A stretch of DNA of 38,836 nt from Bdellovibrionales bacterium RIFOXYC1_FULL_37_79 (GTDB taxonomy: Bacteria; Bdellovibrionota; Bacteriovoracia; Bacteriovoracales; Bacteriovoracaceae), in the NCBI GenBank assembly GCA_001770015.1, contig MEQB01000045.1:1-38836 (forward strand), given 5' to 3'. The notes under the pieces are model-generated. The model was not told the DNA's origin and ran no database searches. It was given only the letters and a program-made list of their open reading frames with translations. Positions 1 through 38,836 of this stretch are shown here, piece by piece. The translations under genes were made by a program, and so were the position numbers. Position 1 is the stretch's first letter, and each line of letters begins with the position of its first letter.

Positions 1-30
1 CCTTACCTCATGTTTTGATTGTTAGAACTT

Positions 31-57
31 CCTGATGCGAGTTCGCAATGAGGTATA
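31..57 (-). promoter_or_regulatory. leader hairpin and -10 of a gene beyond the left edge
   Basis: On the minus strand TTGCAA (75-80) and TATACC (52-57) are 17 bp apart, like a sigma-70 promoter reading out of the window. Next comes an imperfect hairpin (31-53, core TGCGA/TCGCA), then a purine-rich GAGGTAAGG at 1-9 that could be the ribosome binding site of the next gene. After flgL this could be a flagellin or csrA gene, but no coding sequence is visible here. Weak match to consensus. Confidence 0.25.
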
Positions 58-149
58 TTATTAGAATATACTTTTTGCAAGTAAAATAAGTTCTAAACTG
101 AAAAAATTTACACAGTGTTACTATAGTACGAGGAATTACCCGATGACGC

Positions 150-1202
150 TTAGCTTAAAAAGTTAAGAAGGCTTTTATTCATCAGCCCTTTTCCCGTTTG
201 GTAAGCTGTTTGGAGAATATGTTGCTGCTTTGTAATGTCTGAAAACAGCTCTGCTACGTCTGCATCCATTAATTTACTTTGAAAATCCTGATTTTCGACA
301 TTTTCGGTGTCAATTTGTAATTGGGTGTGCAAAACGGTGTTAACCAATGAGCCCAGTCTGGTTCTCATGGTAATTATTCGTGAAATAGATTCATCTATTT
401 TCTCAAGTAGATCCTGGGTGGCAATTGTATTATTATTTTCCAGTGCAGAGATGAGTGTGGTTAATTGAGAGAAAATATTGTTTTTAGTAATAAATGGATC
501 GCGGCTGGTATCGTCGGTAACAGATGCAAGTTCTCGTGCTGGAAGGGGTGTTTGATTTTTTAATTCATCTTTATTTTCAGATGGAATTGGTGGATTTTCG
601 CTTGGATGAAACTCATTGAATTCTTTTAGTGGATGAGGCGGATATTTAATATTGTTATCGGTGAAGAACACCTCTTGCCCATGTACATTGATTGGGATAA
701 AAAAGTCTTTGGCGATTTCCAGTTGAATGTGACCGAAATCGCCTTTATAGTTACCTTCTTTATCAAAAGGGGTATCGAGAGTCTTATATCCGGAGAAAAT
801 ATATCTGTTTCCAAGTCTCTTGTTAGCAAGCGCCAAAGCTTGATTACGAATTTGAATAATTTCATGAGAAACATTTTTTCTTATATTTCCTCCATAAAAA
901 TCGGAGGATTGTTGAATGGCAATTTCTTTTGCCTTGACCAGTAGTTCAGCCAATTGCTCCAGGGTGCTTTCAGTGGTGTTGAGCTGGCTTAATGCATATC
1001 CAATATTACGTAGGTATTGGGTGTTATCCTTGTTGACTGACTGAGCTTGCAAACCCTGAAAATTGGCCATCGGATCGTCAGATGGTTTGATAATTTTTTT
1101 TAGCGTGGTTCCCTTAACTTGCAAGTCTTCCATTTTCTTTTTGGCTTTGTTAATGGAAAACTGTAAGGAGGCTGAACTACTATTTTCTGAAACTCTTGTC
1201 AT
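150..1202 (-). CDS. flgL: FlgL, flagellar hook-filament junction protein (HAP3)
   Basis: This is the second hook-associated protein, exported by the flagellar type III apparatus to join hook and filament. The N-terminal flagellin-like helix has the pattern seen in FlgL (KIIKPSDDP near residue 40, then NIGYALSQLNTTESTLEQL). The motif NKRLGNRYIFSGYKT at about 125-140 is typical of the family, and the C-terminus is again a flagellin-like helix. At 350 aa it is longer than many FlgL proteins; a Pro/Glu-rich segment at about 195-225 accounts for some of this. The ATG is preceded by GGTAGGGA. It is the last gene of the flg operon, 10 nt after flgK. The next 149 bases to the window edge hold no complete gene. 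Confidence 0.93.
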   Translation of the reverse strand: MTRVSENSSSASLQFSINKAKKKMEDLQVKGTTLKKIIKPSDDPMANFQGLQAQSVNKDNTQYLRNIGYALSQLNTTESTLEQLAELLVKAKEIAIQQSSDFYGGNIRKNVSHEIIQIRNQALALANKRLGNRYIFSGYKTLDTPFDKEGNYKGDFGHIQLEIAKDFFIPINVHGQEVFFTDNNIKYPPHPLKEFNEFHPSENPPIPSENKDELKNQTPLPARELASVTDDTSRDPFITKNNIFSQLTTLISALENNNTIATQDLLEKIDESISRIITMRTRLGSLVNTVLHTQLQIDTENVENQDFQSKLMDADVAELFSDITKQQHILQTAYQTGKGLMNKSLLNFLS

Positions 1203-1212
1203 CTAATAATCC

Positions 1213-2676
1213 CTACCTCTTTATGCTTAAAATAGTTTCAAACATCTCTTCTGCCACCTTCATTACTTTTGCAGAGGCTGCATAAGCATGTTGGTATCTC
1301 ATCATATTAGCGGTTTCCTCATCCAGGGACACGCCAGAAATTCTTTCTCGGATATTATTGGTTTGGGCCAGGATGCCTTCTGCTTGTTCTAGGTCAAAAT
1401 TCGATTTAGCGGCTTCTAATCCAAGCTGAGAGACCGTGTGCAGGTATTCTTCCTCAATGGTGGTGGTGCCACCATTTAATAATTTTTCATGTTGAATTTT
1501 GCTTATTGCTAAGGCCACGCGGTTGTCACCCGAAGCATTAGGGGTAAGTCCTACACATATATTGGTGGGATCATCTAAGACTTCCTCGCTTAAGGATAAA
1601 TGCTCGATGGTGTCTTGTCCTCTAATAGGCTCTTGAAAAAAATTAATTCCGGTTGTTTTACCAATTTTATCATAAGGAAGGGCGTTTCCGGAGGGATCAG
1701 TTTCAATTTTGCGGGAAACGTAACCTTTGCTGTGGATGGAGTTGACAATTTTAGCAAAATCATAGGCCAGGTTGTTTATTTTTTCAGAAATATTTTGAAT
1801 ATCCTCGTTTCTAACCTTAATAAGGGAGGTTATCTGACCACCTTGAAATCTATTAGTTATTGGAAAACCGGGTCGATCCTTGTAGAAAATTTCAAAAGAT
1901 CCATCAATTCCGTTAGTAGCTATGTCTTTAGTCGCAGGTCCTGCGACTAAATCGGTTTTTTCCCCTGCAACAACTAAGGTTCCCACTCCCTTTGCAGCAA
2001 CGGCAAAATTATTTCTATTATCAACGTATGTATGAATTTCAAAAATTTTAGATAATTCTCTTATGGATTTATCTCTTCCGTCTCGTAAATCTCCAGATTC
2101 ACCACCTAGTTGTTCGATACGAACAATTTCCTTGTTAAGGTGTGCGATGTTATTTATAAGAGAGTTGGCATCGGCGATCTTGGTCTTAAAATTTTGATCA
2201 ATAGATTTTCGGGTATTGGTTAAAGTGGTTTGAATTCTTTGGAAGTCCCGGATAACAATTTTTGCATTATCCCGTACCACCATTTTCATGGTTTCATTTT
2301 CGGGTTGACCAGAAAGTTCTTTGAAGGAGTTGAAGAATTTATTCAGCAATGTATTGAGCCCTTCAGTATCCACTTCATTAAAAATTGATTCAATTTGTTC
2401 CAGTTTTCCAGATCGCTCTTTTAGAAACTCGGTGCTATTGAGTTCTTTGTTTAATCTTTTTTCGATAAAATCGTCGTGAATTCTACCAACACTTACAATT
2501 CTACTACCAGTACCCTTTACCAACCCGGACTGGACGATAGATCGTTCAGTGGTTTGATTGGCCCTTTGTCTTGAATAGCCTTCGGTATTAACATTGGATA
2601 TGTTATGGCCAGTTGTCTCCATCGATTTTTTGGATGTGAACAATCCGGTTTTGCCTATACCGAGTAAGTCTGACAA
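1213..2676 (-). CDS. flgK: FlgK, flagellar hook-associated protein 1
   Basis: This is the first hook-filament junction protein, exported through the flagellar type III system. The N-terminus carries the rod/hook signature (TTGHNISNVNTEGYSRQ at about 21-37) and the C-terminus has the FlgK helix with MMRYQHAYAASAKVMK. Its length, 487 aa, is usual for FlgK. The start is TTG at 2674-2676, chosen because AGGAGAT lies 9 nt upstream and no in-frame ATG is present. It sits between flgN and flgL, the normal position, so its chaperone is made just before it. Confidence 0.95.
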   Translation of the reverse strand: MSDLLGIGKTGLFTSKKSMETTGHNISNVNTEGYSRQRANQTTERSIVQSGLVKGTGSRIVSVGRIHDDFIEKRLNKELNSTEFLKERSGKLEQIESIFNEVDTEGLNTLLNKFFNSFKELSGQPENETMKMVVRDNAKIVIRDFQRIQTTLTNTRKSIDQNFKTKIADANSLINNIAHLNKEIVRIEQLGGESGDLRDGRDKSIRELSKIFEIHTYVDNRNNFAVAAKGVGTLVVAGEKTDLVAGPATKDIATNGIDGSFEIFYKDRPGFPITNRFQGGQITSLIKVRNEDIQNISEKINNLAYDFAKIVNSIHSKGYVSRKIETDPSGNALPYDKIGKTTGINFFQEPIRGQDTIEHLSLSEEVLDDPTNICVGLTPNASGDNRVALAISKIQHEKLLNGGTTTIEEEYLHTVSQLGLEAAKSNFDLEQAEGILAQTNNIRERISGVSLDEETANMMRYQHAYAASAKVMKVAEEMFETILSIKR

Positions 2677-2687
2677 GTATGTATCTC

Positions 2688-3209
2688 CTAGGTTTTTTCA
2701 ACCACGATTTTTTCGGTGGTTTTATTCTTTTTTAATCCTTTACTGGTGTAAGTGGAATAAGTTTTCTGACCTAAAACCTCGTCTTTTATCTCTTGTAACG
2801 CCAGGGAAGCCTTGTTAATAAACAGCTGATTCTTTTTATTTTGAGCTTGAATTTTTTCTATAATATCGATCAAGATCTGGTTAAAACGCCAAAGATGTTT
2901 TTGGTTGTTATATTCCTCAAATTCAGTCATAAGAGAAATCAGGTTACCGATGTTATCGATTTTTTGATTAGTTTCGATTTCAATTTTTTTTAAAATTTGG
3001 GTGCGTAACCCATCTAAAAAATTAATTTGATGAATAATATTTTCTTTTTCTTTAAGCAATGATTCCAATTTATTAATGTTATTTTCTAGTAGTTCAGCAT
3101 ATTCGGCACAGGTAGCCTCAAATAACTTGGTATGTTCTTCACAAAGCCTGCTCCATAGATCAACCACTTGAAAATAATAGGTGTGTAATTTTGTGTTAAA
3201 ATTATTCAT
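2688..3209 (-). CDS. flgN: FlgN-like flagellar export chaperone
   Basis: A mostly helical protein of 173 aa with a coiled-coil-rich N-terminal two thirds. It has the family's C-terminal pattern: an N-K pair and L..I+ (about 130-145) followed by GQKTYSTYTSKG. FlgN proteins bind the C-termini of FlgK and FlgL and bring them to the export gate. The family is very diverged in sequence, so position (between flgM and flgK) is important evidence. The start is ATG with GGGTGATGA immediately upstream, 10 nt after flgM. Confidence 0.82.
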   Translation of the reverse strand: MNNFNTKLHTYYFQVVDLWSRLCEEHTKLFEATCAEYAELLENNINKLESLLKEKENIIHQINFLDGLRTQILKKIEIETNQKIDNIGNLISLMTEFEEYNNQKHLWRFNQILIDIIEKIQAQNKKNQLFINKASLALQEIKDEVLGQKTYSTYTSKGLKKNKTTEKIVVEKT

Positions 3210-3219
3210 TCATCACCCG

Positions 3220-3558
3220 CTAAAACTCTTGTTCAAGTATATCATTTGCTAAAGCATCGTAATCGATTTCATATTTACCAGCTTGAATTTGATTTTTTAA
3301 ATTAGCAATTTTTTGAGAATTATCTACTGGTGGAGCGGCGTCTACTGCTTTTTTGATTTTTGCAAAATCTTTTACTGATTCGGGGATTTGTATTTTTGCA
3401 TCATTTTGAGCAATTTGTTCTAATTGCTTTTGACGATCCCCGGGGTTTTTTCTAAGTGACAGATGTTCGGTCCGGTCCAGACGATTAGACTTGGTATTGG
3501 GAGTTGTGTTTGGAAAAAACCTAGAACGTGCTTGGGTGGTTTTATCTATATTAGTCAT
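3220..3558 (-). CDS. flgM: FlgM-like anti-sigma-28 factor
   Basis: A small hydrophilic protein of 112 aa. The last 30 residues (KIANLKNQIQAGKYEIDYD at about 82-100, then ALANDIL) match the sigma-28-binding end of FlgM. In the family, FlgM holds FliA inactive until the hook is complete and FlgM is exported. The N-terminal 60 residues are polar and probably unfolded. Its ATG overlaps the end of flgJ (stop at 3551-3553), with AGGAGAT 5 nt upstream of the ATG, so translation is probably coupled. Placement beside flgN is common. Confidence 0.8.
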   Translation of the reverse strand: MTNIDKTTQARSRFFPNTTPNTKSNRLDRTEHLSLRKNPGDRQKQLEQIAQNDAKIQIPESVKDFAKIKKAVDAAPPVDNSQKIANLKNQIQAGKYEIDYDALANDILEQEF

Positions 3559-4003
3559 GGGAAATCTCCTTAGCAGATTCTGATTTATTATTAACGGTTA
3601 TTGTGTCAAGATCCGCTCTTTGGTTTCTAGTTTTTTGAATCATTAAATTTCGTTGATTGGTTTGCTCTAAATATGCATTTAGATTTGCCTGATTTCGGAA
3701 TTTTTTAGGATAAATTTGATCCAAGGCAATATCTTGTAATCCGAGACCCCCATTGTTTTTGCTAAGTAAATCGGCCTGCTCAGTAGTTAAAAGGTCTCTG
3801 TAAATATTGGTGGCGGAGTCGTTTTCACCTTCACTTCGCTCAACGGTGTTGTTCATTTGGTCAAGCATAAGTTTGGCAAACTGGCTTTCCATATTGCTGG
3901 CAAGTTCCCTGTATTCCTTGGGGACATATTTATAGTCATCAAAAATATTTTTTTTCAGGTGATTATCAATTGAAATAGGGGAGGATTTATTTGAAATATC
4001 CAT
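3551..4003 (-). CDS. flgJ: FlgJ-type rod-assembly protein (rod-binding domain only)
   Basis: A 150-aa protein matching the N-terminal rod-capping domain of FlgJ: YRELASNMESQFAKLMLDQM, then a loop, then IYRDLLTTEQADLLSKNNGGLGLQDI. The C-terminal muramidase domain found in enterobacterial FlgJ is absent, as in many other phyla, so another enzyme must open the peptidoglycan. The frame stays open for 22 further codons upstream, but the ATG at 4001-4003 has a strong Shine-Dalgarno sequence and is preferred. It lies between flgI and flgM. Confidence 0.85.
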   Translation of the reverse strand: MDISNKSSPISIDNHLKKNIFDDYKYVPKEYRELASNMESQFAKLMLDQMNNTVERSEGENDSATNIYRDLLTTEQADLLSKNNGGLGLQDIALDQIYPKKFRNQANLNAYLEQTNQRNLMIQKTRNQRADLDTITVNNKSESAKEISHD

Positions 4004-4008
4004 TTTTT

Positions 4009-4016
4009 CCCTTCCT
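4009..4016 (-). promoter_or_regulatory. ribosome binding site deciding the flgJ start
   Basis: AGGAAGGG on the minus strand, 5 nt before the ATG at 4001-4003. It supports that start over the longer open frame that begins at 4069. Confidence 0.75.
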
Positions 4017-4132
4017 GAGTTTAAGTTAATCACTCCTTGATTAACAGTATCTGATATTAACAGATACATTTACAATATTATTCTAGCATGTAGTTAGTAT
4101 AAAAACCACTAGGCATGCACGTCTATCTGAGA

Positions 4133-5149
4133 TTAAATTAATTCAATCTCTCCTATCAGAGCGCCATTACGTTTAAGTGCCTGAAAAATGGAAATCAAAT
4201 CTTCTGGTTTGGCACCAAAAGCATTCAAGCTTTTTACCAGATCATTTAATGTAGTTTTTTTATCAACAAAATAAAGGGAATTTCCGCCTTTTTTACTGCC
4301 GCTATCAGCTTTTTCCCCAATTTCAATTGTAAGATCTCCATGACTTATGGCAACTGGTTTGAGGGTGATTTCACCTCCTGCTACAATGGTACCCGTGCGT
4401 TCGTTGATAATAATTTTAGCCTTTTGATCGGGGATCACTTCCATGTTTTCAATGATAGCAATCAAATGAACCAGATCTCTTTTATAATATACAGGAACGA
4501 TCAAATCGATGGTGGAGGCATCTCTCGCCATAGCATATTTACCACCTAGTTTTTCATTGAGGGATTTTTCTATTCTTGCAACGGTAGTAAAGTCGGAATT
4601 ATTAAGGTTTAGCCGTAAAGATGTTTTTTGGTCAAAACCTAGATCCAATTCTTGTTCAATGGTGGCCCCAGAAGGAATGATTCCAGCCGTGGGAAATTTT
4701 TTCCCATTGTCAAGCCCGCCGATAGAAAGGGAACCCGAGGCGATAGCATATATTTTTCCATCACCCGCTTTAAGGGGTGTTACTAGAAGTTGTCCACCTG
4801 CCAGGGATTTAGCATCACCGATAGATGAAATGCTGACATCCATTTTTTGGCCGATTCTTGCAAAGGGTGGAAGAGTGGCAGTAACGATAACTGCGGCAAT
4901 GTTTTTGGATGAAATTTCCTTCTGGGGATTGAGTCCAAGTTTTTGAAACATTAACTTCAAAGAATTGTTGGTGATTTCACCACCTCCATCTCCAGTGCCA
5001 TTAAGACCGATCACCAAGCCATAGCCGATAACCGGGTTAGATCTAACACCTTTGATAGTTATCAAATCCTTGAGTTTAGCCTCATTGCTAAAACATCCAA
5101 AGTTTGCAAAGAATGTTAAAAATAATAATAAATAAATAAATTTTTTCAT
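4133..5149 (-). CDS. flgI: FlgI, flagellar P-ring protein
   Basis: A periplasmic P-ring subunit around the distal rod. It has a Sec signal peptide (MKKFIYLLLFLTFFANFG) followed by the family start KDLITIKGVRSNPVIGYGLV and GLNGTGDGG. Later conserved blocks include VIVTATLPPFARIGQKMDVS, the GGQLLVTPLKAGDG segment, and a C-terminus with LNAFGAKPEDLISIFQALK. At 338 aa it is near the usual mature length. A Cys near the end of the signal peptide (NFGC) is not a good lipobox. It starts 6 nt after flgH. Confidence 0.96.
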   Translation of the reverse strand: MKKFIYLLLFLTFFANFGCFSNEAKLKDLITIKGVRSNPVIGYGLVIGLNGTGDGGGEITNNSLKLMFQKLGLNPQKEISSKNIAAVIVTATLPPFARIGQKMDVSISSIGDAKSLAGGQLLVTPLKAGDGKIYAIASGSLSIGGLDNGKKFPTAGIIPSGATIEQELDLGFDQKTSLRLNLNNSDFTTVARIEKSLNEKLGGKYAMARDASTIDLIVPVYYKRDLVHLIAIIENMEVIPDQKAKIIINERTGTIVAGGEITLKPVAISHGDLTIEIGEKADSGSKKGGNSLYFVDKKTTLNDLVKSLNAFGAKPEDLISIFQALKRNGALIGEIELI

Positions 5150-5154
5150 ATTTT

Positions 5155-5907
5155 CTACCTTAATACTTCGACATACGATTCTAAAATATCGTTCGAGTTT
5201 ATTGAGTCATCGACACTTATTGATCTTCTAGACACTAAAGCCTCCACTTCAACAGTTCTCTTATTTCCCTTGTAAATGACATTTTTTCTTCCTCGGATTA
5301 GAAGGTGGTCCTTGTTAATCTGGTCTACCACTATACTTGAAATTTTATCAAAAACTTTCTCTTGATCATCCTTTTCGCCATTTTTGGCAGCACCAGCCGT
5401 GTCAGTTGTGGAAGGGTTTTCAGGAGTAGAAGCCGGAGCCTTGGAAGGCGAAGCCAGGTTATTGGGTTTAGGGGGATCAGGATAGGCTCTTTTAAGTTCC
5501 ATGGATATTTTGCTTTTTAAATCTTCAAATACGTTGACGACTATAATATCACCGTTTTGTTTACTACTATTTTGAGTGAATAAATGGTTGTCAGCATCCA
5601 TGTTGGCCCATAGACCATTGGTCTTAGTGTTGTCGTAGAGATCTTCGGTGGTGTATCTTTTTGTTCCAGATTCCTCGACAGTTTTATACTGTCTTTGAGT
5701 TTTGGGTGGTAGATAGTTATAATTTGATGAATTTATGCTTTTTGATTTACCATCCACTGTTTTGAAATGTGCAAATTTATCCTTGGGTGGTTTATTTTTG
5801 TTTACATCAGATTGTTTATCGAGTTCGCTATATATTTTATCAATATAGCTACTGCAGCCCAAAAGCAGGTGGGTGGTAAAAATAAAAATTCCAAGTTTTA
5901 AAATCAT
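5155..5907 (-). CDS. flgH: FlgH, flagellar L-ring lipoprotein
   Basis: An outer-membrane L-ring protein, 250 aa. The N-terminus is a lipoprotein signal with lipobox LLGC, the modified Cys being about residue 18. The family pattern is present: LWANMDADNHLFTQN, then GDIIVVNVFEDLKSKI, and the C-terminal INKDHLLIRGRKNVIYKGNKRTVEVEAL split by short gaps. A Pro/Ser/Thr-rich linker lies at about 145-170. The ATG overlaps the flgA stop by 4 nt (5904-5907), so the two are translationally coupled. Confidence 0.93.
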   Translation of the reverse strand: MILKLGIFIFTTHLLLGCSSYIDKIYSELDKQSDVNKNKPPKDKFAHFKTVDGKSKSINSSNYNYLPPKTQRQYKTVEESGTKRYTTEDLYDNTKTNGLWANMDADNHLFTQNSSKQNGDIIVVNVFEDLKSKISMELKRAYPDPPKPNNLASPSKAPASTPENPSTTDTAGAAKNGEKDDQEKVFDKISSIVVDQINKDHLLIRGRKNVIYKGNKRTVEVEALVSRRSISVDDSINSNDILESYVEVLR

Positions 5908-6803
5908 AAATCTACCTTTACTTGATTAAAGTTGATAACCCGGCCAGACACATAGGTTTTGTTTTGTCGTTGTAATTTTACAATTTCATTATATTTAGCA
6001 TTTTTTACCGGGATTGCAGTTCCAAAAAGGGAGATACCGTCTTTTTGAAAAATAATGGAAGTGGGATGTCCATATTTGACAATATCAAGGGGGATGATGT
6101 CGTTATATTTTAAAACATTTCCCTCTGCCAAAGATTGGGTGGGACGGTAAAATTGGATTTCATTCAGTGAGCTGAAATATAATTCTGGTTGAGTGGCATA
6201 AATATAATCTTCACGAAAATCATTTTCTAAAAAACCCGTGTTGGAAGGATTGATATTCTTGGTTGATATTAAAACCTTGGTTTTAGTGGCAATCATTGCA
6301 ATGGCCCACTCATTAATAGATGTACCTGTGCTTTCATTCAAAATAGAAATTTTTACGTTTTTATGTCCTAGAAAATGACAATCGTCACAAGTAAATTTAA
6401 TTTTTTGTTCAGCATCAAGTTTTAAAAAAGGGGAATTATTTAAAAGATTGGCCTTAATAATCATATGATCCTTTGCAAGTATCAAATGATTTTGCAAATA
6501 ATTTTTAAATTCAATAAATTTAAACTGATCAGGAATTATTTTGATTTTATAATTGGGAATTTCCTCAGAGATGATTTTTTCAATGTATTTTGCCTTTAGA
6601 TTGGAATCATAACTATAAATAGCTTTGATAATTTTTTGTTGGACATCCAAAGGACAATCAGTTTTCTTAAAAAAATAATCAGGTGATGGATCTTCGGTCT
6701 TTTCAAAATAAAAAATAGTCGGATAAAAATGTACGTTACATTCAGTAAAACAATAGCTGGATGTCGAAAAAATAAATATAAATATGTTTAATATATACTT
6801 CAT
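5904..6803 (-). CDS. flgA: FlgA, P-ring assembly chaperone
   Basis: The periplasmic chaperone for FlgI assembly. It has a signal peptide (MKYILNIFIFIFSTSSYCF). Only the C-terminal half is clearly FlgA-like. It has a SAF-type segment (SLAEGNVLKYNDIIPLDIV) followed by the terminal pattern ISLFGTAIPVKNAKYNEIVK and GRVINFNQVKV. The N-terminal half is Lys/Ile-rich and poorly conserved, and contains a CDDC pair. At 299 aa it is longer than the usual 140-240. The order flgG-flgA-flgH supports the call. Confidence 0.82.
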   Translation of the reverse strand: MKYILNIFIFIFSTSSYCFTECNVHFYPTIFYFEKTEDPSPDYFFKKTDCPLDVQQKIIKAIYSYDSNLKAKYIEKIISEEIPNYKIKIIPDQFKFIEFKNYLQNHLILAKDHMIIKANLLNNSPFLKLDAEQKIKFTCDDCHFLGHKNVKISILNESTGTSINEWAIAMIATKTKVLISTKNINPSNTGFLENDFREDYIYATQPELYFSSLNEIQFYRPTQSLAEGNVLKYNDIIPLDIVKYGHPTSIIFQKDGISLFGTAIPVKNAKYNEIVKLQRQNKTYVSGRVINFNQVKVDL

Positions 6804-6805
6804 AG

Positions 6806-7666
6806 TTACCTTAATTGATTAACAGTATGTAACATCTGATCTGCAACTCCCATGACTTTGGAATTCATCTCATATGCTCTTTGCGCACGAATAAGGTCGG
6901 TCATTTCAGTCATGGTGTTAACGTTGGATAATTCAAGAGCCCCCTGCATAAGGGTACCGGTATTTTCGGTGCCTGGTATTCCCTGAATTGGAACACCGCT
7001 CGATTCAGTCATTCGGTAAAGATTATTTCCGCTGGAACTAAGCCCGGCAGGATTAATAAAAGTGAAAACAGGGATGGTACCAAGGTTGCTAGGTTCTGGT
7101 TGATTATTGAAATAAACGTCCAGTGTCCCTTCTTCATTGACATTAACACTTCTGATGTTAGGTGGTATGGTAAACCCAGGAAATAATTTGTAACCCTGTC
7201 TGGTAACCAAATTTCCTTGTTGATCCACCGTAAATGAACCATCCCGGGTGTATCTGATTTCATTATTAGGAAGAATAATGCCAAAAAAACCATCGCCATT
7301 AATCATCATGTCAAAAGGACCTTCGGTAATTTTCGTACTTCCCTGGGAAAAGTTTTTTCTGATGCCTGAAACTTTGACCCCTGATCCAATTTGTACCCCA
7401 ACAGAATAGCGGGTGGATGATGAAGATCGACTGCCAGATTCTTGGACAGTTTGATAAAGTAAATCTTCAAATTCTGTCCGGGACTGTTTAAAGGCAGTGG
7501 TGTTAATGTTGGCGATATTGTTGGAGATAGTATTGACGTTATCAGCTTGGGCAGCCATTCCCGTGGCAGATGTATCAAGGGCTTTAAGCATAGCGGAAAG
7601 TTGTTGCGGAATTATTAAAAAAAGACAAATTAAAAAATATAAAAGTTTAAAATTTTGATATCTCAT
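6806..7666 (-). CDS. flgG: FlgG, distal rod protein, with a signal-peptide-like extension
   Basis: A flagellar rod subunit. The body from MLKALDTSATGM (ATG at 7589-7591) onward is typical FlgG, with the N-terminal motif SNNIANINTTAFKQSR, the loop GDGFFGI, and the C-terminal helix MTEMTDLIRAQRAYEMNSKVM. The frame continues upstream to an ATG at 7664-7666 (and a GTG at 7670-7672), adding 25 residues that read as a Sec signal peptide: MRYQNFK, hydrophobic core LLYFLICLFLII, then PQQLSA. The upstream ATG has GTAAGGG 5 nt before it, whereas the internal ATG has no ribosome binding site, so the longer form was chosen. FlgG normally has no Sec signal. The extension overlaps the flgF end by 20 nt. 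Confidence 0.9.
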   Translation of the reverse strand: MRYQNFKLLYFLICLFLIIPQQLSAMLKALDTSATGMAAQADNVNTISNNIANINTTAFKQSRTEFEDLLYQTVQESGSRSSSSTRYSVGVQIGSGVKVSGIRKNFSQGSTKITEGPFDMMINGDGFFGIILPNNEIRYTRDGSFTVDQQGNLVTRQGYKLFPGFTIPPNIRSVNVNEEGTLDVYFNNQPEPSNLGTIPVFTFINPAGLSSSGNNLYRMTESSGVPIQGIPGTENTGTLMQGALELSNVNTMTEMTDLIRAQRAYEMNSKVMGVADQMLHTVNQLR

Positions 7667-8474
7667 TAACACCCTTACCGGTTATATTGTCATAAGTTTT
7701 AATTGCTTTTTGAATGTTTTCAAAATGACGATGTGCTTTTATAAGCTCTGCCATCTCGGAAATAGCATTAACATTTGAGCCTTCTAAAAAACCTTGATGA
7801 ACGGTTGAAGTCAGATTATTTTGCCTTATATTGGTTGCATCTAAGTTAATAAATAATAGTCCACCTTCCTTTCTTAGTGCCTGAATATCATTGAATTCAA
7901 CCACCGAAAGATCGCCGATCTTTTGTTTCCCGTTAAAAATTTCCCCATTATGATTTATTTCAATTGATTTTCCAGTTACTTTAATAACTCGTTCTTCTGG
8001 TGAAGGAAGGGTACTGGGTTGATTGGTGGCATCCTGCAGGTTGATTTTTGATAAAATCGGAAAGCCTTGTTCATTAACTAAAAGTCCGTCTTGATTAATG
8101 GATAGAATCCCCCGCCTGGAATATCGCAGTCCATTTTCAGTAAGTACTTCAAAAAACCCTTTTCCACTTATGGCCAAATCAAGTGGATTACCGGTTGGCT
8201 TCAGTTGTCCTTGTTCAAAATCTGTAAAAGTTCCATTAACTGCTACAAAGCCATCTTCTGCGCCGTAACTGCGATAGAAATCACTTGGCTTCCATTCTTT
8301 TCTGGGCAGGTCAATATCATCCAATCCTTTGGTGAGAGCGGTTAGGTGTTCTTTGAAAGTGGTTTGATCTTTTTTAAAACCCACAGAGTTGGCGTTGGCC
8401 ACGTTATTAGCGATGGTTTCCACTTTTTGTTGTTGAGCAATTGCCCCCGAAACTGAAACCCATAAATCGTTCAA
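7647..8474 (-). CDS. flgF: FlgF, proximal rod protein (FlgF/FlgG family)
   Basis: A rod subunit exported by the flagellar type III system and the first gene of the operon. It has the N-terminal signature SVSGAIAQQQKVETIANNVA followed by NSVGFKKD, the internal NPLDLAISGKGFFEV, and the C-terminal helix NAISEMAELIKAHRHFENIQK. TTG at 8472-8474 is taken as start because a perfect AGGAGG lies 5 nt upstream; it gives MNDLWVSVSGAI, the usual FlgF beginning. The ATG at 8502-8504 would add ten unrelated residues. FlgF and FlgG are paralogues; the position before flgG and shorter length suggest FlgF. Confidence 0.88.
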   Translation of the reverse strand: MNDLWVSVSGAIAQQQKVETIANNVANANSVGFKKDQTTFKEHLTALTKGLDDIDLPRKEWKPSDFYRSYGAEDGFVAVNGTFTDFEQGQLKPTGNPLDLAISGKGFFEVLTENGLRYSRRGILSINQDGLLVNEQGFPILSKINLQDATNQPSTLPSPEERVIKVTGKSIEINHNGEIFNGKQKIGDLSVVEFNDIQALRKEGGLLFINLDATNIRQNNLTSTVHQGFLEGSNVNAISEMAELIKAHRHFENIQKAIKTYDNITGKGVNEISKF

Positions 8475-8479
8475 AACAC

Positions 8480-8485
8480 CCTCCT
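8480..8485 (-). promoter_or_regulatory. ribosome binding site deciding the flgF start
   Basis: Perfect AGGAGG on the minus strand, 5 nt before the TTG at 8472-8474. It lies inside the longer open frame, so translation most likely starts at the TTG. Confidence 0.75.
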
Positions 8486-8710
8486 GGTGTTTAGATATTC
8501 TCAATGTTAACTATACTCCGTGCTATGTCATTTATTCTACACCAGGCAAATTTGACCATTGCCAGATGAGGTGGTTTTTTAATGCGTTTTCCTGGTGAAA
8601 GATGTAATATTTTACAACAAATTATAAATACTTATCAGTGTTTGACTGAATTGATATGCTAATAAATTGTAACGACAAAAAAATGACATACTAATTATCT
8701 TTTTTGAAAG

Positions 8711-8719
8711 AAGGGGTGA
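8711..8719 (+). promoter_or_regulatory. ribosome binding site deciding the xseB start
   Basis: AAGGGGTGA ends 5 nt before GTG 8725-8727. This favours that GTG over the in-frame TTG at 8704, which lies upstream of the site. Confidence 0.6.
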
Positions 8720-8724
8720 AGACC

Positions 8725-8931
8725 GTGAAAATAGATAGCTTTGAAAAAAATTTACAAGATCTTGAGCAAATTGTCCTGGAGTTGGAAAAAGGTGATTTGA
8801 ATCTGGATAACGGTTTAAAAAAATTTGAACAGGGGGTTGAATTATATAAGCAATGTAAAAATTATCTTGCCCAGGCAGAAAAGAAAATTGGAGTTCTAAG
8901 AGAGAATCTAAAGATAGAGGATGTCTTGTAA
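8725..8931 (+). CDS. xseB: exodeoxyribonuclease VII small subunit
   Basis: A 68-aa helical hairpin protein that binds XseA to form exonuclease VII, which degrades single-stranded DNA into oligonucleotides. The family pattern is clear: FEKNLQDLEQIVLELEKGDL, then LDNGLKKFEQGVELYKQC and LAQAEKKI. The length is usual. GTG start supported by the ribosome binding site. xseA is not in the window. It is followed without a gap by the patatin-like gene; no ispA or dxs neighbour follows. Confidence 0.9.
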   Translation: MKIDSFEKNLQDLEQIVLELEKGDLNLDNGLKKFEQGVELYKQCKNYLAQAEKKIGVLRENLKIEDVL

Positions 8932-8946
8932 TTGAATATTCGATGT

Positions 8947-9900
8947 ATGAATAAATATTGTGAAATTTTTTTGGTTTGTATTTTATTATTGCTATACTCT
9001 TGTAGCAATACTGAAAATGAGCAAAATCCTGCTGATCCAGTTGGAGTCAATTTTGATGCTGGTGATTTGCATCAATCTAATGAGAACAAAATTCTAATAA
9101 CAGAGCGTGATTTACAAAATAAGCAAGGTCCCATTGTCGAGGGAATAAATGAGAATTTTAATGAGGTTAAAAATCGTCAAAAATCTGTGGGAATAATTTT
9201 AGGCCCGGGACTTAATCGGACCATAATATATGCATCCATGTTTGCCATTTTTGCAAAGAAAGGTGTTCCCGTGCACTATGTTGCAGGGATTGGCTATGGT
9301 GCGATTGTGGCAAGTATGCATGCTTCCAATATGACCGGCTCTAAAATTGAATGGTGCTTTTATAATTTTTTTAACAAGATTAAAGGTAAAAAGCCCTTTT
9401 CAAAAGCTTGGAATGCTGCCGTTGAAGAGCATTTGCTTACGCAAATAAACGGTAAAAAAATTGAAGATTTTGACAAGGTTCTTGTGTTGCCGATGTGGGA
9501 TAAAAATAAAAAAATGATTAATTATCAAAAAAGAGGAAATTTGCAAGAGGCTCTTCAATTTAATTATAATTTAGTTACTTTTTTGGAAGAGGAACCGTCC
9601 TTAAGTGAGTTCAACTATTACGATCGGGATTATTTTAAAAATAGTGGAGTTGATTTATTGGTTGCTGTAAATCTATTGGATAATGTGAAATTTTTGGACA
9701 TCGATGGTATTAATATGCTTGGTTATGAAAAATTAAAAAATAACTTTAATAGAAATAAAAAGTATGTTGATATTTTTTATAATTTTACCGCTGGAAATAT
9801 TTCTATGGATCAGCCTGAAAATGTTCCAGACCTTCTTTTAAAAGCTAGCAAGGAGAGTGAAAAACTTTCCGAGTTAATATTAGAGGAATTAAATAATTAG
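8947..9900 (+). CDS. patatin-like lipoprotein, probably catalytically inactive
   Basis: A lipoprotein signal (MNKYCEIFLVCILLLLYSC, lipidated Cys at 19) leads into a linker and then a patatin-like fold. Residues 81-125 follow the family closely: VGIILGPGLNR (oxyanion-loop position), an amphipathic helix, then VHYVAGIGYGAIVASMHAS. In active patatin phospholipases the elbow is G-x-S-x-G; here it is GIGYG (114-118), so the nucleophile Ser is replaced by Gly116. No clear DGG/DGA dyad partner is seen. The open frame starts earlier (TTG 8932, directly after the xseB stop); ATG 8947 was chosen because it gives a better signal peptide, but neither has a strong ribosome binding site. The cell location should be the envelope; function unknown. 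Confidence 0.7.
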   Translation: MNKYCEIFLVCILLLLYSCSNTENEQNPADPVGVNFDAGDLHQSNENKILITERDLQNKQGPIVEGINENFNEVKNRQKSVGIILGPGLNRTIIYASMFAIFAKKGVPVHYVAGIGYGAIVASMHASNMTGSKIEWCFYNFFNKIKGKKPFSKAWNAAVEEHLLTQINGKKIEDFDKVLVLPMWDKNKKMINYQKRGNLQEALQFNYNLVTFLEEEPSLSEFNYYDRDYFKNSGVDLLVAVNLLDNVKFLDIDGINMLGYEKLKNNFNRNKKYVDIFYNFTAGNISMDQPENVPDLLLKASKESEKLSELILEELNN

Positions 9901-9916
9901 CAAATAATTATAAATG

Positions 9917-9945
9917 TTGTAACCTTTTCCAGATAAAGGTTACAA
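9917..9945. repeat. perfect 11-bp inverted repeat before mrcA
   Basis: TTGTAACCTTT (9917-9927) and AAAGGTTACAA (9935-9945) with a 7-nt loop. It lies between the lipoprotein gene and the penicillin-binding protein gene. No T-run follows directly, so it may be an operator, an RNA-stabilising hairpin or an imperfect terminator. Confidence 0.6.
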
Positions 9946-9987
9946 TGAGACATTAATAATTTTTTTTAAAAAGGCATTTTTATTTAG

Positions 9988-12804
9988 ATGAAGAAATTGA
10001 TTAAAGTGGTTCTGGTTTTAGTAACCGTTGGTGTTTTGGGTATTTTTTTTATCATGGCTTTGTTATTTTATTTTTCCTTTGATTTGCCCAAAATAGACAG
10101 TCTGGCAGATTATAGACCTCCTATTCCATCCCAAATACTTTCTAAAGATGGAGTTGTATTGGCAGAATTAGGTGTCGAAGATAGGGTTATTGCTAAAATG
10201 GATGAAATTCCCAGGGTGATTCTGGATGCTTTTTTGTCTGCTGAAGATGATTCTTTTTATCAGCATAAAGGGGTGGATTATGGTGGAATGATCAGGGCCA
10301 TGCTGAAGAATTTAAAATCGGGAAAAGTGGTTCAGGGGGGAAGTACAATTACCCAACAGGTGGCAAAATCTCTTTTACTTACCAGCGAAAGGTCATATGC
10401 CAGAAAAATTAAAGATATTCTTCTGGCACAAAGGATTGAAAAAAAATTTTCCAAAGAGGAAATTCTTTTTTTGTATTTAAATCAGGTTTATCTTGGTGGT
10501 GGAAATTATGGCATTAAAAACGCTTTTCACGGGTATTTTGGCAAAGAGTTATCTGAAACAACGGTAGCGGAAGCAGCCTTAATGGCAGGGCTTTTAGTCG
10601 CGCCTGGACGCTATTCCCCTTATATAAACCCAAAATTTGCGATAGCCAGACAAAGGTATGTACTGAGCAGAATGCATGAAAATAATCGGATTACCACTGC
10701 CCAATATGAAGAAGCTTTAAAGGAAGAAATAAAATATCGATCCCGAAAGAAAGAAAAATTCAAGGCACCCTATTTTACGGATTGGGTAAGGCAGAGGGTT
10801 GTTGAACTGGTTGGTGAGGAAAAATTTCTGAGGGATGGTTTTAAAATTGTTACTACGCTTGACTGGCAATTACAGCAAGTTGCGGAAAATGAAGTTGTTA
10901 ACGGGGTCAAAGAGATTGATAAGAGGCAGGGTTACAAGGGACCACTTGGTTCAATTAGTTTGCAAGAAGAGCTTGTCAATTATGAACTGGAATTTAGGAA
11001 AAAATTCCTAAAAGAAAAATCGGAATATTTTGTAATAGATTATAATAACGATTTTTCCATTAAATACGAGCTAGAGTTTCAAGAAAGTGAATACCGGGCC
11101 CTCCAGGCCAGAACGGCAAAGCTCTTACAGGATACTCAAAACAACATCAGGTTTTATCCAGGCCTTGATCCTAAAGATACCTTTGTTGACCTTATACAGA
11201 CTGGAGAGTGCTATAAGGCTGTGGTGGTAAGTATCGATTCTGTTGACAGAATTGTGTATTTTTCAGTGGGAGGAGTGATTGGGATTATACCTTACGAACA
11301 ATTTAATTGGGCCAAAGAAAGAGTGATTAATGCCGATCAGCCCAATTATTCCCTGATTAACAATCCTTCTTCAATACTCAAGCCGGGCGATATAATTCAG
11401 GTTAAAATTCTTAATAAATCAACCTCCCTTTATCCGAATGTGTGGAAAAATTCACAGGATTCATTTAAAAAACAAAGTTTCTTTAATGTCAGTAAACAAG
11501 AAAAATATCTTTTGGGACTTTTGGATCAGGAGCCTGATGTACAGGGGGCGCTTTTGTCTCTTAATCCAAATACTGGAGAAATTGTTTCATTTGTTGGAGG
11601 AATAGATTTTGATAGAAATCAATTTAACCGGGTTGTTCAATCCAAAAGACAACCTGGTTCATCTTTTAAGCCAATTTTGTATGCTGCCGCTTTGGAGGAA
11701 GGGTTTACTCCGGCTACTACGGTCATAGATTCACCAGAAGCGTTGGGGGGAGTTGATGAATCACTCAATTGGAAGCCTAAGAATTATGATGGTGAATTTC
11801 TTGGACCGATGACTTTTCGAACTGCGCTGGAGCTTAGTCGAAATGTGCCAACCATAAAAATTGCCGAACAACTGGGAATTAATAAGATAACAGATTTTGT
11901 TAATCGAATTTGTTTTGATGTAATTTTGGAAAAAGATTTAAGCTTGGCATTAGGGTCTTTCGGGGCCAGTTTGATTGAGTTAGTAACAACTTATGGTATT
12001 TTTCCCAATCGAGGAAAAATTGTGGATGCAAAGTCTATAATTACGATTACGGATAGGGATAATACCCCCTATTTTTTGGATGAGAATATCAAGAAAAATA
12101 AAATTTTAGAAAAAGAAAAAAATAATATTCAAGTTAAAGAACAATTGCCAATAAGTGAGGTGATAAAAAAGCTGGAACCATCCATTACCGCATCGGCTTC
12201 CGTTGTTGAATCTTCTGCTTCAAAAGAAGGAAATCGGTTTTTAACTTCGCTTGATAGAGAACAGGTTTATGATGAGCGGCTGGCCTATATTATGTCCAAT
12301 TTGCTCAGGGGGGTTGTATTACATGGAACGGGCCGGGAGGCAAGAAGTGTTGGAGAATTTATTGGAGGAAAAACAGGTACCACCAGTAATTATGTTGATG
12401 CATGGTTTATTGGATTCTCCTCGAATTTAACCACCGGAGTATGGACCGGTTTTGATGATAATAAAACCTTAGGGTGGGGCGAGACGGGAACTAGATCGGC
12501 TCTTCCTATCTGGAAAAATTACATGGGGCATGGGCTAAAAAAATATGGGGAGCAAGATTTTGCTGTTCCAAAAGAAATAATTTTTACCAAAATAATCAAA
12601 GAAACGGGTAGATTGTCAGAGGCAGGAAGTAAATCATATTTTATAGAAGCTTTTGTGGAAGGAACTGAGCCAGGTAATGAGGAGGTGCTTTCCCAGGAAG
12701 TTCTTCACTACCAGCCAACAGATGGTAACAGTCAAGTAATCAAGGAAAAGCCGACTATTGATAAAAAAGAATTTTACGAAGACGAATATTTTAACAATCA
12801 ATAA
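9988..12804 (+). CDS. mrcA: class A penicillin-binding protein 1A (glycosyltransferase/transpeptidase)
   Basis: A bifunctional peptidoglycan synthase anchored by one N-terminal membrane helix (about 5-30). The GT51 domain has the catalytic E86 in SAEDDSFYQHKG and the motif QGGSTITQQVAKSLLL. A long OB-like insert at about 310-510 separates the domains, as in PBP1A. The transpeptidase domain has S558-S-F-K561, S617-R-N619 and K795-T-G-T798. At 938 aa it is slightly longer than E. coli PBP1A. It starts 87 nt after the lipoprotein gene, with only a distant AAGG upstream. Confidence 0.95.
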   Translation: MKKLIKVVLVLVTVGVLGIFFIMALLFYFSFDLPKIDSLADYRPPIPSQILSKDGVVLAELGVEDRVIAKMDEIPRVILDAFLSAEDDSFYQHKGVDYGGMIRAMLKNLKSGKVVQGGSTITQQVAKSLLLTSERSYARKIKDILLAQRIEKKFSKEEILFLYLNQVYLGGGNYGIKNAFHGYFGKELSETTVAEAALMAGLLVAPGRYSPYINPKFAIARQRYVLSRMHENNRITTAQYEEALKEEIKYRSRKKEKFKAPYFTDWVRQRVVELVGEEKFLRDGFKIVTTLDWQLQQVAENEVVNGVKEIDKRQGYKGPLGSISLQEELVNYELEFRKKFLKEKSEYFVIDYNNDFSIKYELEFQESEYRALQARTAKLLQDTQNNIRFYPGLDPKDTFVDLIQTGECYKAVVVSIDSVDRIVYFSVGGVIGIIPYEQFNWAKERVINADQPNYSLINNPSSILKPGDIIQVKILNKSTSLYPNVWKNSQDSFKKQSFFNVSKQEKYLLGLLDQEPDVQGALLSLNPNTGEIVSFVGGIDFDRNQFNRVVQSKRQPGSSFKPILYAAALEEGFTPATTVIDSPEALGGVDESLNWKPKNYDGEFLGPMTFRTALELSRNVPTIKIAEQLGINKITDFVNRICFDVILEKDLSLALGSFGASLIELVTTYGIFPNRGKIVDAKSIITITDRDNTPYFLDENIKKNKILEKEKNNIQVKEQLPISEVIKKLEPSITASASVVESSASKEGNRFLTSLDREQVYDERLAYIMSNLLRGVVLHGTGREARSVGEFIGGKTGTTSNYVDAWFIGFSSNLTTGVWTGFDDNKTLGWGETGTRSALPIWKNYMGHGLKKYGEQDFAVPKEIIFTKIIKETGRLSEAGSKSYFIEAFVEGTEPGNEEVLSQEVLHYQPTDGNSQVIKEKPTIDKKEFYEDEYFNNQ

Positions 12805-12855
12805 TATCAAAGATATTTAGCGTGGTGGGGGATTTTTTTGCCTCTGTGATTTGCA

Positions 12856-12896
12856 GTAATATTTATTACTCACACGAGATAAACAACCGAACGGTT
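12856..12896. promoter_or_regulatory. two short palindromes upstream of the tonB-like gene
   Basis: GTAATA-TT-TATTAC at 12856-12869 and AACCG-AA-CGGTT at 12885-12896, the latter ending 19 nt before the next ATG. The second resembles a dimeric repressor half-site pair. Both could be chance in AT-rich DNA. Confidence 0.25.
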
Positions 12897-12915
12897 AATG
12901 GTATGTGGGGAGTAG

Positions 12916-13860
12916 ATGGATAGAAGCAAAAAAAGCATCAATCATTATTTTATACGGGCATTGTTATTATCTCTGATAATCCACATGGCTTTTTTATTTT
13001 CACATTTTGATTTTAAAAAAAATAATTTGATTGGGGTGAACCAAGAGAAGAAAATAAAAATCGTTTTAATTGACGATGAAAAAAGAACAAGTGATAAAAA
13101 GGTTGAAGAAAAAAAGCGTCAGATAGTGAATTCAAGTCAAAAAACACCGGTTGATGAAAAAGTGGATTCTAAATTTCTTGGGAAAACCAATCAGTTATTT
13201 GAAAGACAAACAGTTGCCAAACAAATAGGTAGTTTCAAAGATGCCGGTCTTGGGGTGGAGCATGGATCAGATTGGTTGAGTAATAAAATCCAAAATATCG
13301 AAAACCCAATTATTAAACCCAAGACTAAAAAAATAAATCATATGTTATCGAAAGAAAAAATAAGTCTTAAAGATCTGCTGGTTAATCAAAATATGGCAAA
13401 ACAGATAATAGCGAACAAAGAAACAGCTTCCAAGGGGATAAGATCGGGAGATAGGCTCAAGATCGGACCATCTATGAATAATGATTTTATTGAGGATGTT
13501 AAGCTTGGCGATTTTACCAAGTTAAATACTACCGAATATAAGTATTTTGGTTTTTATGATCGAATAAGAAAAAGACTGGAGCAGTTTTGGGGAAACTCAT
13601 TACAAGAAAAAGCCAGGAAATTGCAGGCAAGAGGTGGTCGGATACCGGCCGGAGAAAATAAAATCACTTCTTTGAAAGTAACGATAGATAAAATGGGAAA
13701 TATTACAAATGTTTTTCTTAAGAGTACCAGCGGTATAATTGAATTGGATGAAGCGGCGATAGAATCGTTTAAGCAGGCTGGACCTTTCCCAAATCCGCCC
13801 AAGGGTATGATTGAAAATGGTTATGCTGAAATTGAGTGGGGATTTGTCGTTAAAAGTTGA
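12916..13860 (+). CDS. TonB-like energy-transducing protein
   Basis: One N-terminal membrane helix (ALLLSLIIHMAFLFSHF, about 15-31), then a long charged linker, then a C-terminal TonB-type domain. The domain has ITSLKVTIDKMGNITNVFL, a hydrophobic turn, LDEAAIESFKQAGPFPNPP and a final strand EIEWGFVV. TonB proteins pass proton-motive energy from ExbBD to outer-membrane receptors, but the domain is also used in gliding and other envelope proteins. No exbB, exbD or receptor gene is near. The linker is Lys-rich rather than Pro-rich as in classical TonB. GTGGGGAGTAG precedes the ATG. Confidence 0.75.
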   Translation: MDRSKKSINHYFIRALLLSLIIHMAFLFSHFDFKKNNLIGVNQEKKIKIVLIDDEKRTSDKKVEEKKRQIVNSSQKTPVDEKVDSKFLGKTNQLFERQTVAKQIGSFKDAGLGVEHGSDWLSNKIQNIENPIIKPKTKKINHMLSKEKISLKDLLVNQNMAKQIIANKETASKGIRSGDRLKIGPSMNNDFIEDVKLGDFTKLNTTEYKYFGFYDRIRKRLEQFWGNSLQEKARKLQARGGRIPAGENKITSLKVTIDKMGNITNVFLKSTSGIIELDEAAIESFKQAGPFPNPPKGMIENGYAEIEWGFVVKS

Positions 13861-13887
13861 AATCACAGGGTGGGTAGAAAAGAGATT

Positions 13888-14187
13888 TTAATGGTTGGTT
13901 TGTTTTTTTAAAACCTCTTTTAGTTTTTCCATACCTTCCATTAAAACATAATCATTCCATATGTTATCTAGTGACCTGATGGTGTCCACCAGTAAAACAG
14001 CAGCTTGATCCCTTGATATTTTTTCGTTTTCTGAAAGATAGTTTATCGCATGTGCCAGAGCTTTAATCGCAGGAGATTCACATATCTTGGAGAGTTTTTC
14101 CTGGTAGGAAATATTGATTTTTTTTTCCTTGCTTTTTATAATAGCAGTATTTATTAAGCGAATAGAATCTTGTTCTTTATTTGTCAT
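13888..14187 (-). CDS. small conserved-looking helical protein of unknown function
   Basis: A 99-aa soluble, Lys/Glu/Ile-rich protein without signal peptide or membrane segment. It is not recognised. Predicted helices include IKALAHAINYLSENEKISRD and AAVLLVDTIRSLDNIWNDYV. The ATG is preceded by GGTGATAAG at a suitable distance, which supports a real gene. It is convergent with the tonB-like gene, leaving 27 nt, and is separated from gcvH by a terminator, so it is probably transcribed alone. Confidence 0.6.
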   Translation of the reverse strand: MTNKEQDSIRLINTAIIKSKEKKINISYQEKLSKICESPAIKALAHAINYLSENEKISRDQAAVLLVDTIRSLDNIWNDYVLMEGMEKLKEVLKKQTNH

Positions 14188-14309
14188 TTTAACTTATCAC
14201 CATTGTTTCGACTACGAGGCAAAAGTATGAATTTTTTGTATTAATTCGTAAAGGGAAAAAAATAATTTCTTTGTATGAAGTTGCAATAATAATTTTTTTG
14301 TTTATAAAT

Positions 14310-14349
14310 AAAAAAATCATGCCCTGATAGGCAAGGCATGATTTTTTTT
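14310..14349 (-). terminator. Rho-independent terminator after gcvH
   Basis: Stem ATCATGCC/GGCATGAT (14316-14323 and 14335-14342) with an A-run before and a T-run after, loop of 11 nt. It works in either direction by sequence; the gene it closes is gcvH, which ends at 14366. Confidence 0.85.
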
Positions 14350-14365
14350 AGTTTGTGAAAATTAT

Positions 14366-14755
14366 TTAAGAAATTTTTTCGCAATGTACCTTATAGTCAT
14401 TTGCGTTCATTAATTGATCAAATTCTGTTTTATTGGTAATTTTAATTTTGACCAACCAGCTTCCAAAAGCATTTTGATTGATGTTTTCAGGAGAATCAGA
14501 CACATTTTCATTTACTTCTAAAACTTCGCCGCTAGCAGGAGAGAAAAGATCATTCACTGATTTAATGGATTCAATGACACCACAAGGGTTGCCTTTTTCC
14601 AGCATCGAGCCTATTTCTGGAAATTCAACAAAGACAATATCTCCCAAACTGGACTGGGCAAAGTCAGTGATTCCAAAAGTTAATACATCACCTTCAAGCA
14701 ATGCCCATTCATGGTCGTCAGTGTACTTTAAATTGGGTTTAATTTCATGTGCCAT
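14366..14755 (-). CDS. gcvH: glycine cleavage system H protein
   Basis: The lipoyl carrier of the glycine cleavage complex, shuttling the aminomethyl group from P to T and electrons to L protein. The lipoylated residue is K65 in GVIESIKSVNDL. The start LKYTDDHEWALLEGD and the GITDFAQSSLGDIVFVEFP strand are standard. At 129 aa it is the usual length. Its ATG overlaps the gcvT stop as TAATG, so the two are coupled. A terminator follows it. gcvP and lpd are not in the window. Confidence 0.96.
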   Translation of the reverse strand: MAHEIKPNLKYTDDHEWALLEGDVLTFGITDFAQSSLGDIVFVEFPEIGSMLEKGNPCGVIESIKSVNDLFSPASGEVLEVNENVSDSPENINQNAFGSWLVKIKITNKTEFDQLMNANDYKVHCEKIS

Positions 14756-15831
14756 TACTTATGTCCTCCTACAACAAACGGTTTTAAATGATATTCTGTA
14801 TCGTACATTTTATCCCTGATTTGAATTTTAAAAAGTTTATTTTTTGGAAATCTATCTTTTTCAATGTGAGCTAGGGCGATTCCTCTTTCTAAAACAGGAG
14901 AATAACCACCAGAGGTCACAACACCAATATTGTTGTTATTGGAATCTAATATTGAATAACCCGCACGAGGTATTCCTTTTTCGATAGAAAGTTTTACTAA
15001 ATTATAGCGAGGGCTGTAATTGGCAAGAGCATTTTTACCGATAAAATTTGCTTTATCCATTTTGACAGTCCATTTTAAAGCACTATCAAGTGGAGTTACT
15101 TCATCATTTAGCTCATGTCCATAGAGGGGAAAACAAACTTCAAGTCGTAAAACATCCCTAGAAGCAAGACCACACGGCACAACTCCTTCTTGTAAAAATT
15201 CCTTCCAAAGTATTTTGGCAAAATCATGGGAGCAAAAAATTTCCACTCCATCTTCCCCGGTATAACCGGTTTTGGAGATAATATATTTATAATTATTTCT
15301 TTCACTTTCTTTTACGGAATAATAAGGAAAATCACCAGGGGGGAGAAGATGTATTTTTTTTAAGATGGCATCTGATTTTGGCCCTTGAAGTGCAATAAGA
15401 GAATAATCATCAGATTTATTTTCCAGTTTACAGTCAAATTTTCCAACATTTTTACTAAGCCAATTCCAATCTTTTTCCATATTGGAAGCATTTACGCAGA
15501 TGAGGATTTTCTGATCATGGATTTTGTATGAGATGTGATCATCAACCACAGTTCCATTTTCTCTACAGATCGGGGAGTAGACAGCCTTGTTCGGTCCTGC
15601 ATTGATAAAGTCGTTGGTCATAAAATTGTCCACGAATTTTAATGCATCTTTACCGGTTACAAAAAATTCACCCATGTGGCTAACGTCAAACATTCCGCAA
15701 TTTCTTCTAACAGCAAAAACTTCTTCTTTAACAGAAGAATATTGAAGAGGCATGTCAAATCCCGCAAATGGCGCCATCTTTGCTTTTAGTTGAATATGCT
15801 CATGGTATAAAGAAGTTTTTTTAAGTTCCAT
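14755..15831 (-). CDS. gcvT: aminomethyltransferase (glycine cleavage T protein)
   Basis: Transfers the methylene group from lipoylated GcvH to tetrahydrofolate, giving 5,10-methylene-THF and ammonia. Family features are LQYSSVKEEVFAVRRNCGMFDVSHMGEF split across the N-terminus, LIALQGPKSDAIL, SKTGYTGEDGVEIFC and GLASRDVLRLE with the C-terminal barrel GVVTSGGYSP. The length of 358 aa is usual. It precedes gcvH with a one-base overlap and follows folD by 46 nt on the same strand. The short folD-gcvT gap leaves no room for a glycine riboswitch. Confidence 0.95.
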   Translation of the reverse strand: MELKKTSLYHEHIQLKAKMAPFAGFDMPLQYSSVKEEVFAVRRNCGMFDVSHMGEFFVTGKDALKFVDNFMTNDFINAGPNKAVYSPICRENGTVVDDHISYKIHDQKILICVNASNMEKDWNWLSKNVGKFDCKLENKSDDYSLIALQGPKSDAILKKIHLLPPGDFPYYSVKESERNNYKYIISKTGYTGEDGVEIFCSHDFAKILWKEFLQEGVVPCGLASRDVLRLEVCFPLYGHELNDEVTPLDSALKWTVKMDKANFIGKNALANYSPRYNLVKLSIEKGIPRAGYSILDSNNNNIGVVTSGGYSPVLERGIALAHIEKDRFPKNKLFKIQIRDKMYDTEYHLKPFVVGGHK

Positions 15832-15877
15832 AAACTTGCCTTTTTTAAAAAATTACTAATGGACAACACCCCATGTG

Positions 15878-16744
15878 TTATATGTTTTTTTCGGCGGCTT
15901 GTAAAAGGTTTTGACTGAGAGTCAAGATAGTTAATGGCCCAACGCCTCCAGGTACGGGGGTTATCGCATAGACAAGTGGTGAAACTTTGTTAAAATCAAC
16001 ATCTCCGCATAGGTTTCCATCTTGATTAGTATTTATTCCGACATCTATTACGACAGTTTTATTTTTTTGAGACGGATGTATGAAGGTTTCATTTAAAAAG
16101 TTAGGCTTCCCGATGGCAGAGACAATGATATCTGCCTTTTGGGTTAATTCGGATAAATTCTCAGTTTTACTATGGCATAGTGTTACGGTGGCATTAGCGT
16201 TGGTAAGCAGCATTTGCATCGGTTTTCCGACAATCATGCTTCTTCCGATGATAACGGCATGTTTCCCGCTGACCGAAATATTATAATATTTTAGTAAGCT
16301 CATGACACCGTAAGGTGTGCAAGGTCTAAAATAATCATTTTTTTTATTATCCGATAAAAGTGAAAACAAATTAAAAGGATGAAAACCATCTACATCTTTT
16401 TCCGCAGGTATCAATTTTTCGATTTCAAGATTGGCAAGGTGTTTGGGAAGAGGAAGTTGCACAAAAGCACCGTGAACATTTGCAGCTGATGAAATTTTAT
16501 TTAGTTCGATGACAAAATCATTAACAGAAATATTTTCATCAAGATGGTGGATATCGCATTTTGCTCCAAAAGATTCACAAAATTTCTTTTTTCTATTGGT
16601 ATAGATTTTACTTGCCTTATTATTACCAACCAAAAGTACTTGTAAATTAGGAATGATGCCATTTTTTTTCAATTTGTTACAACGGATTTTTAAACTTTCA
16701 AGCTCTTGATCAATAATGGGTTTGGAAATTAGGTTAATAGACAT
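15878..16744 (-). CDS. folD: bifunctional methylenetetrahydrofolate dehydrogenase/cyclohydrolase
   Basis: Oxidises 5,10-methylene-THF and hydrolyses the product to 10-formyl-THF. Conserved blocks are YTNRKKKFCES (Tyr and Lys of the active site), VQLPLPKHL, EKDVDGFHPFN, RPCTPYGVMSLL, the nucleotide loop VIIGRSMIVGKPM and PGGVGPLT. Starting at ATG 16742-16744 gives 288 aa, the usual length. The open frame runs on to 16978, but that part overlaps ruvC on the other strand and is not FolD-like. As GcvT makes the FolD substrate, the folD-gcvT-gcvH order is metabolically coherent. Confidence 0.95.
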   Translation of the reverse strand: MSINLISKPIIDQELESLKIRCNKLKKNGIIPNLQVLLVGNNKASKIYTNRKKKFCESFGAKCDIHHLDENISVNDFVIELNKISSAANVHGAFVQLPLPKHLANLEIEKLIPAEKDVDGFHPFNLFSLLSDNKKNDYFRPCTPYGVMSLLKYYNISVSGKHAVIIGRSMIVGKPMQMLLTNANATVTLCHSKTENLSELTQKADIIVSAIGKPNFLNETFIHPSQKNKTVVIDVGINTNQDGNLCGDVDFNKVSPLVYAITPVPGGVGPLTILTLSQNLLQAAEKNI

Positions 16745-16750
16745 CGGCTT

Positions 16751-16756
16751 CTCCTT
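16751..16756 (-). promoter_or_regulatory. ribosome binding site deciding the folD start
   Basis: AAGGAG on the minus strand, 6 nt before ATG 16742-16744. It fixes the short, FolD-like start. Confidence 0.75.
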
Positions 16757-16766
16757 GAATGCGGGT

Positions 16767-16795
16767 ATCATATACCAGAATAATCTTTTTTTAAA
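16767..16795 (-). promoter_or_regulatory. putative sigma-70 promoter of folD-gcvT-gcvH
   Basis: On the minus strand TTTAAA (16790-16795) and TATGAT (16767-16772) are 17 bp apart. Transcription would start near 16760, giving a leader of about 16 nt before folD. The -10 matches 5 of 6 and the -35 matches 4 of 6 consensus bases. Confidence 0.45.
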
Positions 16796-16867
16796 CTTTG
16801 ATTGCGAGGTAATGTTTGTAAGGATAAGATGTTCTGTAATTGAATTTTTTTCAGACAGGGCCTTTAA

Positions 16868-17407
16868 ATGATTATTCTTGGCATTGACCCGGGCTCTCTT
16901 AAGGCCGGATACGCAGTAATTGAATTGGAAAATAAAAAATACAGGTATTTGGCTTCCGGTGCGATGAAGTATGGACATATTGAAACTTTTATTGATCGGT
17001 TAGGCGTAATTTTTAATAGCTGCAAAAATTTGATGGAAGAATACAGACCAGATGAAATTGCGATTGAATCACTTGTTTATGTAAAAGGAACAACATCTAT
17101 TTTAAAATTGGCTCAGGCCAGGGGTGCTATGCTGGCTGCTTTTAATCTTTATAAGCAAGGTCATATTTATGAATACTCACCAAATGAAATAAAATCTTGT
17201 GTTTCGGGACATGGACATGCGGAGAAAGAGAGTATCCAAAAAGCACTGGATATGGTTTTCAAGGGGATTATTTATAAAACAGATGACGAAAGTGATGCGC
17301 TGGCAATCGCTTTTGCCCATACTTTAAGTAGCAGAAAATTACAAATTAATATAACATCGAGACAAAAAAAAAGCCGGGGAACTAGGTTAAGAGATCTCCG
17401 AAATTAG
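16868..17407 (+). CDS. ruvC: Holliday junction resolvase RuvC
   Basis: The endonuclease that cuts Holliday junctions in recombination repair. Acidic active-site residues are visible: D7 in LGIDPGS, the Glu of EIAIESLVY, and the Asp pair in KTDDESDALAIAFAH. The basic motif HGHAEKESIQKAL is also present. The length of 179 aa is usual, with a basic tail (RQKKSRGTRLR). It is the first gene of ruvC-ruvA-ruvB and is divergent from folD. The ribosome binding site is weak (CAGGG). Confidence 0.95.
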   Translation: MIILGIDPGSLKAGYAVIELENKKYRYLASGAMKYGHIETFIDRLGVIFNSCKNLMEEYRPDEIAIESLVYVKGTTSILKLAQARGAMLAAFNLYKQGHIYEYSPNEIKSCVSGHGHAEKESIQKALDMVFKGIIYKTDDESDALAIAFAHTLSSRKLQINITSRQKKSRGTRLRDLRN

Positions 17408-17416
17408 GAGAAAAAA

Positions 17417-18073
17417 ATGATTGGTTATTTACAAGGGACAGTACTGTTTAGTGATGGAAATGAAATTATTCTGGGAACCAATTCCGGTATTGGGTATCAA
17501 ATATTTTACAAAAAAGTTCTCGTGGAGGGAAGTGTAGCTTCTTTGTTTGTATCTCATATTATAAAAGAGCACGCACAGGAATTATATGGATTCGCTTCTT
17601 TGCGGGAAAAAAAGTTATTTGAAATGATGTTGAGTGTAAAAGGAGTTGGGCCTAAGTCGGCTTTTGTTTTGATCAGTACCTTGGGGGTTTTACCAACGAT
17701 TGATGCAATTAACTTTGAAAATAAAAAAGTATTGTCCGGTGTTCCTGGAATAGGGCAAAAGACTTCAGCTCAAATTATTTTGGATCTAAAAGATAAAATT
17801 AATAAAATAAAAATGTATTCAGATGCCAGGGTGGTGCTTGATATTGATACCACGAAAGAGGCTGTTTATAAGGGCCTAAAAGTTGATAATTTGGTGGAAA
17901 TGATTGATATATTGGATATGACCGACTCAAAAATCATGACAGACACCATAATGGCCTGTAAAGAACTGGGTTTTAAAGAGGATAAAATTATCCCGTTGGC
18001 TCAAAAAATTCTGGAAAATAATAATATATCGAAGCCAGAACAATTAATTCATCTGGTGCTAAAGGAGATATAG
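17417..18073 (+). CDS. ruvA: Holliday junction DNA helicase subunit RuvA
   Basis: A tetrameric protein that binds the four-way junction and loads RuvB. It has the N-terminal OB domain (MIGYLQGTVLF), two helix-hairpin-helix motifs (VKGVGPKSAFVLIS and VPGIGQKTSAQIILDL), and a C-terminal RuvB-contact domain. The length of 218 aa is slightly above the usual 200. GGAGAAAAAA precedes the ATG, 9 nt after ruvC. Its stop codon abuts the ruvB ATG. Confidence 0.95.
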   Translation: MIGYLQGTVLFSDGNEIILGTNSGIGYQIFYKKVLVEGSVASLFVSHIIKEHAQELYGFASLREKKLFEMMLSVKGVGPKSAFVLISTLGVLPTIDAINFENKKVLSGVPGIGQKTSAQIILDLKDKINKIKMYSDARVVLDIDTTKEAVYKGLKVDNLVEMIDILDMTDSKIMTDTIMACKELGFKEDKIIPLAQKILENNNISKPEQLIHLVLKEI

Positions 18074-19069
18074 ATGGAGACATATGAAAACCTGGAAAGA
18101 TTTATTTCTCCTAAGGAAATCCCTAGTGATAAATGCATAGATACGGGTCTTAGACCTAAAAGTTTTCAGGAATTTATAGGTCAAAAGAAGATTGTGAATA
18201 ATATTGAGGTAATGGTTAAGTCGGCCAAGATTAGAAAAAAGGCAATGGATCATGTTTTATTTTCCGGGCCTCCAGGGCTTGGGAAAACTTCGCTTGCTCT
18301 TTTGATTTCCAATGAACTGGGGAGTGACCTTCAAGTGATTTCCGGCCCTGCGGTTGAAAAAAAGGGAGATTTGGCAGCGATCCTTACCAATTTAAATGAA
18401 GGTGATGTCTTGTTTATTGATGAGATTCACCGTATGCATATTTCCGTGGAAGAGATTCTTTATTCGGCTATGGAAGATTTCAGACTTGATATTGTGATAG
18501 GCCAAGGCCCATCAGCTCGGACCATGAAAATTGATATTGCCCCGTTCACCTTGATTGGTGCGACCACCAAATCAGGGCTTCTGTCTAATCCTCTGAGAGA
18601 CCGATTTATGGCCCACCTGCATTTTGATTTTTATGATCCAGAAGATTTGGCTCAAATAATTGATAATAATAAAAAGAAACTGAATGTGGTTTTAAGCGAT
18701 GATGCTAAAAAAACTATTTCATTTTGCTCAAGAGGAACCCCCAGAATTGCCAATAGGATTCTGCGGAGAGTTCGCGATTTTGCGCTAGTTCAAAATCAGG
18801 ACGTCGTGACCAACCAAGAAGTAGATGAATCTTTGAAGTTAATGGAAATTGATTCCTATGGGCTTGATCGCATGGATCGAAAAATTCTACAGGTTATTCA
18901 AGAATATTATGCTGGTGGCCCGGTCGGTATTGAGGCTCTTTGTGCGACTCTTGCTGAAGACAGATGTACCATCGAGGATGTCTATGAACCTTATCTTTTG
19001 AAAGAAGGTTTTATTCTTCGAACACCAAGGGGAAGAATGATTTCACAGAAGGGGAAAAATATTATCTGA
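18074..19069 (+). CDS. ruvB: Holliday junction branch-migration ATPase RuvB
   Basis: A hexameric AAA+ motor. It has Walker A GPPGLGKTS, Walker B LFIDEIHR, a sensor motif GATTKSGLLSNPLRDRF and the arginine-rich sensor region TPRIANRILRRVRDF. A C-terminal winged helix follows (LEALCATLAED-like GIEALCATLAEDRCTIEDVYEPYL). The length of 331 aa is usual. It starts immediately after the ruvA stop. It is the last core gene before the accessory island. Confidence 0.97.
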   Translation: METYENLERFISPKEIPSDKCIDTGLRPKSFQEFIGQKKIVNNIEVMVKSAKIRKKAMDHVLFSGPPGLGKTSLALLISNELGSDLQVISGPAVEKKGDLAAILTNLNEGDVLFIDEIHRMHISVEEILYSAMEDFRLDIVIGQGPSARTMKIDIAPFTLIGATTKSGLLSNPLRDRFMAHLHFDFYDPEDLAQIIDNNKKKLNVVLSDDAKKTISFCSRGTPRIANRILRRVRDFALVQNQDVVTNQEVDESLKLMEIDSYGLDRMDRKILQVIQEYYAGGPVGIEALCATLAEDRCTIEDVYEPYLLKEGFILRTPRGRMISQKGKNII

Positions 19070-19176
19070 TTGTAAAATTATCGAAAAGACATCTTTAGAA
19101 ATATAAAGAAATATACGAATAGTATTTTGATGAGATGGATTTTTATCTTGATTTTATTTTTGAACTGTGTACCCTT

Positions 19177-20028
19177 TTAATCTAATAACCGAATAAGCTT
19201 ATGTGTTTTTTGAATAAAAAAATCTTTGTTCCATAGTTTTATTATTTCATTTTTATCTGGTTTTAAAAATTTAGCTATGTCTCTTCTAATGTCTTCCCAA
19301 TTAATGTTTACTATTTTTAATTCAAGCTGCTCTTTCAGCCAAGATGCAGTCACTAGTTGTTTTTTACCTTTCCATGGGCCAAGTTGATTTATTGCTCCTT
19401 GAAGCATTAATAAATTAATTGTTGATCCCTTGCTAATGAACCATAAGTAATCATACCAATCTCTTCCTTTGATATAATTTTTACATAATAATGCATGACA
19501 TTTCCCTGCGAATAGAGACGGTATGTCATGAGTCGTAATCATAAAGTCAGTAGGAAAATCTAAGTAATTAATTTCATTTTTAGCATCAATAGGTGGATTG
19601 ATATCCACTTCAACTTTAATTTGGATTTTTTTGCGTAAATCCTGGACATGCTTTAAGCTTAGCAATTTTTTTATACTCTCATCTTTTAAAAATCGTTTTT
19701 TTATATTGCTGTCAGCTTTGTCAATTCCTGAAACTTCTATCTTGTAACCATACACGTTCATCGTTTCAATTACAGTTTTCAAGTATGGTTGTAAATCAAA
19801 CTCAGGATCATAATTCCTCAATACAAAATCAAGATCCTCTGAAAACCGATCAAGGCCATGTACTATTCGCAAGCAAGTACCGCCTTGAAAAAAAACATTT
19901 TTAAAAAAACCAGCTTTGGCAAGGCCATATAAAGTTACTTCTTGGGTAATTTCTTTAATTGCATTTTCTTCATCATCTCTGGTTGTGCATCTATATGATT
20001 TTAATTTTTCCTGGATTACATCTTTCAT
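19177..20028 (-). CDS. abiEii: AbiEii-type nucleotidyltransferase toxin
   Basis: A DUF1814/AbiEii family protein of 283 aa. The nucleotidyltransferase signature is intact: FFQGGTCLRIVHGLDRFSEDLDF with G49-G50-T51, then D65 and D67. The third acidic strand is KVEVD (138-142), and the family motif KGRDWYDYLWF lies at 187-197. Characterised relatives act as toxins that transfer nucleotides to RNA, causing growth arrest during phage infection. It is the second gene of the pair, overlapping the antitoxin by 4 nt. No active-site loss is seen, so it is probably functional. Confidence 0.88.
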   Translation of the reverse strand: MKDVIQEKLKSYRCTTRDDEENAIKEITQEVTLYGLAKAGFFKNVFFQGGTCLRIVHGLDRFSEDLDFVLRNYDPEFDLQPYLKTVIETMNVYGYKIEVSGIDKADSNIKKRFLKDESIKKLLSLKHVQDLRKKIQIKVEVDINPPIDAKNEINYLDFPTDFMITTHDIPSLFAGKCHALLCKNYIKGRDWYDYLWFISKGSTINLLMLQGAINQLGPWKGKKQLVTASWLKEQLELKIVNINWEDIRRDIAKFLKPDKNEIIKLWNKDFFIQKTHKLIRLLD

Positions 20029-20669
20029 TTAAAGGCCTTTATAAGGATTTCGTATAATAGATAAATATTTTTTTTCTTATATGACTTTGCTAATATTTCA
20101 AGTTCCAGAATTGAGATCTTTGATATTTCTTGCAAAAGACTGCTTGGCTCAATTCTAAAATCATTTTCAATATCAAGTATCGAATTGTAATTTTTACGAC
20201 GAATATAAATAAGGTCAAAAAGAGCCTTCAAGGGAGATGCCATCAGTACGCCTCCCTCTTCTTTGTGGCTTTGAACTCCCATAAAAAAAGGTCTGCTCGA
20301 AATATAATCAAAAGAAAAGTTACCAAGATCATTTGAAAATGTTTTGTTTTTTCTTTGGAAACACGCAGAGGTTGTGGTGTAAACAGCTTCTGGAATTAAT
20401 CCGTGGTATGAAAGAGCTGATTCAAATGATATGTAACTTGGATCGTATAATTTATTGGCAACGACTAACTTTGAAATTGAACCTCTTTGTAAATTTTTTG
20501 CAAATAAATATAATCCTCTCTTAAGCTTTAAAAATTCACGAGTTTCAAGGGATCTAGTTATTCCGCTATGAATCGCAGGATCAGTAATTGAATTAAAAAT
20601 GGTTTTTATATCTTGCAAGGTAAAGATGTCCCTCTTTATGTGCTCTCTTAATTTATATGCAAAATCCAA
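20025..20669 (-). CDS. abiEi: AbiEi-type antitoxin/transcriptional repressor
   Basis: A 214-aa protein with an N-terminal winged-helix region (FTLQDIKTIFNSI to FLKLKRGLYLF) and the AbiEi core (DPSYISFESALSYHGLIPEA, then TTTSACFQRKN). In AbiE systems it represses its own promoter and opposes the toxin. The start is TTG at 20667-20669, supported by GGAG 7 nt upstream. The 4-nt overlap with the toxin gene and the repeats at the promoter fit a classical type IV toxin-antitoxin unit. Confidence 0.85.
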   Translation of the reverse strand: MDFAYKLREHIKRDIFTLQDIKTIFNSITDPAIHSGITRSLETREFLKLKRGLYLFAKNLQRGSISKLVVANKLYDPSYISFESALSYHGLIPEAVYTTTSACFQRKNKTFSNDLGNFSFDYISSRPFFMGVQSHKEEGGVLMASPLKALFDLIYIRRKNYNSILDIENDFRIEPSSLLQEISKISILELEILAKSYKKKNIYLLYEILIKAFK

Positions 20670-20683
20670 TCTTTTGCTCCATT

Positions 20684-20756
20684 AACAATCATTTATAGTA
20701 TGTTTTTAGATAATTTTAATACTTTTTTGTAACAATTACAATCATTTTATGATTGT
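20684..20756. repeat. operator-like repeats at the abiE promoter
   Basis: A perfect inverted repeat ACAATCAT-TTT-ATGATTGT lies at 20738-20756. A related copy, AACAATCATTTAT, lies at 20684-20696. One overlaps the -35 box and the other lies just after the predicted start, a layout expected for autorepression by AbiEi. Confidence 0.55.
20713..20741 (-). promoter_or_regulatory. putative abiEi-abiEii promoter
   Basis: On the minus strand TTGTAA (20736-20741) and TAAAAT (20713-20718) are separated by 17 bp. The predicted start is near 20706, about 37 nt before the TTG start codon. The inverted repeat overlaps the -35 box. Confidence 0.55.
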
Positions 20757-20840
20757 TTATGGTGCAAATAATTCGATTCTGACCTCATAATCCCATAAAC
20801 ACATCTTTAGTTAAGCAATGATCTTTTCTTCCTTCTTAAA

Positions 20841-20864
20841 AAATAAAAAAATCTCCCCTATAAT
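20841..20864 (+). promoter_or_regulatory. perfect -10 box directly before an ATG (possible leaderless gene)
   Basis: TATAAT at 20859-20864 lies six bases before ATG 20871. A weak -35 (TTAAAA) lies 17 bp upstream. Transcription would start at or next to the A of the ATG, and no ribosome binding site is present, so the message may be leaderless. Confidence 0.45.
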
Positions 20865-20870
20865 TTATAG

Positions 20871-23084
20871 ATGAGCAGCCTTCACGTAATAATCACCATT
20901 CTTGTTTTATTCTTGTCTGGAATTGACATAATTGAAGCTAAAATTAATGTATTAGCACTTGATTTTAATCAAACCACCGAGACCGATGTCTTAAAGAATT
21001 TGTCCAAAGAATGTTCTGAGGATATGGAAATTAAAAGTGCCTTGGATGATGAAACATTATCCGGTGAACCTAAGGATAAAATTTTACAATTATGTGAATC
21101 AGGATATGCACCAGATGTGATCATGATATCAGGTCATTATGCATCTGCATGGTCTGGAGATAGAGGATCACTTACGTTGGTCGAATTGGAAAAATTGTCG
21201 TGTAATCCTAAATGTAATAATTTTTTCTCTAAAGTTAAGATTGGATTTTTTCTAGCATGTAATAATCTTATAAAAACCGCCAAAACCAACGAAACTGCAG
21301 AACAGTTTATGAGACGTATTTTGGAGGAACATCAGGATCGGTTTGGTCCAGATAATGCCATTGATGCAGGAATTGATATGTTTGAAGGCGAAAATGGGGA
21401 TACAAACGCACGTAGATTATCTGATATATTTTCTAATTATAAGGCAATGATGGGGTTTGATGGGGGCGCACCTCTTAGTGGCAAAGAGGGTGGCAAGTCA
21501 GAGATCGGATTTAAAAATGTGTTTGAAAAGCTCAAGCAGAAAACCAAATCAAAAAATATTTGTGAAGGGTTAGGCAAAATACTTGAAAACGATAAAGAAA
21601 AATCTCTTGATCCGCTGGTCAAATTATTAGATTCATGGAAAGAGGAGATGAATAAAGTTGAAGCTCAAGGACATGGACAAGATGCCGCTTATTTGTGTCA
21701 GCAATGTTTTGATGGTTCTAAAATCAATAGTGAGGAAGTGCCAAGAACAATAATTTGTGATCTATTGAGTGAAGATAATGAACGCATAACAAATGCCATA
21801 ACAGAAGTGCTTATAAATCCTGCTTGGCTGGATAGACTTTTTAATAAAATGGCTCAAGCGATAGAGATTATGTGTGGGGATGAAATTCCGTGTGCCAAGT
21901 TAAATATAACGAAGGATCAGAAAAATTTATTGCTAGAGATTGCCAGGAAAAAACTTAAATTCTATCCCTCGTTGGTGCATAAGTGGTCTGCTCTTAAAAT
22001 GATACTGTATCTACATAAAAAAAATGACTCGTTAGTATTGGAGCATTCAGAACTTTTTAAGAAATTGTTGAATGATTATATGAAAAGTTCCCAGGTAATT
22101 AATCGAGATGTTTTTAGACAGACTATCCTGGAAGCTCCTTTGCCAATAATTGAGAAAAATGCTGATGAGTTGTTTTTACATTATAAGACGACTGAGGATA
22201 GAGAGCTCAAGCGTGATATATATGATTGTTTTGCAAAGACCTTGGGGGCCTATAAGGGGACCATATTTCTGGATAACGTTCATAATTATAAATTTTCTTC
22301 AGATAATAAATATTTCTATATAGTTTCATTTGATGGATTAATCAAAGTGTTTGAGATTAATGAGAAAGATGAAAAACTTAAAAATCTTGGAGGGAATATA
22401 ATCAAACAAAATCAAGTCGCATGGGGTGTTGATATATCAGCAGATGGTAAATATATAGCGATAGCATCAAGAGATAAAACGGTAAAGGTTTATAAAACTG
22501 GTAGAGGGCTGCTTTCTGAACTTGGGGGAGAGGAAATCAAGGCCAATGAAGATTTTCGTAGTATTGCCATATCAAAGGATAGTAAATATGTGTTAGCGAC
22601 TGCATTCTCTGATGGAATAATCAAAGTGTTGGAGATTAAAGACGAAAAACTTAAAGAACTGGGTGGGGATAAAATTCAGTATCATAAAAATGACGTCTTG
22701 AAAGTCGATATATCAGAGGATAGTGGATATGTAGCGACGGCGTCAAGCGATGGAACGGCAAGGGTTTATAAAATCAGGGATGGAACACTCATAGAACTCA
22801 AGGGTGCTAAAATACAGTCAAAAGAAGGATTCTATCGTGTGTCCATATCTGCGGATAATAAATATGTTTCTATAGGCCAATTTGATGGAGCACTAAAAGT
22901 GTTTAAAATTAGTGATGAAAATCTTGTTGAGATCGCAGAAGATGAGATTAAAAAACATGAGATTCTTACCAATAAGGATAAATCATCAGACAAGTATAGA
23001 ATAATAATTTCACAAGAAACTGGTACCGTACAGTTATTTAATGCTAATAAGGATGATGGACGGTTAGTTGAATTTGGAAAATAA
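20871..23084 (+). CDS. exported caspase/CHAT-like domain fused to a WD40-type beta-propeller
   Basis: A 737-aa protein with three regions. A signal peptide covers residues 1-23 (core VIITILVLFLSGI, end IIEA). Residues 24-200 resemble a clan CD peptidase (caspase/CHAT type): a hydrophobic strand ends in ISGHYA with H89, followed by SLTLVELEKL and a second strand ending in GFFLACNN with C130, the expected His-Cys spacing and context. Residues about 205-460 are helical, possibly HEAT-like. From about 465 to the end are about six propeller repeats with SADGKYIAIAS.D.TVKVYK-type patterns. It is probably a periplasmic or secreted protein. Its substrate is unknown, and the caspase-like call is by motif only. 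A small exported Cys-rich gene follows after 17 nt. Confidence 0.65.
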   Translation: MSSLHVIITILVLFLSGIDIIEAKINVLALDFNQTTETDVLKNLSKECSEDMEIKSALDDETLSGEPKDKILQLCESGYAPDVIMISGHYASAWSGDRGSLTLVELEKLSCNPKCNNFFSKVKIGFFLACNNLIKTAKTNETAEQFMRRILEEHQDRFGPDNAIDAGIDMFEGENGDTNARRLSDIFSNYKAMMGFDGGAPLSGKEGGKSEIGFKNVFEKLKQKTKSKNICEGLGKILENDKEKSLDPLVKLLDSWKEEMNKVEAQGHGQDAAYLCQQCFDGSKINSEEVPRTIICDLLSEDNERITNAITEVLINPAWLDRLFNKMAQAIEIMCGDEIPCAKLNITKDQKNLLLEIARKKLKFYPSLVHKWSALKMILYLHKKNDSLVLEHSELFKKLLNDYMKSSQVINRDVFRQTILEAPLPIIEKNADELFLHYKTTEDRELKRDIYDCFAKTLGAYKGTIFLDNVHNYKFSSDNKYFYIVSFDGLIKVFEINEKDEKLKNLGGNIIKQNQVAWGVDISADGKYIAIASRDKTVKVYKTGRGLLSELGGEEIKANEDFRSIAISKDSKYVLATAFSDGIIKVLEIKDEKLKELGGDKIQYHKNDVLKVDISEDSGYVATASSDGTARVYKIRDGTLIELKGAKIQSKEGFYRVSISADNKYVSIGQFDGALKVFKISDENLVEIAEDEIKKHEILTNKDKSSDKYRIIISQETGTVQLFNANKDDGRLVEFGK

Positions 23085-23101
23085 AGATAGGGAATGAACT
23101 A

Positions 23102-23491
23102 ATGAATAAGATTTTTATAGCAATAATTATAGGAGTTGGCGCCATTGGTCTTGAAGCAAGTGAATTAGATTTATCAAAATGTGAATTTATAAAACATAAG
23201 GATAAAATTTCCAAGGATTATAAGCTATGCAAATGGGGTGGTTGGAGTGTTTTTTATAAAAAGGGGAATATTCGCTTGGCTGAGTATGTAGGTTCCGGAA
23301 AAACCCATGTGACACCAAATGCTAAAGGGTATCAAGTGAAGATCTTTGATATTAAAAATGTGGCAGATTATGTGGTTTCGATTATAGACAAAGAAACACT
23401 GATAAAATGTTTTAAATGTAAAATACCACCAGTGGTTGATATTCAAAATAAGACCCAGACAATGAGTTGTTCTTGTAAGGATGAAAAGTGA
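23102..23491 (+). CDS. small exported cysteine-rich protein of unknown function
   Basis: A 129-aa protein with a signal peptide (MNKIFIAIIIGVGAIGLEA, cleaved before SELDL). The mature part has six Cys residues: one near the start, one in KLCKWGGW, two in KCFKCK and two in SCSCK. This suits disulfides or metal binding in the periplasm or outside. It is not recognised. AGGGA precedes the ATG at good distance, and the 17-nt gap from the caspase-like/propeller gene suggests one operon and a joint role. Confidence 0.65.
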   Translation: MNKIFIAIIIGVGAIGLEASELDLSKCEFIKHKDKISKDYKLCKWGGWSVFYKKGNIRLAEYVGSGKTHVTPNAKGYQVKIFDIKNVADYVVSIIDKETLIKCFKCKIPPVVDIQNKTQTMSCSCKDEK

Positions 23492-23884
23492 TTTCGGAGA
23501 AAAGTAAAGAGTTGATCTGACTATTCAAGTTGGATATTTGAAGTGTTTTAATAATCAGAATTATTTTTAAAGTCAGGAAAATTTAATCATACTGATTGAT
23601 CCCTAATTTCTTTTAGAATTAAAAATATGAAATATTGACAATTGTTCAGTTTGAAAACAACATAAATCAACGGAACATGCGTTGAAAAATCGCAAAAATG
23701 AGTATTTTGTATGTATAAAAATCGCAATATCAATATACTAGATATTTTAAATAAAAAAAGTTAAAATATTATGTAGTTCTTTCCCAGGTTCCTTTTCCAT
23801 TAAACGAAGCGGGGATTGAAATTTTGCCTTGGAAGATTTTTATAGATAAACTGTGGGCCAGACAGCACACTTGAAAAATAATAC
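23492..23884. other. 393-bp gap between convergent genes
   Basis: AT-rich, with no terminator-quality hairpin found. A short open stretch at 23764-23874 (plus strand, ending in TGA) reads like the tail of a protein (residues such as PFPLNEAGIEILPWKIFIDK) with no start or ribosome site. It may be a gene remnant or chance. Confidence 0.3.
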
Positions 23885-24166
23885 TTAGGTGATGCTTCTA
23901 TCGATTTCAATTCCTCCATCTGTGGCAACATCTTGAAGGCAGTCCCATACTGCCGTTTTTACATTTTGAACGGTAATTTTATTTTGCTGATTTTTGGCAA
24001 TAGGAATTATAACTTCATCTGCAAAAGAAGAACCAAGCGAGTTAACGCCTAAAAAATCTAGGCAGACGGGATACTCAATATTTCGCGCAATTTTTTCCAT
24101 AGTATCTTTTCCAAACTCTCGTCCAGTTAAAACACTTCCGTACTTATTCATCATTAATATTTTCAT
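23885..24166 (-). CDS. STAS-like DUF4325-type protein
   Basis: A 93-aa protein with the DUF4325 pattern: a short N-terminal strand, TGREFGKDTMEKI, then the core VCLDFLGVNSLGSSFADEVI. These STAS-like modules resemble anti-anti-sigma proteins and are usually coded beside a GHKL ATPase, as here. Its ATG (24164-24166) lies inside the end of the upstream gene, a 23-nt overlap, so they are coupled. AAAGGA lies 11 nt upstream. An inner ATG (24152-24154) is also possible. Confidence 0.75.
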   Translation of the reverse strand: MKILMMNKYGSVLTGREFGKDTMEKIARNIEYPVCLDFLGVNSLGSSFADEVIIPIAKNQQNKITVQNVKTAVWDCLQDVATDGGIEIDRSIT

Positions 24167-25280
24167 ATCGATTTATTTCCTTTGTTAAAAAGTTATCTGC
24201 TTCTTCTCTGGTATTTTTATTAAATTGGTGATCAATATATAAAAAACCAAAACGAGTGCTCTGAGCGTCCAATAAAGGCGGTTCGATCCTTGTTATTTTC
24301 GCTTTATCGGTTATTTGAAAATCAAATTTAAAGTCAATATTTCCACTCGACACTCTAACAAGAGATTTATTTCCCATTGCAATTGATAGAATATCTGTTA
24401 AGCCTTTGCCTCTTTTATACTCATCATCCCAGGAGGAAACATTTTGTTTAAAGGCATTTAAAATTGCCATGTGATCACTTAGGTTGCTGTATTTAGGATT
24501 TTGTTTGAGTGATTTGTGTATTCCTTGCCCGACGTCTGCAACTCCTATGACGACACATTTTGAGTTTTCTCCTACGCTATACCTTTGGGCCTGAATAAAA
24601 CACATCTTATTTTTAAGTAAATTTCCATCATGAGTGAGAGAATTATCGGCAAGTTCTCCTATTAACCATCCGATATAACCACCAATTTCATCTGAAAAGC
24701 CCTGTTGGATAAACAACGTGTTTAATTGTTCAATAACTCTTCTCTCTTCTCCTTTTCTTCGAAGAATTGTTATTGATAAAAGTGAGTCAGGTGGAAAATA
24801 TTTTTCTCCTTCTAATATTTTTTTATTGTATTCAACCAACGGGGCAAATTGATCAATATAATTAAAAAAGCCGACATGTCTTAATTTTTTGCATGCCTCG
24901 GAAGTATTAATCAAAAGTTGTGTTTTTTTACTTTCTCTTGACCTGCTAATTAAATAAACTAACAAGGACAGTGTCCCATAAGGGTCAATGTAGTGGACCC
25001 CCCTTAAGTCAACTATATTTTTTTTTGCTTCAAGATTTATAGTATCTTTCGTGGAAATAATTTCTAACTGACCAGTTGGTATGACCCATGAGGTGACTTC
25101 GTCATTTTTTCCTTGAAGATATTCTTCAATTGCCTTTTTTGAAAATTTAACCCTTTTACCAATAAGGGTTTCAAATTTTCCTAGTGTAGTTGTTTTTCTC
25201 ATCATTCGAAGTGTAGGGATAGATATTCCCAACATTTTGGCTACCTCTGTAACTGACAAATATTCTGATTCTTTACTCAC
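24144..25280 (-). CDS. helix-turn-helix / STAS-like / GHKL-ATPase regulatory protein
   Basis: A 378-aa soluble protein with three parts. Residues 6-56 form an excisionase/MerR-like helix-turn-helix (LSVTEVAKMLGISIPTLRMM, then a wing GKRVKFSKKAIEEYL). Residues about 65-150 look STAS-like (NIVDLRGVHYIDPYGTLSLL). Residues about 175-330 are a histidine-kinase-like ATPase with N-box E209/N213/H217 (GELADNSLTH), G1 D249-V-G-Q-G253 and G2 G291-K-G-L. There is no phosphoacceptor His domain, so it is more like an anti-sigma-type switch kinase that could bind DNA. The start is GTG at 25278-25280. The DUF4325 partner overlaps its end. Confidence 0.75.
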   Translation of the reverse strand: MSKESEYLSVTEVAKMLGISIPTLRMMRKTTTLGKFETLIGKRVKFSKKAIEEYLQGKNDEVTSWVIPTGQLEIISTKDTINLEAKKNIVDLRGVHYIDPYGTLSLLVYLISRSRESKKTQLLINTSEACKKLRHVGFFNYIDQFAPLVEYNKKILEGEKYFPPDSLLSITILRRKGEERRVIEQLNTLFIQQGFSDEIGGYIGWLIGELADNSLTHDGNLLKNKMCFIQAQRYSVGENSKCVVIGVADVGQGIHKSLKQNPKYSNLSDHMAILNAFKQNVSSWDDEYKRGKGLTDILSIAMGNKSLVRVSSGNIDFKFDFQITDKAKITRIEPPLLDAQSTRFGFLYIDHQFNKNTREEADNFLTKEINRYENINDE

Positions 25281-25312
25281 AATTTTTTCTCAATTTTGCT
25301 CTATTTTTCTTT

Positions 25313-25341
25313 ATTTTACCATATTTCATCAATTTAAGCAA
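25313..25341 (-). promoter_or_regulatory. putative promoter of the HTH-ATPase/DUF4325 operon
   Basis: On the minus strand TTGCTT (25336-25341), a 17-bp spacer, and TAAAAT (25313-25318) preceded by TGG, an extended -10. The start would be near 25306, about 25 nt before the GTG start codon. Confidence 0.5.
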
Positions 25342-25356
25342 ATAAATAAAGTTTAG

Positions 25357-25510
25357 TTTTAATTGGTTCTAGAAATATTTTTTATTGTATTATCGCCTTA
25401 TTCATTTAGAAATGCTTCACTCTATTTTCTTACTTCTTCTAGGATTATAATTTCTTAAAACATATTCACATATCTACTTTCTCTCGATAAAATTTCTAGA
25501 ACAATTAAAA
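25357..25510. repeat. imperfect long inverted repeat with TTCTAGAA cores
   Basis: Left arm 25357-25376 and right arm 25492-25510 match as inverted copies over about 19 bases with one extra G. Each has the palindrome TTCTAGAA (25367-25374, 25494-25501). The 115 bases between have no gene. It could be the ends of a tiny element or a pair of regulator sites. Confidence 0.4.
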
Positions 25511-25780
25511 ACGTCCATTGTCTGTATTGGCAAGAAGGAATTAAAAAAATTTTAAACTGTTAAATAGGTTAAATATAACGCTGACCCAGAAAAATGATAT
25601 TGTGTCTAGGTGATAAACAAAGAATTGACCTGATAATCTTTATATATTTGGTCAGATAACGATGTTTTTTTCCCGTCCATAAAATTTAAAAATTTCTCTC
25701 TGAAATCAATCTTATCAAAAATACGGCAAATAATTCAGCACTGATTAGGCGAAAGATGAATGATCCGATAAAATAAGAGG

Positions 25781-26638
25781 ATGAATATATTCAAGTTAAC
25801 AATATTCATGGTGATGCTTAATATTGTACTTTTATTTGAGAGCAATATTTGCGTTGCTGGCGCAATCAATGATTGTTTAAAAACAGAAATTGGTGATAAG
25901 TCTGGATTAGAATTTTATACAGATAGAGAAAATTTATTAAAAGCTGAACGGATTTCTCGTTCTAAATCTCTGACTTCAAAACTCAAACCCATAAGCGGAA
26001 GAGTCAAGTCTCCAGTAGAAGATAAAATTCGTACATTAGAAATTGATGATAAAAAGGGGAAGAAATATTTAAAAGGAACAACTGGTGCAGTTCTTTATAC
26101 GCTTGAAGACGGAACACAGGTCGTTTTTAAACCGATAAATTCTAAATGGCAGTCCAATTATCGTGCAGAAGTTTTAGCCTACGAGATTGACAGGCTATTT
26201 GGATTTAATCTTGTGCCTGAAACTTCTGTTCGCAGAATCAAAGGGAAATTGGGCTCGGTACAAATTTATAAAAAAAGAAATAAATTGATTACCCCCAGAG
26301 AGTCAGAATTAGATAAGCAAAGTTTTTTTGATTTTTTAATAGATAATGGTGATAGAAATAGCAGTAATTTTTTTGTGGCGGATCAAGGTAATATTGTTTC
26401 AATAGATCATGGTACAAGTTTTACAGGTACTGGGTGGAGTTATAGAAGTTTTGAGGAACGTCACCAAGAAATTGAGAGATTTTTAAAAAGCACAGAAGGC
26501 AAAATAATTATCAAAAATATGAGAGAGAAAAATATTAAAACTCTTGAAAAAGAGGTGGAAAATTATATTGGAAAAAAGGATGCAAAGAGATTTATAGATC
26601 GCTTGCAATATATTCTTGAATATACAACCGTAAGGTAA
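25781..26638 (+). CDS. exported protein-kinase-fold protein (HipA/FAM20/PI-kinase-like)
   Basis: A 285-aa protein with a signal peptide (hydrophobic MVMLNIVLLFESNICVAGA, cleaved near 28). The mature part has the main kinase-fold landmarks: a glycine-turn strand GTTGAVLYTL, Lys117 in VVFKP, Glu130 in YRAEVLAYEID, the catalytic loop FLIDNGDRNSSNFFV with D188/D191 and N196, and the metal-binding D209-H-G211 in VSIDHGTSF. This pattern is seen in bacterial PI3/4-kinase-like and FAM20/HipA-related proteins. The predicted export is unusual because ATP is scarce outside the cytoplasm. No ribosome site at proper spacing is seen: AAGAGG directly abuts the ATG, and TAAAAT lies 6 nt before it. Neighbours give no pathway. 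Confidence 0.68.
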   Translation: MNIFKLTIFMVMLNIVLLFESNICVAGAINDCLKTEIGDKSGLEFYTDRENLLKAERISRSKSLTSKLKPISGRVKSPVEDKIRTLEIDDKKGKKYLKGTTGAVLYTLEDGTQVVFKPINSKWQSNYRAEVLAYEIDRLFGFNLVPETSVRRIKGKLGSVQIYKKRNKLITPRESELDKQSFFDFLIDNGDRNSSNFFVADQGNIVSIDHGTSFTGTGWSYRSFEERHQEIERFLKSTEGKIIIKNMREKNIKTLEKEVENYIGKKDAKRFIDRLQYILEYTTVR

Positions 26639-26747
26639 TTGAAAAGTGCAATTTGATTACTTGGATCTATCGATTTCTTGGATCAAATAATATGGCCGCT
26701 CTTGCTTCTTGAAAATCAAGTGAAAGAGTTCTTGGGGATAATGATAA

Positions 26748-26766
26748 TCGGGATGTCATATCCCGA
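26748..26766. repeat. 7-bp hairpin after the kinase-like gene
   Basis: TCGGGAT (26748-26754) and ATCCCGA (26760-26766) with a 5-nt loop. No T-run follows in either direction, so a terminator role is uncertain. Confidence 0.35.
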
Positions 26767-26800
26767 CAATAGGACATTATCTGATCGTGTACAATTTTTC

Positions 26801-27000
26801 TTACGTTTTGTATTCAAAAAGATCAGCCATACCTCTGAAGATTGAGACAAGATTTTTGGCGGAATCTCCGCTTGCTTTTAAGGTTAGTTCACCTTCTTGA
26901 GAATATTGGATATTGACGCCTTTGAAAAGATTGGCAATATTAATTGGGGAAGTAGCCATAGCAGGAATGGTTACTTCGTTGGTAACAGATTCTGCTATCT
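26801..27000 (-). pseudogene. minus-strand gene fragment of unknown family
   Basis: About 65 codons ending at a TAA at 26801. They read as plausible protein (VTIPAMATSPINIANLFKGV, then a strand-rich GELTLKASGDSAKNLV and FRGMADLFEYKT). The frame continues to an ATG at 27061, but the part beyond about 27000 is only the reverse of the JetC ATPase signature, so the natural N-terminus is missing. It ends abruptly where the jetC tail begins on the other strand, which suggests a deletion or rearrangement joint. Family not recognised. Confidence 0.35.
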
Positions 27001-27398
27001 GGACGAGGTCTTCATCAGGCGGACTTTCGGGGGGGCAGAAAGCCAAATTGGCGTTTACCATATTGGCATCGGCAATCGCATATCAGTATGGTCTATATCA
27101 TCAGGGCAATCGAGAAGGTAAATCTTTTAGACTTGTTATGATTGATGAGGCATTTAGCAAGTCAGATGAGAAAAATTCACGTTATGCTTTGGAATTATTT
27201 AAAAATCTCAATCTCCAACTCATTGTGGTCACTCCCAAGGATAAAATATACGTTGCTGAATCATCCGTAAAAACTATTTACCTGGTACAAAATAGTGAAA
27301 AATTGGACGATTCATCAGTCAGAACAATTTCCATTCTTGAATATTCAAAACTACGAGAAGAGATGAATAAACAAAGAGAAATTACTCATGTCCAATGA
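27000..27398 (+). pseudogene. truncated JetC: C-terminal ATPase tail of a Wadjet SMC-like protein
   Basis: From about 27000 the frame reads SSSGGLSGGQKAKLAFTILA (ABC signature), then RLVMIDEAFSKSDEKNS (Walker B and D-loop) and LNLQLIVVTPKDKI, the end of the JetC/SbcC-like ATPase of plasmid-restricting JetABCD systems. The full protein is about 1000 aa or more; here only about 130 residues remain, with no Walker A, coiled coil or hinge. The upstream part of the open frame (from ATG 26913) is not JetC-like. Its stop overlaps jetD by 11 nt, the original operon arrangement. jetA and jetB are absent. Confidence 0.75.
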
Positions 27399-28545
27399 AG
27401 AACTAGAAAAAAAGATAAAAAAAATTGTTGAAAGATATTATTTATCCACAGGTGATAAAAAAAAAGATTTTTTTCCACAGAAAATCAAACTTTATTTTAC
27501 CAAGGACAATTTCAATCAAATGTCCACGGAACTGGAAGAATTTAATAATTTTATAAAAGGCAAACATGAATTTGAAATTGAATATCAATGCTTAAACACA
27601 AAAAAATGGGGTAAACAAACTATTCCAAGCTATTTGCGTTTTGATAATATTAATCAATTAATTCATTTGACCCGCAAGGGGAAAGAGTATCAACGTTTTA
27701 TTGAAGTAACTGACTATTTAAAAAGTCAATTCAAGGAATTTATCAATTGGCCTCAATATGTGTCGGATGTGCGGGATATTTTGCATTACTCGTTAGATGA
27801 ATGGCGCCAGATTGTTGAAGTGGCCAGGTTTTTGGGAAACCAGCAAAGAGAGGAAATTTTTATCCGGGAAATACCAGTATCAACCTCGACAAAATTCTAT
27901 GAGCAAAATAAGCGAATAATAAAAAAAATAATAATGTTTCTGTTTAAAGATTTGAATTTGGAATATTCCGATGACTGTTTTGAAACAATATTGAGGATAA
28001 AACGATATCCCTCGCTGATTCGAATCAGATTTTTGGATCAAAACTTACAGGATCAATTAAAAATAAAATTCAGTGATTTTGCCGTAAGTGTTGAAGATAT
28101 GAACAAAATGATTGAAAAAAACAATAATTATCCTCCAAATGTTGTTATATGTGAAAACAAAGAAAGCTATTTTTCTCTTCCCAAAATACCCAATAGTCTT
28201 GCCATTTTTGGTGAAGGAGTTGCCGTTTTAAGATTGAAAAAAGTTATATGGTTGCAGAAATCAAGGTTAATTTATTGGGGTGATATTGATGCCAAGGGTT
28301 TTGAAATCCTCGCTGATTTAAGGGAGGCTTTTCCTCATGTCAGATCGTTGATGATGGACTGGCCAACCTGGGAGCAATTTAAAGCCTATTGTATAAGCAC
28401 TGCCTATAAAGGAGCCTCGATTTTGAGAGGTACATTAAGCACGGAAGAAATGTCTCTTTATCAATTGGTCAAAGAACAGGGGATGCTTCTTGAGCAGGAG
28501 AAGATATCGAAGGAATATGTTTTTTCAAAGTTTGAAGCTCTTTAA
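27388..28545 (+). CDS. jetD: JetD-type Toprim nuclease subunit of Wadjet (orphan)
   Basis: A 385-aa protein, full length for JetD. The N-terminal DUF3322 part ends with FIREIPVSTSTKFYEQNKRI, matching the family motif, then IRIRFLD. The DUF2220/Toprim part has NVVICENKESYFSLP (acidic Glu), LAIFGEGVAV, and LIYWGDIDAKGFEILADLR with the paired Asp residues, then LMMDWPTWE. In Wadjet, JetABC extrudes plasmid DNA and JetD cuts it. Here the partners are lost or decayed, so JetD is an orphan. The ribosome site is weak, and it starts inside the jetC tail. The open frame is intact, so decay is recent or the gene is kept for another role. Confidence 0.85.
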   Translation: MSNEELEKKIKKIVERYYLSTGDKKKDFFPQKIKLYFTKDNFNQMSTELEEFNNFIKGKHEFEIEYQCLNTKKWGKQTIPSYLRFDNINQLIHLTRKGKEYQRFIEVTDYLKSQFKEFINWPQYVSDVRDILHYSLDEWRQIVEVARFLGNQQREEIFIREIPVSTSTKFYEQNKRIIKKIIMFLFKDLNLEYSDDCFETILRIKRYPSLIRIRFLDQNLQDQLKIKFSDFAVSVEDMNKMIEKNNNYPPNVVICENKESYFSLPKIPNSLAIFGEGVAVLRLKKVIWLQKSRLIYWGDIDAKGFEILADLREAFPHVRSLMMDWPTWEQFKAYCISTAYKGASILRGTLSTEEMSLYQLVKEQGMLLEQEKISKEYVFSKFEAL

Positions 28546-28920
28546 TTAGTGATAACTTTGTGGCGGGATTATATAAAACACACGCCTCGAGAGACATTTA
28601 AGAAGCGAAATGAAACCGCACATTTTTTAGGGCAAATGACCCTTTCGTCAAGAGAGAAATATAAGTCCCTGGAAAACATATAATCATTTGAAATTAAAGG
28701 ATAATGGTATAATTTTTACATCGTGGGACTTTTTTCGTCTATTATCTGGTATGTAGTTGGATGTCGCTTGCCGATAAGAACACCCGACTGAATTAGTGAG
28801 ATTTTAGTTGCCAAAACATCTAGTTTTTTATTATTTAGGGTAAAAAATTGTATGTAGTTGTCAGAAAATGTTATTTGGTTGATAATGTTATAACTACTTA
28901 AAATTTTAGGAATTAACTTA
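28546..28920. other. 375-bp gap before lpxC
   Basis: No gene is seen. It holds an extended -10 promoter (28705-28713), a widely spaced AAGTCCC/GGGACTT pair around it (about 28671-28731), and an 11-bp direct repeat GTATGTAGTTG at 28749-28759 and 28850-28860. Any regulatory role is unproven. Confidence 0.4.
28705..28713 (+). promoter_or_regulatory. putative extended -10 promoter of lpxC
   Basis: TGG-TATAAT with a perfect -10 hexamer at 28708-28713. The -35 is poor, which an extended -10 can tolerate. The leader to lpxC would be about 200 nt. Confidence 0.45.
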
Positions 28921-29841
28921 ATGCTATATCAAAGAACTCTATCAAAATCGACATCTGTTACGGGGATTGGACTCCATACGGGGAAGAAAATCACTTTGAC
29001 AATACATCCGGCCAAAGCTGATTTTGGTATTCAATTTAAACGAAGTGATCTGCCTGATGCACCGGTACTAAAGGCTTCAGCTGATACGGTGGGAACAACT
29101 GAAAATAATACTACGATCGGGAGTGGCGTGAATGTTATTCACACCGTAGAACATTTGTTATCAGTTTTTTACGGACTTGGGGTTGATAATGCTTATTGCG
29201 AAGTTAATGGCCCGGAGATTCCAATCATGGATGGTTCGGGGGCGTCTTTTGTTTTTCTTTTAAAGGAATCGGGAATCACTAATCTAAATAAATCAAAAAA
29301 ATTTTTGGTGGTGCTTGAGCCTATTCGAGTCGAGCTGGACGATAAGTGGGCGCAGATAGAACCATCCTCAAGACTCATCGTTGATTCAACCATTGTGTTT
29401 GCTCATCCCATAATTAGAAGTCAAAATAAATCATTGGAATTTTCTTGTGATAATTTTATTGATCTTATCAGTAGGTCACGCACGTTTGGTTTTCTAAAAG
29501 ATGTTGATATGCTCAAGAGAAAAGGACTTATTAAGGGTGGATCTCTTGATAATGCGATTGTGTTAGATGATTTTAAAGTTATGAATTCCGATGGGCTCAG
29601 GTTTAAGGATGAATTTATTCGTCACAAAATCCTGGACACCATTGGTGATATCAGTTTGCTTGGCTACGAGGTGTGTGGAAAAATTACTACCTATAAGTCA
29701 GGTCATCTTCTCCATAATATGCTTTGTAGAAAACTGCTGGAGTCACCCAACTCTTATGAAATAGTATCCGCCTCATCTATTCAAAAGGAAGCGCTGGAGG
29801 CTTTGGAACTTCCAATTGCCATGGCCCCTATTTTCCAATAA
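28921..29841 (+). CDS. lpxC: UDP-3-O-acyl-N-acetylglucosamine deacetylase
   Basis: The zinc enzyme for the committed step of lipid A synthesis. It has the start RTLSKSTSVTGIGLHTGKKI, the zinc-binding His in HTVEHLLSVFYGLGVDNA, the substrate motif EIPIMDGSGASFV, SRTFGFLKD, and HKILDTIGDISLLG plus SGHLLHNML with further metal and catalytic residues. The length of 306 aa is usual. The ATG has AGGA about 9 nt upstream. It shows the organism makes lipopolysaccharide. It is outside the usual mur-fts cluster. Confidence 0.97.
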   Translation: MLYQRTLSKSTSVTGIGLHTGKKITLTIHPAKADFGIQFKRSDLPDAPVLKASADTVGTTENNTTIGSGVNVIHTVEHLLSVFYGLGVDNAYCEVNGPEIPIMDGSGASFVFLLKESGITNLNKSKKFLVVLEPIRVELDDKWAQIEPSSRLIVDSTIVFAHPIIRSQNKSLEFSCDNFIDLISRSRTFGFLKDVDMLKRKGLIKGGSLDNAIVLDDFKVMNSDGLRFKDEFIRHKILDTIGDISLLGYEVCGKITTYKSGHLLHNMLCRKLLESPNSYEIVSASSIQKEALEALELPIAMAPIFQ

Positions 29842-29857
29842 AATTCTCTTATTGTTT

Positions 29858-29920
29858 ACAATCGTAAAATTCTTGCATTTACACTTAAGAACAAACTGGC
29901 CAATGAGTTAGAACGATTGT
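29858..29920. repeat. 8-bp inverted repeat between lpxC and proS
   Basis: ACAATCGT at 29858-29865 and ACGATTGT at 29913-29920. The arms are 47 nt apart, so an operator pair or chance is more likely than a terminator. Confidence 0.25.
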
Positions 29921-29958
29921 ATTTCAAGTAAAGGTAAAATTTTGGCAGAGGAAGTAAA

Positions 29959-31716
29959 ATGAAATTATCAAAAGGTTTTTGGCAGACGTTCAAGGAAACT
30001 CCAACCGATGCGGAAATTCCATCTCATCAATTAATGATTAGAGCAGGACTTATTTATAAACAATCCGCAGGATTATTTGCCTATCTGCCCATGGGGCTTA
30101 GAGCTCTTCAAAAAGTTGAAAATATTATTAGACAGGAACATGCCAAAGCTGATTGTTATGAAATTAGGGCCAGCGTGATAACCCCCGCAGAGCTTTGGCT
30201 AGAATCCGGCAGGTGGGATAAAATGGAAGGTCAGATGCTTAAAATGAAGGATCGTGCCGGGAGAGAGCTTTGTGTGAGCCCGACCGCAGAAGAGGCTTTT
30301 GTGGATGTTTTTAGAAAATATGTGAGCTCATATAAACAGTTACCAGTTTGTCTTTATCAGATCAATACCAAATTCAGAGATGAAATTCGCCCTCGCTACG
30401 GAGTAATGAGATCGAGAGAATTTATAATGAAGGATGCTTATAGCTTTCACCCCAATGAAGAAAGTATGCATGAAACTTATAAAAAAATGTATGATGTCTA
30501 TTCCAATATTTGGAATAGAATGGGACTTAAATATATTGTTGTCGATGCTGATGGCGGAACCATGGCTTCAGCTGGTAGTAGAACCCAGGAGTTTCAAGTT
30601 ATCGCCGATTCAGGAGAGGATCGTGTCCTTCATTGTCCAGAATGTGGATATGCTGCCAACATTGAAGCGGCGGAAGGAAAACGAGTGATAGAATTTAGTA
30701 AAACTGACAAAAAAATTGAGTTGGTTGATACCCCGGATAAAAAAACGATGGAAGAAGTTTGTGGTTTTTTAAAGGTGGATAAGAAACATAGTTTGAAGTC
30801 CGTGGTTTATTCAGCTATTACGGGAAATGATGAGAAATTTGTTTTGGTTCTTTTGGTGGGAGATGATGAATTAAATGAAATTAAATTAAAGACACTCATG
30901 AAGTGTGATCATCTAAGGCCTGCCCTTGAGGGAGATTTGGATAAACTTCAGATACCAGCAGGTTTTTTAGGCCCTTATAAGATTGATCGAAAAAAAATTA
31001 AAGTTGTCTATGACAAAGCTATTGATTTGAGTGCCAGCTTTGTAACCGGTGGGTTGCAAAAAGATAAACATTATCTCCACTTTGTACCAAACAGGGATGA
31101 TAAAGAAATCGAAGTTTCTGATTTAAGATTAAGCAATGCCGGTGATCATTGCAGTAAATGCAAAAAAGGAATTTTAAAAGAAATCAAAGGAATTGAAGTA
31201 GGACAAATCTTTGAACTGGGGGATCGTTACACTAAATCCATGAATGTGACTATTTTAGACCAAAATGGTAAGGCCATTCACCCACTGATGGGGTGTTACG
31301 GAATTGGAACTACCAGAACCGTTGCAGCTGCCATTGAACAAAATAATGATGCAGATGGAATTATCTGGCCGGTTTCGATTGCCCCTTATCATGTGCATTT
31401 TGTGGTGATTTCAAAAAATGAAGATTTTATAAAGATGAGCTATGAAATTTATGATCAGTTAATCCATAATGGAATTGAAGTGGTGCTTGATGATCGAAAT
31501 GTAGGTCCTGGTTTTAAATTTAAGGATGCCGACCTTCTAGGGTTGCCACTGAGGCTGACTCTTGGAGAGCGGGATTATGCCCAGGATGGTATGCTTGAAA
31601 TTAGGGACCGACGAAGTGGAAAAGCTAAAAAAATAATGAAAGAAAATTTGATTCAAGAAATCAAAGAATGGCTTTTGCAAAAACAAAATGATGAATTAAA
31701 AAGTGCCAGGGTTTAA
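29959..31716 (+). CDS. proS: prolyl-tRNA synthetase (bacterial type)
   Basis: Charges tRNA-Pro. It is a class II synthetase with the N-terminal motif 1 region (LIYKQSAGLFAYLPMGLRAL), motif 2 around FRDEIRPRYGVMRSREFIMK, and motif 3 MGCYGIGTTRTVAAAIEQ. Between motifs 2 and 3 (about 225-400) is the YbaK-like editing insertion that removes mischarged Ala-tRNA. A CxxC pair appears in this insertion's flanks (HCPECGY; HCSKCKKG). The C-terminal anticodon-binding domain ends at 585 aa, near the usual 570. GAGG precedes the ATG. Confidence 0.96.
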   Translation: MKLSKGFWQTFKETPTDAEIPSHQLMIRAGLIYKQSAGLFAYLPMGLRALQKVENIIRQEHAKADCYEIRASVITPAELWLESGRWDKMEGQMLKMKDRAGRELCVSPTAEEAFVDVFRKYVSSYKQLPVCLYQINTKFRDEIRPRYGVMRSREFIMKDAYSFHPNEESMHETYKKMYDVYSNIWNRMGLKYIVVDADGGTMASAGSRTQEFQVIADSGEDRVLHCPECGYAANIEAAEGKRVIEFSKTDKKIELVDTPDKKTMEEVCGFLKVDKKHSLKSVVYSAITGNDEKFVLVLLVGDDELNEIKLKTLMKCDHLRPALEGDLDKLQIPAGFLGPYKIDRKKIKVVYDKAIDLSASFVTGGLQKDKHYLHFVPNRDDKEIEVSDLRLSNAGDHCSKCKKGILKEIKGIEVGQIFELGDRYTKSMNVTILDQNGKAIHPLMGCYGIGTTRTVAAAIEQNNDADGIIWPVSIAPYHVHFVVISKNEDFIKMSYEIYDQLIHNGIEVVLDDRNVGPGFKFKDADLLGLPLRLTLGERDYAQDGMLEIRDRRSGKAKKIMKENLIQEIKEWLLQKQNDELKSARV

Positions 31717-31717
31717 G

Positions 31718-32464
31718 ATGGAAGGAATTGATTTAATTATTGGTGTTCATAGTATAATTGCTGCATTAAAGAATCCTGAGCGGGTTATCAAAGAATTATA
31801 TCTGACTAAAAAAGCCAAGGAAGAATTTTTAAATGGGGTTAATTTATCCAATGTAAAAGTGAATGTGGTTGATCAGCATAGAATTCAAGAAGAAGCCAAA
31901 CGATTCTATATTAAAATGCAAAAAGAATTTAAAAGGATATCTTCGGAGATGTTTTTAATTGCAGAATCCTTGCCTATTTACGATGTTTCTACACTTTATA
32001 AGGATGCTGAAAGTGGAAAACTTTTAAAAATATTTTGTCTGGATCAAGTTACCGATGTTCATAACGGTGCTGCCATTTTTAGAACTGCTGCTTTTTATGG
32101 AGTAGATTATCTTGTGATGGCCCAAAAAGGTAATTTTGGATTATCTCCATCATTTTTTAAAATGGCGTCAGGCGGATGTGAGTATGTTAAATTGGTTCAA
32201 TGTACCAATTTGTCGAAAACAGTAACCAATTTACAAAAATTAGGTGTTGCCACAATTGGTTTTTTAGAATCAGGTGAAGATGTCCTACCTAATTTACCCA
32301 ACCAAAGCCAATGCATCGTAATGGGTGCGGAAGATCGAGGAATCTCTCATGCGGTGAGGAGGGTTTTGGAATTTAAGGTGAGTTTAAAACCTCAAGGAAA
32401 ACTTTCTACGCTGAATGTTTCGGTCGCTTCGGCGATAGCTCTGGAAAAATGTTTTCCCTCATAA
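31718..32464 (+). CDS. rlmB: TrmH/SpoU-family 23S rRNA 2'-O-methyltransferase (RlmB-like)
   Basis: A SPOUT methyltransferase with an N-terminal substrate-binding domain (LIIGVHSIIAALKNPERV). The three SPOUT motifs are HNGAAIFRTAAFYGVDYLVM, CIVMGAEDRGIS and LSTLNVSVASAIAL. RlmB methylates G2251 of 23S rRNA in E. coli; TrmH-family paralogues are hard to separate by eye. ATG 31718 was chosen because AGGG lies 7 nt upstream; an in-frame GTG at 31703 would overlap proS. It starts 1 nt after the proS stop. The length of 248 aa is usual. Confidence 0.88.
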   Translation: MEGIDLIIGVHSIIAALKNPERVIKELYLTKKAKEEFLNGVNLSNVKVNVVDQHRIQEEAKRFYIKMQKEFKRISSEMFLIAESLPIYDVSTLYKDAESGKLLKIFCLDQVTDVHNGAAIFRTAAFYGVDYLVMAQKGNFGLSPSFFKMASGGCEYVKLVQCTNLSKTVTNLQKLGVATIGFLESGEDVLPNLPNQSQCIVMGAEDRGISHAVRRVLEFKVSLKPQGKLSTLNVSVASAIALEKCFPS

Positions 32465-32509
32465 CGCAAAGCCCATTTCATAAAAATTAGTGTTCTTTAA
32501 AGAAATACC

Positions 32510-32538
32510 TTGCTTAATTCAAGCTCAACGTTTATAAA
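32510..32538 (+). promoter_or_regulatory. putative promoter of the tRNA-Thr/Tyr/Gly operon
   Basis: TTGCTT (32510-32515), 17-bp spacer, TATAAA (32533-32538). The start would be near 32545, 22 nt before the first tRNA. Confidence 0.5.
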
Positions 32539-32566
32539 TTTTTGTTAGTGATATGAGTTACATTGA

Positions 32567-32642
32567 GCTGACTTAGCTCAGTCGGTAGAGCTGTGGTTTT
32601 GTAAACCACCGGTCGTAGGTTCGATTCCTATAGTCAGCTCCA
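32567..32642 (+). tRNA. tRNA-Thr (anticodon TGT)
   Basis: A 76-nt cloverleaf with acceptor GCTGACT/AGTCAGC, D-stem GCTC/GAGC, anticodon loop TTTGTAA, T-loop TTCGATT and encoded CCA. Discriminator is T. First of three adjacent tRNAs. Confidence 0.95.
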
Positions 32643-32653
32643 CTCATTCTTAT

Positions 32654-32739
32654 GGCCAGGTTGCCGAGCGGTCAAAGGCAGCAGACTGTAAATCTGCCGG
32701 TGTACGCCTTCGGTGGTTCGAATCCACCCCTTGCCACCA
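32654..32739 (+). tRNA. tRNA-Tyr (anticodon GTA)
   Basis: An 86-nt tRNA with a long variable arm, anticodon loop CTGTAAA, T-loop TTCGAAT and encoded CCA. The acceptor arms GGCCAGG and CCTTGCC leave one C-T mismatch at pair 4-69; the other six pairs are Watson-Crick. Confidence 0.94.
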
Positions 32740-32750
32740 TTTTTCTATGA

Positions 32751-32826
32751 GCGGGAGTAACTCAGTCGGTAGAGTGCAACCCTTCCAAGGTTGATGTCGC
32801 GGGTTCGAATCTCGTCTCCCGCTCCA
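32751..32826 (+). tRNA. tRNA-Gly (anticodon TCC)
   Basis: A 76-nt cloverleaf with acceptor GCGGGAG/CTCCCGC, anticodon loop CTTCCAA, T-loop TTCGAAT and encoded CCA. A terminator follows immediately, ending this tRNA group. Confidence 0.95.
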
Positions 32827-32828
32827 AT

Positions 32829-32860
32829 AAAAAGCTATCTTCTTAACAAGATAGCTTTTT
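32829..32860. terminator. bidirectional terminator between tRNA-Gly and the histidine kinase
   Basis: Perfect 13-bp stem AAAAAGCTATCTT/AAGATAGCTTTTT with a 6-nt loop. It serves the plus-strand tRNAs and the minus-strand kinase; the kinase stop codon lies at its edge (32859-32861). Confidence 0.88.
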
Positions 32861-34520
32861 ATTTTAAAGGCAAATGAATTTCAAAAGTCGTGTTAGATGA
32901 TTCGTTTTGATAAAAAAGTTTGCCACCATGTTTTTCAATAATAGTGGAAGAAATACTTAAACCAAGACCAGTTCCCTCGTTCGGATTTTTGGTTGTAAAA
33001 AAAGGCTGCATAATTTTATCTTGAATGTCCGCAGGAATTCCTTTTCCGCTATCGGTAAATTTTATAATCACCTGATTGTTATCAATAAAACAATCAATTC
33101 TTATCCATTTTTCTTCTAAATTTTTAATAGCGCTGAAAGCGTTATTAAAAAGATTTAAAAACACTTGGGAAAACTGGGTTTCGCTGCAATATACTGGTAG
33201 ATTTTCAGGGTTAATATTTATCTCAATCTTAATGGCACAATTATTAAATTTTTCTTGGCAAAACGTAAGGGTTTTGGTGACTATGTCCCTAAGAATTTTA
33301 TATTCCAACTTATCCCTGCTTCCATCTCGCGAAAAACTTTGCAATCCTTGGACAATTTTGCTTATTCTACCAACGGTTAAATCGATTTGAGGTAAAAGTT
33401 GCAGCATCAATTCTTGGATATTTTCATCCTGCCTTTTGGCGGCATTTAATAAAATTTTTGAATAACCGTTGATAATTGCCAGAGGGTTGTTGATTTCGTG
33501 AGCAACCCCAGAGGCCATTTCGCCAAGACTTGCCAGCTTGGAAGAGCTTATTAAATTGGTTCTTTGCTGCTCTATTTGAATTCGATCTTTTTCAGACCGG
33601 ATCATGATGCCGACGATAGAACAAGCTGAACGTAAAAAAAGCACCTCCTTGTTGTCTAAAGAGAATTCATTTTTAATGACAAATGAAAATACCCCCTCAA
33701 CGTATTCTTCGTATTTAATTGGAAAAATATATTTTGATCTTAAAATTGATCCTTGCGGAGTCACTTTATCGCACCGGCAATCCGCATCTGTGGGTTGGAT
33801 TTCTATTCCGGTTTGAGCAACTTTTCCACAATGACCCTCTCCAACAGGTATTGTGTCGCAATAAATCCCTTGATCCTCTTCTGGCGTTTCATTACTGCGA
33901 ATATGGGAGGCGACTTTTTTAAGAGTATTATTTTTTTCAATAACAAAAATAACTCCTCTTAATACATTCTCCATCCAGTAAACATTTAAAATAATCTTTA
34001 AGGCCTCAGCTACCTTTTGATCAAGTTTAAGATTCATCGTTTGCACACGCAGAAGTTCTTTGAGCGTTTTCTCTCTCATGTACTGATTGAAAAGATTTTG
34101 CTGCATAATCTCCATATCTTTTTCAGATTCAATCCGAGAACTGATGTCGTTGGAGGTTATCTGGATGGCGTATAGTTCATTTTTATTGGTAAAAATAGGA
34201 GAATATGATGATTCAAACCAAAACCCAGTTTGTTCGGTTGGCTTAATAAAGTCCTTAGTAATGATTTCGTTTTTATTTATCACGATTTCTTCAGTTCTTT
34301 TTTTTATTTCGTCAGCAAACTGGGGAAAAAGTTCATATATAGTTTTATCCTCCAGTTTTTCCGGGGTTGAATTAACTGCCCGGGCAGCGGTTTTGTTAAT
34401 CAAGAGTATTTTGCCGTCGGATGGAGAGTAATATGTTATTGAAATTTTTGCCCGCTCAATAAGAGATTTAAAGATGTCATTAAGTGGCCATAAATTTTTA
34501 TTTTCGATAAATTCTTTCAT
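32859..34520 (-). CDS. PAS-GAF sensor histidine kinase
   Basis: A 553-aa cytoplasmic-type kinase with no clear membrane helix. Residues about 20-130 are PAS-like; about 170-305 are GAF-like with four Cys (C221, C231, C248, C250) in CDTIPVGEGHCGKVAQTG and DCRCDKV. HisKA follows with the phosphoacceptor H341 in GEMASGVAHEINNPLAII. The ATPase domain has N-box QFSQVFLNLFNNAFSAI, G1 FTDSGKGIP, the F-box PFFTTK and G2 GTGLGLSI. No response-regulator gene is adjacent, so its partner is elsewhere. It sits inverted between tRNA-Gly and tRNA-Thr, splitting a locus that is continuous in many bacteria. Confidence 0.92.
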   Translation of the reverse strand: MKEFIENKNLWPLNDIFKSLIERAKISITYYSPSDGKILLINKTAARAVNSTPEKLEDKTIYELFPQFADEIKKRTEEIVINKNEIITKDFIKPTEQTGFWFESSYSPIFTNKNELYAIQITSNDISSRIESEKDMEIMQQNLFNQYMREKTLKELLRVQTMNLKLDQKVAEALKIILNVYWMENVLRGVIFVIEKNNTLKKVASHIRSNETPEEDQGIYCDTIPVGEGHCGKVAQTGIEIQPTDADCRCDKVTPQGSILRSKYIFPIKYEEYVEGVFSFVIKNEFSLDNKEVLFLRSACSIVGIMIRSEKDRIQIEQQRTNLISSSKLASLGEMASGVAHEINNPLAIINGYSKILLNAAKRQDENIQELMLQLLPQIDLTVGRISKIVQGLQSFSRDGSRDKLEYKILRDIVTKTLTFCQEKFNNCAIKIEININPENLPVYCSETQFSQVFLNLFNNAFSAIKNLEEKWIRIDCFIDNNQVIIKFTDSGKGIPADIQDKIMQPFFTTKNPNEGTGLGLSISSTIIEKHGGKLFYQNESSNTTFEIHLPLK

Positions 34521-34665
34521 ATATTAAAAAGCATTAATTAAATGTTTATTTATTACAGTATAGGTGAGCAGACCTTTTACAAATAGTAGGGAAAAATAAA
34601 CCAAAGTATTGCATAGCGGCATTGCGATTAAGATATGTTTTTTATCAACAATGACAAAATAGACC

Positions 34666-34695
34666 TAGACATATTTCGTTTGATGACTGTATAAG
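34666..34695 (+). promoter_or_regulatory. putative promoter of tRNA-Thr-tuf
   Basis: TAGACA (34666-34671), 18-bp spacer, TATAAG (34690-34695); each matches 5 of 6 consensus bases. The start would be near 34702, 12 nt before the tRNA. Confidence 0.55.
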
Positions 34696-34713
34696 ATTTA
34701 GCAAATTGGTCAG

Positions 34714-34788
<75 letters not shown>

Positions 34789-34930
34789 CGCTAAGCCATA
34801 GGGCGCAACTTGGATAGTTAGTAGGTTTTTTCTACTTGTCAGTGGAGAGAATTTCGTTAATACTGATGTTTCAAGAAATTTGTAGGTGTTTAATTTAAAA
34901 TAATTAATAATATTTGAAGGAGAAATACAA

Positions 34931-36124
34931 ATGGCAAAAGAAAAATTTGATCGTAGTAAAACTCACGTTAACATTGGGACGATTGGGCACGTTGACCATG
35001 GTAAAACGACTCTTACTGCTGCGATAACCATGACCCTTGCTGAAATTGCTGGTAAAGGTACTATTATGACTTATGCCCAGATTGACTCAGCTCCAGAAGA
35101 AAAAGCTCGAGGTATTACAATCAATACAGCTCACGTTGAGTATGAAACGGCAACCAGACATTACGCTCACGTTGATTGTCCCGGACACGCCGACTATATC
35201 AAGAACATGATTACTGGTGCGGCGCAAATGGACGGTGCAATTTTAGTTGTTTCTGCTGGTGACGGACCTATGCCACAAACTAGAGAGCACATTCTGCTTG
35301 CTCGCCAGGTTGGTGTTCCTGCGATGGTAGTTTATATGAATAAAGTTGATCAAGTGGATGATCCTGAACTATTGGAACTTGTTGAAATGGAAATCAGAGA
35401 GCTTCTTACTTCTTATGAATTTCCTGGTGATGAAATCCCAATTATTCCGGGCTCAGCTTTAGCGGCTATGGAAAAAAGAGATCCAGAAATTGGTAAAAAC
35501 TCTATTATTAAATTGATGGCAGAGGTTGATCGTTATATTCCAACTCCAGCTAGAGAAGTTGATAAACCTTTCTTGATGCCTGTTGAAGATGTGTTCTCAA
35601 TATCAGGTCGTGGTACAGTTTGTACAGGTAGAGTGGAAAGAGGTATTGTGAAGGTTGGAGAAGAAGTTTCCATCATTGGTATTAAAGATATTCAAAAAAC
35701 TACTGTTACCGGTGTTGAAATGTTTAGAAAACTTCTTGATGAAGGTAGAGCCGGTGATAACGTGGGTCTTCTTCTTCGTGGTATTAAACGCGAAGATATT
35801 GAAAGAGGCCAGTGTGTAATTAAACCTGGTTCTGTTAATCCACATACTAAATTTAAAGGTGAAGTCTATATTCTTACCAAAGAAGAAGGTGGAAGACATA
35901 CACCAATTTTTAAAGGTTATCGACCTCAGTTTTATTTCAGAACCACTGATGTTACGGGAGCAGTTGAACTGGATCCAAGCGTTGAGATGATCATGCCTGG
36001 TGATAATACCACTTTTAATGTGGAATTGATTACCCCTATTGCAATGGAAAAAGGTCTTCGATTTGCAGTTAGAGAGGGTGGAAGAACAATTGGTGCTGGT
36101 ACAGTTTCTGAAATCATTGCATAG
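34931..36124 (+). CDS. tuf: elongation factor Tu
   Basis: The GTPase that delivers aminoacyl-tRNA to the ribosome. It has G1 GHVDHGKT, the switch [13 protein letters not shown], the specificity motif NKVD, and domains 2 and 3 in full. At 397 aa it is normal. AAGGAG lies 8 nt before the ATG. It follows tRNA-Thr, as tufB does in many bacteria, and a strong terminator closes the unit. A second tuf copy in the str operon is possible but not in this window. Confidence 0.98.
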
Positions 36125-36155
36125 TTGTTTTTTTCTTTGATTAATGTTAATTAAG

Positions 36156-36184
36156 AGGCTGATTTATATGATCAGCCTTTTTTT
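36156..36184 (+). terminator. Rho-independent terminator after tuf
   Basis: Stem AGGCTGAT/ATCAGCCT (36156-36163, 36171-36178), 7-nt loop, then a run of seven T. Confidence 0.92.
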
Positions 36185-36197
36185 GGTTTTTTAATGC

Positions 36198-36274
36198 GGG
36201 TGTATAGCACCAATTGGTAGTGCAACTGATTCCAAATCAGTAGGTTGGGGGTTCGAGTCCCTCTGCGCCCGCCA
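36198..36274 (+). tRNA. tRNA-Trp (anticodon CCA)
   Basis: A 77-nt tRNA with acceptor GGGTGTA/TGCGCCC (two G-T pairs), D-stem GCAC/GTGC, anticodon loop TTCCAAA, T-loop TTCGAGT, discriminator G and encoded CCA. The tuf - tRNA-Trp - secE order is widely conserved. Confidence 0.94.
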
Positions 36275-36285
36275 TTATCAACCAT

Positions 36286-36325
36286 AAGCAATAAAAGTAA
36301 AATTTGATTGCTTTAGTTTTATTAT
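36286..36325 (+). terminator. weak terminator-like hairpin after tRNA-Trp
   Basis: AAGCAAT (36286-36292) and ATTGCTT (36307-36313) with a 14-nt loop, followed by a T-rich but broken run. Confidence 0.35.
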
Positions 36326-36383
36326 TTAGATTATAAATAATGCTGGTTGGAGTATATTTTTTGCCTTTTATATAAGATAATGC

Positions 36384-36412
36384 TTGTCAATTTCTTGATA
36401 AATTGCAATAAG
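36384..36412 (+). promoter_or_regulatory. possible secE-nusG promoter
   Basis: TTGTCA (36384-36389), 17-bp spacer, AATAAG (36407-36412). A competing candidate is TATAAG at 36371-36376 with a poorer -35. One of them may drive secE-nusG-rplK-rplA. Confidence 0.3.
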
Positions 36413-36471
36413 TGTGGACAAAATCAATTTTTTGCAGCATATAGGTTTCCGGCTTACCTAAAAGGGGATGT

Positions 36472-36858
36472 ATGGCAATTTTGAAAAGTGAAGATAGTTC
36501 AAAGTGGGTCAATGGCTTTGTTGCTATTCTTTGTGCGCTCGTCGCTTATATTAGTATTCAATTTGTAATGACTGTCGGAGAATGGTTTGATTTGGAAGCG
36601 AAAATAAATCATTTTATCATTATCGGGCAAATGGTGGGTGTTTTTGTCGGTGTTGTGGCTTTTACGGTAGTGATGAAAAATAAAAATGCTATTCAATACT
36701 TACAGGAAGTTTATGGTGAGCTAGTTAAAGTTATTTGGCCAGATAAAGATGCTGCCTTAAAAGCCACTGTCGGTATTCTTATTGGAATATGTATGGTAAG
36801 CGGTTTTCTTGTTATGGTAGATTGGATATGCAGAAAACTTCTGAGTCTTATATATTAG
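36472..36858 (+). CDS. secE: preprotein translocase subunit SecE (three-helix form)
   Basis: The essential small clamp subunit of the SecYEG channel. The conserved amphipathic segment YLQEVYGELVKVIWPDKDA and the final membrane helix (VGILIGICMVSGFLVMVDWI) define the family. Two further N-terminal membrane helices (about 14-35 and 48-66) give 128 aa, the three-helix type of E. coli, rather than the short single-helix type of most bacteria. AGGGGATGT precedes the ATG. It is followed by nusG after 24 nt. Confidence 0.94.
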   Translation: MAILKSEDSSKWVNGFVAILCALVAYISIQFVMTVGEWFDLEAKINHFIIIGQMVGVFVGVVAFTVVMKNKNAIQYLQEVYGELVKVIWPDKDAALKATVGILIGICMVSGFLVMVDWICRKLLSLIY

Positions 36859-36882
36859 AATTATTATTGGGAAAACAAGATT

Positions 36883-37509
36883 ATGAGTAATCCACAAGAA
36901 CAAGAAAAAACCATGGTAGAGGCTGAAATGGAAGCAAGAGATACGCTTGAAGGCCAGCTTTCAGACGGGAACTCACCTGAATTCAAGTGGTTTGTCGTAA
37001 GAACATCAACCGGACAAGAAAATAAGGTCGCAAAAGCTCTCAGGGAAAAAATAATTAATACAAAATTAACAGAATATTTTGCAGAAGTTATGGTTCCAGA
37101 GGAAACAGTAGTATCAAATGTAAACGGTAAAAAAAGAAAGATTAAGAAAAAATTTTTTCCAGGGTATGTTCTCATTAAAATGATCATGAATGAGAAAAGT
37201 TGGCATATGATCAAAAACACCGACAAGATCACAGGTTTTGTTGGTGGGACAAAAGATAAACCCCAACCTCTTAGTGATGAAGAAGCAGCATATATGACGA
37301 ATCAGGCTCAGGAGGGTTTCAAGCAACCAAGAACCGCAATAAATTTTTCAGAAGGTGAAACGGTTAAGGTTATTGAGGGTCCTTTTGCTTCTTTTGTGGG
37401 TACGGTTGAAACAGTAAATGAAAAAGGTAAAGTTAAAGTCAACGTTTCGATTTTTGGAAGACCGACTCCAGTGGAGTTAGATATTTCACAAGTAGAAAAA
37501 ATATCGTAG
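36883..37509 (+). CDS. nusG: transcription termination/antitermination factor NusG
   Basis: Binds RNA polymerase and links it to Rho or the ribosome. It has the NGN domain (KWFVVRTSTGQENKVAKAL, then FFPGYVLIKM and ITGFVGG) and the KOW domain (EGETVKVIEGPFASFVGTVE). The N-terminal 25 residues are acidic and extend beyond the E. coli form, giving 208 aa. Conserved order secE-nusG-rplK-rplA. Confidence 0.97.
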   Translation: MSNPQEQEKTMVEAEMEARDTLEGQLSDGNSPEFKWFVVRTSTGQENKVAKALREKIINTKLTEYFAEVMVPEETVVSNVNGKKRKIKKKFFPGYVLIKMIMNEKSWHMIKNTDKITGFVGGTKDKPQPLSDEEAAYMTNQAQEGFKQPRTAINFSEGETVKVIEGPFASFVGTVETVNEKGKVKVNVSIFGRPTPVELDISQVEKIS

Positions 37510-37535
37510 AAAACGAGTTTATGTAGGAGATAACA

Positions 37536-37964
37536 ATGGCTAAGAAAGTAGTAGGATTTATTAAACTTCAAATACCTGGAGCAAAAGCGAACCCAGCACC
37601 ACCAATTGGTCCAGCTCTTGGACAAAAAGGTGTAAATATAATGGAATTTTGTAAGGCATTTAATGCTAAAACCCAAAAGAGTCCGGGAGTTTTGTTGCCA
37701 ACAATTATTACCGTTTATTCAGACCGATCATTTACTTTTGTTACGAAAACACCGCCCGCATCTTATCTCTTGAAAGACAGGTTAAAGCTTGCGAAAGCTT
37801 CCCATAAACCGGGCACTGAAGTTGCGGGAACAGTTTCCAGGAAAGTGGTTGAAGAAGTGTTGAAAACAAAAGAAGTTGACCTAACGGCTGCATCTCTTGA
37901 AGCTGGCATGAGAACAATCGAAGGTTCTGCCAGATCAATGGGGCTGAAATTAGATTACAAGTAA
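37536..37964 (+). CDS. rplK: 50S ribosomal protein L11
   Basis: Binds the GTPase-associated region of 23S rRNA. It has the N-terminal [45 protein letters not shown] and the C-terminal rRNA-binding end [10 protein letters not shown]. The length of 142 aa is standard. GTAGGAG lies before the ATG. Confidence 0.98.
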
Positions 37965-38024
37965 AACAAATTTATTATTAAAGTTAATTACGGGAGATTT
38001 GTCATAGAGCAAGTCGTTTGAACC

Positions 38025-38030
38025 GGGAGG
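38025..38030 (+). promoter_or_regulatory. ribosome binding site deciding the rplA start
   Basis: GGGAGG directly abuts the first in-frame ATG (38031) but is 6 nt from the second (38037), so the second is the likely start. In some bacteria L1 represses this mRNA by binding near such a site; not shown here. Confidence 0.65.
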
Positions 38031-38036
38031 ATGAAG

Positions 38037-38744
38037 ATGGGAAGAGAAAAATCAAAAAAGAGTATTGAAGCTCATAAGAAGTATGATTCACGCAAGCGCT
38101 ATTCGATTGATGAGGCTCTTAAATTAGTGAAGGAATTAGCTTTCGCAAAATTTGATGAATCAATTGATGTTGCTTTTAATTTGGGTGTTGATCCGAAGCA
38201 TGCAGATCAAATGATCAGAGGTGCGATCACAATGCCTGGGGGAACGGGTAAAGAGGTAAGAGTTCTGGTTATTACGTCTGGTGAGAAACTAAAAGAAGCT
38301 GAACAAGCTGGCGCTGACTTTGTCGGCGGTGATGATATGGTCAATAAGATTCAAGGTGGCTGGATGGATTTTGATAAGGTGATTGCCAGTCCGGATATGA
38401 TGGGAAAACTTGGTAAAATTGGTCGAGTTTTGGGGCCTAGAGGCTTAATGCCGAATCCGAAACTTGGAACCGTAACAAACGATATTGGAAAAGCCGTGGA
38501 AGAGCAAAAAGCAGGTAAGGTTGAGTATCGAACTGAAAAAACTGGTATTGTTCATGTGCCTATTGGCAAAAAATCTTTTGATGAAGATAAAATTAAAAAG
38601 AATTTTAATGCTATCTTGTCAGCGATTATGAAAGCAAAACCGGCTAGCGCAAAAGGAACCTATCTTAAGAGTTTGACGGTAAGTTCAACCATGGGTCCTG
38701 GAATTAAAATTGATACATTAGAAGCAGTTGCAGTTGCTAGTTAG
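38037..38744 (+). CDS. rplA: 50S ribosomal protein L1
   Basis: Forms the L1 stalk at the tRNA exit site and can repress its own operon. It has [20 protein letters not shown], the internal [19 protein letters not shown] and the C-terminal [20 protein letters not shown]. Starting at 38037 gives 235 aa, the usual size. Next in the normal order would be rplJ, beyond the right edge. Confidence 0.98.
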
Positions 38745-38836
38745 GAATTAATGTTGTTTTGTGGGGTTGAAGAAGGTCGGTTCTAACAATTAAAAAATGT
38801 TTTGAATAAATCCTGCCTGAAATCTCCCTCCTAGAA
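38745..38836 (+). promoter_or_regulatory. possible L10 leader (rplJ) region, cut by the window edge
   Basis: Ninety-two bases after rplA with no start of rplJ yet. Many bacteria have an RNA leader here that binds the L10-L12 complex. The stretch GGGTTGAAGAAGGTCGG followed by TCCTGCCTGAAA could be part of one, but the structure is incomplete and not verified. Confidence 0.3.

Follow-up and report, generated by a model that had tools for sequence, protein, structure and literature searches.

CHAT and clostripain (C11) peptidases share the clan CD fold and occur in bacteria. The core of this caspase/haemoglobinase fold consists of strands in the order 2-1-3-4 with helices a1-a3, and the clan is further marked by a glycine next to the catalytic His and by an aromatic residue that is conserved in loop 5, behind strand 5 (PMC4357240). 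Prokaryotic caspase homologues carrying WD40 or HEAT modules are already known: bacterial metacaspases and orthocaspases include WD40- and HEAT-fused as well as N-terminal-TM forms, and possible signal peptides have been reported among them (PMC3501461). For this reason, a preliminary description of the present locus went too far in calling bacterial caspase-like/WD40 fusions usually cytoplasmic. The family reported here resembles these enzymes (PF00656) in its predicted caspase fold, its His/Cys dyad and its fusion to interaction repeats, and a possible signal peptide is sometimes common to both. It differs from them in that PF00656 does not match it, in that hhalign could not align the family with C14 proteins of its own phylum, and in an export signal found throughout the family. 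With metazoan caspases (MEROPS C14A), the proteases that execute cell death in animals, the family shares the predicted order of strands and helices, the His after strand 3 with the small hairpin behind it, the Cys after strand 4, and a Cys-containing stretch with a KPK-type segment that runs up to the nucleophile. Unlike those caspases, the family is predicted to be exported, has conserved non-catalytic Cys residues and GHF in place of HG, is without a clear sixth strand and carries helical and repeat modules at the C-terminus; pairwise comparison of the two gave no significant sequence similarity. Gingipain (C25) and clostripain (C11) are likewise extracytoplasmic clan CD peptidases, but show no sequence match to the family and were absent among the listed fold matches.

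In the present study, the window (the whole stretch of 38,836 nucleotides that was analysed) was found to encode on its forward strand, at 20871..23084, a protein of 737 amino acids. It begins with a Kyte-Doolittle hydrophobic stretch assigned as a signal peptide (residues 1-22, 20871..20936), which is probably cut after IEA. The caspase-like domain that follows (residues 23-208, 20937..21494) was assigned by the order of its elements in AF2 models, by Foldseek and by profile matches to caspases, and contains the predicted catalytic His89 (21135..21137) within ISGHYA and the predicted nucleophile Cys130 (21258..21260) within GFFLACNN. The middle region (residues 209-457, 21495..22241) is all-helical in the AF2 model and HEAT-like by position, HEAT repeats standing C-terminal to the domain in other members. 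The C-terminus is a WD40-type beta-propeller (about residues 466-737, 22266..23081), for which Pfam gave WD40/beta-propeller matches at about 468-728 (WD40 E 4e-18; PF00400 65 bits, cut-off 27) and AF2 gave six blades at 470-736. After 17 nt, a second open reading frame (23102..23491, forward strand) encodes a small exported protein of 129 amino acids with six Cys. Pfam found no match in residues 1-460 of the larger protein or in the small one, and PADLOC gave no meaningful match for either. The signal peptide, the His/Cys pair in a clan CD-like context, the helical middle, the approximately six WD40-like repeats and the six-Cys neighbour, all noted in the preliminary description, stood up to the analysis.

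Upstream of the protease gene, a candidate -10 box (TATAAT, 20859..20864, forward strand) lies 6 nt before the ATG. It scores 10/12 with a -35-like TTAAAA, a kind of match no commoner here than in shuffled sequence, and the arrangement TATAAT-N6-ATG recurs before each of the three WD40 copies, although the surrounding sequence has diverged. This arrangement suggests a leaderless mRNA for the protease gene. The small gene is preceded by a Shine-Dalgarno-like AGGGA (23089..23093, forward strand), and AGGGA or AAGGGA stands before it in 3/3 copies. Among the other genes of the window, an AbiEi/AbiEii type IV toxin-antitoxin pair (19177-20669) lies directly upstream of the protease gene on the opposite strand, and an overlapping pair at 23885-25280 (reverse strand) encodes an HTH plus possible STAS-like protein and a DUF4325 STAS-like protein. 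At 25781-26638 (forward strand), an exported-looking protein of 285 amino acids has a PI3/PI4-kinase match over the Pfam cut-off (29.9 bits) together with weak Fam20C and HipA-like matches, and is a candidate exported kinase.

The fold of the N-terminal domain was predicted by AF2 on the full protein with an alignment of 81 rows. The elements obtained were b1 (25-31), a1 (36-48), b2 (52-56), a2 (67-76), b3 (83-90, with His89 at its end), a small hairpin (93-102), a3 (103-120), b4 (124-130, ending in Cys130) and b5 (192-195), with pLDDT of 84-96 for about residues 21-130 and lower values from Cys130 to b5. Because a Foldseek search of the full model against PDB was dominated by propeller proteins, the domain was also modelled alone, which gave the same elements (pTM 0.77). 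In both models, the predicted order is the one that the caspase/haemoglobinase fold requires, with His89 after strand 3 and Cys130 after strand 4 as in clan CD; F196, directly after b5, supplies the loop 5 aromatic, and no antiparallel sixth strand was recognised. All 50 of the 50 listed Foldseek matches of the isolated domain in PDB were caspases (E 5.8e-5 to 6e-4, probability 0.96-1.0), the best being caspase-3 and -7. The TM-scores were about 0.3 with an rmsd of about 14, probably because the part after Cys130 was modelled at low confidence, and they support the local fold pattern and not an overall superposition.

At the sequence level, most top matches of the family profile to PDB sequences were caspases, with His aligned on His and Cys on Cys, at E values of 0.07-0.2 that are not significant alone. 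Pfam models for C14, C11, CHAT, C25, C13 and C80 gave no match in 21 domain sequences even at E up to 1, the only weak peptidase match being a single C50 at E 0.15. The Peptidase_C14 (PF00656) cut-off was not reached by the window protein or by any of these 21 sequences, and the host genome is without any PF00656 protein. Among the NCBIfam matches listed, none fell on the N-domain; they were to repeat-type models or, in a single member (L054), to histidine-kinase models. The histidine-kinase-like C-terminus of that member was rejected as a real module since it starts inside the HATPase profile and looks like a contig artefact.

By these results, the N-domain belongs to a family of exported clan-CD-like peptidases that is undescribed and centred on this phylum; the window protein is a divergent member of it. 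A single-sequence search with residues 1-465 found relatives in 16/143 related genomes, and a profile of 21 domains (A1), used against 369 genomes of the phylum, found the family in 99 of them, or about a quarter. The full window protein used as a single query over genome contigs retrieved no relatives, probably because its pattern peptides are genus-specific, whereas an alignment of closer members did find them. In named genomes, 61 loci were recovered, nearly all of them in organisms labelled as Bdellovibrionota types (Bdellovibrio, Pseudobdellovibrio, Bacteriovorax, Halobacteriovorax and Oligoflexia) and a few in betaproteobacterial and 'Deltaproteobacteria' MAGs; by record name the carriers include B. 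bacteriovorus strain kdesi and Bdellovibrio sp. qaytius. After removal of duplicates, the family comprises 86 distinct proteins, most complete members having 478-1109 amino acids. The preliminary description had called this locus the best candidate for an undescribed system in the window; it is not an isolated one, since its protein belongs to a family found across the phylum. The searched viral contigs and plasmids held no relatives, which gives no sign of a phage or plasmid element. Members in betaproteobacterial MAGs were seen on three contigs (L125, L128 and L133), two of them in tandem on L128. These contigs have 59-68% GC and L133 carries apparent ordinary housekeeping genes, which makes transfer out of the phylum plausible; such transfer and a binning error are both possible origins.

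Conservation of the predicted dyad is nearly complete over the 82 aligned domains, with His89 in 81 (one Glu) and Cys130 in all, while the typical identity of homologues to the window domain is about 22%. Such conservation argues that the His/Cys pair is not due to chance. Ser87, Asn33 and Glu37 are likewise found in 82/82, Gly88, Phe187 and Gly195 in 81/82, and position 196 is always aromatic (79 Phe, 2 Tyr, 1 Trp). Where a His-Gly motif is usual, the family has Gly-His-Phe/Tyr, so that the glycine precedes the His and Phe or Tyr stands where caspases have Gly. The sole member with a replaced catalytic His (L042, 2875-5385, SGEF) is possibly a pseudo-peptidase beside an intact paralogue of the same genome (L035). 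A hydrophobic N-terminal stretch precedes the domain in 85/85 members checked by a hydropathy rule rather than by a signal-peptide program. Further conserved Cys are found at 28, 75, 81, 111 and 115 of the domain, and one near residue 295 in 66/71 full-length members. C28 and C81 are jointly absent from the three WD40 proteins of the window genus, and C75 and C115 from a divergent paralogue in the genus mate G001. Because each pair is lost jointly, the alignment suggests that C28 is bonded to C81 and C75 to C115, only one of these disulfides remaining in the window protein; each joint loss may be a single event. A very long stem, of 6.8 changes per column, leads to the three-member clade of the window protein.

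The modules behind the domain are variable. Among 71 full-length members, at least 17 have recognisable HEAT repeats, and WD40 repeats are confined to the window genus. The C-termini of the others were not recognised; those of Bdellovibrio-type members include a conserved tail with Cys. In G001, the locus (L023, 5108-13390, reverse strand) is a tandem array of a WD40 copy with its small gene, the divergent paralogue, which has an array of about 37-residue alpha-type repeats and no WD40, and a second WD40 copy with its small gene. With ruvA nearby in both species, the two loci appear to be orthologous. The window protein has six blades and the two G001 orthologues about seven, which in one of them are nearly identical to each other. 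Identity between the species is 75% in the catalytic domain and 41-46% in the propeller. The dN/dS was 0.08-0.15 for the N-domain versus 0.30-0.42 for the propeller, and the between-species values were 0.13-0.15 versus 0.30-0.32, with synonymous sites near saturation. A slow enzyme domain next to a faster propeller would fit a conserved enzyme with a changing binding surface.

The small gene lies 12-17 nt downstream of all three WD40 copies. Homologues of its product were found only in the window genus (one in the window, two in G001), and their six Cys are invariant. Over the mature part, a dN/dS of about 0.09-0.14 indicates strong purifying selection. No relatives were found in PDB, in Pfam or in a phylum-wide search; borderline matches (E 0.004-0.009) were set aside, half of them having internal stops. 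There was no homologue of the small gene beside any other family member, including the third, non-WD40 paralogue of the G001 array. Hence, the pairing of WD40 protease and small gene is real within the genus, where the three pairings descend from one locus, and the co-occurrence proposed at the outset does not extend to the family. No neighbouring gene recurs across the family, whose contexts are unrelated, except for orthologous synteny beside mur-like cell-wall synthesis genes in Bdellovibrio.

Our preferred reading, with a probability of about 0.68, is that the window protein is a cysteine peptidase of a clan-CD-like (caspase) fold, exported and catalytically competent, with a binding module and a partner. 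The signal peptide would direct it out of the cytoplasm by Sec, the N-domain would form the caspase/haemoglobinase core with His89 and Cys130 as the dyad, and the helical middle and propeller would bind substrates and offer them to the protease, as a module that changes quickly in evolution. More weakly, cleavage after basic residues may be indicated by Asn33 and Glu37, which do not vary in the family and lie where, in clan CD, a loop and a helix give the S1 pocket its shape. It is quite unlikely that the protein is a non-proteolytic scaffold, whose caspase-like domain would serve to bind or signal and whose His/Cys pair would be structural or a periplasmic redox sensor. Catalytically dead caspase and orthocaspase domains are described for bacteria (PMC6426788), about 70% of one effector class is reported to be inactive (PMC7159879), and the other conserved Cys of the domain would suit such a role; pseudo-enzymes usually drift, however, and here the dyad has been lost in only one member and is otherwise almost without variation, despite the high divergence of the family. 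Membership among the CHAT or clostripain (C11) peptidases is the least probable reading. C11 does have the clan fold (PMC4357240), but the structural comparison with caspase, gingipain and CHAT folds that had been proposed for the domain gave a caspase-like topology with caspases as its only listed matches, and the profile matches were mostly caspases. The proposed profile search for C11, C14 and CHAT gave no Pfam match in the 21 domain sequences and so no placing in these families by sequence. Of the initial label "caspase/CHAT-like", the first half is supported, and the domain is not specifically CHAT-like.

The role of the small protein allows further readings. Under the preferred reading, this disulfide-rich exported product of the next cistron would bind the protease in the window genus as a chaperone, an activator or an inhibitor. 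A narrower proposal is that it is a dedicated inhibitor or immunity protein and that the protease acts on rival or prey cells. It is favoured by the precedent of staphylococcal protease-inhibitor operons, by the adjacent, co-translated exported gene in 3/3 WD40 copies, by the six invariant Cys, by strong purifying selection and by the many predators in the phylum. Against this, other members without the small gene indicate that the protease has no general need of it, Pfam scans of ten window genes revealed none for delivery, and family members stand in unrelated contexts; we consider this proposal possible but somewhat unlikely. That the small gene is a chance neighbour, functionally unrelated and merely co-duplicated with the WD40 copy, has about the same low probability as the scaffold. 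Only two species are concerned and the G001 copies are tandem duplicates of one locus, which makes the three pairings non-independent; yet, over about 0.75-1.4 synonymous changes per site, neither gene has been disrupted or parted from the other, and the divergent G001 paralogue between the copies has no small gene.

The most likely role of the protein is that of a substrate-recruiting putative protease, periplasmic or secreted, whose substrate may lie in the envelope or in prey. A broader picture can be drawn, which we regard as speculative and less likely than the dedicated inhibitor: a periplasmic or secreted caspase-like family with exchangeable modules (HEAT, WD40 and others), by which Bdellovibrio-like predators would cut envelope proteins of prey or rivals, with the genus-specific partner restraining the protease until release. 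For any role in predation, caution is called for by the presence of the family in only about a quarter of the phylum's genomes searched and by contexts in which no common neighbour suggests a pathway. In the literature on Bdellovibrio with caspase-like or metacaspase, nothing of this kind was found by title and abstract. A quantitative predation proteome names the protease Bd2269, and neither "cysteine" nor "caspase" came up when its text was searched (PMC12546842).

What is new here is an exported family that is invisible to current models and centred on one phylum, with a GHF motif at the His, conserved non-catalytic Cys and a genus-specific partner. Based on these predictions, Bdellovibrio-like bacteria probably use caspase-like cutting enzymes outside the cytoplasm. 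The finding adds to the caspase-fold peptidases an exported family missed by current domain models. For the proteases still unassigned in Bdellovibrio-like bacteria, among them named Bdellovibrio strains, it offers a concrete class of candidates. With its fast propeller beside a slow catalytic domain, it may also allow the idea to be tested that exchangeable repeat modules target a protease.
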